Translations under genes and position numbers: made by a program
The notes under the pieces: model-generated
The model's input: only the letters and a program-made list of their open reading frames with translations
Told to the model about the DNA's origin: nothing
The model's database searches: none
Source of the DNA: Zingiber officinale
Lineage: Eukaryota; Streptophyta; Magnoliopsida; Zingiberales; Zingiberaceae
NCBI RefSeq assembly: GCF_018446385.1
Contig: NC_055990.1
Location: forward strand, 30,713,891 to 30,777,890
DNA length: 64,000 nt
Direction of reading: 5' to 3'
Shown here: positions 1 to 64,000 of the stretch, in pieces
Layout of the letters: every line of letters starts with the position of its first letter
How positions within the stretch are numbered: the first letter of the stretch is position 1

Positions 1-535
1 ACTAAGTGGGAGAGGGATTTTTAAGTAAATCCCATGGTCTCCATTACTGGTTTGTAAGTGATGCAAACAAGCTTGCGCGTTGGCTCTGAGTGCCTTCCTC
101 CATAACGGATGAGCTTGTTTGTAAATCACTGGAACAGACTTCCATTTTTGGATGACTATAGGAAATTAATTAAGAGCGTGTGATCTTCCCCAACGGAAGG
201 GGCATAATCTTATTAATGGACTTAGTGTCAAGTAATGGTATACACTTAGACACATCTAATAGTATCCTCCCCATCGGAGTCACTGCTATTATTTGTGTGA
301 CCAAATGATACCAACTATTAATTTTATTTGTCAAAAAGTTAGGTTGACAAGATAATAAAATTAATGGGTTAAAACCCTCCTTTTACAAATGTTGAATTTG
401 TATACGTCCACACTAACGTGACATACAAAATTCACGGTGTTATGAGGTGTTGGTTAATTTAAAATAGTATTGTTTGAGGAATCAATATTATTCTAAATTT
501 AGAGTTCTGACCAAAAGTTATTTGTGATTCTTAGG
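1..535 (+). other. Untranslated leader of Copia-A
   Basis: No coding potential is seen. The stretch precedes the gag ATG at 536 and is AT-rich with short repeated pieces, which fits the long untranslated leader of large copia elements. The LTR end and primer-binding site must lie upstream of base 1. Confidence 0.5.
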
Positions 536-2129
536 ATGACTTTCAACCCACTGTCCATCATACTTCAACAGAATAAACTTATTGGACCTAATTACATAGA
601 TTGGAAAAGGAACTGGACATTGTTCTTACTGCTATAAATTTGTACTGTCGAAGAGTTCCCTCAAGCACCTAATGGTGAGTCTACCCAAGAGGAGATTGAA
701 TATCATAGGAAATGGGTAAGCAGATGAGATGGCGCGGTGTTACATTTGGCTTCAATGTCAAATGTATTGCAATATCAGCATCAAGATTTACCAACATGAT
801 ATTATGAACACTCTAAAGGAACTCTTTGGTCATCAGGATAGGGCTTAGGCAAGAAGCCATGAGAAAGATAATGACCACCACGAGGGTACTCTGTGAGGGA
901 TCATATCCTAAAGATGATGGCTTATCCGAACGAGATAGATCCTTGGAGGAGAAATTGATGGGAAACCCAGATCGATATGATCCTCCAAACGCTACCTAGA
1001 AGTTTTGAGCCGTTTGAACTATAATATGAATAAAAGGATTTATTCATTGGGGGAACTTCAAGCAGCAGAAGGATTATTTCGTCACAATTCTCAAATTCAC
1101 TTTGCTGAAAATGGTTCTACTTCTAAACCGAAAGGAAAGGAGAAGAAGAAACAAGTTGGCTCAGCAAAGAAAGTGAATAAATCTCAGAGTATGGGATTTA
1201 AAGCGGGAGTAAAGAAGCCGAAGGGCAAATGCTTCATCTGCAAGCAGGCAGGACATTGGAAGGCGGACTGTCCTCGTAGGAACCAAAACAAAGGTATATC
1301 TCATGCTCTAGTTGTTGAAACATGTTTAGCGGTGTTATCTACCAGCACCTGGTGTGCAGATACGGGAGCCACTGATCATGTCTGCAATTCTCTGCAGGGG
1401 TTCCAGGAAACCCGACGACTATCTGAAGGAGAGATTGCCGTCTACATGGGCAATGCTACTAAGGTGGCAGCTGTTGCAGTGGGAGACGTCTACTTATCTT
1501 TTAGTAGAAATAGAAATTTGATTTTAAGAAATTATCTTTATGTACCCAGTTTTAGAAAGAATTTAATTTCAGTTTCTAAACTGTTTTTAGATGGATATTC
1601 AGTTTCCTTTAGTAACGATGTAATTATTAAAAGAAATAAAGTGATTATCTGTTCTGGTGCATTAGTTGGCAATTTGTATACTTTAAATCCAATTTCTTCC
1701 ACAAAGCAAAACATGGAAATTTATAACTCATCTTCTAATTCTAATAAGAGAAAAGAACCTTCGGAAATGAACCAAGCATATCTTTGGCATCTAAGGCTTA
1801 GTCATATTAACTTAAGTCGGATTCAGAGGCTTATAGCCGATGGACTTTTGAGTCCATTAGAGTTGGAAAATTTTACAACTTGTGAATCATGCTTAGAAGG
1901 TAAAATGACCAAAAGGTCGTTCAAGGCCAAGGGGTATAGAGCCAAAGAAGTGTTAGAATTGGTTCACTCTGATTTGTGTGGTCCTATGTCTGTCCAGGCA
2001 AGAGGAGGTTTTGAATACTTTGTCTCTTTTATAGACGATTATTCAAGATACGGATACATTTACCTAATGCGCCGAAGTCAGTGCTTTGATAAGTTCAAAG
2101 AATACAAGGTGATGTGGAGAAACGACTAG
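536..2129 (+). pseudogene. Copia-A gag, protease and N-terminal integrase remnant
   Basis: A start at 536 opens a copia gag reading MTFNPLSIILQQNKL, followed by a GPNYIDWKRNW motif, but the frame is broken within about 100 bp. The long open part, 1005-2129 (374 codons), holds the zinc knuckle CFICKQAGHWKADCP (about 1230-1275). Next comes an aspartic protease site, WCADTGATDHVC (about 1350). The integrase pre-domain follows, with LWHLRLSHINLSRIQRL and a CESC zinc pair (about 1780-1905). The start of the catalytic core then shows a first acidic residue in the LVHSDLCGP context, before a frameshift. In a working element this encodes the nucleocapsid, the polyprotein-cleaving protease and the integrase N-terminus. 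This copy is inactive. Confidence 0.8.
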
Positions 2130-3833
2130 GTAAAGTATCAAGACACTACCCGATCGTGGTGGCGAATACCTCTTAGGAGAGTTTAGGAATTACTTATCGA
2201 GGTCCGGATTTAATCCCAGTTGTCCGCACCTGGTACACGAATGGTGTAGCAGAGCGAAGGAATAGGACTCTTATGGAGATGGTTAGATCGACGATGAGTT
2301 ATTCATACCAAATTCGTTTGGGGATATGCTCTAGAAGCAGACATTCCGAACTTAGTACCTTCTAAATCAGTTTCTTCTACTCCTATAGAATTATGGAATG
2401 GGCGAAAACCGTCTAAGACATATTCGGTTGGGGTAGTCCAGACATGTGCTGAAACTAGATGGAATCCCGTACAGAAGTTCGCGTGTTTGTAGGATATCCC
2501 AAAGGAACGAAGGTGGTTTATTTTATAGTCCTAAAGACCGAAGGTCATTGTTAGCACCAATGCCCGCTTTTAGAAAAGACTATATAATGGATCACAAGCC
2601 CGAAGTAAAGTTGTTTTAGAAGAACTAAGAGAGGACACGTCTACTTTAGTACCAGCAGATGAAATACCACAAGAGACCGCAACACGTGTCACACATGATA
2701 CACAACCACGACGGTGCCTCGTCGTAGTGGGAGGGTTGTAAGCAACCTAGAGATTCATGTTTTGGGAGAGTCTTGGACTTGATCCGGTAAACATGAACCT
2801 GATCACATATTATGAAGCACTCCAAGATATAGATGCGATCTTGGCAAAGGCGATGAATTCTATAGAGTCTATGTACTCTAATAAGGTCCAGGAGCTTGTA
2901 GAACCACCGATGGTGTAAAAGCCGTTGGATGCAAGTGGATCTACAAAAGGAAAAGAGGGGACGGGAAGGTAGAAACCTTCAAAGCTAGGCTTGTTGCGAA
3001 AGGGTACACTCGTAAAGAGGGAATCGATTATGAGGAAACTTTTCACGGTAGCCATGCTTAAGTCTATCCGGATACTTTTATCCATTCTTTGCTCATATGG
3101 ATTATGAGATTTGGCAAATGGATGTCAAGACTTTCCTTAATGGAAGTCTTGAAGAGAACATCCATATGAAGCAACGGAAGGGTTCATTGAAAAGGCAAAG
3201 AGCATCTAGTGTACAAGCTCAATCGGTCCATTTATGGACTGAAGCAAGCTTCAAGGTCTTGGAACATCCGGTTTAATGAAGTAATCTAGTCATGGATTTA
3301 TTCATTGTCCGGATGAGTCTTGTGTATACAAGAAGTGTAACGTAAACGTGGTGGTATTTCTTGTACTATCGTAGATGATATTTTGTTAATTGGCAACAAT
3401 GTCAAGGTATTATCGACGTAAGGGTATGGTTATCCAAACAATTTGATATGAAGGACTTAGGAGAGTGTGCACATTCTTGGGATCAAAGTGATAAGGGATC
3501 GCAAGAAAGAATGTTGTGTCATCCCAAGCTTCATATATAGATACAATCCTTGCTCGTTTTAGCATGCAGTTCCAAGAAAGGTTTCTTACCTTTAGGCATG
3601 GAGTAGCTCTATCTAAAGAGATGTCTCCAAGACATCAAAAAGATAGAGGACATGAAAGCAGCCTTATGCTTCGGTGTAGGAAGCCTAATGTATGCAATGC
3701 TATGTACGAGACACGATATCTATTTTGCCGGCATAGTTAGCGAATATCGAGTAACCTGACAAGGACATTGGGCTGGTAAAGCATATATTAAAGTACCGAG
3801 AAGGACTAGAGATTATATGCTAGTTTATCAGCG
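2130..3833 (+). pseudogene. Copia-A integrase C-terminus and reverse transcriptase, frameshifted
   Basis: There is no long open frame, but copia polymerase pieces appear in changing frames. They include an RGGEY-like integrase piece near 2157, an IWQMDVKT-like RT block near 3110, a YGLKQASRSWN block near 3238 and a YVDD-type active-site block near 3365. Many single-base indels separate them. This is the decayed middle of the pol gene. Confidence 0.65.
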
Positions 3834-4364
3834 ATGATTTACTCACATGGGTTACACGGATTGATTTCCAATCGAGATAGGGATATGAAGTCTACATCAG
3901 GCTATGTGTTTACTTTAGGAGGTGGAGCCATTTCATGGAGGAGTGTTAAGCAGAAATGCGTTTCGGACTCAACCATGGAAGCTGAGTATGTAGCAGCCTC
4001 TGAGGCAGCTAAAGAAGCAGTATGGCTCAGGAACTTTCTAATGGACTTAGATGTGATTCCTGGTTTGCCCAAAATCATCACAATTTATTGTGATAATAGC
4101 GGTACAGTTGCAAACTCGAAGGAACCACGAGCTCATAAGGCAAGTAAACATATAGAGCGCAAGTACCACCTGATACGAGATATCGTGAAGCGAGGAGAAG
4201 TTGTCATCGCCAAGATTGCATCAGCGGATAACCTGGCAAATCCTTTCAGCAAAAGCTTTCGATCGGCATGTGGAGGGAATGAGAATCAGATGTATGGTAG
4301 AAGATATGACAGCTTAGTCATTAGTATAAGTGGGAGATTGTTGGAGTGTATACTGAAAGCCTAA
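3834..4364 (+). pseudogene. Copia-A RNase H remnant
   Basis: The open frame of 176 codons shows the copia RNase H blocks [20 protein letters not shown], a [22 protein letters not shown] block, a [10 protein letters not shown] block and a [13 protein letters not shown] block. The Asp-Glu-Asp residues of the nuclease are visible. The native end of pol lies near the polypurine tract at 4329-4338; the last codons to 4364 are read-through into the LTR. The upstream connection to RT is lost. Confidence 0.8.
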
Positions 4365-5295
4365 GCTTTGTAAACATTCATTATGAATAAAGAATCACAT
4401 TTGGTCAAATTGTCTACATTTGTTTGTAGTTGTTCATTTAATTTATATTGTAGATAACATAGTATGTGGTGCCACATGCAGAAGATGATGTTATCAGTAC
4501 CTTATAAATTATAAACAGTAGCTCACGACCAAAATGGAAAGGAACAAACCATTAGAAGGTCGTAGTGTAATTAGGTATTAGTTTATCTTGACTATATAAT
4601 TACACTAGTACACTTAGAGTGTATTGAGTAGGACCATTTGAGGTCGTTTCTTTTATACTGACTTTATAAAGGAGCAAAGACCTCTGTTATTATGGAAGTG
4701 TGTGCTCTTAATCCTAATATAATAACAAGCACATATATTTGATATTTATTTCTTTAATTTATCAATGGGTGAGATTTAGTTCGATGAATCAATAAGCCCG
4801 ATAAGTTGGGAAATGATATTACTTATAGTGTGTGTTGTTGATTATAGAAGGAAACTGTGTCCTAGAGATACTAGGTTGATAATGTCCTCAAGAGGAGCTC
4901 ATAAAGATTGTCATGTTAAACCCTGCAGGTGGACTTAGTCCGACATGATAATAAGGTTGAGTGGTACTACTCTTGGACTTAGATATTAATTAAATGAGTT
5001 GTCAGTAACTCACTTAATTAATGGACATTCGATATCTTAAACACAGGGAGACTAACACACTCATAATAAGAAGGAGCCCAAAAATGTAATTTGGGATTGG
5101 TGCGATAGTTCAATGATAGTTCTCTAGTGGAATGAATTATCATTGATAAAATTAAGTTGTGTGTTCGGGGCGAACACGGGATGCTTAATTTTATCGGGAG
5201 ACCAAAACCAATTCCTCCTCTCGGGCCCTATCGTAGCCTCTTATTTGTAGAGTTCTATACCCACCTATACCCACCTTCTATACCCACCCAATAGG

Positions 5296-5391
5296 GGCCG
5301 GCCAAGCTAGCTTGGGAAACAAGCTAGGGCCGGCCTAGGTATAAGATTGGGTGGCCGGCCCTAGCTTGAACCCAAGCTAGTGGGGCCGGCC
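5296..5391 (+). promoter_or_regulatory. Paired GGCCGGCC inverted repeats in Copia-A U3
   Basis: GGCCGGCC occurs at 5296, 5328, 5353 and 5384. Between the first and second, and between the third and fourth, the arms CTAGCTTG and CAAGCTAG face each other across 5-nt (GGAAA) and 4-nt (AACC) loops. Two long hairpins or cruciforms are therefore possible. Further single GGCCGGCC copies lie at 5723 and 5917. Function is not known; position and form resemble the arrays in elements B, C and D. Confidence 0.6.
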
Positions 5392-5841
5392 AAAATAAAT
5401 TAAAAAGAATTTTAATTTTAATTTTTATTATATGGAAGAAATAATTTATTAAAGAGAATTAAAATTAAATTATCTCTCTTGTAAAATTTACAAAAGATTA
5501 AAGGAAGAGATTAGATCTCTTTCCTTATTTGTAGATTGATGAAATATTTTATTTTCTCTTTAAAATTATCCACATGTTGATAAAATTAAAATTATAGAAA
5601 TTTTCTTTTATCAACCATGAAGAGATTTTTAGAGAGAAATTTTATTTTTAAAATTTCTGGAAACAAATTAGGAAGTTTTAATTTGTTGATTAAAACTTGT
5701 CTAATTTTTTCTTCATTGATGTGGCCGGCCACTTGAATTTAATTGGGGAAATTTTATTTTATTTTTCTCAATTAAATCATGTTAAGGAAATTGAGGAAAT
5801 TTTATTGTAATTAAATTTCCTAATTTGCCTAGGCCAAGGAA

Positions 5842-5849
5842 TATAAAAG
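5842..5849 (+). promoter_or_regulatory. TATA box of Copia-A LTR
   Basis: TATAAAAG lies in the second half of the LTR in the sense orientation, where the U3/R junction is expected. Confidence 0.5.
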
Positions 5850-6740
5850 AAGGGGTGAGGGTGCCTTCATTAGAGACAACATCTATTATTTCTCTCCCTC
5901 TTTTGTTCCTTGGTGTGGCCGGCCATCCTCTCCCTCTCTTCCTCTTGTGGTGGCCGAATCTCCCTCTTCCATTGGAGCTCTTGTGGTGGCCGGATACTAC
6001 TCGGAGAAGAAGAAGAAGAAGGAGAGAAAGCTAGCATCTCTTGGAGCTTGGTTAGTGTTTTGATTTTCTTCCTTGGTGAAGCTTTTCCTTTGTGGCCGAA
6101 CCTAGCTAGGAGGAGAAGGTGGTTGGTGGTTTCTCATCTCGGAAGATCGTTGCCCACACAACGTCCGAGGTTAGAAGAGGAATACGATAGAAGATCAAGA
6201 GGTTTTTTTACAAGGTATAAGTAGTAATTTTTCTTTCCGCATCATACTAGTTATTTATGGAAATAATACCAAATACAAGAGGCTTACATTCTAGAATTTC
6301 GAATATGTTTTTCGATATTGTGTTCTTTAGGTTTTTCTTTTCCTTGTGATTTGATTGTTCTTTTCGGTTAACCTAAAGTTATTTTAGGAAATTAAATATT
6401 AGATTTCTATAAAAGGTTTTGTCTAGTCGGTGGTGGTTGCTCCCATATCCAAGAAGGTCGTGTGCCTCGCCACGTCAATACTGGGAACCAATTATGGAAA
6501 TTAATATTTAATGGAATTAATAACTTAAGGTGATTTGAGTCGAACGTGTTAAGTTCCGCAGGAGATCCAAGTCAAAACCTAAAAGAACAAATAGATTAAG
6601 TTTTGGATCAAACGTGTTAAGTTCCGCAGGCGATTCAAAATTTAATTTAAAAGAACACATGGTAGCTAGGAAAAGGTTCAGATCTTTGTACAAAATTTTT
6701 GTACAGTGGAACCTCTAGGTTTTCCGTGTAGCAACCAACA

Positions 6741-6994
6741 TTCTCCACCCTTGGTAGTTACCATAAAGGAGAGTTTTATTAGTGGAGGGTGTGTGTGTAG
6801 GTGTGGATCCTTGGACTAGTCACCTCTTGTGAGGTGGATACCAAGTAAACCAACATTGTTAGCGTTGTGTGATTTGTTTCTGTATTTTCCGCTGCGCATC
6901 TTTGAAGAAACAAGCAACGCCGAGCACCGAGCACGCGACGAGCTATTCACCCCCCCCTCTAGCTACTTTCGGTCCTAACAAGTGGTATCAGAGC
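6741..6994 (+). repeat. Element B 5' LTR remnant and primer-binding site
   Basis: 6741-6980 is the 3' end of the LTR, ending CCTAACA. It is nearly identical to 12740-12983. TGGTATCAGAGC at 6983-6994 is the initiator tRNA-Met primer-binding site found in plant copia elements. The rest of this LTR lies on the far side of Copia-A, outside the window. Confidence 0.85.
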
Positions 6995-7114
6995 GAGGTC
7001 GCTCTTCACTGGAATCATCGCCGGAAGGGTCAAGCATAATAAGAAGAGCTAGAGGGTGAAGAAGTTGAAGCAAAATTGTCAAAGTCAAAGAAAGTCAAAA
7101 GCTCAACTTCTACA

Positions 7115-8278
7115 ATGGAATTCCGAGATGGGCTCGGATTCGACACGAGGGTGGCTCCACCATACACTTCCACGAGCTTCGATTCTTAGAAATCAAGAAT
7201 AAAAAATTTTCTTATGATGGAGATAGAGCAATGGTTTGCTCTTATGGAAGGCTTCAAGACTCCAATAAACTCAAAGGGCAATGTTCTCAAGAGGAGCAAG
7301 TGGAGCCAAGAGCAAGTCCAAAGGTACGAGGCCAATGACAAAGTGACCAAGCTTTTGGTCAATTTATTGCCAAGCACCATCCTTTGCAAAATTAGAGAAT
7401 TTGAAGATGCAAAGGAATTATGGAGTAAATTGGCCAAGCTTCATGAAGAGATCCCCTCCACTGTACAAGAGCATGAAGAATCCAGAGAGGGTGACTCTTT
7501 GGAGCAAGACCAAGAGGAGGACTCCGAGGTTGAGAGATGCTCAACCTCCGAAGAAGAAATCTAAGAAGCTTCATCCTCAAGGGAATGCAACGAAGGGAAC
7601 AAGGAGGGAGCATACTCCTTATTTCATATTCAAGATGATGAAGCCTCCACCTCTAGGATTGAGGGGGAGCAATCCTTGGTGACGCCGGATCAAGAAGAAG
7701 GAGAACCTTCTACATCCGGGTCAAGAGAAGAAGAGGAGGAAGAAGCTTCTACCTCCACAAGTCAAGAAAAATCAAATGGAGGAGAATCAAGGTCTGATCA
7801 AGAGGAAGCTTCTACCTCCGGATCAAAAGGAGGATCAAGTGCCATCCCTACACATAAAGGTATAAACATTTCAATAAATAATAAAGATCACATTATTTGT
7901 TTTGAGTGTAGGGAAAAAGGGCACTACAAGAGCAAGTGCCCTAAATTGGCCAAGAAGAACGGCCAAGTGGCACAAAAGGGCAAGGTGAAGCCCAAGGAGA
8001 CCATTCCCGGAACGAAGAAGAGCAAGGAGCATATCATATGCTTCTCTTGCAATCAAAAGGGGCATTACCGGAGTCAATGCCCTAAAGAGAAGAAGACGGT
8101 CAAGGCTCAAGGAGGAAGCTCAACTCAAGGGGGAGCCTCCAAGGTAAAAAAGAATGTATCTTTTATTGAGCCTGTTCCCTTGCAAAATGGTAAAAAACAT
8201 GCTAGGTCAAACTTATATCATTTTAATGCTATTTACCATAAAATAGGAGGCATGATAGCGTTAAGGAAAAACATATAG
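7115..8278 (+). pseudogene. Element B gag
   Basis: The frame starting at 7115 (MEFRDGLGFDTR) runs to 8278 with only two internal stops, TAG at 7187 and TAA at 7562. It holds a UBN2-type gag core (IEQWFALMEGFKTP through CKIREFEDAKELWSKLAKLHEE). An acidic Ser/Thr-rich spacer follows, then two CCHC zinc knuckles, CFECREKGHYKSKCP (about 7901) and CFSCNQKGHYRSQCP (about 8041). The product would be the RNA-binding capsid protein that packages element RNA. The first stop replaces the Trp expected in the FD-x-W-K motif. A frameshift near 8250-8270 leads into the next segment. Confidence 0.8.
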
Positions 8279-8907
8279 CTTTTCATGCTAAAAGTACTAC
8301 ACCTAAGGCTAGGAATGTAGGTAAAAGTCTAGGCAAGAACTCTAAGGATTTTAGCTACAAGCCTAGAAGCAAAAATGCTTATGCACTTAATGGAAAATCA
8401 AAATCTAAGGATTTAATGGTAGAAAATCAAGTCTTGAGGTCAAGGCTTGATAAAATGAAAAAGACCCTAAAAAGGATGGAAAATATCCTAAAAGGGCAAA
8501 ATGAGCATAGCCTAGGTCTAGGAGCACAAAGGTCATCCAATGGCCATAGAGGTTTGGGATACAAACCAAAGGCTAAGAAGGATGTGCCCTCTTACCATAG
8601 GGTTCCATATAGTTATGGAATTAATCCTAGGTCTAGTGGTCAAGTCAAGAATACTAGGGAAGTCATCCCTAAGAGTATTTTTACAATAAATGTGACTAAA
8701 ACTTCTAAGAAGTCTAAGAAAGTCACTAACAAGGTCACCAGGGAGGCTATTCCTAGAGTTGACATAGAAAATATGACCAAGGCTTCTAAGAAGCCCAATA
8801 AGGTCACTAGGAAGGTATCTAGGGAAGTTATCCCTAGTGAGTACCTAGAGCATCCAAGGAGCACCAATAGGTGTTGGGTTTCTAGGAGCATCTTCTCTAC
8901 CCCATAG
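8279..8907 (+). pseudogene. Element B gag C-terminal spacer ending at the WVPK-like motif
   Basis: After the frameshift the frame stays open to 8907. It has a short coiled-coil-like stretch (VENQVLRSRLDKMKKTLKRM, from about 8419) and a Lys/Thr-rich repeat. It ends NRCWVSRSIFSTP, which looks like the tryptophan-containing motif that precedes protease in related copia polyproteins. The frame stops right there and no protease follows. Confidence 0.6.
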
Positions 8908-11488
8908 ATGTGTTAGAGAGTGTCAACTCCGATTAGAAAGGTAGTTAACCCAACTTTGAGGAAATTGACACTCAAGGAGCATTTTGAAGGTTTTTGTTAA
9001 CCTTTGAAAATGAAATGGAATTATGGTTTACTCTTTGGAAAGAGTAAAATGTGCCCAAATTTGAGAAGTCTTGATTTTATTTTAAATGGCACAAATTTGG
9101 GAAAATATAAGAAATACCAAGTTGGAATTTTGATATTTTCTTAGAAATTAAAGGCAATTTAAGCCTTAATTTGAAGTGCTAATCTTATGGAAAAATGAAA
9201 TATGCCAACATTTGAGAAAAATGTTTAATTTCAATTGGCATAAATTAATCAAGGGATTTAGAAATGTCAATTTAGGTTTTGACATTTTCTTGAAGCATTT
9301 AGGGCAATCTAGGTTTAACGTTTTAAGTTAAAAACAAGTGGTATATTTTGAGTTAGCTAAGTGGTTAAGGATACTTAGATAGGTAATCTAGGTATATTTT
9401 ATTTATGCTAAACTTTGCCATGATTGTTTGCCCATTATATGCCATGACATCATATTTAGTTTTGTATTTTGCATTCATTCCTTTATTATGAAAAATACAA
9501 AAATACCATGTCATGTCATACATACATCATGTAGCTATAGGGATCCTTCTTTTGAAAGCTATTTTATTTTGATGTATGTCATAACATTATCATGCATTAG
9601 TTTGATTTCCTTAAAATTAAGGACAAATGTTTTTACCAACAAGTGGTATAAACAAATGGCATTTATATACAAGTTATACCAACAAGTGGTATATCAACAA
9701 GTGGTATACCAACAAGTGGTATTTATACACAAGTGGAATCAACAAGTAACATCCTTGGTGGATGTTCATCACTCAAAATGCCTAGATAGATATGCATGAT
9801 CCCTAGATTAGGGCAAAATCAAAATTTACATCTCACAAAGGCCTATAAGATGACTTGTATATGTTTTAGTGCACATTAGATACAAGTGAGATGTTAGGAT
9901 GATGAACAAAACTCAAGATGTTGATTTAGTGCATTCTTTTGAGTTTTAAGTTCATCAAAACACATAGTTATGTGTTTTCCCATCATTGGGAAAGCTAATG
10001 TACAAGTCATGTGCATTATGCCCAAGGAACATGGTGGGATATTGGTTTTGGAAAATGTTTTTAAAAATGCTTTTGGAAAACCTTGGTGAAGGCTATCTTT
10101 TGATAGTAATCATCATTGAATAGTTAGACACAAACTTGAAGAAAACACTAAAGTTTTTGTAAGTTTTCAAGTTTGTGTCAATCTTTGAAAATATTATGTA
10201 TTTTCATAGAAAACTATTTTTCCATGATAAAGTATGCCCTAAATAATGTCTACACGAAATTTCATGATTTTTGGATTTTTGTAGAATTTTCTAGGGGTTT
10301 CTGAAGTTGGCTGAATTTGAAATTCAGCAACTATCAGAGCTCCGATCGATCCATGGATCGATTGGAGTGCCTGAATAGATCAGTGGATCGATTCAGAAGG
10401 CAATTCTCGCGAGCAGAAGCTCGCTGGATCGATCAGCCGATCGATCTACACATCCTGAATCGATCAGTGGATCGATTCAGATAGGTTCAATCGATTGGAA
10501 CCCAACTCCAATCGATCCAGGATGCTGATTTTGGCTGAGAAAGCCTGATTTCAGCATTTTGAACCTTGTTTAGTCAATGTAATCATTCCAAACCCCTCAA
10601 AATACATGTGTATAAATAAAAAGGGAGTTTTCATGTTGAAAACAAGGATGGATTGGTTAAGGAAGACTATATTGAAGTTTAGGTTGAGGCTTGTTTCAAA
10701 TTTTGAATATTTGAACCTCAAAGCTTCTAAATTTGGGTTTCCTAAAGGATTAGGGATTTCAAGTCATTGTTGGTGCAATGACAGAAGTTACCACCATGTC
10801 TTTAGGGGGAGGGACTCTTTAAATGCATGAAAATTATTTTTCATGAACCTTGGAAGGTGGTTAACCTTCCGTTAAGAAAATGCTCAATGTTGAGCATTTG
10901 AATTTTAATGGGGAGTGGATATCCTCACCGTTCCACTGGTTTCAAGTGGATAATGCTCAAGGATGGGCATTTGCCTACATTGAGGGAGAATGTAGGGTTA
11001 AGGATAAATGAAGGGTATGAGGCCTTCATTTGGGTCATTAGACCTTGTTAATGCTCCAGGGCGAACATTGGTTGAAAATGAAGGGAATGAGACATTCATT
11101 ATCGTGTTGATCACAACGAGTGAAGTTGTGAACAATGATGCGCAACTCTTCAGGGGGAGAGTTTCAAATGGAAAGGTTCAACGAGTGAAGTTGTAACCAA
11201 TGATGAGTAACTCTTCAGGGGGAGAGTTTTCAACAAGTGGATTTGTTGATATGTGCCCAAAATTGGGGCATGGGTTGATGTGTGCTCAAAGATGGGTTGA
11301 TGTGTGCCAATAGGGAGAGAATGTGTGGTTCAAGTTAGGTCTTCATTACCTATGGGGGAGGTCATAGGGGGAGAATGAAGGGAACCAACATTCATACTTT
11401 GACATGAATGGAGTTAAGGCTATGGGATTAGCTTAACTCAGAATGGTCCAAACTTAAAGGTATTGTCAAACATCAAAAAGGGGGAGAT
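8908..11488 (+). other. Non-coding internal domain of element B
   Basis: No gene is seen. About 8990-10270 aligns by eye at high identity with 16600-17840 in element D, so it is a domain shared by two non-autonomous families. It includes a run of ACAAGTGGTAT-type repeats at 9640-9730, the palindrome cassette at 10298-10618, and AGGGGGAGA-type purine runs at about 10800-11490 that end in the polypurine tract. Confidence 0.6.
10298..10618 (+). promoter_or_regulatory. Internal hairpin cassette with ATCGAT core in element B
   Basis: The cassette opens with TTTCTGAAGTTGGCT (10298) and closes with TATAAATA (10611). In between are inverted repeats built on ATCGAT: 10340-10367 (12-bp stem, loop CATG, one G.T pair), 10371-10396 (loop AGTG, one mismatch), 10409-10424 (GCGAGC and GCTCGC, loop AGAA) and 10455-10480 (perfect 11-bp stem, loop AGTG). 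Element D has a matching cassette with a different core. Function is unknown. Confidence 0.55.
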
Positions 11489-11717
11489 TGTTGGTGCAAT
11501 ATCCCTTAGGTCAAGGTTGACTGAGTTGACCAAGCTTGAGTCTTGGTCATAGTTTCGATGTTTGACAATACATGTAGACACAATGGACAATACAGGTGCA
11601 GTTGTTCATGTGAGGAGATTCTGATCAGGGACTGATCAGTGTGAATGAAGAAAAGTCAAGTAGGTCAAGAGTGACCGGATACCTGACTGGGAAGTCCTAA
11701 CTGGAAGGTTAGGCAGA

Positions 11718-11950
11718 TGGAAAGTCCTAGTGAGTAAAGCTAGGCAGAAGGAAATCATGGTGAGTGAAGCCAGGTGAAAGTCCTAGTGAGTGAAGCTAGG
11801 CAGAAGGAAATCCTGGTGAGTGAAGCCAGGTGAAAGTCCTAGTGAGTGAAGCTAGGCAGAAGGAAATCCTGGTAAGTGAAGCCAGGTAAAAGTCCTAGTG
11901 AGTGAAGCTAGGCAGATGGTAGGTGAAAGTCCTGGTGAGTGAAGCCAGGC
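11718..11950 (+). repeat. Tandem repeat of about 56 bp in element B LTR
   Basis: About four copies of a unit with two similar halves: AGTCCTAGTGAGTGAAGCTAGG and a variant AATCCTGGTGAGTGAAGCCAGG. The halves differ by paired changes (CTAG and CTGG against GCTAGG and GCCAGG), so each half keeps its own inverted complementarity. Confidence 0.65.
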
Positions 11951-12204
11951 AAGGGAAAATCCAGATGGATCAAGGATGATCGGACATCTGGTGTTGGGAA
12001 GTCCAAGTAGGTCAAGGGAGTGACCGGATACTTGGCACGAAGAGAAAAGTCCAAATGGGTCAAAGGGATTGACCGGACACTTGGTGGGGAGTCCTGGCAG
12101 GTCAAGGGAGTGACCAGATGCTAGGCATGATGTACCATCAGGTCAAGGTTGACCGGATGTTAGTTTGAGAGGCTTGTGACTTAGTTTTGGGCAAAAACCA
12201 AGAG

Positions 12205-12431
12205 TTGGATCGATCAGTGGATCGATCCAGGAGCTAGATCGATCAGTGGATCGATCCAGGCTTTTCTCAGCGAACAAAGAGCCTCTGGATCGATCCAGAG
12301 GTCCCAATCGATCAGTGGATCGATTGGGACGCTGCTGGTTCGCGCGATAAGCGCTGGATCGATCCGTGGATCGATCCAGGCGTTTTACCAGAGCACAGAG
12401 GCACTCTGGATCGATCCATGGATCGATCCAA
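12205..12431 (+). promoter_or_regulatory. Hairpin array with ATCGAT core in element B U3
   Basis: Six inverted repeats lie in about 230 bp. 12301-12330 is a perfect 13-bp stem (GTCCCAATCGATC, loop AGTG). 12354-12379 has an 11-bp stem, CTGGATCGATC, with loop CGTG. 12406-12431 uses loop CATG. 12205-12230 and 12234-12259 use loop AGTG. 12283-12300 is a loopless 18-nt palindrome. Outer stem bases differ between copies but still pair (CCCA with TGGG, CTGG with CCAG), which is compensatory variation. Confidence 0.7.
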
Positions 12432-12983
12432 AGCCTCCCCGATCGATTGGGAATAATCGAATCGATCGGGATCCGACCGTTGCGTCGTATTTGAGCCGCA
12501 GACGAGCGTTGTCTTCGGCATCTCTTCACCGATTCATTTCAGATCTTCACTAGCTCCTCCACAGCTCTTCTCAAGCTCGAGATCGCCAGTTCTTGAAGGT
12601 TCTTGGAGGTTCTTCCAAGTCAAGAGGCGGATCAAAGCAAGAAGAAGAAACTAGGGTTAGGGTTTTTGCACTCATTGTAAGCTTGTAAGCTTGTATTTCA
12701 TTACGTTTCCCTTTCTTCTTGTATTGAGTCTTGTAGGGCTTCTCCACCCTTGGTAGTTACCATAAAGGAGAGTTTTATTAGTGGAGGGCGTGTGGGTAGG
12801 TGTGGATCCTTGGACTAGTCACCTCTTGTGAGGTGGATACCAAGTAAACCAACCTTGTTAGCGTTGTGTGATTTGTTTCTGTATTTTCCGCTGCGCATCT
12901 TTTAAGAAACAAGCAATGCCGATCACCGAGCACGCGACGAGCTATTCACCCCTCCCCCCCTCTAGCTACTTTCGGTCCTAACA

Positions 12984-13496
12984 CCCTTGAAGGCGCCTTC
13001 AAGCCTGTTGAGGGCGCCTTCAACAGGTCAGTTTTGACCGTTTACGTGCGGATAAAATTTTATCCGCTGACCGAGCTGGAGGCACCTTGAACCTTGTTGG
13101 AGGCGTCTTGGACCCTCGGGATAGACTTTCCAGGACCTATAAAAAGGCCCCTGGAGCTAGAAATTCAACAACAACTCAAGCAATTAATCTGTAAGTAATT
13201 CCTAAGCAACTAAGTGAGCTTCCAAAGTGTAAAAGGCTTCTCCGCCTTCAGAGAAGGAGATTTTTCTTACTACGCTTTTCTACTGTCCTGAATTAACAAC
13301 CTCCTTGGTTGTAACCAGGTTAAATCTCTGAGTCTTTTCTATTTTTGTTTCTTTTTCTGTTTCATTAATTTAGTTGCTATTATTTTGCTGATTTAATTTC
13401 TGAGTTGAAATCCGAGGAGGGTAGTTTTTATTTTTGTTTTCAGCAATTCACCCCCCTCTTGCCGGTCTCCGCTGCACCAACAAGTGGTATCAGAGC
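12984..13496 (+). repeat. Element C 5' LTR remnant and primer-binding site
   Basis: The remnant begins inside the GGCGCC array, at the point where element B inserted, and ends GCACCAACA at 13482. A TATA box (CTATAAAAAGG) lies near 13138. TGGTATCAGAGC at 13485-13496 is the initiator tRNA-Met primer site. Confidence 0.85.
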
Positions 13497-13547
13497 TTGA
13501 TCGCCTCAGAAGGACTAACCGCCAACTGAAGCACTACGATCAAGACG

Positions 13548-14959
13548 ATGGCCGGAGCGAACATCCATCCCCCGAAGTTCGACGGAGACTTCGTGACGTG
13601 GAAGCACAAAATGGAGGTATTTTTAAAAACCAAATTTGACATTCTGTTAATAATGAAATATGACTATGCAGTTCCGAAAGATAAGGAGGAAAATACCTGG
13701 ACGAAAAAGGAACAAGCAGATTTCGTTGCCAACGGAAAGGCTGAGTTCCGCCTACTCAGCGTTCTACCGCCGCAGGAGGTAAATCGGATCGGAAGCTATG
13801 ATTCCGCGAAAAATCTCTGGGAAAAATTCCTGGAGCTTCACGAAGGTACTTCAGAAGCAAAGCTAGCGAAGCGCGACATCCTCCGGAACCAGTTAACGAA
13901 CCTCTGGATGAACCAAGGCGAGAAGGTAGCGCAACTCCAAGCGAGAATCAAGGAGCTGATAACGCAACTAACGAACCTTGGAGAAGAGGTAACCAACCGG
14001 GATTCCATCCAATACGCGCTCAATGCCTTCCCGAGAACTCCAAAGTAGGCCTCCTTAGTAGATGCGTATTATATCTCTAAGGACCTCGAGGTAAGTACTT
14101 TAGAACAATTATTTTCCACTTTTGAACTTCACGAATCTCAAGTTTCAGAACCCAATGAAGCAGAGAAGACAAGTCAGAACATTGTCTTAAAGGCAAAGAT
14201 GAACAGTTCTGACTCCGAAGCCTCAGTCGACAAATTCGAAGCGGCACTACTGGTAAGGCGCTTCAATAAGTTTTTCAGTAGTAATAAATTTAAATCGCAG
14301 AGGCATCATTGAAAGAAGAGGACGGTTCGCTGCTACAATTGCAACGAAGAGGAGCACATCAAAGATGACTGCCCAAAGCTAAAGAGAAAGGAGAAAGAAA
14401 GGGAAAAGCCAAAATACAAGAAGCCAGAACCCTCCAAACATAAGAACCTAAAGGCTACGTGGGATGATTCGTCATCCTCCGAATCGGAAGTCGAAGAATT
14501 CTCGGGACTAGCACTGATGGCCAACCATCAGTAAGAAGAAACGTCCAACTCAGAGATGAGCATCGACGAAGGGGGAGGAACGTCAGAAGAAAGCTGTAAT
14601 AAAGGGGGAGCGTCACCAGATCAGGTAAGTAAGGTACGCAACCTAACCCCGAATCAAACTTTTAGATTTATTAAAGCTCTTTCTAGAGAATTAGATAAAT
14701 TAGAAAAAGAAAATGAAAATTTGAAATCAGAAAACGAAAATTTAAAATTAGAAATTGAAAAATTAAATAATTGAAAAATGATGCATGCTTAAAGAAATTT
14801 CCAAAGTCAAAAATTAGAATTTATGGTAAATTAAATTGGTATATATGGAAGCATCAAGGATAACTTAGGAAAATTCCTAAGGATTATATACCCCCTAAGT
14901 TTTTGACTAATCCTGTAAGAAGGAACCTTTATTGGGTTCCAAAAACTTTGCTGGTTTAA
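13548..14959 (+). pseudogene. Element C gag ending at a WVPK motif
   Basis: The start MAGANIHPPKFDGDFVTWKH lies 52 bp after the primer site. A UBN2-type gag core (WKHKMEVFLKT through LAKRDILRNQLTNLWM) is open to 14048, where TAG interrupts. The frame then goes on with ASLVDAYYISKDLEVSTLEQ. Later come a zinc knuckle CYNCNEEEHIKDDCP (about 14331), an acidic stretch, and a coiled-coil of LEKENENLKSENENLK type (about 14690-14770). A frameshift follows the coiled-coil. The frame ends YWVPKTLLV and stops at 14957-14959. A protease should follow WVPK in an autonomous relative, but it is absent. Several in-frame stops make this copy inactive. Confidence 0.8.
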
Positions 14960-15631
14960 ATTTCTCTTTTAATTAAAAGCTTACAGTGAGAAAATTAAAC
15001 ATTGAAATTCTTTATGGAAGCTTTGCCTAAGGAAGTAGTTGTTGCTCCAATAACCAAGAAGGCCTAGTGTCTCGCCACGACCTGGAAGCTAAAATATTGA
15101 AAGAAAATGTTTAATTAACTTTCTGAAAAAGCATTAAACAATAATTAAATAATGCTTTGAAAGTTTATCAAATATTTGTTAAAATAAAAAAAAATTCCTT
15201 AGAAATTTTTTTAAATAATTCTAACTTAATTTTTTTTGTTAGAAATTTTTTCTGGAAAACTTCATTTGACTTAGACTGTTTTTTTTGGAACATTTAAAAA
15301 GTTTACTTAGGATTTTTTTAATTGACTTAGAAAATTTTTTTTAAAAAAATTCATTTTTACTTAGAAAACTTTTCAAAACTTCAAGCTTACTTGAAAATTT
15401 TTTACTTAAGACCCCATTTTTACTGTGATCAAAGGGGGAGAGAAAAATACAAGTTTAGGGGGAGTTAAGAAAAATTTAAAAGTTAAATTTTTTAAAAAAA
15501 TTGTTGCAATTTTACTAATTATAAAAATTATGCTTAACTTGTTAGTTTAGTAATTTCTCTTTAAATTACTTTTTATGTCTATTTTAACCCTAACTTGAAT
15601 TTGGGTTGATGCACATCAAAAAGGGGGAGAT
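14960..15631 (+). other. Non-coding AT-rich tail of element C
   Basis: No gene is seen. The stretch is rich in runs of T and A and in GAAAATTTTTT-like repeats. It ends in AAAAAGGGGGAGAT, the polypurine tract that primes plus-strand DNA synthesis. Confidence 0.6.
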
Positions 15632-16538
15632 TGTTGGACCCTGTGGTAGTTTTGATGTGATCAGCCAAGTTGGTTAGGTCCTGCTGTATTTGATCCCTGT
15701 GTCTGAGTGTGCAAGAGCTTAGGAACACAGGAAGTCGAGCGAAAGACGCAGCTAGCGAGAAGGACGACACGGAAAGGGAACCGACGGGCTTAGTGCGTCC
15801 GAAGGACGAGAAAGCTGCGGAAGAGTACTCCGGTGGGTGTGAAGAGCGTACGCGGCGTTCGAGGGACATTAAGCCGGGATGGAAGGCTGCTCGAGGAGAA
15901 GGCCGGGAATTGGTTTCGGGTGAGCACTATTCCGGTTGCCCGCAATCACCCAAAAGAATGGAGCGTCGGAAGCTAAAGAAACCAAGCTGGAAATTAGGCT
16001 ACCAGCTTGGAGGCGCCCTTGAAGGCGCCCTGGAGGGCGCCCTTGAAGGCGCCTTCAAGCCTATTGAAGGCGCCTTCAACAGGTCAGTTTTGACCGTTTG
16101 CGTGCGGATAAAGTTTTATCCGCTGACCGAGCTGGAGGCGCCTTGAACCTTGTTGGAGGCGCCTTGGACCCTCTGGATAGACTTTCCAAGAGCTATAAAA
16201 AGGCCCCTGGAGCTAGGAATTCAACAACAACTCAAGCAATCAATCTGTAAGCAATTCCTAAGCAACTAAGTGAGCTTCCAAAGTGTAAAAGGCTTCTCCG
16301 CCTTCAGAGAAGGAGATTTTTCTTACTGCGCTTTTCTACTATCCTGGATTAACAACCTCCTTGGTTGTAACCAGGTTAAATCTCTGAGTCTTTTCTGTTC
16401 TTGTTTCTTTTTCTGTTTCATTAATTTAGTTACTATTATTTTGCTGATTTAATTTCTGAGTTGAAATCTGAGGAGGGTAGTTTTTATTTTTGTTTTCAAC
16501 AATTCACCCCCCTCTTGCCGGTCTCCGCTGCACCAACA
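15632..16538 (+). repeat. Element C 3' LTR
   Basis: This 907-bp LTR starts TGTTGGACC and ends GCACCAACA. The U3 part ends in the GGCGCC array and a TATA box; the last 499 bp match the 5' remnant with a few percent of differences by eye. The plus-strand frame 15709-16146 lies wholly inside the LTR and is not a gene. Confidence 0.85.
16012..16201 (+). promoter_or_regulatory. GGCGCC palindrome array and TATA box of element C LTR
   Basis: GGCGCC occurs at 16012, 16024, 16036, 16049, 16069, 16137 and 16158. The 16-nt palindrome TTGAAGGCGCCTTCAA is present twice (16043-16058 and 16064-16079), separated by GCCTA. TATAAAAA follows at 16194-16201, about 30 nt after the last core. This is the likely promoter region of C; a role of the palindromes in transcription is inferred from position only. 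Confidence 0.65.
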
Positions 16539-19452
16539 CTTAGTATGTTCTTAAGGAACTAAGAGCAAATCTAAATCTTAAGTCTAAATGTTTAATCCTT
16601 AAGAGGAGTAATACGTGTCAAAATTTGAGAAGTTGAATTTAATTTAAATTTACACACTTGAGAGAAGCAAAAGTAATGTCAAATTTAAAATTCGGCATTT
16701 TCTTATGGAATTAAGGGAGATGTAAACCTTAATCCAAATTATCACTCTTGCAAAGAGTAACATGTGCCAAATCTTAAGGAATTATGTGTGAATTAAATTG
16801 GCACAATTTGGAGAATCATATGAACTACCAAGTTGAGATTTTGGTATGTTTCTAGGGAGCCAAGGGCAAATCTGGGGCTCAAAATATAAGGTGATTACCT
16901 CTTTGGAAGGATAAATATGCCAAAATTTGAGGAATGTGCTTAATTTTAATTGGCATAAATAAATCAAGAGATTAAAGAAATGTCAAGTTGGGGTTTGGCA
17001 TTTTCTTGATGAAATTGGGCAATCTAAGGTTAAATTTTGAGTTAGCTAGGGTTAAGAATACTTAGATGGGTAATCTAAGTAAATTTTATTTATGCTAACT
17101 TGCCATGATTGTTTGCCCATCATATGCCATGACATCATATTTAGCATTCACATTTTATTATAAAAAAATACAGAAATATCATGTCATGTCATACATATAT
17201 CATGTAGCTATAACATGCTTTGCTTTTGAAAATTACTTATTTTGATGTATATCATTAATCATCATGCAGTATGTCAATTTCCTTATAATTAAGGACAAAA
17301 TACATTTATTATGTATGGAAGTGTCCCAACAAGAGGGAGCATATCAAGTGACATCCAAGATGGATGATCATGATTTTTACAATGCCTAGATAGAGATGCA
17401 TGATCTCTTAGTTTAGGGCAAGACCAAATATACATCTCACAAAGAACTATAAGGTGACTTGTATGTGTTTTAATACACATTAGATACAAGTGAGATGTTA
17501 AGATGGTGAACAAACTCAAGATGTTGATCTAGTGCATCTTGTTGAGTTTTAGGTTCATCAAAACACATAGTTATGTGTCTTCCAATCATTGGGAAAGCTA
17601 ATGTACAAGTCAGGTGCATTGAGCCCAAAGAACGTGATTGGATATTGGTTTTGAAAATAATTTCAAAATGCTTTTGAAAAACCTTGGTGAAGACTATTCT
17701 TTGATAGTAATCATCATTGAAAAGTTAAACACAAACTTGAAGTTTTCAAATTTGTATCAATCTTTGAAAATAGGAAGTATTTTCATATAAAACTATTTTT
17801 CCCTGATAAAGTATACCCTAAATAATGTCTACATGAGTTTTCATGATGAAAACAAGTATGGATTAGTTAAGAAAAATCAAAGTGAAGTTTCGGTTGAGGT
17901 TTAGTTTCATTATTGAATTTTGAACCTCAAAACTTCGAGTTTTGATTTTCCTAATTATTTAGGAACCCCAAGTCATTGTTGGTGCAATGATATAAGTTTG
18001 ACCATGTTTTTAGGGGGAGTTACTATTTGAAAACATAAAAATCTTTTCCAAGACCAAAAGGAGGTCAAGTGTTAAGGTAGCACATGACATTGGTATGGGA
18101 GGTGTTACCAAGAACAAGGGAGAGTCATCCAAGGTCAATAAGAAGGAATATACTAGGGTAACATATAATTATAGCAAGGATAAGGTGTCCAAGATTAATG
18201 ACAAGAAGAAATTAACCAAAGACAAGGTGTATAAGGTTAAGAATGTGAGTTTTGTAGGCCAAGTGTCACCTGAGGTGCACCGAAGTGACCTAGTCATAGT
18301 AAATGAGTCATTTAGGGAGGTGGCTAAGATTAAGAGCTCAAGGGGGAGCTCAAAGAGTCTTTGGGACATATGGTAAATGATCTTAAGTGAACCAAGATAT
18401 GCCAAAGGGATTAGAGATGGATTTGAGTCTCTATTATACTTGGTTGGCACAATTGGGTTAAGTTTCATGCATGAAAATATGACATTGGGGTTATATTACA
18501 TGAAAATTAGTTTTTGATGTATAGATGCCATATAAACCAATGCTAGGGGTGCATTGTGGGTTGGTATGAGCAAATACATCAAGAGGAAGTCAAAACTAGG
18601 ACTTTAGGTCAAGGTTCAATTGAACCATTTAGCTAGTTTTGGATTTTGTGTCAATCTTAGAATTGGTGATAGATACATTTTGTAATATATTTTTCCCAGG
18701 TGGATAAGGGTTCAATAGACCTCTCCACAAAATTTGGGAATTTTTGGAGGTCTATGGAATTTCTGGTGCATTTCTGAAGTTGGCTTGAAAAGGTTGATTT
18801 TTACAGAAATAGGGTACCAGTCGACTGGTGCAGATACCAGTCGACTGGTAATAGTATTTTTGAGCACAGAATGTCTCTATAAGATCATTTTGATGAGGGC
18901 AGTCGACTGGTTCCGATACCAGTCGACTGATAACAGTGTATTTCAAACACAGAAGGTTCTGTGAGTGGAAATCTAAGGGGGCAGTCGATTGGTACCTAGT
19001 TCAGTCGAATGATACCAGCCTAAACGTGTTTTTCAACGTTGTTCTTGACCGTGTCAACTCGTTTAAATGTATGAGATCCATGGGGGATAAATACATGAGT
19101 TTAGGGTCAATTTGGATGACATGTTTTCAACAATTAGGATATTGTTGAAGCTCTTTTTGATGTATGGAAAAGGGGGAGAAGTTTAGGTTTAAGTGGGAAA
19201 CTTATACACCTTTGCAAGAAATCCTAGCTCGAGGGGGAGCATAGGTGAAGGGGGAGCGATTGTTTAGGCAAAGGGAGAGAAGTTTACCTTTGCGGGAAAT
19301 CCTAGCTCAAGGGAGAGCTTAGGTGAAGGGGGAGCCTAGGGATTTAGGTTCCATTATTTATGCATGAGTCGATTTGCATATTTATTTGCATATATATTAT
19401 ATTTATGTTTCCCTAAATTAAACAGGTTGCCAAACATCAAAAAGGGGGAGAT
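16539..19452 (+). other. Internal region of element D
   Basis: This region is mostly non-coding. 16600-17840 parallels 8990-10270 of element B. The only notable frame is 18095-18376 (93 codons, Lys/Ser/Val-rich, with NKKEYTRVTYNYSKDKVSK). Its composition resembles the Lys-rich gag spacer of element B, so it is probably a gag remnant rather than a gene. GGGGGAG-type purine runs fill 19170-19450. Confidence 0.55.
18771..19093 (+). promoter_or_regulatory. Internal hairpin cassette with GTCGAC core in element D
   Basis: The cassette opens with TTTCTGAAGTTGGCT at 18771 and closes with GATAAATA at 19086, 315 nt later; the matching distance in element B is 313. Inside are pairs of CCAGTCGACTGG sites separated by 6 nt (loops GCAGAT and TCCGAT) and one degenerate pair. 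The ends are homologous to B's cassette while the palindrome core differs. Confidence 0.55.
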
Positions 19453-20514
19453 TGTTGAAGCAACCTAGGTGCCATAGGTTTTGATGTTTGGACAAAGGTT
19501 TAAGTTAGGTTTATTGTTGTATTTGATATGCATTGTGAGTGTGCAGGATACAGGTACAACAAGGAAAGTCCATGTGTGATCTTGGCAAAGAAAGAAAGTC
19601 CAAGAATGAGTCTTGGCGGTGTAAGTCCAAGCATATAGTCTTGGCAACGTAAGTCCAAGTGTGACTTAGCAATGGATGAAGTCCCGGAGGTGAGGAGCCT
19701 CTTGGCAAAGGAAGACCCGACAATATGGACAAGGCCGAAGGAAGCTCCAGAAGGCAAGACGTGAAGGATGGGGAGACATCCGAGGGACGCGAGGCTGATG
19801 GAGGAGGCTAGAAGGCTAAGTCTAGGTTGGTCGGGCGAGAACGAGTGCATGAGAGATTGTACTCGGAGCAAAATCCTAGTTTTATGGTTTAATGTAGCGT
19901 TACGGTAGTGTTACTGCAGCAGTTAATGTAAAGTTAGCGTAGCAGTTACTGTAGCGTTACTGTAGCAGTCGACTGGTGAATGGACCAGTCGACTGATGCA
20001 CTATAGCAGAGAGTCGTTGGGCTGGCACCAGTCGACTGGTGCATGGACCAGTCGACTGGTAACGGGCAAATCAGGTTGCTGATTTGTTCTAAGCTCTATA
20101 AGAAGGAGCTTGGTATGGCCAGCCAAGGTGACGAAATTAGACTTGGTTAAAGCCTAATTAGTAGTCACAAAAAGTGCTCAAGGTTCTCTTGTGTCCAAGT
20201 GTTCTTGGTTGTTGTTGTGGTGAGGTTTCTCCACCCACAAGGAGTTGCTTGAGTAGCCGGAGTTTGCCGGGGGCTAATCCACCGAAGGATCGGGATCGTC
20301 CACCTTACGGACAGCCGTGGAGTAGGAGCAAGTTATCTCCGAACCACGTTATATTGACGTGCATTGGTTTGCATTTCCTTTCTTTGTCTTTAGCTTTCGT
20401 ATTCATATTTAGTTTCATATTATTCCACTGTGCAACTAACGAATACGTAGGAAACCATCAATTTGGGTGAGACGCTATTCACCCCCCCCTCTAGCGGACA
20501 CATCGGTCCCAACA
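19453..20514 (+). repeat. Element D 3' LTR with GTCGAC hairpin array and TATA box
   Basis: The LTR starts TGTTGAAGCAACC and ends GTCCCAACA. GTTACTGTAGC-like short repeats occupy 19890-19965. GTCGAC cores lie at 19968, 19988, 20031 and 20051 and form two pairs. Each pair has CAGTCGACTGGT facing ACCAGTCGACTG across loops GAATGG and GCATGG. TATAAGAA at 20097 follows the last core by about 40 nt. Minus-strand frames at 19465-19871 only translate the repeats. Confidence 0.75.
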
Positions 20515-20575
20515 ATTGCGTCTTGAACCATTGATTGCATTGTATTATCATTATATGATGTTTTCCCTAGAGCAG

Positions 20576-20860
20576 TTATGCTAGATGAAGAAGCAATGGA
20601 AGTTCCAATTGGATATGAAAAATAAGGCTCTCTATGACAGTATTAGTTATAGTAATTCGGAACAATTTTTTTTTACAAAGATATACTCTCACAGTGTCCT
20701 TATCACGAAAAATTTTATTTCTACATTTGGAATGATTACACAGACAATGTAACTCGATACCATTCATTCATTCTGGATTACTCTTTATAAAGTTTACAAA
20801 CTCTTCAACTCTAGCAAAATATTCATCTCAGATAAATCTATTTTCTAATCTGTTTTACAT
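20576..20860 (-). pseudogene. CACTA-1 transposase-associated domain remnant
   Basis: On the minus strand the frame reads DEYFARVEEFVNFIKSNPE, then a stop, then MNGIELHCLCNHSKCRNKIF and DKDTVRVYLCKKK. This matches the transposase-associated domain at the N-terminus of TNP2-type CACTA transposases (a Cys/His-rich DNA-binding module with a CPC-N-x-C-x-N pattern). Stops and a frameshift around 20670 inactivate it. It starts about 1.4 kb inside the transposon end, and its C-terminal side is cut off by element D. Confidence 0.65.
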
Positions 20861-21629
20861 CCGATCTTGGTTCATATACATCGTATCCTAATGAGCATAA
20901 GATTTACAACATTACGAACACAAGATTGATTACTTAGTAATTATGCAATTAATGCAAGAGAGATACTATAACATGATTCCATGTATAAGAGAGGTAATAC
21001 AAAACTTAGAATATTATTAAGCATACATTCATCAATATAAGAGAGGTACTACACACATGATACATTCATCAATATAAGAGAGGTACTACACACATGATTT
21101 CATGTATTAACTAAGCATGCCATACATCAATATAAGGAAATTCATACATAGAAACTATCGTGGTATGCAATATCAAGTTATTTTAAATCAACAATTGGAT
21201 TTTTTTTTTCAATCTAGACCGAACTAACTGGGGCTGAGCTCACAGCAGCCACAGGACCATCCCCATGTCGACCAGGGCCAAGATGGCGGAGAGCAACTTG
21301 GTTGTGGTCGACGAAGCTCGGTCTAGATGCCGTAAGCTAGCTGGCAGTGGCTGGCCAAACTCGCGACCAAGGGGCGGTGAGCAAGGCGACCGTGGCTAGC
21401 CAAGCTTGCGGCTAAGGGGCCGCGGTCGACCAAGCTCACAACCAAGGGGCCTTGAGCAAGCCAATCGCGACCGGCCAACAAAGCAAGAGGGGAGCCACAG
21501 AGCTTACCGGAGCTAGAGAGGAGTCGAACAGAAGAGATGTGTCAGAGAGAAGTCGCGTCGTCGACGAGAGTTGAAGAGGAATAGAGAAATCACACATCGA
21601 GAAGAGAATGATTTGGGAACGGGAATTAG

Positions 21630-22249
21630 GGCGGTGAATACCGACGAAATTTATATTTAGTCAAAAAATTACTGACAAAATTTTAATTCTGTCGATATTC
21701 ACCCATGGCATTTAGATTCCATCAGAACCCAAATTACCGACTGAATCCAAATTCAGTTAGTATTTGACGGGCATATGAATTTTAGGGCAAATTGTACTAA
21801 CAGAATATAAATCATCTCGATAATTACTGACAGATCTGTATTCAGTTGGTATATACCAACAGAATTTGGAATTAGTTAGAATCCAAATTATCGACTGAAT
21901 CCAAATTCGATCGGTATTTGGATAAGGGAAAATGCACTAGAATTTTTGGTGCAAACGTACTGACAGAATACAAATTCCGTTGGTAAATATTGACAGAATA
22001 CAAATTCCATCAATAAATACCTACAGAATCTGTATTCCGTCGGAATCCTAATACCGACTGAAACCAATTTCAGTCGGTATTTGACATAAGTACCGACGAA
22101 ATCCAAATTCAATCAATAAATACGACTGAATTATAATCCATCAGTAATTACTAATTGATTTCTAATTCTATCAAGAAAATCCTATTAAATTGTGACGGAT
22201 TAAAATTCTGCCGCTAATTTTATAACTATTCAAATATTTTCTTGTAGTG
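21630..22249 (-). repeat. Subterminal repeats and terminal inverted repeat of CACTA-1
   Basis: Many direct and inverted copies of ACCGACTGAAT and ATTCAGTCGGTA or ATTCCGTCGGTA occupy the last 600 bp, ending in CTTGTAGTG. Such subterminal arrays are the binding sites of CACTA transposases. 21210-21620, just inside, is GC-richer and shows no gene. Confidence 0.75.
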
Positions 22250-23378
22250 CACCAAAAGGTCAGACCAATTGAGGAAGTTGGTTGGAGAGAGTTTGATCCG
22301 GTCAATCATCTTCATGGCCTGGCTGTTGAAGTTGTTTTGAAGGTCCTCTACACATGTTGACCAATGCTCTCCCTTAAGCAGCTTCTTGGATAGCCACCAC
22401 GCAAAGGGAGCAAGGAGGCATCACATCACTTTACATCACTTTGCACAAGCTCTTAATTCAATTTTCTCCCCATTACATTTTATTTTTTTAATAATCCAAG
22501 TGTCCAGATTTCACCTGATTAGTCCTGAAATTGGATGGTCCTCTCCCCTGATTTGTCCACTAGGTACGTCCAAAAATGCTCACAACAATACGTCGACAGT
22601 TGATCTTCGCAATCTTTACTGTCCCTATAAGGTCGTTCCAATATTGAAGTGGGTACGCTGCTTGTGAGGGCAAACTTCTAATTTTTTTTTTTTTTTGTAT
22701 ATGGGTACTTCAACTGAGGCTGCCCAATACATTTTTTCCACTAAATTCAATGCCGATGTATGCCCCAGAAGGACCGAACTATGATCTCTCATGTGCATCC
22801 GAAACATTTTTATCATGCGTGCTCTTTGTTATATTTAAGAAATATCCTAAGACAATCACCTTTTGATATGTACCATCCAAAGTATATATGAGAAAGTAAA
22901 CACAAATAAGTAGCTCACATGTTACAATACACAATCCAAAGCATTGATTCTTAATACAAACGCAATAATCTGTTTCTTCAAAAGAGTCGCTTTAACAAAT
23001 AAAAGACAATAGGATGCAAGCTTGCAAATTAACACTGGACTTCGAGGATAAATTATATATAGATATATAGAAGTAGTACCACACCAAACACTAATGGGAT
23101 CTAGTGGAAATATGCGCCTTGGTCACCAATTCCAACAAGCGACCTTCAAGTAGAAATAATAAAGAAGAAATAAGTACATTTGATTTGTGATGATATTATA
23201 AAATCCACCATTAATTAGTTACTAACCTTGATCATAATGAAGGAAACAATTAGCCATGGAAATTTTATTGATCCTGCCCATAGAATAAAATAGTTGTACA
23301 AAAGTTTCTTTTCCCAACAATATTGAAAAGTATAAAACAAGCTAAACTCAGAAAATTGATGATCAAAGGACTTACAAG
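22250..23378. other. Flank between CACTA-1 and the CNL pseudogene
   Basis: About 60 codons are open on the minus strand from about 22420 to 22249, reading LLAPFAWWLSKKLLKGEHW and later DLQNNFNSQAMKMIDRIKLS and PTNFLNWSDLLV. I do not recognise the family. The frame runs up to the CACTA-1 terminus, so it may be an exon hit by the transposon. The rest, 22430-23378, shows no supported gene. 22681-22696 is a poly-T run. Confidence 0.4.
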
Positions 23379-24034
23379 CTAAGGGGTGATGAAACTAGTT
23401 CCAAGCTCATCTTTTATTTGGTATTGGTATCCGTCCTTACTCCGCAATAAGCGTGTTTCAAGACCGATGCTATGAATAATAACTTTTGGAATGTGTTGAA
23501 TGATGTGCCAATTTTGCTTCCCTTTACGGCAACTATCTAGTACAAGTGAATTGCATTGCATGTTCAATAGTTGCAAACTTTGCAAAGTCATATTAATCAG
23601 GCTTGATATCCACTGTGGAAGCTGTTTTATTTCAGAGGGGAGAACAACTTCAAATTTTCGCAACTGCAGCATGCCGACCTTCTCCATAGATTCTAAATTT
23701 GGACAGCCATTAATTTGCAAAAGCCTGGTTGGTGGAAGGATGCTATTTTTCAGCTTTGGGCAGTGGTAGAAGTAGCATTTTTCCAAATTAGGAAACAAAT
23801 TGAGGTTGCTTGCATGAACATCCTCGATAGGAGCCACAACATCATGTGCCAGACGTAATACCCATTCTTCCCAATTACGCATGCTATCGAAGGCAAGATA
23901 CTCGAGTTTTGGGAATGCAGGCGTTCTGCGACCTAGGAATTCAGGCCCAATACTCTTGATTGTTTCTCCTCCTTCAATGTGTAGGATTTTAAGATTGGGT
24001 AGTTGGCCCAATGGAGGCAGCGCCGTACCTGATG
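23379..24034 (-). pseudogene. CNL part 4: terminal LRR block
   Basis: Beyond Copia-E the receptor continues ALPPLGQLPNLKILHIEGGE, then TIKSIGPEFLGRRTPAFPKL and EYLAFDSMRNWEEW, which is the typical CNL sequence after a CxxLPPLGQLP motif. Further LRRs follow, and a short C-terminal tail ends ELGTSFITP at the stop. This part has no internal stops. Confidence 0.85.
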
Positions 24035-24503
24035 TGTTGAAGATCAATACCAACTCGGATAAAAATAAAAATATAGATGGGAGTATTCTTTCTCATTCAA
24101 TGGATAAGATTTAACAGATAGAAATTAGAATGTGTGGTTGAGAGTATTTCTCTCATTCAATAGATAGAATTTAGATAAGAATTAAAATGTATGGTTGAGA
24201 GTATTTCTCTCATCCAATGGATAGAGATAGAATTTCTTGGTAGATAGAATTTAATTTTCTGATCAACTATGTATCTTGTATGGTAAGTACTATAAATACT
24301 CCCCCTGCATTCTTGTTTTATCATCCAACAAAAAATAAAAGTATAGAGTCTAAAGTTGTTCTTCATCTTCCTTTTCTTTTCCTCTCTAAAATTATGAGTG
24401 ATCCTCAAAAGTGTTGTAGTGTCTTTGTAGTGTGAATATAATACAAGTAATTTATTTACTTGTTTATAATCCAATTTGTTTTCTCGACAATTGGTATCAG
24501 AGC
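24035..24503 (+). repeat. Copia-E 5' LTR and primer-binding site
   Basis: The LTR is 455 bp. ACTATAAATACTCCCCC near 24289 is a good TATA box in its second half. The initiator tRNA-Met primer site starts 3 nt after the LTR. Confidence 0.9.
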
Positions 24504-24614
24504 TGAACGATCAGGGATTGTTCTTGGTGGAGTTATCTTGAATCGTGAGGAGGTTTATATTGTACAAGGTTGTTCATCAAACTTGTTCGTTATAATCAAA
24601 ATCTTTCTGACACA

Positions 24615-27600
24615 ATGGGCGACCTTCAAATAGTAGGAGGAGTTAAGAAACTCAACAACAAAAACTATAACACGTGGACAACATATATGGAGTCCTACCT
24701 ACAAGGTCAGGATCTTTGGGAGGTTGTTGGTGGTAGTGAAGTCATGCAACCAGCAGAAGATGCTAATGGCATCTTGCGAAAATGGAGGATCAAAGCAGGT
24801 AAAGCAATGTTTGCTTTAAAAATCACAATTGAAGAAGAAATGTTGGAGCACATCCGAGATGCCAAAACACCAAAGGAAGTATGAGATACCTTTGCTACAC
24901 TCTTTCCAAAGAAGAATGATGCAAGATTGCAACTCCTGGAGAATGAGCTACTAGCAATAGAGCAACGTGACAAAACAATTGCCCAATACTTTCACAAGGT
25001 AAAGTCGATATGTCGCGAAATTTCAGAATTAGATCCAGAAGCTCCTGTTGGGGAAACCAGGATAAAGAGAATAATTATCCATGGTTTGAAACCAGAATAT
25101 CGAGGATTTGTTGCTGCTATACAAGGATGGCCAACACAACCATCACTTCTTGAGTTTGAAAATTTACTTGCAGGCCAAGAAGCTATGGCTAAGCAAATGG
25201 GAGAAGTCTCACTAAAGGGTGAGGAGGAACCGCTCTACACCAATAAAAGTAAGGGCAACTTCAAACGATATGCTGGTGATGGATCTAAAAAGGATGGTGA
25301 CAAAGTAAAGAATTATCAAGGCAATGAAGGTCATCATCCAAGAAGAGCCCCACAGAATCATGCCAATAATAGAAAGTTTATTGGCAAGTGTTACAATTGT
25401 GGGAAGGTGGGCCACATGGCAAAAGATTGCTGGGCCAAGAAAAAGTTTGTTCAGAGTAATACTGCTACCTCTAATCCTAAGGAGAATAGCGAAGATGACT
25501 GGGATGCTGAAGCCTTGTTCGCTACAGAGGAAAATGAAGTAGCTTTTACAACAATGTCAGACAAGATTAACTACAAAAATGATTGGATCGTAGATTCAGG
25601 CTGCTCAAATCACACGACAGGTGATAAAGAAAAGCTACAAAACTTGTCCGAATACAAAGGAGCTCGTATGGTGGTGACAGCCAACAACTCAAGGTTACCA
25701 ATAGCTCATATTGGTAAGATAATAATTACGCCCCGATATAACTCTAATCAGGTGTCACTTCAAGATATCTATCATGTCCCAGGAATGAAGAAAAATTTAT
25801 TATCTGTGTCTCAACTAACATCATCAGGTCACTATGTTCTATTTGGTCCTGAAGATGTAAAGGTATATCAAAATCTCAAAATATCAGAAACACCGATAAT
25901 GGAGGGGCAACGACTGGAGTCGGTCTACGTGATGTCAGCAAAGTCTGCATATATAGACAAGACAAGGAAAAGTGAAACATCAGACATATGACATATGAGA
26001 TTAGGTTATGTTAACTATTCCAAGTTAAACATGATGATGAAGAAGTCAATGCTTAAGGGGCTTCCTCAACTAGACATACGAACAGACATGGTATGTGCGG
26101 GATGTCAATATGGTAAAGCACACCAATTACCATATCAAGAGTCAAAGTTTAAAGCAAAGGAACCATTAGAGTTAGTCTACTCTGATGTATTCGGACCCGT
26201 TAAGAAACCATCAATCGGCGGTATGTGGTACATGGTGACATTCATTGATGACTTCTCAAGGTATGTCTGGATCTTATTTATGAAAGAAAAATCTGATACA
26301 TTTTCCAAGTTTAAAGAGTTCAAACAGTCAGTCGAAGGAGAATTGGGAACAAAGATCTGTTGTCTACGCACAGATAACGGGGGAGAATATAGCTCAAGAG
26401 AGTTCTCCCAATACTTAAGAGAAAGTCGAATATACCATCAGTACACATGTGCCAACACACCACAGCAGAATGGTGTAGCAGAAAGAAAGAACCGACATCT
26501 TGCAGAAGTTTGTCGGAGTATGTTGCACGACAAGAATGTACCTGGACGGTTTTGGGCTGAAGCAATGAGGACTGCAACTTTTGTCATTAACAAACTTCCT
26601 CAACCAAGGTTAGAATTCATTTCACCTTTTGAGAAATTATGGAACATAAAACCTATAGTTAGCTACCTTCGAGTATTTGGTTGCGTATGTTATGTATTTG
26701 TTTCTGATCACTTACGAACCAAGTTCGACAAGAAAGCTATTAGATGTATCTTTGTGGGATATGATAGCCAAAGAAAGGGGTGGAAATGTTGCGATCCAAC
26801 AAGTGAAAGATGTTACACTTCACGAAATGTAGTGTTTGATGAAGCATCTTCTTGGTGGAATCCCGTTAAGGAGGTGTTGTTAGATTCTAAAGACCTCGAA
26901 GACAAATTGCAACAAAAGATGGGAGAGCATATTGTTCAACTTCAACCAAGTTCAGATGAATCAGGAGATCCAAATGACAATGATATTGAACAAGGAGTGG
27001 CTCAGAGTCCTTGACAAACCGGCATATATCAACAACCAAATGAAGAAGAGAGACCTAGTGAAATGGAAGAATTAACTCCACAATCTCAACTCCGAAGGTC
27101 AAACAGAACACGAAGGCCAAATCCAAAATATGCAAATGCAGCCATAGTTGAAGAAGCAACAGAGCCTGAGACATTTGAAGAAGCGTCGCAAAGTCCTGAG
27201 TGGGTGATAGCTATGAAAGAAGAGATTGATGCACTGCAGCAAAATCAAACTTGGGATCTCTTACCAAAACCAAGAGATGTGAAGCCCATTTCTTGCAAGT
27301 GGGTTTTCAAAATAAAGCGTCGTCTAGATGGGTCAATCGAGAGGTACAAGGCACGATTGGTACCTCGTGGTTTCTCTCAACAGTATGGACTAGACTATGA
27401 TGAAACATTTAGTCCAGTGGCAAAACTTAGAACTGTACGAATCCTTCTTGCACTTGCAGCCAACAAAGACGGGAATCTATGACAGATGTATGTGAAGAAT
27501 GCTTTTCTTCATAGAGAATTGGATCGGGAAATTTATATGATCCAACCAATAGGTTTTCAGAACCAACATCATCTTGAATATGTGTGTAAGCTATGGAAAG

Positions 27601-28709
27601 CACTCTACGGATTGAAACAAGCACCTAGAGCGTGGTATGGTAAAATTGCTGAATTTCTAACTCAAAGTGGTTATTTAGTAACATCTGCAGATTCCAGCTT
27701 ATTTATCAAAACAAATAAAGGAAAATTAGCTATCGTGTTAGTATATGTGGATGACCTAGTCATAACAGGTGATGACAAAGAAGAAATTCTTCAAACAAAG
27801 GAGAATTTATCAGTTCGCTTTCAAATGAAGGAACTTGGGCAACTTAAGCACTTTCTTGGTTTAGAGATTGATCGCATACAAAATAGAATATTTCTTTGTC
27901 AACAAAAATATTCCAAAGACTTGTTGAAAAAGTTTGGAATGCTCGAATGCAAGCCGATTTCGACACCCACGGAGCCAAATATCAGAATATGTGCACATGA
28001 AGGGAAAAGTTTAGAAGATGCAACTATGTATCAACAATTGGTAGGCAGTCTCATCTACTTAACCTTAACTCGACCTGATATTTCTTATGTAGTCAGTGTG
28101 ATAAGTCGGTATATGCAAAATCCAAAGAAGCCTCATTTAGAAGCAGCTCGACGAATATTAAGATATGTAAAGAGCACAATTGATTATGGCCTTTTGTACA
28201 AAAGAAATGAAGACTGCAAGTTAGTTGGCTACTGCGATGCTGACTATGCAGGAGATTGTGACACAAGAAGATCAACAACTGGTTATGTATTCAAGCTTGG
28301 TTCTGGAACAATCTCGTGGTGCAGCAAGAGACAACCAACTGTATCATTGTCAACTACTGAAGCTGAGTATCGAGCAGCAGCAATGGCAGCTCAAGAGAGC
28401 ACATGGATAATACAACTAATGAATAATCTACATCAACCAGTAGATTATGCAGTTCCAGCATATTGTGACAATCAATCAGCAATTTGTTTGGCAGAAAATC
28501 CAATCTTTCATGCAAGAACTAAGCATGTTGAAGTTCATTATCATTTTATCAGAGAAAAAGTTCTGCAAGGAGAAATTGAGATGAGACAAATCAGTACAGA
28601 TAATCAAGTTGCGGACGTGCTTACAAAAGGATTAAACGCCAACAAATTTAAGATGTTCCGTTATCAACTCAGCACAATACAAAGGGTTGGTATTGAGGGG
28701 GAGTGTTGA
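24615..28709 (+). pseudogene. Copia-E gag-pol polyprotein with four TGA stops
   Basis: One frame of 1365 codons from MGDLQIVGGVKKLNNKNYN to a TGA in the 3' LTR is broken only by TGA at 24882, 25989, 27012 and 27481, at least three of them where copia relatives have Trp. Domains in order: UBN2-type gag; zinc knuckle [14 protein letters not shown] (about 25389); protease [14 protein letters not shown] (about 25585); integrase with [12 protein letters not shown], a [11 protein letters not shown] zinc half, TFIDDFSRY and [11 protein letters not shown] acidic sites and [11 protein letters not shown] with WVFKIKRRLDG, DYDETFSPVAK and intact YVDD (about 27750); RNase H with [28 protein letters not shown] and [10 protein letters not shown]. 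No frameshift is present, so decay is by point mutation only. Confidence 0.9.
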
Positions 28710-29158
28710 AGATCAATATCAACTCGTTAACAGATAAACATAAAAATATAGATGGGATTATTCTTTCTCATTCAATGAATAAGATTTAACAGATAGAAAT
28801 TAGAATGTGTGGTTGAGAGTATTTCTCTCATTCAATAGATAGAATTTAATTGATAAGAATTAAAATGTATGGTTGAGAGTATTTCTCTCATCCAATGGAT
28901 AGAGATAAAATTTCTTGGTAGATAGAATTTAGTTTTTTGATCAACTATGTATCTTGTATGGTGAGTACTATAAATACTCCCCCTGCATTCTTGTTTTATC
29001 ATCCAACGAAAAATAAAAGTATCGAGTCTTTAAGTTGAAAGTTGTTCTTCATCTTCCTTTTTTTTCCTCTCTAAAATTATGAGTGATCTTCAAAAGTGTT
29101 GTAGTGTCTTTGTAGTGTGAATATAATACAAGTAATTTATTTACTTGTTTTCTCGACA
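28704..29158 (+). repeat. Copia-E 3' LTR
   Basis: Same length as the 5' LTR. Differences include an extra TAACAG-like insert near its start and loss of a TTATAATCCAATTTG segment near its end. TATA at about 28970. The following TGATG is the target duplication. Confidence 0.9.
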
Positions 29159-29872
29159 TGATGGAAATTTGTCAAGAGCCAAAAATGTTAGGTCAGCCAA
29201 TGAAGTTGACACCATCCAGTCTGGAAACTGTCGACCGGGGAAATTGTCGATGGAGAGACCTTCTAGGGTCGCTGGAGGACTGAGTTGTTTGCATATCCTC
29301 TCTGCCTCACTGCTTTGCTCATCATTGTTTTCATTATTGTTCATTGTCCATCCAAGAGTCAGTATCCTAAGAAATGTTTTGTTCTCAAGCACAAAGTTTG
29401 TCGTCCTTGCCCTTTCCAATTTACTAATAACCAGATCATTTAGGTTGCACAAATATTGCAACTCGTCCAAGTCACAACCACCTTCCATCATGCTCATGGA
29501 GTCACGATGGCCTACGAAAAATCCGGCAAGATTGTTGAGATTTTTCAACTTCCCAAATCCCTTTGGAAAATGGGTGAGTGGAGTACTCAAAATTCGAAGG
29601 CACCTCAAATTGCTCAACCTTGTGATGCCATCTGGAAGTTCATGCAGTGATTTACACCCCGAGAGACACAAAGTTTGCAGGTTTGCCAGATCCTTAATGG
29701 ATTCAGGAAGCTTTCTAATCTTTGTTCCATCAAGATTCAAGTATTTTAGATGAGACAATTTTACAAGAGAATCTGGGAGGCTGTCTATGGATGTATCACA
29801 CAAATTCACGACTCTGAGTCGCTTTAGCCTTTTAAAAATACATGATCCTCGATCAGTTTGATTTGAGGGCAA
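29159..29872 (-). pseudogene. CNL part 3: first LRR block
   Basis: In the shifted frame, LRRs are clear: LKRLRVVNLCDTSIDSLPDS, LVKLSHLKYLNLDGTKIRKL, LANLQTLCLSGCKSLHELPD, LSNLRCLRILSTPLTHFP, then a linker GGCDLDELQYLCNLNDLVIS and TLGWTMNN. The frame reaches LALDKFPSC and is then interrupted by the 3' LTR of Copia-E at the target copy TGATG (29159-29163). Confidence 0.85.
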
Positions 29873-30855
29873 TTAACCAGGTGTAGGGTTCTTAAACACT
29901 TTTGCTCTATTATCATGTGGGGAAGAGATAACACATCAACTTGGTTTGAGATGGACAAACGACGAATCTTTGTCGAAGAATTTATCTTTGTCAAAGAATT
30001 TGTACTTCTATATGGATCACCACTAATAATAATCCCTTCCTCTTCCATCAATTTTTCCCCAAAAGATCGCAAAACACCATGCATAACAAATAGTCTACCA
30101 TCTTCAAATCTTTGGTCAATTTGCAAAAGGTTTCTTGCAATAAGTTCTTTGTAGTAGTCTTTTGCAGTAACTTCCATCAAACTATCTAATTCTTCAATGA
30201 CAAACCCTTCGGCCACCCACAGTCTGATTATGTCAGATCGATGTGATATGCCGTGGTAGAAAGCACAACTAAGAAAGCATTGTTTGAGGTGATTGGGCAA
30301 ATCCTCATAGCTCAAGTATAAAGCATTGGATAGTTTGATCTCTTTCCTAAACCATAAATCACTTTCAACAACTTTTTTCCACTCCGTCTTAGTCCTTTCC
30401 TTGTGAAATAAAACACCAGCCATCACTTTGATTGCCAGAGGAAGACCATCACATTTTCTGACAATTTCCATACCAACTTCTTCCAATTCAGAAATTATTG
30501 CATCCTCCCCATCTCCAAAAACAATCTTTCTAATTAATTCCCAACCACTGCCTTCGTCTATTTTCTCAGCAGGGTGAACATAATCTGCTCTCATTTCTCT
30601 TGCCACAACTTCATGCCTAGTGGTAAATAAGATAACACTCCTACATGAACCCTTCAAAATGGGATTTCTGAGCAACTCTCTCCACACGTTTGCACTCCAT
30701 ATATCATCCAGCACAAGAAGCAAACTTCCTGAAAGAAGAGGATCAAGTCTGCCTTCAACTTCTGCTTTAGTTTCAACACCAACATCATTTCCTCCTACTC
30801 CTCTCAGTACCTGTTTGAGTATCTCAATCTCAGAGTAATCCTTGGATACATGTAA
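29824..30855 (-). pseudogene. CNL part 2: NB-ARC domain and start of LRR
   Basis: Same frame as part 1 after the stop. Visible motifs are kinase-2 LLLVLDDIW, RNBS-B SVILFTTRHEVVAREM, GLPL in CDGLPLAIKVMAGVL, and RNBS-D CFLSCAFYHGISHRSDIIRLW followed by VAEGFV. The MHD position reads MHG (VMHGVLRSFGEKL), so the conserved Asp is Gly. A first LRR-like strand LRTLHLVNCPQIKLIEDHVF runs into the frameshift at the A-run 29834-29838. Confidence 0.85.
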
Positions 30856-31500
30856 CTACACTCTGTTTGGAAATTGTTTTTTCACCATTTCATCGTTGAA
30901 TATTTTTTGTGCTAGAGTAGTCTTGCCTATTCCGCCCATCCCAGAAATTCCCAACACAGTGCACTCTTTTTTGCTTTCCTCTATCTTCGAAATTAAGTTT
31001 TGGGTGACATCAAAAATTTGTGTCCCTACAATATCCGTCGCCACATGTGTTGGAGAGGTAAAAGATGACGTTTGTACTAGGCGGCCTTCGTGTTTTTCTT
31101 CTACTAACCTGCGTACAACATTATTATCATCATTGATTTCGTTGAGTCTATCATTAACTCTTCTTATTTCATCACAAATGTTTCTGCAGAAGTTCAAGTG
31201 TCCTCCTGAAGAAGCAGATGGCTGAGCTTCTAATAATCTTCCACCTTCGATCAAGCAACGATCAAATATGTCCTCTGCATCATACATGACGTCTTTTAAT
31301 TCCTTCACCCAATTGTCGATCGCAGAATCTCTATGGCTTCTTCTTTCTGCATCTTGAATATAGATTCTGATTCTTGATAATTTGCTATGAAGTCTCTCAA
31401 TTTCTTTTTTAACCCCTAGTACTTTACCTATCTCTCCCTCGATAAAAACAGATAATTTTCTAAGAAATATTTTAACAAAAAACTCTAGGACCACTGCCAT
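30856..31500 (-). pseudogene. CNL part 1: Rx-type coiled-coil and P-loop
   Basis: This part has about 214 codons. The coiled-coil domain holds an EDVID-like site (VKELKDVMYDAEDIFDRC, from about residue 65). The P-loop GMGGIGKTTLAQKIF sits near residue 195. The frame ends FPNRV and then TAG where a Trp codon is expected; translation of the following bases continues LHVSKDYSEIEILKQVLRG in the same frame. Confidence 0.85.
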
Positions 31501-34500
31501 TTCTTGAGACGGATGAATCAACTACTCAAAGTCAGCTCAAAATTTGTCTTGGAATACTTACGGCCTATGCTTGCATTCTTATCAACTTCTGTTTTCCCTT
31601 ATGAGAAAAAGAGAGTCTTTATACCAGAAATTAATTGTAAAGAAGTAACAAGAGTACTTGATAAGATTGATTAAACATCTTAAATGAATTTTATGCGAAA
31701 GAATATCAGAAGAAGAATTTATGGGGAAAAAATCATATTGCATTGAGATAGTTGAGATAGTGGCTAGCCAAACTTGCACAACAATAACTAATTAATCAAA
31801 TATTATTGACAGTTTCTCTAATAGATCTGAATGAGAAAAAATAACATTAAAAAATCTGTATTTTAAAAAATATATATATATCAAAAGGGTGTTAAAAATG
31901 TATGCACGGATTATTTGTTAATTAAATAAAAATTATAAATTATTTTATGAAATTTAAATTTATTTAAGGATATGATTAATTATATCTTATAAATTCAAAA
32001 TTTTATCAATGGAGATTATCAAATTCTTTTTCTACAAATTTAAATTATTTTTTTAGTTTTATTGGTTGCAATTATTTCCTTATTGTGTTAAATAATTTTA
32101 GGAAATTATAAAAAAAAAATCTTATAAATTTATGGATGTCATATTTTTATATTATTAAATATTTTTTTTAAAAAAATATTCTTTTATAAATTTAAATAAA
32201 ATTTATTCTTTTATGAACATGATTAAAAAATTTTAAATAATAATTTTTATTAATTATATTTGTTTAAAATTTTATTTTTTACCCAATATTAATTATATTT
32301 GTTTAAAAAATTATAAATAAGGGCATCTTTCAATTTTTCCATAAACTGATTTGAAAAATTAAAATTTTCTATTTTATTTGATCTTGTCCAATAATTTAAA
32401 TTTAATTGACGTAGGATGTATCTTTTTCATTTGAAAAATTCTCAAGTCAAACAAATCTGGTTTAGAACTGAAATGACCGATTGACAATGCAATTGAAGTA
32501 GTAAATATGTACATGCAATTTAAAAATAATTCTATAAAAAAATGTTTAGGTCCAACCTTTTTTTGTTTTTTTTTATAAATTTGAATTTATATTTTTTATA
32601 GGCACGATAATTTTATTTTATAAATTTAAATCTTTCTTTCTACTCTCACCGATTCTCTAGTTGTATTATTCTATTTTATAAATTATTTTTGTATAAATTT
32701 TATAGATGTATGAACATCGTCGTATATTAATCTATAAAATTAAATATTTATAAACTTGAAATTTTTTTAATAACTTGGACCAGTAAACCAATCTGTTTTT
32801 CTAGATTTTATAAAGCTTTCTTCTTTAAATATATCTTTACCCAAATTGAATTGATAGATCAGACATTTTGAGGAAGAAGATCTACAAAATAGTTGAATGG
32901 TATTTGAGTTTGTTCAGATCTTCTTCTATAATTAAAAAAGAAAAGAGTTTGCATATCATCCCTACTTTTCTAGCCACCTTAATATCTGCCATGCCCAAGT
33001 TTATGCATACCAGAAGTAAACAATAATCCAGAAAGTGAAAGAGAAAGAGAAATAGCATACCTCACTCACTGAAGATTGAAATGTAGAAAAAGTAATGGAT
33101 AGAGCTGCTGCATCATCTCCTACTTTTCTATCCAAAGCTATTTCACTTAATTATCCTGCTGTATAAGAAGAGGTCAGAACCCTTGTTGATTGTACACAAG
33201 TAGCCCATGTGCAATTACATTATTCATTCAACTATATACGTACCTCCATGTTCAGACCCCATCGGCACACTGTGAATATAAAATAATTATATTTATAAAG
33301 AAAATATAAAAAGTAAGATTAATCAGACTATTTAAGAAGTCAATTATATAAAATATTTCCATAAATAAATAAATTTAGTCAGATTTTAATCAACTCTTAT
33401 AAACATGCACGCAAAGACAAGGCATGCACAAAGAGACAAGACACCTCATACTCCAAAACATACACATAGAGACAAGACACCCTTTATTTTATTTTTATTT
33501 TTTACTTCGATAGGAACATATAATTGCATATACTCTTTTAAAGTTGAGATAGACACAAATTGTAAAAAGGAATAAGACATGAAGTGATTTTGTCTCCAAA
33601 CACAAGCTCAAAGTCACAGAGGTTGTGAAACAATGGAAAAACATTCTCTCATCAAATGATGGAGCTAGAAAATCAAGGTATAGGAGGAACTAATTGCATG
33701 CACGTGCTCAAGGGGCTATGAATGTTAACAATCAAATAGGTCAGTATAGTTCAAATGCAAGTGTGGTGTGTGGTAAAGGAATTCCTCTATATATTCTTGT
33801 ACTCTTTTCATATCCCTTTTGAAGGATGTCTTGCATTGTCTAGCTCAATTTGTAGTTAAAGATGAAAGGTTTGCTTGAATATATAATTAACTTTCAACAA
33901 CAAAATTCTTCAAATCAAATTCGCTCACTAAACAACTGCAGTGTGCTAGATCTCTTTCTTTTCTTCACTGCATTAGGTACATGAGTCCAAAACACTTTGA
34001 ATGACAAGCATCCAATTTCAGCTCACGCACTGAGTTTGTGACCAGTGCAGAGTAAGAAGGTCGCGTGAATATTTATGTTCATTATTTCACTCGAGTGGTA
34101 GAATTAATTAATACTGGTAGATGAGATGAGTAGTACAACCTCTGCGTTAAATGCTGGTTGACCTTTGTCTCCATTCCATTCTCAGAGGAAGAAACCAAAC
34201 CTAGAAAGTAAATGCCGTTGAAAAATTAGTTTTTGATTATTAATAGGAATAAGACAATTATTTCATGAGTAGATCATTGTAAATTAATCTCTCGAGGAAA
34301 TAAGAAATTAATGTTTAATAAAAATTTGATCGATATGATTGAACGGAAGTTTGATTCATACATAAGTTGAATTTATGGATGAACACTAACTCGAATATAT
34401 GGAACTATCGTAGGATATGGAATTATGATGATTTTTTTATTAATTAATTGATTGATTAAAACATTTATGATTGTGATATTAATTAATTGATTAATTAATA

Positions 34501-36063
34501 TTTATAATAGATTAAATATAAATAATTAATTAGATTAATTAATTAAATTAATTAATTATAATGATAAAGTTTAAGTGAAAAGATTTAAGAAAAAAGACAT
34601 CTCATATCTTTTCACCTCTTGGAAGAAACCTTTCAAGAGTAATCCTTCATCTCTATAAAATAAACTTTATTCGTTCTACTCAATTTTCAAATTGTGAATT
34701 CTCCTCTTGAACTCTCTTCTCTCTCTCCATTCTTAGGAGTTTCAAAGCTTCAAAAGTTCGACAATGTTCGAAATTTAGAGTACTCCTATTTCGAGATGCA
34801 AGTCATTATATTTTGAGAGACGATTGTCAATAAATCGTAAACAGCTGAGTGGGACAATATCATCTTAAGAAAAGAATGTCTAGCCTTCACCTTGACCTTA
34901 ATACTCTTATCCTTAGGGATAATTTTACTTAAAGGCGATATGTCAATATCCGAAAGGATATTTCATTGACCGATGAGATTAGGTCTTTAACGACGATACT
35001 AAAAAAAGTATATCTCTTACTTGAAAGGGTACATCGATAATTGAAAAAGAAAATCAAAAATATAAAATGAAACAAAATACACATCACCATATCAAATTTC
35101 ATTGATTCAAGACATTGAATCATCATCGAAATAATTAACCGGATACATTCGTGAATCAATACTAAAGATCCACATACACATGTAAAGATTTTCTAACAAA
35201 TGCAACGGGGTCAATGGGCCCCATCGCTTGCCACGTTGGACACACTTGCCTGCAAAGGACTACCATGCATGCATCAACATTGACACCACATTCCCTACCT
35301 CCCATCTCTCTCTCTCATTATATATGATTTTTACCTGGAGACGGCGCCACGTGAGAGCTGTCCTGAGCCACATACTACACCTAAAAAAAAAAAAAAAAAA
35401 AAAAAAAAAACTAAAATGAATTTAAAAAAAAGTCATTACAAAATTGTATGATGAAAAAAATTCATCATCAATCTACCGTCACTAGATTTTGTCACGAAAT
35501 TATAAAAGTTCATCATAAATTTTACGATAAATTTTAATTTTCATCGACGATTTTATTATAAATATGTGATGAAAATTAATTGATCGCAAATTCATAATCT
35601 CAAATCTTACATGCATAAGCGATCAAATTTTTATGTTGATAATTCAGAATATAAGTTTTTAAAAATACTATCATAAAAAAAATAAATTATAACACTAAAA
35701 GTTACAATGTAAGAAACATAAAAAATAAAAATTATATATTAACTCATAATATGATGATACTTTTGGATAATGTAGTAAAATATATATATGAGTTGTCTGT
35801 TATTCTTGATTAGTTAAGTATTTTTGCTTACATGATTCACTTGGTCGACCAAAATAGTTAAAAATTAAGAACGAGTTGAAATTAGGATCAATAGAACTCT
35901 TATCATTTCTTCCTAGTCTTCACCTTTTGCTCTGAATGTGGGACTTAAAATAATATGATGCAAAAGTTGTTACGTCCTCTGTAATGTATGCAGTAATAAT
36001 AGAGGCTTCAACTCATATATTATTTTGCACTTTTTTTTTCAAATGATATAGGAATATGATAGT
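31501..36063. other. AT-rich intergenic region upstream of the CNL gene
   Basis: No gene is supported. 31501-32900 should hold the CNL promoter but no clear TATA stands out in the AT-rich context. TTAATTAATTGATT-type low-complexity sequence fills 34430-34560. 34600-34960 has CTCTATAAAATAA followed by a pyrimidine-rich stretch and could be an old LTR remnant, which I cannot prove. A 28-A run lies at 35383-35410. 35430-35620 has inverted GATGAAAATT and AATTTTCATC-like motifs reminiscent of transposon subterminal repeats. Confidence 0.45.
35383..35410. repeat. Poly-A run of 28 bases
   Basis: An uninterrupted A run. It could be the tail of a retroposed sequence or simple low complexity; no coding sequence is recognisable in front of it. 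Confidence 0.7.
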
Positions 36064-36779
36064 TGATCCTGTTCGAAAGTCGAAGAGATGGAAAGTCGGG
36101 GATGTGGCGCTCCCGCTGACCACACGTAGACTCCGCTCGGACTTGCAACACAAACTACGTCAGTGCCGAGTCAGAGGAGTCCCCGACGTTGGCCCTCTGA
36201 TGCTCAAGTCAATCACCGGCGATGGAGTATAAAGCGGGGCAACAAGAAGACTGTAGTGCAAACGGTGAATATTGCATACCTCCGTCGATGCTTGGACCCC
36301 CCTTCATATAGAGCTTCGGTAGCGTGCGCACATGCTTTCCAAGGTGAGCACGCTTCACAAAACTTTCCTTGAAAAGACTTGTCAGTAAAGGGGGGTCCAA
36401 GCATGTACGCACGCTAGGCCGAGCGGGTTGACCGCTCAGTCGGCCTTCCGCCGCTTTGGTGCCCCGTCCGGTCGGCCAAAACCTCGCTATTCCTCAGTGT
36501 ATGTCTGCTCGACCGAAGGTCCACTAAGTTATTGTCGAGGCGTGCTACCAGGCCGAGCGAGGTAGCCGCTCGGCTTAGCTTCTGTACGTCGTCTCCCTTG
36601 AGCGTCAGTTGGTTAACTTCTCTTTGTAGCAAAGGCGACGGCGAGTCGGAGTCTTCTCCACGATTGGGGCATGCTTTGCCCGGCCGGACGATGCCATCTA
36701 CACGTTGACTGCCATGACTTTGACCTCCTTTGACCTCCACCGTGGTCGTAGGGGTGGGCCTCTCATTATCACTGTATCA
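36064..36779 (-). repeat. Tat-old 3' LTR
   Basis: The plus strand starts TGATCCTGTTCGAA, like TGATCCTGTCCGAA in Tat-new, and ends ACTGTATCA. A minus-strand polypurine tract (complement of GCCTCCCCCTCAAGTC, 36783-36798) follows at once. About 716 bp. Open frames here are small and unsupported. The partner LTR is not in the window. Confidence 0.65.
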
Positions 36780-37338
36780 CATGCCTCCCCCTCAAGTCTA
36801 GTCGAAGGAGGTTGTAAGTCCGACTGATAGGACAATTTGTCTGAGCAGTCTTCCACCCGATCGGCCTTCAACGCTATGTGGTTTCTGATCAGGATGCGAC
36901 CGCTCCTTGCCAATCGGCCTATTGAAGGTTTGTACTTGTGAAATCTTTGCATGTGCCTCCCCCTCAAGTCTAGTCGAAGCTTGTCGTTCGGCCATAGGTA
37001 TGCTCCCTCAATCTGATCGGTACAACGAAGGTTTGTACTTGTGAAATCTTTGCTTGGACTGTCTTGGGCAAGCGCGAGCCAGGCTTACGTCACCCAGATC
37101 TTTAGGAAATCGTGCAAATCTTTGCTCATTAAGGCTGAGCATGCTTCCATGCAGTCATTAAATATCAACCCATAGCGATGCGCCACGTGTCCTACCCACT
37201 ACTGTCGCACGCCTGACGTGACAGGTGGATATCGACTGTGATGTGACGTTTGGCAGTTCAAATTCAACGGTCAGATCTCAGCCTAGGTTTCCACGACCTA
37301 GATAGGATGGCTCCAGTCGGCCGACCCCGAAGCATATA
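36780..37338 (-). other. Tat-old 3' untranslated region with duplicated polypurine tract
   Basis: The block GCCTCCCCCTCAAGTCTAG is present at 36783 and again near 36954. The phrase GGTTTGTACTTGTGAAATC is present near 36927 and 37030. The stretch ends at the Copia-F target copy ATATA (37334-37338). No gene. Confidence 0.55.
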
Positions 37339-39191
37339 TGTTAGTTAGAGCCCTAGAGCCAATCATTTGATGATTGTATGGACTCATGTATATCATATTC
37401 TTGTATATTAATAAAGGCATTTGTTTGGTTATTATACTTATTTATATTAGTGCCAAATAGACTAAGTATAATAGCGTCCTTGAGTAGAAGGTTCATACCT
37501 ATATCAATCGATTAGTTGAATCGATAGTGAGATGATATAGGGAACACTACTCTAAATCATTCCTAGTCGAGTATTAGCATTCAGGGACAATGTTAATACA
37601 ATAAGACTAGCATGTAGGTCAGCTCGATGACTTGATCTCACAAGTCATGGATATAGAGATATCAAGCTAACACATGGGTATGCATTAGAGAATGTATACT
37701 GAATGACCCGCCATGAGAAAGTATCATGGATCGTTATATGAGTGTCATATACTTTCTCATGTGGCTATTAGTATGACTATTAGTCCTTAGACCTGAAGTC
37801 ACCATGGATCCCTACATAAGGAGTTATGTAATTTACTTTAGTACAACGTCACCCGTAACTGGGTGGACTATAAAGGCGATTACTGGGTATATAACGAATT
37901 ATGTAGAGGGATGTGAGTGATGTAGATGGGATCTATCCCTCCCATATGACGGGAGCGACATCGGTATTCTTGATAGAGTGAGACCACTAAGTGCATCGCC
38001 ATGCCCAAATGAGTCAACATTAGATGTTGAGCTCATTTGATCGAGTGAGTCTACTTGGAGTTCAAGATTTAGATTGATTAGAGGATGACACGGTCTATGC
38101 CTCATATTGATCAATCTAGATGTCTAGGATAGAAGGACACTTGTCATTATTTTGTGAGGAGTCACAATTGGTAGTCACAAGGTGATGTCGGATCTCGACA
38201 TTCTTGTAACATGGGTAGTAATGATGTGTTGCTAGATACCACTCATTATTTATGCTCCTAAATGGGTTTAGGGCATTGCCAACGTTACAAGAACCTATAG
38301 GGTCACACACTTAGGGCAATTAGATGGAGATTAGGTTCATATGATGAACCAAGAGGATTAGATTCATTTGATGAATCAAATTGGATTAAGAGTAACCCTA
38401 ATTGGGCTAATTTGAGTTCGACTCAAGTTGATTCATGTGTTCAATGAGTCTAATTTTGATTTTGACTCATTGGATCAATTTAATTTAATGAATTAGATTC
38501 ATTAATTTAAGTTGACTCGAATCAAATGGTTGGATTAGATCCACCATGGTAGAGATTGAGTCAAGTTTGACTTGACTTGAGAAGGAAGACCAAAGGTCAA
38601 TTTTGACTTGACCTTTTGCCACCTCATTGGTGAGTTGGCATTAGGTGGACCAATAATGATGTTCCACATCATCATGGGTGCCACCTCATGGAAGTTACAA
38701 AGCCATTCTCTTTAATGGTTTCATATTAATTGCAATTAATGCAATTAATTTGGGTGTTTTTTTGAGAGTGGCCGGCCACTTTGTGTGGGTGTGTGAATTC
38801 ATTTTCCCATTCAACTGGTGTAACTCCTTCTTCTTCCTTGTGTTCTTCCTCTCAAGCTCTCCCTCTCCCTCTCCCTCTCCTCCTCCCTTGGCCGAACCAC
38901 ATAGGTGCTAGCACACCTTGGTTTTTGGTCACCTCCATCTAGTGTGTCCGTGTGGATACTTCTAGAGGACCGACACTTGACGGTCTTGAGATCCGGCATC
39001 ATTCGGACGAGCGGGACTCGCGTGGGGCGCGCATCAAAGGTATAATCTTAACTTTAGTGTAGATCTAAAGTTTTACAAACTCGTACAAGAAAAAAGTTTT
39101 TCAAAAAAGTTTTTGTTTACGAATCTTTGCACGGATCTACGGCTTTGGGTTACTCGGGGTTTCCGCGACGCGAAAAAGCGGTATCAGAGCC
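37339..39191 (+). repeat. Copia-F 5' LTR with deleted 3' edge, and primer site
   Basis: It matches the 3' LTR up to GACGCGAAAAAGCGG, but the last 24 nt or so of the LTR (through CCAACA) and the first bases of the spacer are missing. The sequence runs straight into GTATCAGAGC (39181), the remains of the TGGTATCAGAGC primer site. One GGCCGGCC lies near 38771. Small minus-strand frames inside the LTR repeat in both copies and are not genes. Confidence 0.85.
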
Positions 39192-39373
39192 ACGTGCAAA
39201 GACATGTACGATTTCGTTTGTATTTTTATGAAAAATATACCTTCTGTGATTTTCTGTAAAAATTGAGTTTTTAGAGTTTTTATGAGTAATTTTTCCGTAG
39301 AAGCGAAGCACAAGTGTCTCGGCACTTGTAGGCTTCGGCTACCGGAAAGTTTTCTTTTAAACGGCTTCGTTTT

Positions 39374-39735
39374 GCCCCAAATTCGTTTGGGACAGTGGGG
39401 TCGGGTGCCATTAGATCACAAAGGAGCAACTCACGATGGTTAGATCGTGGGTAGGGGTGCTGCCCCTAACCCCGCAAGGGGATTTGCTCCGCGATTGCAC
39501 CCGAAATCGCTAAAAACGAACCCGCCGGGAAGATTTTTCCGAAACGACAATGTCTCGGCCCAAATCATTTTGGGACAGCGGGTTTAGGCGCTGTTGGATC
39601 GCAAAGGAACCCTCGCGATGGTTAGATCGCGGGTAGGGGCGCTGCCCCTGGGCCCCGCAAGGGGATCCGTTCCGCGATTGCGCCCGAAACCGCTAAACGG
39701 GACCGCCGGGAAATTTTACTCGTAAAAATTTTAAA
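39374..39735 (+). repeat. Leader tandem duplication of about 183 bp in Copia-F
   Basis: Two copies start at CCCCAAATTCGTTTGGGACAG (39374) and GCCCAAATCATTTTGGGACAG (39557). Each holds GATGGTTAGATCG, then GGGTAGGGG, a GCTGCCCC hairpin arm and CCGCAAGGGGAT. Copies differ by about 10-15%. It is in the untranslated leader, so an RNA structural role is possible but not shown. Confidence 0.7.
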
Positions 39736-40840
39736 AATTAATTTTAAAATTATAGAAAATTATGAAAATATATAATTTTGAATTATATATAAATTTTGTG
39801 ATAGTCATGGCCCAAAAACCCAATATGATTGGCTGTGTTGTAATTCATAATACGGCCTGCGTGTTGTATGTTTTATTTATTCGCGACCTGCGCGTCGTGC
39901 CTTCTCTTATATTCTTGTTGTAAATTAGATTTAGACTCGAATGTAACTTGAGTTTCAAATTGTAATGTACAAATTGGAGCGGTGGAGGGTCCACACGAGA
40001 TGGAGTTCCGAGGTGGGCACGAGCAACACAAGGTGGTCAAAGGGAGGCGCTTGGAGAAGCTGTTGACCCTAGGTTGACCAATCGATCTTCTCATTGGCTT
40101 GAGAAGATCGTAGTAGGGTCATGACTAAATCACAAATAGATTAATTAATTAATTAATTGTTATGTATTTGATGCATGTTTAATAATTAATTAATTAATTA
40201 GTGCTTTAACGATTAGATTAGATCTAAGTCGTGCACATGATGCACCCTTACGATTAGATTAGATCTAAGTCGTGCACAAGATGCATCCTTCTCGATTAGA
40301 TTAGATCTAGATCGAACCAACTCTAAATGCCTAACCGTGCCGTGATACCTATCACTACCTCGATCACATGTATTGTTGAATCTGCCAAAGCAGAGCAATA
40401 CATATTATCTTGGTAGGGTACGGAGGGACAATCTTGGTCCCGTCTATCAACGCATGGGTGAATACAAACTCAATTAGATTGACTATTCATAGTTACTCGG
40501 GTGGATCGAGTCAACTATAGGCATTCTTCCAATAGTTGGAAAGATAGGTCAAAATCACATCTATATTAACTCTCGGCCAAAGCTAACTCGAGTTTTAATA
40601 TAAATGCGGATATTGATTCTATAAACAAGAGTTGCATAGAGATGTAATTGGTAATCGTTACCTACCGATCATACTAAGCCTTGGGCGTATTAGCCAAAGC
40701 TAACTCAAGGGTTAGTATGATGTGGATCTTGTCCCACAAGAATTATAGAATTCAGTGGGAGCATCATTTAATTAAAGGCCTAATTAAATGATTTTTAAAT
40801 AATATGATATTTATTTCTGCAAATTTTGTTGTAGATAACC
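39736..40840 (+). other. Rest of the Copia-F leader
   Basis: No gene. Apart from the 41-bp repeats this stretch is unremarkable. It leads to the gag start near 40841 (ACCATGACGTC). Confidence 0.5.
40209..40332 (+). repeat. Three-copy repeat of 41-42 bp in the Copia-F leader
   Basis: CGATTAGATTAGATCTAAG starts at 40210, 40251 and (with a variant end) 40293. Between them lie GTCGTGCACA and ATGCACCC-like pieces. Non-coding. TTAATTAATTAATT runs flank it at 40140 and 40187. Confidence 0.7.
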
Positions 40841-41800
40841 ATGACGTCAAACACGAATTCCTTCTCCTGCGATCCGTCCTTGAGAAGGACAAGCTCAACG
40901 AGCAAACTTCCGGACTGCACAGAACCGAGAATAGTTCTCACCGAGAACGTAAGACGCTCGAGCACCATACCGAGGCTCCTCCCGCCAATGCCCCAAACAA
41001 AGATGCTTACAAGAAGCATCAAGATGACGCATTATGTGTCCTGCCTAATGCTCGCGACCATGAACTCGGAGCTGAAGCAACATGAGTTGATGGGCGCTTT
41101 GATATGGTTGAGCATCTTTGCCAACTATATCGAGGACAAGCGAGGCATGAGAGATTTGAGATCTCGAAGGCATTGTTTCAGTGCATGTCGAGGTCCTTAT
41201 GTACTCAAGATGATTGGGTACATAGAGAATCTACAAAGACTGGGGTTCCCACTTGTCCAAGAGCTGGCCACTGATCTTGCCCTTGCCAGATAGCTATACT
41301 CAATTTGTTCTCAACTATAACATGAACGAGATTGACAAGCCACTGCCCAAGTTAGTATGTTACTAACTGCTGAGATTAACCTTAAGAAGGTTAAGCCCAT
41401 TCGATGGTCCAGAAGCACAAGGGCAAGCCCAAAGGTGGAAAGTCCCAAACCAAGGGCAAAGGCAAGGAACTGCCTAAAGGAGGGGTCGCCAGGATGCTAC
41501 CTGCTTCCACCGGGCACTGGAAGAGGAACCGCAAGGTATACTTGGAGGATCTTAAGAAGAAGCAAAGTGAGACTTCCACTGGTATATATGTTATAGAAGT
41601 CAATCTATCTATTTCTACATCATGGGTATTAGATCCTGAATGTGCTTCTCACATTTGTACTTGTAAGCGTTGAGAAATAGCAGAGCATTGGCAAAGGGCG
41701 AGGTGGACCTACGAGTAGGCAATGGAGCACGGGTTGCTTCTATTGCTGTAGGAACTTATCTCTGCCCTCTGGGCTTGTACTAAATTTAGATGATTGTTGT
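40841..41800 (+). pseudogene. Copia-F gag and protease remnant
   Basis: Gag pieces appear in alternating frames: LRSVLEKDKLNE, APNKDAYKKHQDDA, SCLMLATMNSELKQHELMGA, PYVLKMIGYIENLQRLGFPL and HKGKPKGGKSQTKGKGKELP. A knuckle-like GHWKRN and a protease-like SWVLDPECASHIC (normally D-S/T-G) follow. Multiple frameshifts and a changed protease site make it non-functional. Confidence 0.7.
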
Positions 41801-42201
41801 TATGTGCCTGCTCTTACTAAGAACATAGTTTCAATTTCTTGTTTAGACAAGAAAGGATACTCTTTTATAATAAAAGACAAATGTTGTTCTGTTTATTTAA
41901 AAGATATGTTCTATTGTAGTGCACCACTTATAAACGGACTCTATATTCTAGACCTTGAGAGCCCTATCTATAACATTAGTACCAAGAGATTCAAGTCAAA
42001 TGACATGAACCAAACCTACCGCTCTGTCGCTTGGGTCATATAAATGACAAGCGCTTATCCACTCCATATGGAGTTTTGGACTCATTTGATTTAGAATCAT
42101 ATGAGATATCGAGTCATGCCTACGAGGCAAGATGACCAAGACGCCTTTAGTGGGCATAGCGAGAGAGCAACTGATTTGTTAGGACTCATACATAGTGATG
42201 T
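41801..42201 (+). pseudogene. Copia-F protease end and integrase pre-domain remnant
   Basis: The frame 41804-42043 reads VPALTKNIVSISCLDKKGYS and later APLINGLYILDLESPIYN, typical of the segment between protease and integrase. The integrase zinc module near 42050-42200 is frameshifted. Confidence 0.6.
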
Positions 42202-43797
42202 ATGTGGCCCTTCAATGTCGCTGCTAGAGGCGGTTATAGGTACTTCATCACATTTATCGATGATTATTATGTGTACTTGATGACACATAAGTCTGAATCC
42301 TTTGAAAAGTTCAAAGAATTCAAGAATGAAGTACAGAACCAGCTTGGCAAGAGTATTAAGGTACTTCGATCAGATCGAGGTGGTGAATACTTAAGCCATG
42401 AGTTTCGTGACTACTTAGCTGAGTATGAGATTTTATCTCAACTCACTCCTCCTGGAACACCACAGTGGAATGGTGTATCCGAAAGGAGGAATCGTACCTT
42501 ATTAGATATGGTACAATCTATGATGAGTCACACAGATCTTCCGACATATCTATGGGGATATGCTCTAGACACGGCAGCTTTCATACTCAACCGAGTTCCA
42601 TCAAAGGCCGTGATAAAGACACCATATAGGATATGGACTGAGAGAGATGCCCAGGTGTCTTTCATGAGGATTTGGGGTTGTGAGGCTTACGTTCGACGTC
42701 AAGTCTCAGACAAGTTAGGACCCAAATCCGACAAGTGCTATTTTATCGGATATCCCAAGGAAACTAAGGGATATTACTTCTACATTCCCAGTCAGCAGAA
42801 GGTGGTTGTGGCAAAGACTGGGGTCTTTCTAGAAAAGGACTTTGTTTCTAGAAAGACTAGTGGGAGCACGTTCGATCTTGAAGAAGTTCAAGATGCGAAC
42901 AATAGCACTGATGCCTCGATGGAAATTGAATTGGAACCACAAAGTGTTGTGGATGATGTTGTTCCACAAAGAGTTGAGGAACAACAACCAGTTCAAGTAG
43001 ACATACCTCTTCGCAGGTCTGATAGGGTACATCGTCAGCCTGAGAGATACTCATTTCTCTTGTCTGACCATGACGACATTGTGCTCATAGAGGATGAGCC
43101 TACCACCTATCAAGAAGCTATGATGAGACTAGATTCCGAGAAATGGCTAGAAGCCATGAGATCCGAGATGGAATCCATGTACACCAACCAAGTATGGACT
43201 TTGGTTGATCCACCTAAAGGGGTAAAACTCATTGGGTGTAAGTGGGTCTTTAAGAGAAAGACTGACATGGATGGACCTATCTATAAGGGTCGCTTGGTAG
43301 CTAAAGGTTTCAAGCAGATTCATGGTATTGACTATGATGAAACCTTTTCTCCAGTAGCGATGTTTAAGTCCATTCGAATCATGCTTGCTATTGCAGCCTA
43401 CCATGACTATGAGATATGGCAGATGGATGTCAAAACCGCATTTCTGAATGGAAACCTACTCGAGGATGTGTACATGACACAACCTGAGGGTTTTGTATAT
43501 CCACAGTATACTAGTAGAGTATGCAAGCTGCATAGGTCCATTTATGGACTAAAGCAAGCTTCTCGGAGCTGGAATCTTCGATTCGATGATGCGATCAAAC
43601 AGTTTGGTTTCATCAAGAACGAAGATGAGCCTTGTGTCTACAAGAAGGTTGTAGGGGACATAGTTGTCTTCCTCATATTGTATGTGGATGACATACTACT
43701 CATTGGGAAGGACATCCCTATGCTTCAATCTGTCAAGACATGGCTGTTGGACCCAAGGTTGTTTAGGCGTGATCAACAAGTTAGAGATAGGTCCTGA
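42202..43797 (+). pseudogene. Copia-F integrase core and reverse transcriptase
   Basis: The longest open frame of the window, 531 codons. The integrase core shows FIDDYYVYLMT, LRSDRGGEYLSHEF and the glutamate in VSERRNRTLLD; a C-terminal segment RIWGCEAYVRR and FIGYPKETKGYYFY follows. After a linker, RT shows WVFKRKTDMDGPIYKGRLVA, IDYDETFSPVAMFKSIRIML, WQMDVKTAFLNGNL and the active site YVDDILLIG. The end WLLDPRLFRRDQQVRDRS is a frameshifted tail. The copy cannot give a full polyprotein because gag and RNase H are broken. Confidence 0.85.
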
Positions 43798-44598
43798 GAT
43801 GGATTTAACCTTGGCCTAAGTGTACAGGTACTCCTTCGGTTTGCCATGCGAATTCCAAGAAGGAATTTCTGCCGATGTCACATGGCGTGAGTCTTCGAAG
43901 ACTCAAGGTCCCTCTTCTAGAGAGGAGAGAGACCGCATGGATCGATCCCTTATGCCTCAGCCATAGGATCGATCATGTACGCCATGTTATGTACTCGACT
44001 TGATCTGTATGCTTTGAGCATGACGAGCAGATACCATCGATCCGGTGAAAGTCACTGGATAGCGGTCAAGAATATTCTTAAGTACTTACGAAGGACTAAA
44101 GAATATTTCTTGATATATGGAGGCAATGATGAGCTAAGTAAAGGGTTACGGTGATGCCAGCTTTCAGACCGATCAGGATGATTACCGATCGCAGTCGGGG
44201 TTCGTATTTTGCATTAATGGTGGTCGTCACCGGAAGAGTTCAAGCAGATATGAGCTGATTCTACAATGAAGTCGAGTATATTGCATCGAGGCAAAGGAGG
44301 CGTTGGATCCGAGTTCATCATTGAACTTGGGGTGGTTCCTAGCATCACTGCCCTTGAGCTCTATTGTGACAACAATGGAGCTATAGCACGGGCGAACCTC
44401 GCTCACACCAGCGGACCAAGCACATACTACGGCCCATCTCATTCGAGAGATTATCGATAGAGGAGATGTGAAGATTTGCAGAGTACCTACAGAGGCTAAC
44501 ATCGCAACCAAGGCTTTGGCACAGAGGAAGCATGATGGTCACACTAGGTCTTTAGGCCTTAGAGCCTATACTGATTGGCACTAGTGCTAGTGGGAGAT
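43798..44598 (+). pseudogene. Copia-F RNase H remnant
   Basis: Fragments in different frames: a Q-SGFVFCINGG-like piece near 44190, EVEYIASR near 44270, and ALELYCDNNGAIARAN near 44350 (the CDN block of RNase H). Ends at the polypurine tract AGTGGGAGAT at 44589-44598. Confidence 0.65.
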
Positions 44599-46460
44599 TG
44601 TTAGTTAGAGCCCTAGAGCCAATCATTTGATGATTGTATGGACTCGTGTATATCATATTCTTGTATATTAATAAAGGCATTTGTTTGGTTATTATACTTA
44701 TTTATATTAGTGCCAAATAGACTAAGTATAATAGCGTCCTTGAATAGAAGGTTCATACCTATATCAATCGATTAGTTGAATCGATAGTGAGATGATATAG
44801 GGAACACTACTCTAAATCATTCCTAGTCGAGTATTAGCATTCAGGGACAATGTTAATACAATAAGACTAGCATGTAGGTCAGCTCGATGACTTGATTTCA
44901 CAAGTCATGGATATAGAGATATCAAGCTAACACATGTGTATGCATTAGAGAATGTATACTGAATGACCCGCCATGAGAAAGTATCATGGATTGTTATATG
45001 AGTGTCATATACTTTCTCATGTGGCTATTAGTATGACTATTAGTCCTTAGACCTGAAGTCACCATGGATCCCTACATAAGGAGTTATGTACTTTAGTTTC
45101 GTCAAACGTCACCCGTAACTGGATGGACTATAAAGGCGATTACTGGGTATATAACGAATTATGTAGAGGGATGTGAGTGATGTAGATGGGATCTATCCCT
45201 CCCATATGACGGGAGCGACATCGGTATTCTTGATAGAGTGAGACCACTAAGTGCATGGCCATGCCCAAATGAGTCAACATTAGATGTTGAGCTCATTTGA
45301 TCGAGTGAGTCTACTTGGAGTTCAAGATTTAGATTGATTAGAGGATGACATGGTCTATGCCTCATATTGATCAATCTAGATGTCTAGGATAGAAGGACAC
45401 TTGTCATTATTTTGTGAGGAGTCACAATTGGTAGTCACAAGGTGATGTCGGATCTCGACATTCTTGTAACTTGGGTAGTAATGATGTGTTGCTAGATACC
45501 GCTCATTACTTATGCTCCTAAATGAGTTTAGGGCATTGCCAACATTACAAGAACCTATAGGGTCACACACTTAGGGCAATTAGATGGAGATTAGGTTCAT
45601 ATGATGAACCAAGAGGATTAGATTCATTTGATGAATCAAATTGGATTAAGAGTAATCCTAATTGGGCTAACTTGAGTTCGACTCAAGTTGATTCATGTGT
45701 TCAATGAGTCTAATTTTGATTTTGACTCATTGGATCAATTTAATTTAATGAATTAGATTCATTAATTTAAGTTGACTCGAATCAAATGGTTAGATTAGAT
45801 CCACCATGGTAGAGATTGAGTCAAGTTTGACTTGACTTGAGAAGGAAGACCAAAGGTCAATTTTGACTTGACCTTTTGCCACCTCATTGGTGAGTTGGCA
45901 TTAGGTGGACCAATAATGATGTTCCACATCATCATGGGTGCCACCTCATGGAAGTTACAAAGCCATTCTCTTTAATGGTTTCATATTAATTGCAATTAAT
46001 GCAATTAATTTGGGTGTTTTTTTGAGAGTGGCCGGCCACTTTGTGTGGGTGTGTGAATTCATTTTACCATTCAAGTGGTGTAACTCCTTCTTCTTCCTTG
46101 TGTTCTTCCTCTCAAGCTCTCCCTCTCCCTCTCCTCCTCCCTTGGCCGAACCACATAGGTGCTAGCACACCTTGGTTTTTGGTCACCTCCATCTAGTGTG
46201 TCCGTGTGGATACTTCTAGAGGACCGACACTTGACGGTCTTGAGATCCGGCATCATTTGGACGAGCGGGACTCGCGTGGGGCGCGCATCAAAGGTATAAT
46301 CTTAACTTTAGTGTAGATCTAAAGTTTTACAAACTCGTACAAGAAAAAGGTTTTTCGAAAAAGTTTTTGTTTACGAATCTTTGCACGGATCTACGGCTTT
46401 GGGTTACTCGGGGTTTCCGCGACGCGAAAAAGCGGTTTTCGCGGCCCGAAGAACCCAACA
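44599..46460 (+). repeat. Copia-F 3' LTR
   Basis: 1862 bp, TGTTAGTTAG...CCCAACA, followed by the target copy ATATA. Complete at its 3' edge, unlike the 5' LTR. One 6-bp difference in the CTCCCT microsatellite near 46120 separates it from its mate. Confidence 0.9.
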
Positions 46461-48962
46461 ATATAAGCCCATGTGTGTCGTCGCCTTCGCACATTTCGTC
46501 TTCAAATTCTTCGGCCACTCTTCGTCTATGCTCCGGCGGCGTTCCTCCTTCCTGCTCCTTCGGCGACCTCTTTCTTGTAAGCTTCCTTTCCCATCGCCAC
46601 TTGCTTTCTCTTCCGGCGTTTGTCCTTCCCCATCTTCCACATTTTTCGGCGTCTGTGTTCCGGCGATAATTCAGCCAGTAGGTTTTCTGTCCTTTGAATC
46701 TCTTCACCTTCTCTTGTTTTGCGATAGCAAGTTCTTCACAGCCTCCTGCCGACATCCCTGGGCTCTGGTACACTTCTACTGAGTCCTAGTTTGACGTCGA
46801 CGATGCTGAGAGTATGAAAGCCGCTTTTCAGCTTCCTCCCGAATACGAAGTTGTCCTTCCTTCTCCTTCCGAACGGTATCTAAAAGCCGCTTTTGCATCT
46901 TTAGGGACCATTTTACCGTCGGTATGCAGTTTCCGATTCATCCCTTCTATTCCGCTGTGTGTAAATATTTCCGAGTCTCCCTTCATCAACTAGTGTCGAA
47001 CTCCTTTCGGCTACTGTTCGGGGTGATGGTTGTTTTTCTCCTGCACGACATTCCCCTTGCTCCCCGGCTCTTTCATTACTTTTATTCTCCCAAGTCATCC
47101 AAGCCGGGGACTTTTCTTTTCCAAGCCTGAGTGGGCTTGGTTTTCTTTGATAAAATACCGACCTCCAACAAACACTAGAAGAGTACTTCTTTTTTATACG
47201 CTTTCCCGAGCGGCCGGACTTCCCAACAAACTAGCAACTCGACGTGGTGACACAGCCTCCATTAAATAAGTACAAGAGACGATCGGACTACCTCAACGCA
47301 GCCTCAATGTTGGCCAGTTAGAAATATGACATCCACAAGCTGCTACTGGAGGGTGCCCTTTATATCTTCGGCTTGAGTCCGATCCGCACCCGACTCACGT
47401 TCAGCCTAGGTATGCGACCACTTTACTCCTTTCTTTGATTCTAACTGATTTTTTTCCTTTCGTGCAGCCGAAGTCATGCTACGTCCACGTCTGGCCAGCA
47501 AGGCAAAGCTCGCGGATGCCACAATCAACGTGACCACTGTAGAAGAATTGGAGAGCCAAGGTCTACAGTCGATCGGCTCATAAGAAGAGCCGCAGGATGA
47601 GAGCGAAGCGGCTCCCATTTTGGCTAGTGGCGGAGCGACTGGTGGCTCACAACCAGTCGTTGAAGTTGAGGGGGCTTCGGGCTCAGCCTCCTTGGCCGAG
47701 CCACTGATCAGGCGTAAAAGGCATCGGGTGGAGCTTTCATCGCACTCCGCCACTTCGGGGGTGCAGTCCGCCAAACGGGTCAAGACGTCAACCCCCGCTC
47801 TTGTCCAAGAGTCCACTGCCCCTGAGTCTTCAGATCAGACCCCCTCCCTGTCCAGTCTGCCTCAGGAAACAGTCTGCACGCCGTAGTGGCCTTCCTTCCA
47901 CTAAAGTCGAAGGCTAAGAAGTCTGACATCTGGCCGGCATCTTCATCGCGGCCGTCCAGGCGGACAACTTCTGCACAGTCAGCCCCGAGTGGCCAACGCC
48001 ACATTACGACTATTCTGCACCTACTGACCGAGGAGTGGCATGAATTCAACGCCGAGTCCCAAGCTCTGAAGCACCAAATTATCATCCAAGGGTCGCTCGC
48101 CCAAATATGGGTGGATGCCTGGGCCCATGCGGCGATGATACCTCTGGGGGCGCTCGCGAACAGCCATACCCAGATGTCTACTGATGTAAGTGTTAATGTT
48201 CTTTTTAATCCATTTTTGCTTGGCGCTTATATTCTCTTTGCTGCTTGTAGTACTGAGTGGAGAGTCTGACCATGTGCCAAAGGCTCGCATTTTTTGGAGG
48301 AGGAAATGAAAAAAATAAAGGCGTCGAGCGGTCAATCCTCCGCCGCTCAAAAGCAGACGCATGCCGAGGTGGCCAAACTGTGAGCCGATTTGGCAAAGAG
48401 CAACAAATTGCTCGAGGCCGAACGGGAAAAGAGTTCGAGGAAGACCACTCTTTTGGCTCGGCTTAATAAGCAGGTCGCCACCTTCGATAATAAATTTGAG
48501 TCAACCAACGTGAGGAAGAATCGGGCTATCGAAGACCTTGAGCTGAAGAATAAGGAGACCTAGGCCCTCGCCCAAAAACTCAAGGAAGCCGAAGATTTTT
48601 TGATTGTCGAGAGGACTAGCCGGTCGGTCGAAGAGGTTGCTCTTCACGGCTAACTTGCATCCAAAAACAATGACCTGGCCACCTCCAAGGATAGGCAAGA
48701 AGCCTCCCGAGCGACCTTGAAGACCTACCAAGATGCCTAGCCTAACCGGTTTGAGGCTATAAAGAAGAATTACCTCTGCTTGGATGTTTTCAATGAGAAG
48801 GTCGCTGATCGACATTTGTGCCTTTTTGATTGGGCCATCGATGGGACGATCGACCAGCTCTGAGAGGGTGGCTACTTGTCGACGGCTCTAACCAGCAGCA
48901 TCATCAGCTGAGATAAACTTACCACGTTGCTGCCTGATGACGCTTTAGATTACCTTGAGTGA
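46461..48962 (+). pseudogene. Antisense gene of Tat-old (gypsy-type extra ORF)
   Basis: Exon-like pieces on the plus strand match the gene at 53472-55565 in Tat-new. A conserved block reads FPIHPFYSAVCKYFRVSLHQ, FGVMVVFLLHDIPLAP and KPGTFLFQA, as in the family called putative gypsy-type transposon or transposase_28 (PF04195 from memory). Later come SLAEPLIRRKRHRVELS-like and coiled-coil pieces. Short introns are likely at 47410-47467 (GTATGC...GTGCAG) and 48186-48250 (GTAAGT...TTGTAG). Function is unknown; such ORFs occur in RIRE2/Grande-like Tat elements. Stops and frameshifts break this copy. Confidence 0.6.
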
Positions 48963-49332
48963 GGCGGAGAGTTACTGTAAAATTTTTGAAGTTTCAATGA
49001 ATACTTATCCATTTGGCCAAGCTTGATCTCCTTTTATTTTTTCAATTCATGACTCCTCTGATCGTTTATAATTAGTCTATCCACCTTATCGATCCTCTTT
49101 ATCTTCAGAGTTTTTATGATACTACGACCTTCCAATCGACCCTCGGTGTATCTTAAAGAATAGTCCCGAGTGGTCAATGTATTTTGAAGACTTGAGCTTT
49201 TTGAATACCACTCAACCCCAATCATAGGAGATAGGAGATCCGATATGCTGGTTAGAGATTAGTGAAGATCGTTCGACCCTGAACGAAGGAGATATGAGAT
49301 CCGATATGCTAGTTCGTGACCAGTGAAGATCA
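48963..49332. other. Tat-old tail behind the antisense gene
   Basis: Sequence after the antisense gene's last exon, corresponding to 55515 onward in Tat-new. GATCCGATATGCT-type text is repeated near 49230 and 49290. No gene. It is cut by the CACTA-2 terminus at 49333. Confidence 0.45.
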
Positions 49333-49556
49333 CACTACAACAAAAACCCTCATAGACATCGGTGGAACAACAACAGTTTGAAGCAAAACCCGATGTCTTT
49401 GAGTATTTTATACCGGTTTTTCCAAAAATCGATGTCTATGAGCGCAGATTTTCGCTCATAGACATCGGTTTTTTAGCCGATGTCTATGAGCGCCCTTTTT
49501 TTCGTTAATAGACACCGATTTTAACAACGGTTTTTTAAAACCCGATGTCAATGAAC
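49333..49556. repeat. CACTA-2 terminus and subterminal repeats
   Basis: TAGACATCGGTTTT and its complement AAAACCGATGTCTA (also GATGTCTATGAGCG) occur at least seven times in both directions in about 220 bp, right behind CACTACAACAAAA. This arrangement is diagnostic for CACTA ends. Confidence 0.8.
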
Positions 49557-49727
49557 CAAAATAAAATAATATAATTTTTCCACCAATACTTAGCCAAAAT
49601 TTACAACACTTCACTCTTCCCTCCAAACCTAAACCTATATCGCGCCGTCCACCGTATACCGTCGCGACGCCACCACCACTTTCCTCCTTGCCTCATCTCC
49701 CTCTTCCCCTTCCTAGATCTACGAAAG

Positions 49728-49868
49728 ATGGCATCTTTTTCGTGGACGGAGGAGGATGTGCTACGGTGCTGCGGTAGCAAGCGTTTCGCCAAGGAGCTCG
49801 CCTCCACCTCTCCGTTTTCCAACCTCCACCACGCAATCCAGTCCGCCCACGGGATCTAGTTCAATAAG
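49728..49868 (+). pseudogene. TTL: Captured exon 1 of TTL / OHCU decarboxylase
   Basis: The frame reads MASFSWTEEDVLRCCGSKRF, then AKELASTSPFSNLHHAIQSA and HGI, a stop, FNK, and then a GT donor at 49869. It matches the N-terminus of plant transthyretin-like protein (uric acid degradation bifunctional protein TTL), whose N-terminal domain decarboxylates OHCU in the ureide pathway. The family has a CCGS-x-x-FA motif and a WFN motif; the Trp of WFN is TAG here (49857-49859). The downstream exons are absent. 49869-50440 is intron-like pyrimidine-rich sequence without a recognised exon. Confidence 0.75.
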
Positions 49869-50456
49869 GTCGCCCTTTTGACCTCTTCTTCTACCTCTTT
49901 CTCTTTTTCAGTGTTTCTTTTTTATTCTTCCTTCCAACCTCACCACCTTTCTTCTTCCATAATTCTATCTTTATATTTGCTTTTGTTTTCTTTAATCTGA
50001 ATCTCTTATTTCTGCCCCGTTGTTGTTTTGGTGCTCGATCATCTGGTAAATCTCATTTCTTTTTTCGTTTAATCCATTTATCAAAGGTATACTTTCCGAT
50101 CTGAAATTTGTCTTCCATCGTATTGTTGTTTTGTTTTTGATCCTTAGGTTTTATCCCTTTTTTTTCTCGATTTTAACTTATGCGGTTGCTTTGATTTGAT
50201 TTGGTGAAGAAAAAGTGGAGTTTTCTACTGAGATTTGATGGGCTCTCTGTCTATGATGGAGCGAGAGCTGATTTCGTCTCGAATTTGATGGTATTTGTTT
50301 AGCGTTTAGTCTGGCGATTGTTGAGTTGCTTTTCTTTTTGTATCTGGAAGACGAGATCGATTATTTCTCATCTAGTGGCGATGCTACTTATTTTGAGACA
50401 TTTAATGATGTCTTTAACCGTGTGTTTGATGTCTGCTGTGTAGAACACCTAAGGAA

Positions 50457-50967
50457 ATGGTGAAGGCTGTTGCTGTCTTGGGTAACAGTGAGGGTGTTAA
50501 GGGCACAATTTACTTTGTCCAGGAAGGAGATGGTGAGAAATCTATTGAAATACTACTTGTGGAATGCTAAATTCCTTTCATATCTAGGGTTTCAACTTCA
50601 ACCATTTTGATTTTTCTATGAATTTGTGATCCAATCTGATTTTGGGATGTAAATCTCTGTGATAGGTCCAACCACCATCACCGGATCCATCACTGGCCTC
50701 AAGCCTGGGCTTCATGGCTTCCATGTGCATGCTCTTGGAGACACCGCCAATGGATGCATGTCAACTGGTAAAATTATTTACCTTTTCCTTCATGGCGATC
50801 TACTGAGTTACAAGTTTCTGATTGAAAGGATTAAATTACTGATTATGTACTCATGCTCTTGTATACTGCAGGGCCTCATTTTAATCCTGTTGGAAAGGAA
50901 CATGGTGCTCCTAAAGATGAAAACTGACATGCTGGTGATCTAGGCAATGCCACTGTTGGCGAGGATG
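50457..50967 (+). pseudogene. SOD1-like (CSD): Captured exons of cytosolic Cu/Zn superoxide dismutase
   Basis: Three exons with introns: 50457-50532 ([20 protein letters not shown] and VQEGDG), 50666-50767 ([20 protein letters not shown] and [14 protein letters not shown]) and 50872-50967 ([17 protein letters not shown], stop, [14 protein letters not shown]). Splice sites are GT...AG throughout. The first copper-binding pair HVH and the PHFNP and HAGDLGN metal-loop motifs are present. TGA at 50925-50927 replaces the Arg of the DENRHAG motif. The last exons, with the other metal ligand and active-site Arg, are missing: after the donor at 50968 the sequence switches to receptor-kinase exons. 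Retained introns show DNA-level capture rather than retroposition. The family detoxifies superoxide in the cytosol. Confidence 0.9.
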
Positions 50968-51105
50968 GTAAGTTGCTTTATCATCAGCTCATGATGTTAC
51001 TTTTGTTATCTATTTTTACCCATATTTACTATAACTTTTTTCCTCGTAACAAAAAAAAAAAAAATCAAACTATGGCTTGATCAACATTTTTTACTGCTTC
51101 TCAGG

Positions 51106-51651
51106 ATACTGATTGGTTGCAAGTTCAGTGGTACTATTCCTGTTGAACTAGGAAATCTATCCCAGCTCCAGACCTTGTTAGGATGTAATTTCCACTGTCT
51201 TACTATTTTTGCTAGCTGAGGAACAGGAGTCTAATGATTCAAACCTATGTCACAGATCATTAAATGCAAACCATTTTACTGGTAGAAAACCTGCATCCCT
51301 GGGTAGGCTTGTCGACCTCGTATGGCTAGACCTAGCAAACAATCACCTCAGTTTTCCATGCATGATCAAATAAAAAACTTACGCGGTGAAGAATTAACGA
51401 TGATGAAATATGTTCTTATCAGACACTTGAACAAGAATCATCTCTCAGGTCCAATTCCACTGATCCTTTTCAGCTCTAGCATGAATGTTAAACATATGTA
51501 AGATATATCAGCTCTATTGCCACCTGAAGCTTCCTTGTAATAGGCTCTCTGCATACTAACTTGTTGTTTGCATTCAGACTGCTTGACAGCAATAACCTTT
51601 CTGGGGTTATTCCAGAATCAATTGGACTTCTTCAGAAACTCGAAGTTTTGT
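51106..51651 (+). pseudogene. Captured LRR receptor-kinase exons
   Basis: After an AG acceptor at about 51105 one exon reads RILIGCKFSGTIPVELGNLS and QLQTL. Then come SLNANHFTGRKPASLGRLVD and LVWLDLANNHLS (from about 51256), HLNKNHLSGPIPLILFSSSM (from about 51424) and LLDSNNFSGVIPESIGLLQK (51578-51651). Each is a 24-residue plant LRR exon, as in the LRR receptor kinases of the At1g79620/At5g49760 (HPCA1-like) clade. A stop and length changes are present between exons, and the kinase domain is not in the window. Strand and exon order fit one gene fragment fused behind the SOD exons. Confidence 0.75.
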
Positions 51652-51990
51652 GAGTGCTTGCTATTAATTTCCATTTCATCAAACTGTTTGTTTATATCTT
51701 TCTTGCGCTTTTCTTAGACGGCTAGACTGCAATAATATACTATACTCAAACTGTTTATATCAAACTGTTTGTAAGTTTTAGATAGATTGTAGAGAGAACT
51801 TGAAATACTATACTTGATTACCTTACAAATTTCACTGATATTTTCTTTATATTTTGGTCATCCTCTCAGTATTCCTAATCTAAATCAGGTTGTATTTATA
51901 CACTTTGCTATTACACTTTACTATTTGTATCAGGATCTTGGTCAATTATCCCATCAATTTAATGGTTATTAATATTGAGGTAAAGTGTGG
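51652..51990. other. Intron-like DNA up to Tat-new
   Basis: AT-rich, no exon recognised. It ends at the target copy TGTGG (51986-51990) of Tat-new and resumes at 62863. Confidence 0.5.
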
Positions 51991-52849
51991 TGATCCTGTC
52001 CGAACCAGAAGTCAACAGACGCTGGGCACGTGACGCTCCAAGGCTCGCTGATGTAGGTCTTCAACTAGTGTCGAGATGCTCCGGCTATCCTGCACAGAAG
52101 TCGAGCCGGGAAGGGGATTCCCAGCGACGACCCTCCGACGCTCAAGTCAGGTAAATCACGATGAACAAGGTGGCTCCAGAAGTCTCAAAGTACATACCAG
52201 AATCCCCTGTCGATGAAACCTGAGGTTCTTTATATAGAGCTGTGAAAGGTTTGGGCACGCGTACCAAGGTGCATAAGTGTCCCCTGTCCTATCCTAGGTA
52301 TGCGGCTGTCAGAAAGCTTACCTGTCCTTTCCTAGGTACGCGGCTGTCAGAAAGTTTACCTGACCCATATCGCTACAGTCAAAGCATGCCCTCGATGGGA
52401 CAGCAGAATCCCCTGTCACAAGATTTGGAGCATGACACACACGTGAAACCTACAGGTTGTCAGAGAAAGAAATCCTCTGGCCCTTTCCTTTGCTCCAAAC
52501 TTGTAGTCCGAGCGGAAATATACCTAAACATCCGACCGGACATCCGCAGTGGTTTACTTGTGCTTTGTGGAGACTAACAAACAGGGGTGCTTTATGATGT
52601 GATCGGTCAAAGGTCACCGGTCCATGACCTTTAGAAAGGCGTCGGAACCCCGATTTGACAGGTGCCTACCAACTATAAGTGCAACCGCGGACCCTTCCGG
52701 TACTGATTACATCGCCGCCTAGCCGCGATCACGGACCGGCCATCTATGGTCCGTTGTCGTCGACCACACTCTCTCTGGGTGGGCTGTTCCGGTGACTTCC
52801 ACTTGGCGTTGACTTTGCAAGAAAGGGGGCCCGCCTTACTACCGGATCA
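51991..52849 (-). repeat. Tat-new 3' LTR (left)
   Basis: Plus strand TGATCCTGTCCGAA...CTACCGGATCA. The minus-strand polypurine tract is the complement of CTTGCCTTCCTCAAGTC at 52850-52866. The 111-codon frame at 52242-52577 also appears at 62231-62566; it is LTR sequence, not a gene. Confidence 0.9.
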
Positions 52850-53211
52850 CTTGCCTTCCTCAAGTCTAGTCAAGGAGGCGCAAGCCCGACCGACTGGATC
52901 GTGAGTCTAGCCGAACGGCTCTTCCATGCTAATCTTCTCCGCCCGGTCACGGCAGAGGTATCCTTGAATGAATCAATGATGGCTTTCGCCGGATCTCCTT
53001 TGCGTTCTGCGCCAATCTTCGACATCAATGTCGATCATACCTTCATTAAATGCTCCGAATGATTGACTGCCACGTGGAGCAATGCCATCAGAGTACGGAG
53101 GCGGTTGCATGATATTTTGATGTGACCGAAGCAATTCGAAATAAACGGCTAGATGTATGCATTGATTCCCGTGACCTGGATCCGACGGTGGAGGCCGACC
53201 GGCCCTCACCC

Positions 53212-53218
53212 TATAAAT
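53212..53218 (+). promoter_or_regulatory. TATA-like box of the Tat-new antisense gene
   Basis: TATAAAT on the plus strand lies about 260 nt before the antisense ATG at 53472, followed by a CT-rich leader and a possible intron donor (CAGTAAGG) near 53348. Tat-old has CATATAAG at the same place, which is where Copia-F inserted. Confidence 0.45.
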
Positions 53219-53471
53219 TCTTCGTTTCCTTCTCGCCTTCACACGCCTCCGTTACCTCTACTGTTGCTCTCTGCGCTGTGGAGCTCCGGCGATCTTGTTG
53301 CTGCCTTCTGACGCTCTCCGGCGCCTTTCCTCGATTCATCTCCCCTCAGTAAGGTTTTAGATCTCTCCTCCTTCCTTTCCGGTATCTAATCCGTATTTCT
53401 TCCCCTAGCTCGAGTCTTTGAAATTCCATTCCTTCGTCTTTGGAACTTCCTTTTATTTCTTCCGCTCGATC

Positions 53472-55565
53472 ATGGCCAGTTCTTCTCATCCCCAAGAACA
53501 ATCCTTAGCCCATGGTATACTACCATCGATCTCGTTCAACAACGGATTTTGATATTTTGGTGACAATTTCAAATCCCGAGGATATCGGTTCGCCTTAGCT
53601 TGGTCTGCCGCCATGCCACCTGATCCTGCGCATGGTTTCGTGTCTTTCGCGACCAATTTATCACGATCATGGTTCCTCGTCCATCCTTTTATAGACGGGC
53701 CGCAATTATTTTGGCGTGCCGCTCGGAAGTTTAGTACCAAACACCTTCCGTCTCCTCTTGGCGTTGTCGTTTTGTTCAAGATTCACAACATTCCCCTCCG
53801 ACCGGAGGTCTTCTTTATTTCTATTATCCTAATCGAGCCGGGCACCTTTATGTTCCAAGCTCGGCCCGGCTTCTTCAATAAACTACCCACTTCCAATAAA
53901 CATTGGAAGGACTATTATTTCTACCTCCGCATGCCCAATCAGCCAAACTTTCCGACCCAGTGGCAAGTCAGTCTACCTCCCCCTCCCGAAATTCAAGACC
54001 CGACCGGACTATCTTCACGCCACAAATGTACTAGCCGGTCTACGACTTGACATCAACAAGCTTCTTCACGAGGGAGTGATGTACATTTTGGGCTAAGTCC
54101 TATACGGACCCCACTTCCGACCCTTCGGTAAGAACTTTGCTTTGGCACTTGCTTTAATTGTTAACCGATTTCTTTTCTCTTCATGCAATGACATCGTCAT
54201 GGACTCTTGGATGGCTTGTTCTAAAGAGAAAGGCGTGTGTACGAGGTCATGGCACCAAAGAAATGGTGGTATTCACGGTCGGTTCTCACGGGAAGCGGCA
54301 CCCAGCCGAATCGGCCGAGCCTCTCAAGATGTGGATGCGCGCTACACCTCCAGGAACCAACGGCCCCGAGGAAGGGTCCGCTCGGGAGGAGGATCACCGC
54401 AAAAGAGACGCCGAGTGAGACTCGCCAGCCGGCTACCTCCGGTCCAACCCTCCGGGCCGCCTCGATCGCGGAAGGGAAGGCGGTTGGAGACCATTTCATC
54501 CTCGACCGGACGCCTTACCGACGAGCCGACTGCTCCGGCCGAGGCCACCCTCGGTCCGACCTCTCCCTCAGCCCGTTCTCGACCATCCACGCGCGGTCTT
54601 CTCGCGACTTCGATCCGCTCGGGCGATCACAGTCACGACCGCCACACGGGTTACTCTTCATCTTCCGATCAAGAGTTGCCGCGTGTCGACGGACGACCGT
54701 GCCCGAGCACACCGTTATTCTGAAAGGCCCTCGCCGAGATGTGGGCCGACGCCGCGCGCGTAGACTGATCCCTCTCCAGGACAGCCACATGCAAGCGGCT
54801 ACGGGTAAGTTCTTCGTTGTTTTTGTTTTTGTTTTCCTAAAATATTTCCGCCGGCTTCTAACAACCGCGCCTTCTCGCTTTGGAGGTGGGTGGAAGAGAT
54901 AGCAGCTTCAACCGTCAGCTATGGCGGACGAGGAGATAAGGCAATGCGGCGGCAGTGGTCCGCGGCTCCCAGGACCTTCCTACTCCGAAATGCAAAAGAG
55001 TCAAGAAAACTCAAACTTTGCTAGTGCTGAGCAGAAGAAAACAGCTGATCACGCCCTAGCCGAGTCCGAGCGACATGTCAAGTCGCTTGACACAAAGATA
55101 ACTCGGCCACCACTGAAGAACACGACCATCTCCGATCCGAGAAGAAAACGGGAGGCCCGGGGCCCTGGAGTTGAAGATAAAGGAGCCGACGGAGCAGCTC
55201 GACGGGAGAAGGCGGGCCGCTCGACCGATGCGGAGAAGATTGAACGTCTGAATGAGGCCCCGACAAGCTCCCAGGCAACCTTCAAGGAATACCGGGATGC
55301 CGAGCCGAGCCGAGTCGCCGCTCTCCGAAAAGTTACATCCGATCGCCAGGTTCTGGAAAAATTTGAGCGGATGTACTCGGCTTTCGACGCAATTACGGCC
55401 ACTATGACCTATCTCAAGTCAAGGGCCTTCTTCGAGTCCACCAATATTCCACCGGCGATCAAGTGGAGCTCCCGAGCAACATTCCGAGGGACCCCACGAC
55501 TACATCGAGTAATTTTTGTAATTTCTTCGCTGAACATGAACCTTTTGCTTAGGCCACCGACCTAA
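53472..55565 (+). pseudogene. Antisense gene of Tat-new (gypsy-type extra ORF)
   Basis: Starts MASSSHPQEQSLAHGILPSI. A stop follows; then AMPPDPAHGFVSFATNLSRS, LGVVVLFKIHNIPLRPEVFF, EPGTFMFQARPGFFNKLPTS and NKHWKDYYFYLRM give the conserved domain shared with Tat-old (the PF04195 gypsy-type family, from memory). A basic middle part follows, then a probable coiled-coil and the C-terminal EYRDAEPSRVAALRK and MYSAFDAITATMTYLKSRAF segment, ending near STNIPP. Likely introns begin at 54128 (GTAAGA) and 54805 (GTAAGT), matching the donors in Tat-old. Frameshifts break the copy. Function unknown. Confidence 0.65.
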
Positions 55566-55844
55566 GGTTCTAATTTTAATGAAATGCTTTCCTTTCGTGT
55601 ACTCTATCTTTTTGCACTGTTCCCTGGCTAACACTTGTACGGTCCGCTCGTCTTCTATCACATCATACCTTGGGCATTCGAGGTGCATTCTTCCAGAATG
55701 AAGTGTTTTCCCCAGCTCTTCCGTCCTACCGAATATCAATCTGGGCTGCTAGCCGGAATCGCTCGCTATAAGCCGATCCGAACCTTTTACACCTCGAGTC
55801 CGATCGAACGACATCGACAATCGCGTGTCGGGAATTAGATGCTT
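55566..55844. other. Spacer behind the Tat-new antisense gene
   Basis: No gene recognised; small frames are unsupported. Leads into the tandem repeat. Confidence 0.45.
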
Positions 55845-56760
55845 TCATCCGCTCGGATTATTTATAGACGCTCGTCTCTTGATTTTTAACCCAGCGGTGC
55901 TCGTCGGCGCGGATATTTATAGCCGGTCTGGCGGCTCTCGATCTTTAACGATGAGCTCGTCGGTATTCCGCTTCGGAGGGTTTATAGACGCGGCTCGCCT
56001 CTTGATTTTTACGCGGTGCTCGTCCGGCGCGGATATTTATAGCCGTCACGGCTCGATCTTTAAGCCTCGAGCTCGTCGGTATTCCTTCGGAGGGTTTATA
56101 GACGCGGCTGCGTCTCTTGATTTTTAACGACGGTGCTCGCCGGCGCGGATATTTATAGGCTCGGCCGCGGCTCTCGATCTTTGACCGGGCTCGTCGGTGA
56201 TTCCTCGCCGAGGGTTTATAGGCGCGGCTCGTCTCTTGATTTTTAACGACGGTGCTCGCCGGCGGCGGATATTTATAGCCGTCGGCGCGGCTCTCGATCT
56301 TTAACTCCGGCTCCGCTCGGAGGGTTTATAGACGCGGCTCGTCCTCTTGATTTTTAACGACGGTGCTCGCCGGCGCGGATATTTATAGCCGGTCGGTAGC
56401 GGCTCTCGATCTTTAACGCAGCGGAGCCGTCGGTATTCCTGAGGGTTTATAGGCCGCTCGCTCTTGATTTTTAACGACGGTGCTCGTCGGCGCGGATATC
56501 GGTCGCCGCGGCTCTCGATCTTTAACGACGCTGCTCGTCGGCGCGGAGGGTTTATAGACGCGGCTCGTCTCTTGATTTTTAACGGCGGTGCTCGTCGGTG
56601 CGATTTATAGCCGGTCGGCGTGTCTCGATCTTTAACGACGGAGCTCGTCGGTATTCCGCTCGGAGGGTTTATAGACGCCGGCTCGTCTCTTGATTTTTAA
56701 CGACGGTGCTCGTCGGCGCGGATATTTATAGCCGGTCGGCGCGGCTCTGCGGTTTAACGT
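55845..56760. repeat. Eight-copy tandem repeat of about 120 bp in Tat-new
   Basis: Units start with TTTATAGACGCGGCTCGTCT at 55861, 55981, 56095, 56215, 56325, 56446, 56551 and 56668. Each unit has two related halves: TTTATAGACG...TTTTTAACGACGG and TTTATAGCCGG...TTTAACGACGG. Units vary in length (105-121 bp), mostly by loss of CGG- or CTCGG-like pieces. Confidence 0.85.
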
Positions 56761-57451
56761 CTGGGCTAGACGGCCGTCAAGGCTAATTTTGACACTTCCG
56801 TTCGGAGTTGCTCTTCGCCTTTCCCCCAGCTTGGATAATGCCCTCCTGGCCGCACGGCTCAGGATCTACTTCATCGAGTATTTTGGCTCGGATAATATAC
56901 CTCCGTTCGAAGGGTACGGGGCCTTCGATCTTCGAGCGTTTGGCTTGACCAATTTAATTCCGGCCGAACGGCACGGGTTATTTGCTTACAAGTCTAACCA
57001 CATAAACCTCCCGGCCGATCGGCCTGGGGGCCTTCGCGCTACGATGATAATGCCTTATATTCGCTCCTTTGACTTTTCATCTCTGCATTTCAAGTATTTA
57101 GTCGAAAAATGAAATACACAGGGTGATTTACAGTGATACACCTTTCACCCCGCCTTGAAATGGAGGTGGTTCGCCCACTGGTCATCTAGGCTAGTCGTCC
57201 TCATCCTCCGGATGTACTGGCCGAGCGGAGCTTCTCGATGATTTTGAAAGGGCGCCCATGGCGCTCAAGCTTGCCGACGTCGCCGACGCTTGACTTTCTT
57301 CCGCACGAGATCGCCGACTTGGAACGATCTGGGATTACGCTACGGTTGTAGTTTTGCTTCATCCACTGCTGATATCAGCCGAACGGACGCCTTTGCCCTC
57401 TCCTCTTCTACCAAGTCCAGCTCTATGTTTCTTCGTTCGGTGTTGTCATCA
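56761..57451 (-). other. Tat-new region between tandem repeat and integrase
   Basis: The plus-strand frame 56789-57112 is open for 107 codons but resembles no family I know and shares the GC-rich repeat style of the element. 57120-57450 in reverse should hold the C-terminal end of integrase (a chromodomain is not seen). No gene called. Confidence 0.4.
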
Positions 57452-58300
57452 TCATAGTTCGGATCCCGGCGACTCAACGCCTACTTGACCGGTATATGAC
57501 ATCTCACCGCCATATACCAAATGGAACGCGGTGTGACTCCGTCCCTTCTTTTGGCTCGTTCGGATAGCCCACAAGACGCCGCACCTCGTCCGCCAACTCC
57601 TCCTAAATGGTCGAGCCGAGAGCGCAGAATACGAAGAATTTCCGTTGCTCTGAGGATAGGCCACGGATGTGAAATGTTGCTCAATGCCGTAGCTTTGGCA
57701 CCAATCCTCCAACATCTTCCCTGTGACTGCCGCCCGTTGTCGGACACCAATCGGCGAGGGATGCCGAACCGACAAATGATGTGCCGATGAATTTTTAACC
57801 ATTTGCTCGATGATCTTTGCCAGGCTGCCTCCACCCACTTGGAGAAATAGTCTACCGCCACTAGTAAAAATTTCCTCTGCCCGATCGCCATCGGAAATGG
57901 ACCTACAATATCCATTCCCCCGATCGAACGGACATGAGATGGTTGATGCCTTCATCTCCTCCGCCGGTCGGTGGGAGAAGTTGTGATACTTCGGCATGAA
58001 AGCGTGTAGATACCGTCCGAGGCGATCGCTTGTAAAGTCCAAAGTATCCGCCAAAAGGATCTTCACACCAGGCGTCCGCCTCCTGATGACCTCCACATGA
58101 TCCTTGATGTACTTCGAGGATGTAAGATGAGTCCTCCGAGCTCACATTTTAGCAGAGGACGGAGAAAGCTTTGTAAAGCGATCTCCGATGAGTGTAACCG
58201 ATTTTCTTCCGAGGAGCCAGGCTGCATCATCGGATGGTGTGGTGCCCGAACGGAGGAATTCTATAATAGGTGTCCTCCACTTGGAAACGCGAGGCCTTGC
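57452..58300 (-). pseudogene. Tat-new integrase
   Basis: Two frames carry the pieces: a zinc-module remnant (VHQGSCGGHQ, SCRSIT-like, about 58110-57970), then MDIVGPFPMAIGQRKFLLVA, VDYFSKWVEA (first Asp), FGIPRRLVSDNGRQ (second Asp) and the third-residue region YPQSNG. Frameshifts separate them. The enzyme would insert the DNA copy; inactive here. Confidence 0.8.
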
Positions 58301-59329
58301 ATCCGGTCGACATGCGCCACCATCAGCGTTTTTCAATTGGCTGCTGAATGGCGATCGGCGTTATTGAGCTCGCGAGTTTGGCCAACTCATCGGCCGCCTG
58401 GTTCTCCGTTCGGGAATCTTCTGAATAAGCACCTCTCGGAAAGTAGCTTTGAGTTTCTCAAAGGCCTCAGCGTAGAGTTTAAGCCGAACACAGTTGATTT
58501 CAAAGGTGCCGAAAGTTGCTGAGCGGCCAACTGTGAATCCGAATAGAGAGTTACCCGACCGCCCCACATGTCGTGCGCCTGTAATCCGGCTATAAGGGCC
58601 TCATACTACGCCTCATTGTTGGTGGCCTTGTAGTCCAAAATTGACGGATAGGTGCATCTTTTCTTCTTGCGGTGAGATAAGTAATATCCCAATCCCGCCC
58701 GAGTCGAGTGGAAGACCCATCCACATATCTTCCACAGAGCTTCCGGCTCGGTCACAAAATCAGCCAAGGATTGGGCTTTAATCACCGAGCGGGCTGGTCG
58801 ATGTCAAAGCTTAATGCGTCCACTGATAAGCCGTCCGACGCTCGATTCAACAGACTCTTCCGAGTGGACTGTTCGTCCGGACAATGATTGTGTGGGCCAA
58901 GAAATCGAGCGGCTAGAACCAATGCAAAGGCCAACTTCTCGAGCCGGTGTAGCGAGATTCAAGATCTTTCAAAATATGGCTCAGAAAATACACTCGCTCT
59001 CGCCGCTCGCCTCACAAGGCCGAGCCTACGGCATGTTCGATTTGACAAATACATATCAAATGACTCACCTCCGATCGGCCACAGAGACGGGAATTCAGAT
59101 ATGTTTTCAACTCTTCAAATGCTCGGTCACACTCTTCGCTCCACTGGAACTTAGTAGCTCTGCGTAGGATCTTGAAGAATGGCAGGCTCCGGTCAGGTTT
59201 GGAGATGAACTGGACAATCCGACCGGTCAACCGCTGCACTTCCCTTGTGTTTCGGGAGGAAGCATGTCTTGCAGAGCTTTCACCTTGTTGGGATTTGCTT
59301 CGATCCCGCTCGGTCACTATATACCCCAA
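58301..59329 (-). pseudogene. Tat-new RNase H
   Basis: Pieces: FFKILRRATKFQWSEECDRA and FEELKTYL (connection domain), then a WVFHSTRAGLGYYLS-like piece, EALIAGLQAHDMWGGRVTLY and SDSQLAAQQL (RNase H Asp region, about 58550). Many frameshifts. Confidence 0.7.
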
Positions 59330-59341
59330 GAAACGCCTCCT

Positions 59342-59783
59342 TTAGCTCCGAACAGGCATTTCGGGATTTAGCTTCACTCCATAAGTGCGAAATGTCCGGA
59401 GGGTTTCTTGCATATCCTTGAAAAGATCGGCCGCTCGGACGGATTTGATAAGAATGTCGCCCACGTAAACTTCCGTGTTCCGCCCGATCTGCTCCTTGAA
59501 TACCTTGTTCATCAAGCGCCGATAGGCCCCCGATTCTTCAATCCGAACGGCATCACATTGTAGCAATATGTGCCGTCGGCCACAGTACGAAGCTCACCTT
59601 TTCTTGATCTTGGCGGCGGTACCGTGATAGCCCCGTAGGCGCCGAGCATGCAATTAACTCACACCACCAGAGTCCACCAAATTGATCTATCCGGGAGGAT
59701 AAAAATCTTTGGGACATGCTTTGTTTAAGTCCCAAAGTCAATGCAAACTCGCCACTTGCCGCCGGCTTGGAGACCAATACCAC
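59342..59783 (-). pseudogene. Tat-new reverse transcriptase, active site changed to YVGD
   Basis: MVLVSKPAASGEFALTLGLK is a degraded form of the usual VLVSKP-x-G-KWR-x-C-DF block. Later YRRLMNKVFKEQIGRNTEVY is followed by VGDILIKS. The catalytic Tyr-Val-Asp-Asp reads Tyr-Val-Gly-Asp, so polymerase activity would be lost even without the frameshifts. Confidence 0.8.
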
Positions 59784-59807
59784 GTTGGCTAGCTTGACGG
59801 GAACTGC

Positions 59808-60515
59808 TCAGCACTCTCTATCTCCGCTCGGATGATTTGATTTTGCTCCGCCCCAAAATCTCTTTTTTTCTTCATGGCCGAGCGTCAGTCGGACATGCAA
59901 CTCATGTTGCGCTAGGCTAGGCGAAATTCCGGGCAACTCGTGTGTCGACCAAACAAAGACATCATGATTTTGCTGGAGGCATTGGATCAGCTTCTTCTTC
60001 TGTTTTTCCTCTAGATCTGAGGCGATGAAAGTGGTGGCCTCCGATCGGGTCGGATGGATCTGAACTTCCTCCTTTTCATCATAAATTAAAGCAGGAGGTT
60101 TCTCGGTTATGGCGTGTACCTCGATTCGGGGGACCTTCCGAGCGGAAGAAGCTTCTGCTCGGATCATCTCTATATAGCAACGCCGAGCTGCTAGTTGATC
60201 TCCCCGCACTTCTCCAACTTTGTCCTCCACGGGAAATTTTATCTTCTGGTGGAAGGTTGAGACAACCGCTCGGAATGCCGGTCGTCCCAAAATGATGTTG
60301 TAGGATGAGGGAGAGTCAACCACCACAAGTTTGTTGTCCCGTCCTCCCCGGCGGCTCTTCTCCCAGAGGTGGCCAACGATTTGTCCGCCGGTCCGAACTT
60401 CATTGCCCGTAAACCCGTAGAGCGGGTCGTCATTGGAAGCGGCTCGGCTCGATCAATTTGCACTGATCGAACGCCTTCTTGAATAGTATGTTGACCGAGC
60501 TCCTGTGTCAACAAA
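59808..60515 (-). pseudogene. Tat-new protease and protease-RT linker
   Basis: The DTG of the aspartic protease lies at about 60505 (VDTGARSTYYS in one frame). The flap and C-terminus follow in another frame as VVDSPSSYNIILGRPAFRAV and VSTFHQKIKFP. The linker includes TRSEATTFIASDLEEKQKKK and NHDVFVWSTHELPGISPSLA, the lead-in to RT in Tat elements. Confidence 0.8.
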
Positions 60516-60540
60516 TATGCGTGAATGGTGTAATTTGCTA

Positions 60541-61944
60541 TTACCGCTTTAATGAGCAGCCGTCGTAGGGTACTTCTACTCCTTCCAAGTCTCCGGGCCC
60601 GAAAGTGATTTCCGGTCCACTTGCCCGCTCTTGGCTACAACTGACCAGATGGATCTGCCGAACGCCCTTTCTTGCTCGGTTGGAGTCTCTCTCGGCCCAC
60701 CGAATAACGCTGATTTCGCCGGAAGTATTGCTCCTGCTTTCTTCCTCCCGAGTGGATGGTCGGGACCGTTCCCTGGACGCCACTCTCCTGCCTTGGGGAT
60801 CTATGCCGATCGGACGTATGGTGATGTCGCCTCTCTATGCGGGTCCGGTCGGCTTCCGGGTCCTTTGCCTCGTGTTGAGGGGAGGAGACCGTCGTTCGGC
60901 TCTCCGGAACAGGATTGGACACAAAGGGAAGGCTTCGGCAATCCCTCGTGTTGTGCGTATCCGTTTGGTGGAATTTGCAGAACATTGGGGTCCACCTCTT
61001 CTTTGGCTTGGGCCGAGCGGCATCCACTTCTTGTACATGCGATCTGGTGTGGGGAGATCGAATTGCTTCAGCCCTTGGTCCTCTAGGTGGTTGCTGAGCG
61101 GAGTGCTGCTTCCGCTCGGCATGAATAAGTGCACGCTCGGTTGGAGCTTCTTTTTTCCGAGCGGCTTGCGCTTCTTCCACGTTTATGTATTCGTTGGCCC
61201 GATGTAGCATGTGATCATAGTCTCGGGGCGGCTTTCGGATGAGCGATCTGAAGAAGTCCCCATCAACAAGGCCTTGTGTGAAGGCGTTCATCATCGTTTC
61301 CGATGTGGCTGTTGGGATGTCCATCGCCACTTGGTTGAATCGCTGGATGTAAGCTCGAAGCGATTCTTTTGGTTCTTGCTTGATGGCGAACAAGCTAACG
61401 CTTGTTTTCTGATAACGCCGACTGCTGGCGAAGTGGTGGAGGAAGGCCGTTCGGAAGTCCTTGAAGCTTGTGATGGATCCGTCCGGCAGCCTACGGAACC
61501 ACCGCTGAGCCGATCCCGAGAGCGTGGTAAGGAAGACTCGGCACTTCACTCCATCGGTGTATTGGTGGAGCGTGGCGGTATTATCAAACTTACCCAAATG
61601 ATCATCCGGTCCGTTGTTCCATTATACTGCCGATCGTAGGGGCACGTAGTGCTTAGGGAAGGATCTCGCGAATGGCTTCGAAATTGGCGGTTGGTCCGCT
61701 CGGGAGATGAGTCCGTCCGGGAGCTTCCTTTTCTGCCATCCCGCCTTGGCATTTCATCCGAGGAAGATCCTATATCTCTTGGTGGCGTGGCTCGGTGCGA
61801 AATAAGGCCGGTGGAATGCGACGGTGGTCGGAGGTGCTTCCGGCCTCCGACGGACGTTGCTGTTGCTCCGCTCGGATGCTTTTTTTGCTCCACGAGTTTG
61901 GCGGCCCTTATCTCGACAGGCGTGAGTTCCTCCTTAAGCGTCAC
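60541..61944 (-). pseudogene. Tat-new gag
   Basis: N-terminal MTLKEELTPVEIRAAKLVEQ (61944) shifts frame near 61600 into LGKFDNTATLHQYTDGVKCR. The gypsy gag core then runs with FLTTLSGSAQRWFRRLPDGS, ITSFKDFRTAFLHHFASSRR and KQEPKESLRAYIQRFNQVAM. A knuckle-like CKFHQTDTHNTRDCRSL lies near residue 210 of the long open part (61597-60635). The product forms the virus-like particle. The plus-strand frames over this region are shadows. Confidence 0.85.
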
Positions 61945-62007
61945 CAGTGTCCGTCGTCCGACCCATTGTCCTCTTCAGGGGCTCCTCTCCGAGCGACACG
62001 GCCAATT

Positions 62008-62862
62008 TGATCTGTCCGAACTGGACGCTGGGCACGTGACGCCCAAGGCTCGCTGATGTAGGTCTTCAACTAGTGTCGAGATGCTCCGGCTATCCTGCAC
62101 GAAGTCGAGCCGGAAGGGATTCCCAGTGCCGACGCTCAAGTCGGTAAATCACGATGAACAAGGTGGCTCCAAGTCTCAAAGTACATACCGGAATCCCCTC
62201 GATGAAACCTGAGGCTCTTTATATAGAGCTGTGAAAGGTTTGGGCACGCGTACCAAGGTGCATAAGTGTCCCCTGTCCTATCCTAGGTATGCGGCTGTCA
62301 GAAAACTTACCTGTCCTTTCCTAGGTACGCGACTGTCAGAAAGTTTACCTGACCCATATCGCTACAGTCAAAGCATGCCCTCGATGGGACAGCAGAATCC
62401 CCTGTCACAAGATTTGGAGCATGACACACACGTGAAACCTACAGGTTGTCAGAGAAAGAAATCCTCTGGCCCTTTCCTTTGCTCCAAACTTGTAGTCCGA
62501 GCGGAAATATACCTAAACATCCGACCGGACATCCGCAGTGGTTTACTTGTGCTTTGTGGAGACTAACAAACAGGGGTGCTTTATGACTGTGATCGGTCAA
62601 AAGGTCAGCTCGGTCCATGACCTTTTTAACTGAGCGTCGGAACCCCGATTTGACAGGGTGCCTACCAACTATAAGTGCAAACCGGCCGGACCCTTCCGGG
62701 TACTCGATTACATCGGCCGGCCGGCAGTCCAGTCGGACCGGCCATCTATGGCCGTTCGTCCGGTCGGACCACACTCTCCTCTGGGTGGGCTGCTGTTCCG
62801 GTGACTTCCACTTGGCGTTGACTTTGCAAGAAAAGGGGGGGCCCGCTCTTACTACCGGATCA
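62008..62862 (-). repeat. Tat-new 5' LTR (right)
   Basis: Plus strand TGATCTGTCCGAA...CTACCGGATCA, matching 51991-52849 with few substitutions but several short gaps in each copy (for example near 62095-62150). Minus-strand bases after the LTR read AATTGGCCGTGTCG, probably a damaged TTGGCGCCGT-like primer-binding site. Confidence 0.85.
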
Positions 62863-64000
62863 TGTGGTAAAGGATTCTACTTGGGTGAGGAATTGACAGG
62901 TCTTATCTGTATAAACGGTGGTTTTCTTTTTCAATTTTATTTGTGCAATTATGTGACATTTGTTTTTATTTGGCAATTTGTCATAGTATTTATTCTGAAG
63001 TATGTGAAGATCAAATGTTATTTGTTACTTCTTCCATTGATATTCTGATTTTCTTTTGATGCCTTGGAGTTGGATAAATATTATTCCTTTTGCTTTGATT
63101 ATGTTTAATTTTTACCAAGATTGTAGTTATATCTAAGAGGTCAAGGAATATGCAGGCCAAGGTTCTAGGTGCTCTCTAGCCCACATTTTGCACCTCCTTT
63201 GAGCTGGAGCATTGTTTTTTCTTTTTTGGAAGAATTCATATTCCTTTTCAATCTCATGTTTAATGAACCTTTCAATAAATTAGTGTTAATGTATTCGGAT
63301 CACAGAATGTAAATTCACATCTATTGATTATGTGGAAGTTTAATTATAATCATGCCTCCTCCATACTGCTTAGATTTATGAGGTTTAAGAATGAAGGAAG
63401 AATCTTTCATTTTATTCTTTTGAAAATTTATTATGTTAATATAAGTAGAATCTTTTTAAAGATAGTGTGAATAAATTATTTTATATATTCCAAGAAAAAT
63501 CATAATAATCTACTATACACCATGCATCACTATATTTAGCTTCTTTCAAATCAGTTGTCATATAACAGATTATTTCAAATTTGCAGATCAAAAAAGCCGA
63601 GCAAATAAGTAAAATTATGGTAAATGGTTTATTTTTGTAAAGCATTTGATCCCATGTATCTAAATTATTGTCTTATTCTTGTTTTCAGTGTTTTGGTTCC
63701 TGGTCATTTATGTTTTGATAAATTATGCAATTATATGGAATGATAGCAGAAAAAGTAGTGAGGAACTGATTTAAACAATACCTTAACCGTTGACTATTGG
63801 ATTGAGGAATTGTTCTTTCTTTTAGCACACAGAACTCTGGTATTGCATTTTTAGGCAGCAGAGTTTTTTGAAAATCTCATTTATCATTATTCTATTGAAA
63901 TTTGTTTTTGGAAATTGAATATAACTAAGCACAGCACAGCATGCTAGCCATATTGAGAAAGATACTAGAATGGCAAAGTGGAGGTGACTGGATGTAGTTT
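62863..64000. other. Continuation of CACTA-2 after Tat-new
   Basis: Starts with the second target copy TGTGG. AT-rich, intron-like; no exon, transposase or CACTA terminus recognised up to the window end. Confidence 0.5.

Follow-up and report, generated by a model that had tools for sequence, protein, structure and literature searches.

Nested elements in the window

The DNA analysed here (the window) is a stretch of 64,000 nucleotides from Zingiber officinale, NC_055990.1, positions 30,713,891 to 30,777,890 of the forward strand. It holds nested LTR retrotransposons, among them four families, A, B, C and D, with palindrome arrays in their LTRs (Table 1). Family A is nested in the 5' LTR of B, as seen from TTCTC on both sides of A and from B's own 5' array, which lies just upstream of the window (C5:30710387-30710622). 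B sits inside C: its 3' LTR end abuts a piece of the C 5' LTR (12984-13490) that matches the C 3' LTR (16040-16546) with 95.5% identity. For B, 6741-6980 and 12740-12983 are 95.9% identical.

Table 1. Features of families A to D in window coordinates (RM, repeated motif)
Feature	Position	Strand	Remarks
A 3' LTR	4339..6740	+	Ty1/copia element without Sirevirus marks, inserted in the 5' LTR of B
A stem-loop	5296..5391	+	four GGCCGGCC sites and AGCTAGCTT arms; one stem-loop, aligned in 21/21 rows
B PBS (GGTATCAGAGC)	6984..6994	+	after the 5' LTR end
B linker pair units	10336..10520	+	ATCGAT 9 times at 10345-10511, upstream of the 3' LTR
B terminal PPT AGGGGGAG and AT/TG attachment site	11479..11490	+	further octamers at 10804, 11152, 11217, 11366
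B 3' LTR	11489..12983	+	TG...CA ends, polyC signal at 12945
B RM array	12206..12470	+	five N4 pair units, one looser pair, one single palindrome
B N4 pair units	12206-12229, 12234-12259, 12301-12330, 12354-12379, 12404-12433	+	
B looser pair	12438-12470	+	
B single palindrome	12286-12299	+	
C PBS	13486..13496	+	after the C 5' LTR end
C terminal PPT AGGGGGAG and AT/TG	15622..15633	+	
C 3' LTR	15632..16538	+	TG...CA, polyC near the 3' end
C RM array	16012..16163	+	GGCGCC 7 times, spacings 12, 12, 12, 21, then after a gap 21
D linker	18820..18936	+	two GTCGAC pairs, CG-to-CG 20 bp; 4 sites at 18820-18922
D terminal PPT AGGGGGAG and AT/TG	19443..19454	+	
D 3' LTR	19453..20514	+	TG...CA, polyC at 20478
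D RM array	19964..20060	+	two GTCGAC pairs, CG-to-CG 20 bp

B, C and D are Sirevirus elements, carrying all the marks of that class that could be tested. The PPT octamer AGGGGGAG occurs 25 times in the window against 1.5 expected, and 17 of these copies are clustered before the 3' LTRs of B (5 at 10804-11479), C (5 at 14570-15622) and D (7 at 18012-19443). In all three the last octamer is followed alike by AT/TG. The PBS TATCAGAGC follows the 5' LTR at 6984 in B and 13486 in C (the D 5' junction was not located), and is not diagnostic, being found also in A and in two other window elements (24493, 39180). The polyC signal lies near the LTR 3' end at 6946 and 12945 in B and at 20478 in D, with one further match outside these elements at 57144; in C it reads CACCCCCC. 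An inverted repeat surrounds the junction of PPT and 3' LTR, with exact arms of 15 nt in B, 10 nt in C and 13 nt in D, and 6 nt in A; the published Sirevirus repeat has a mean of 28 nt at 89% identity.

Family A, which is no Sirevirus, has copia-type domains upstream of its 3' LTR and lacks the marks tested: no AGGGGGAG PPT precedes the TG of its 3' LTR, where the sequence reads AGTGGGAG, and no polyC signal was found at the LTR end. Its 5' LTR/PBS junction was seen in the genomic copy L169, and a broken piece of A gave a weak RT domain match below the cut-off (E 0.0018). The sequence-only reading had called the four families unrelated. This does not hold, as B, C and D share the Sirevirus marks and the internal region of B matches the stretch preceding the D 3' LTR at 72-84%.

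The coding matches are a copia gag (7.2e-15) and a zinc knuckle in C, and zinc knuckles and a gag match under the Pfam cut-off in B (22.5 bits, cut-off 27). No RT domain was found in the pieces searched, six of nine for B, four of five for C and one of three for D (stop-to-stop, at least 60 aa), and a Pfam scan of one long frame gave no match. Elsewhere the distance between neighbouring same-strand arrays is 5.6-6.1 kb in five instances each for B and D, with another D instance at 3.9 kb; for C it is 3.0-3.1 kb in five instances and 12.4 kb in another. These neighbours were taken for LTR pairs. The B and C elements look non-autonomous, and the array-paired elements would be non-autonomous derivatives.

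Two tandem repeats were also seen in the window. One, with period 56, 4.0 copies and 93% matches, lies at 11720-11949 in the U3 of B, upstream of its palindrome array. The other, of about 119-nt units that are 81-87% alike, lies at 55845-56773 and has no connection to the arrays.

Palindrome arrays

Core counts in the 3' LTRs were compared with 500 dinucleotide shuffles each. The A core GGCCGGCC occurs 6 times (largest shuffle 1), the B core ATCGAT 13 times (3), the C core GGCGCC 7 times (2) and the D core GTCGAC 4 times (2). Each count exceeds all 500 shuffles, which rules out chance clustering and bears out the four clusters picked out by the sequence-only reading. That reading had ended the B array at 12431; the array is present but continues to 12470, and more ATCGAT copies occur in the B linker. 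The C linker has no GGCGCC copies. The idea that the arrays are private to single copies is rejected, since copies of all four families were found in the genome. The arrays of C and D had been placed 30-40 nt upstream of a TATA box, and indeed a TATA-like site lies 30 nt past the last core in C and 40 nt past it in D; the scan that found these detected none within 200 nt of the B array.

All four arrays fold strongly as RNA, with z scores of -10.0 (A), -11.8 (B), -8.5 (C) and -8.2 (D), and none of 200 shuffles was as low in any of them. The best 110-nt window falls below -40 kcal/mol in 21/21 A, 40/40 B, 32/32 C and 38/38 D close-copy rows. Three other LTR families in the window gave -40.8 (F), -43.2 and -52.6 (G) and -26 (E). 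Low folding energy alone is thus unspecific, because two of these three pass -40 with at most three copies of any core. In A, a correction to the facing pairs of the sequence-only reading, the four clustered sites make one near-perfect stem-loop of 96 nt with an MFE of -79.3 kcal/mol and a z of -10.0. A by-eye idea that the stem changes in A are mostly at CpG proved wrong, with 3 at CpG and 49 elsewhere. Family A is a non-Sirevirus copia LTR with a strong hairpin; the accessible text of PMC2829016 reports no RM in classic copia elements.

Close copies and array turnover

Close copies of each array were aligned. The 21 A rows comprise the window and 20 of the 39 other places scored; B is represented by 40 of 40 scored places and D by 38 of 40, and the 32 C rows combine 30 of 40 scored places with two B loci, L005 and L007, which match C as well. 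The 131 rows differ from the query by about 4-12%, and the stems, defined automatically, have 19 (A), 68 (B), 16 (C) and 27 (D) pairs. Double Watson-Crick changes number 1, 1, 0 and 0 in A, B, C and D against shuffle means of 0.21, 1.23, 0.28 and 0.16, a comparison of low power, while single breaks number 5, 51, 33 and 18 and single changes to G.T 8, 29, 9 and 11. Paired changes are no commoner than chance among close copies, so inserted copies appear to accumulate uncompensated changes, as expected of dead ones. The test speaks to the inserted copies and is uninformative about the source lineages.

Diversity in the arms versus the other columns is 0.033/0.037 in A, 0.028/0.100 in B, 0.055/0.088 in C and 0.027/0.088 in D. 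The A stem is thus no less variable than its surroundings. Because the 40 B rows were picked by the array itself, the arm to flank contrast was taken from a second B set chosen by flank outside the array (the window and 20 of the 39 other places scored). In several of its rows the first unit is truncated or wrongly aligned, and a column was used only if 70% or more of the rows had a letter there. The arms have a diversity of 0.037 (113 columns), the rest of the array 0.092 (131) and the outside 0.063 (58). The set has one double change; its single changes are 22 to sense G.T, 25 to A.C and 6 others, and there is no sign of RNA wobble in the B arms.

The B arrays gain and lose whole and half units, and deletions of 12 nt turn a 24-nt pair into one palindrome. 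The 3' LTR of B in the window lacks 12 nt that are present in its own 5' LTR (L043), which has the pair. The single palindrome at 12286-12299 is therefore either a deletion remnant or an earlier form.

The inverted-pair unit in other ginger LTRs

Exact matches to the junction number 6,484 (backward control 0), and twenty LTR pieces with Sirevirus-type junctions were taken from among them. These twenty were hand-picked for varied junction sequence, and the ten of them that hold units of the form CG[AG]TC-N2-8-GA[CT]CG give no estimate of prevalence. Together with B they provide 50 units in 11 LTRs. The core position is G..C in 29 of these, A..T in 15, A..C in 4 and G..T in 2. The 29 have an arm of the CGGTC form, which is itself no palindrome. 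The general arm is GATCGRTC, of which ATCGAT of B represents the A..T form; symmetry consequently belongs to the pair and not to the hexamer. The earlier observation that all cores are CG-centred palindromes was in part a choice of view.

The general pair GATCGRTC-N4-GAYCGATC occurs at 255,316 exact places genome-wide, and the same pattern read backwards at 28. In B and in the ten picked LTRs the unit is two reverse-complement arms of about 10 nt with a spacer nearly fixed at 4 bp, the spacer sequence being free.

In 7 of the 20 picked LTRs a same-hexamer cluster was found that 0 of 200 shuffles reached; in one of them (L144) this cluster is a separate upstream 41-bp repeat. In 18 of the 20 a 110-nt window folds below -40 kcal/mol. 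The separate second repeat, with GTCGAC about every 41 bp (ccagctagGTCGACgggctgac), was seen in L134 and L144 upstream of 300, in the 5' part of the LTR. Another piece, L133, is an LTR mosaic: its upstream 200 nt or so are 90% identical to B and its 3' 650 nt or so are 76% identical to L129, which suggests recombination between Sirevirus LTRs.

Symmetry and spacing of the unit

Symmetry was tested by permuting the right arms inside each LTR (50 units, 11 LTRs, 2000 permutations). Of the 50 units, 33 are paired at outer position 4 and 37 at outer position 5. Permutation gives 24.4 and 24.7, and the observed values were reached in 2 and 0 of the 2000 permutations. Positions 3 and 8 show a weak excess (reached in 40 and 38 of 2000), and positions 1, 2, 6 and 7 show none in the same test. 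The core base does not covary within LTRs, with 44 of 50 paired versus 44.3 permuted. Restricted to N4 units, in the 8 LTRs holding three or more of them, the test gives 26 and 28 of 33 paired at positions 4 and 5 against 17.5 and 17.9 (0 of 2000).

The same symmetry is found genome-wide. Position 4 is T..A in 72,726 units and G..C in 55,303, and mixed in 6,816 + 6,664 = 13,480 against 69,682 expected from the arm frequencies if the arms were independent. The core is mixed in 5,035 + 4,959 = 9,994 of the 255,316 units. These genome and unit counts are places and not independent events, and whole-unit duplication contributes to them. The sequence-only reading had seen the outer stem bases of B change in step and had proposed that the inverted repeat itself is kept, with covariation against a shuffled control as the check. 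The claim gains support from the units, which exceed permuted arms at outer positions 4 and 5 across 11 LTRs, and from the genome-wide counts; it gains none from close copies, where the 131 rows (low power) gave no such signal.

Flanks of the C and D cores were compared in LTRs with at least three sites, one deaminated form being allowed. No within-LTR covariation was found round GGCGCC (total 100 versus 101.3; 27 sites, 6 LTRs) or round GTCGAC (90 versus 83.1; 36 sites, 7 LTRs), the latter set also containing unrelated upstream repeats that dilute it. Spacers were used to ask whether neighbouring units arose by inverted duplication, an idea that was rejected: 12 neighbour pairs gave 1.83 direct versus 1.67 inverted matches of 4, which is no difference.

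The spacer is N4 in 72,726 of 88,064 T..A units genome-wide when N0-N14 is allowed, and the exceptions are N5 among the matches listed (100 rows, by eye). In 23 LTR pieces the inward arms are N4 apart in 37 of 53 cases (N0-20 allowed), and the outward arms peak at N14 (11 of 31). Measured from CG to CG in 26 sequences, linkers and A included, successive inward arms lie 12 bp apart in 29 of 37 cases, and outward arms are most often 20 bp apart (11 of 57). Within pairs the distance is 20 in D and 12 and 21 in C.

A putative dimer site and the alternatives

Our preferred interpretation, which the sequence evidence makes probable though by no means assured, is that B, C and D carry RM arrays in U3 and that the pair is a putative spaced site for a DNA-binding dimer. 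LTR transcription would be driven by a host dimer, each subunit of which binds one arm as its half-site. The arms would stay symmetric because one protein reads both half-sites, their sequence would drift between families as the protein or its preference changes, and the units would spread by duplication. RNA hairpins, formed as U3 enters the transcript through the 3' LTR, would be a by-product and possibly a source of small RNAs, as proposed for maize Sireviruses. The data establish the element class and the unit with its symmetry, spacing and abundance, from which we infer both protein binding and a promoter function for the arrays. Among the four roles guessed at by the sequence-only reading (binding-site array, methylation target, source of small RNA, by-product of duplication) the first is favoured.

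A number of features support the dimer-site interpretation. First, symmetry is kept while the sequence varies. Second, the N4 spacer is near-fixed, and 12 bp is the prevailing CG-to-CG distance of inward arms. Third, the B arms vary less than the rest of the array (0.037 versus 0.092) and show no sign of RNA wobble. Fourth, B, C and D have the Sirevirus marks and share the position and palindromy of published RMs, C and D also the TATA spacing, and the inner arms of the ginger units recur in the Osr10 and Osr8 motifs. It is weakened by the core, which does not covary within LTRs, by double changes between close copies being no commoner than chance and by the null result for the C and D flanks. 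The A stem, which is not less variable, the rice and grape RM spacers of 1 and 0, the lack of any binding factor that PMC2829016 could identify as common to RMs and the absence of a TATA near B weaken it further.

The main alternative is that the hairpins act as RNA, the 10-16 bp stems in the U3 of the transcript serving the element (packaging, stability, 3' end) or yielding silencing small RNAs. Array folding (z -8.2 to -11.8), the low-energy windows of all 131 rows and of 18 among the 20 other LTRs, and the small-RNA excess reported at maize Sirevirus palindrome clusters (PMC10760457) are all consistent with such a role. However, families F and G also pass -40, sense G.T changes are not above A.C, and a hairpin loop would not require a spacer so strict, near-fixed in length though free in sequence. 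We consider this alternative unlikely.

The arrays could also arise with no selection. Strand-switching in reverse transcription or repair would overwrite one arm with a copy of its partner, and units would be duplicated by slippage between arms. B arrays do change by whole and half units, as in the 12-nt deletions that distinguish the window's 3' LTR from L043, and paired changes are seen between units and not as point changes between copies. Such a process, less likely still in our estimate, leaves unexplained the lower arm diversity, the near-fixed spacer and the place of the C and D arrays upstream of TATA. Finally, it is very improbable that the CG-rich array simply sets the methylation state of the LTR as a CpG-island element with incidental symmetry: this suits the B array (CpG o/e 1.29, remaining LTR 0.43) and the stress that PMC2829016 lays on CpG islands, but the C and D arrays are near the rest of their LTRs (0.81 versus 0.76 and 0.74 versus 0.70), the A array is lower (0.44 versus 0.62), and CpG density needs no mirrored outer bases 4-5 nt away.

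The ginger RMs may, though this is doubtful, follow one regulatory grammar and not be a loose collection of palindromes: an inverted pair at near-fixed spacing, whose letters differ between families in a symmetric way. The CG-to-CG distance in this scheme would be 12 bp inside B-type pairs; a value of about 20 bp would apply from one pair to the next and, for D and some of C, inside the pair. Were the grammar true, roughly half a million half-sites would record the changing specificity of a host DNA-binding dimer. The 255,316 unit matches are a natural mutational scan of arm, spacer and symmetry, and could help to separate the DNA-binding from the RNA-hairpin interpretation. PMC2829016 left the role of the Sirevirus RM open, and the ginger units can be used from sequence that is already public.

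Comparison with known systems

The sequence-only reading knew no named feature of this kind, yet the B, C and D arrays match the RM of Sirevirus LTRs described by Bousios et al. 2010 (PMC2829016), a paper cited here, like PMC10760457, for the part of its text accessible to us. No description of the ginger arrays was found in the literature searched, and the accessible text of the ginger assembly paper (PMC8342452) does not contain the word 'palindrom'.

The published RM is palindromic and was found in 13 of 21 elements, in at least 8 copies, mostly in the upper half of the LTR, where it forms CpG islands. TATA averages 37 bp after the CpG island, with the RM cluster upstream. Extra linker copies occur in elements with an envelope-like gene, and the authors could identify no binding factor shared by the motifs. 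Like these RMs, the arrays of B, C and D are palindromic, family-specific and present in several copies per LTR. C and D share the position upstream of TATA (30 and 40 nt after the last core, none within 200 nt in B, against the published 37 bp from the CpG island), and B and D share the extra linker copies. Exact cores number 13 in the 3' LTR plus 9 in the linker for B, 4 plus 4 for D and 7 for C, compared with the published minimum of 8.

The motifs themselves can also be compared. By eye, the inner arms of the RMs CGGTCTGACCG (Osr10) and CGGTCAGACCG (Osr8) are CGGTC/GACCG, as in the ginger units. The Tnd-1 RM ACAATCGATTGT contains ATCGAT of B and the Vitis RM CGGTCGACCG contains GTCGAC of D, whereas GGCGCC of C is in none of the 13 RMs listed by PMC2829016. 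The CGG-CCG signature of RMs is present in the ginger G..C units (29 of 50), but the window's own B, C and D units lack it, as does Tnd-1. The ginger pairs have arms of about 10 nt, an N4 spacer and mirrored variation, while the spacers of the rice and grape RMs are 1 and 0, so N4 is not general to RMs.

Two other systems are related. The maize Sirevirus palindrome clusters of 2016 (via PMC10760457), with the motif CACCGGACNNNGTCCGGTG, have the same strong predicted hairpins in their LTRs and an excess of mapped small RNAs; PMC10760457 proposes a tug of war between regulation and silencing. Box I of Tnt1, named in PMC2829016, belongs to the symmetric activator boxes of copia elements and, likened by its description, shares dyad symmetry as a regulatory box. 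Family A is outside the RM class as published. The arrays of B, C and D are best taken as Sirevirus RMs, a known kind that they fit well, and the new part is a stricter description of the unit.
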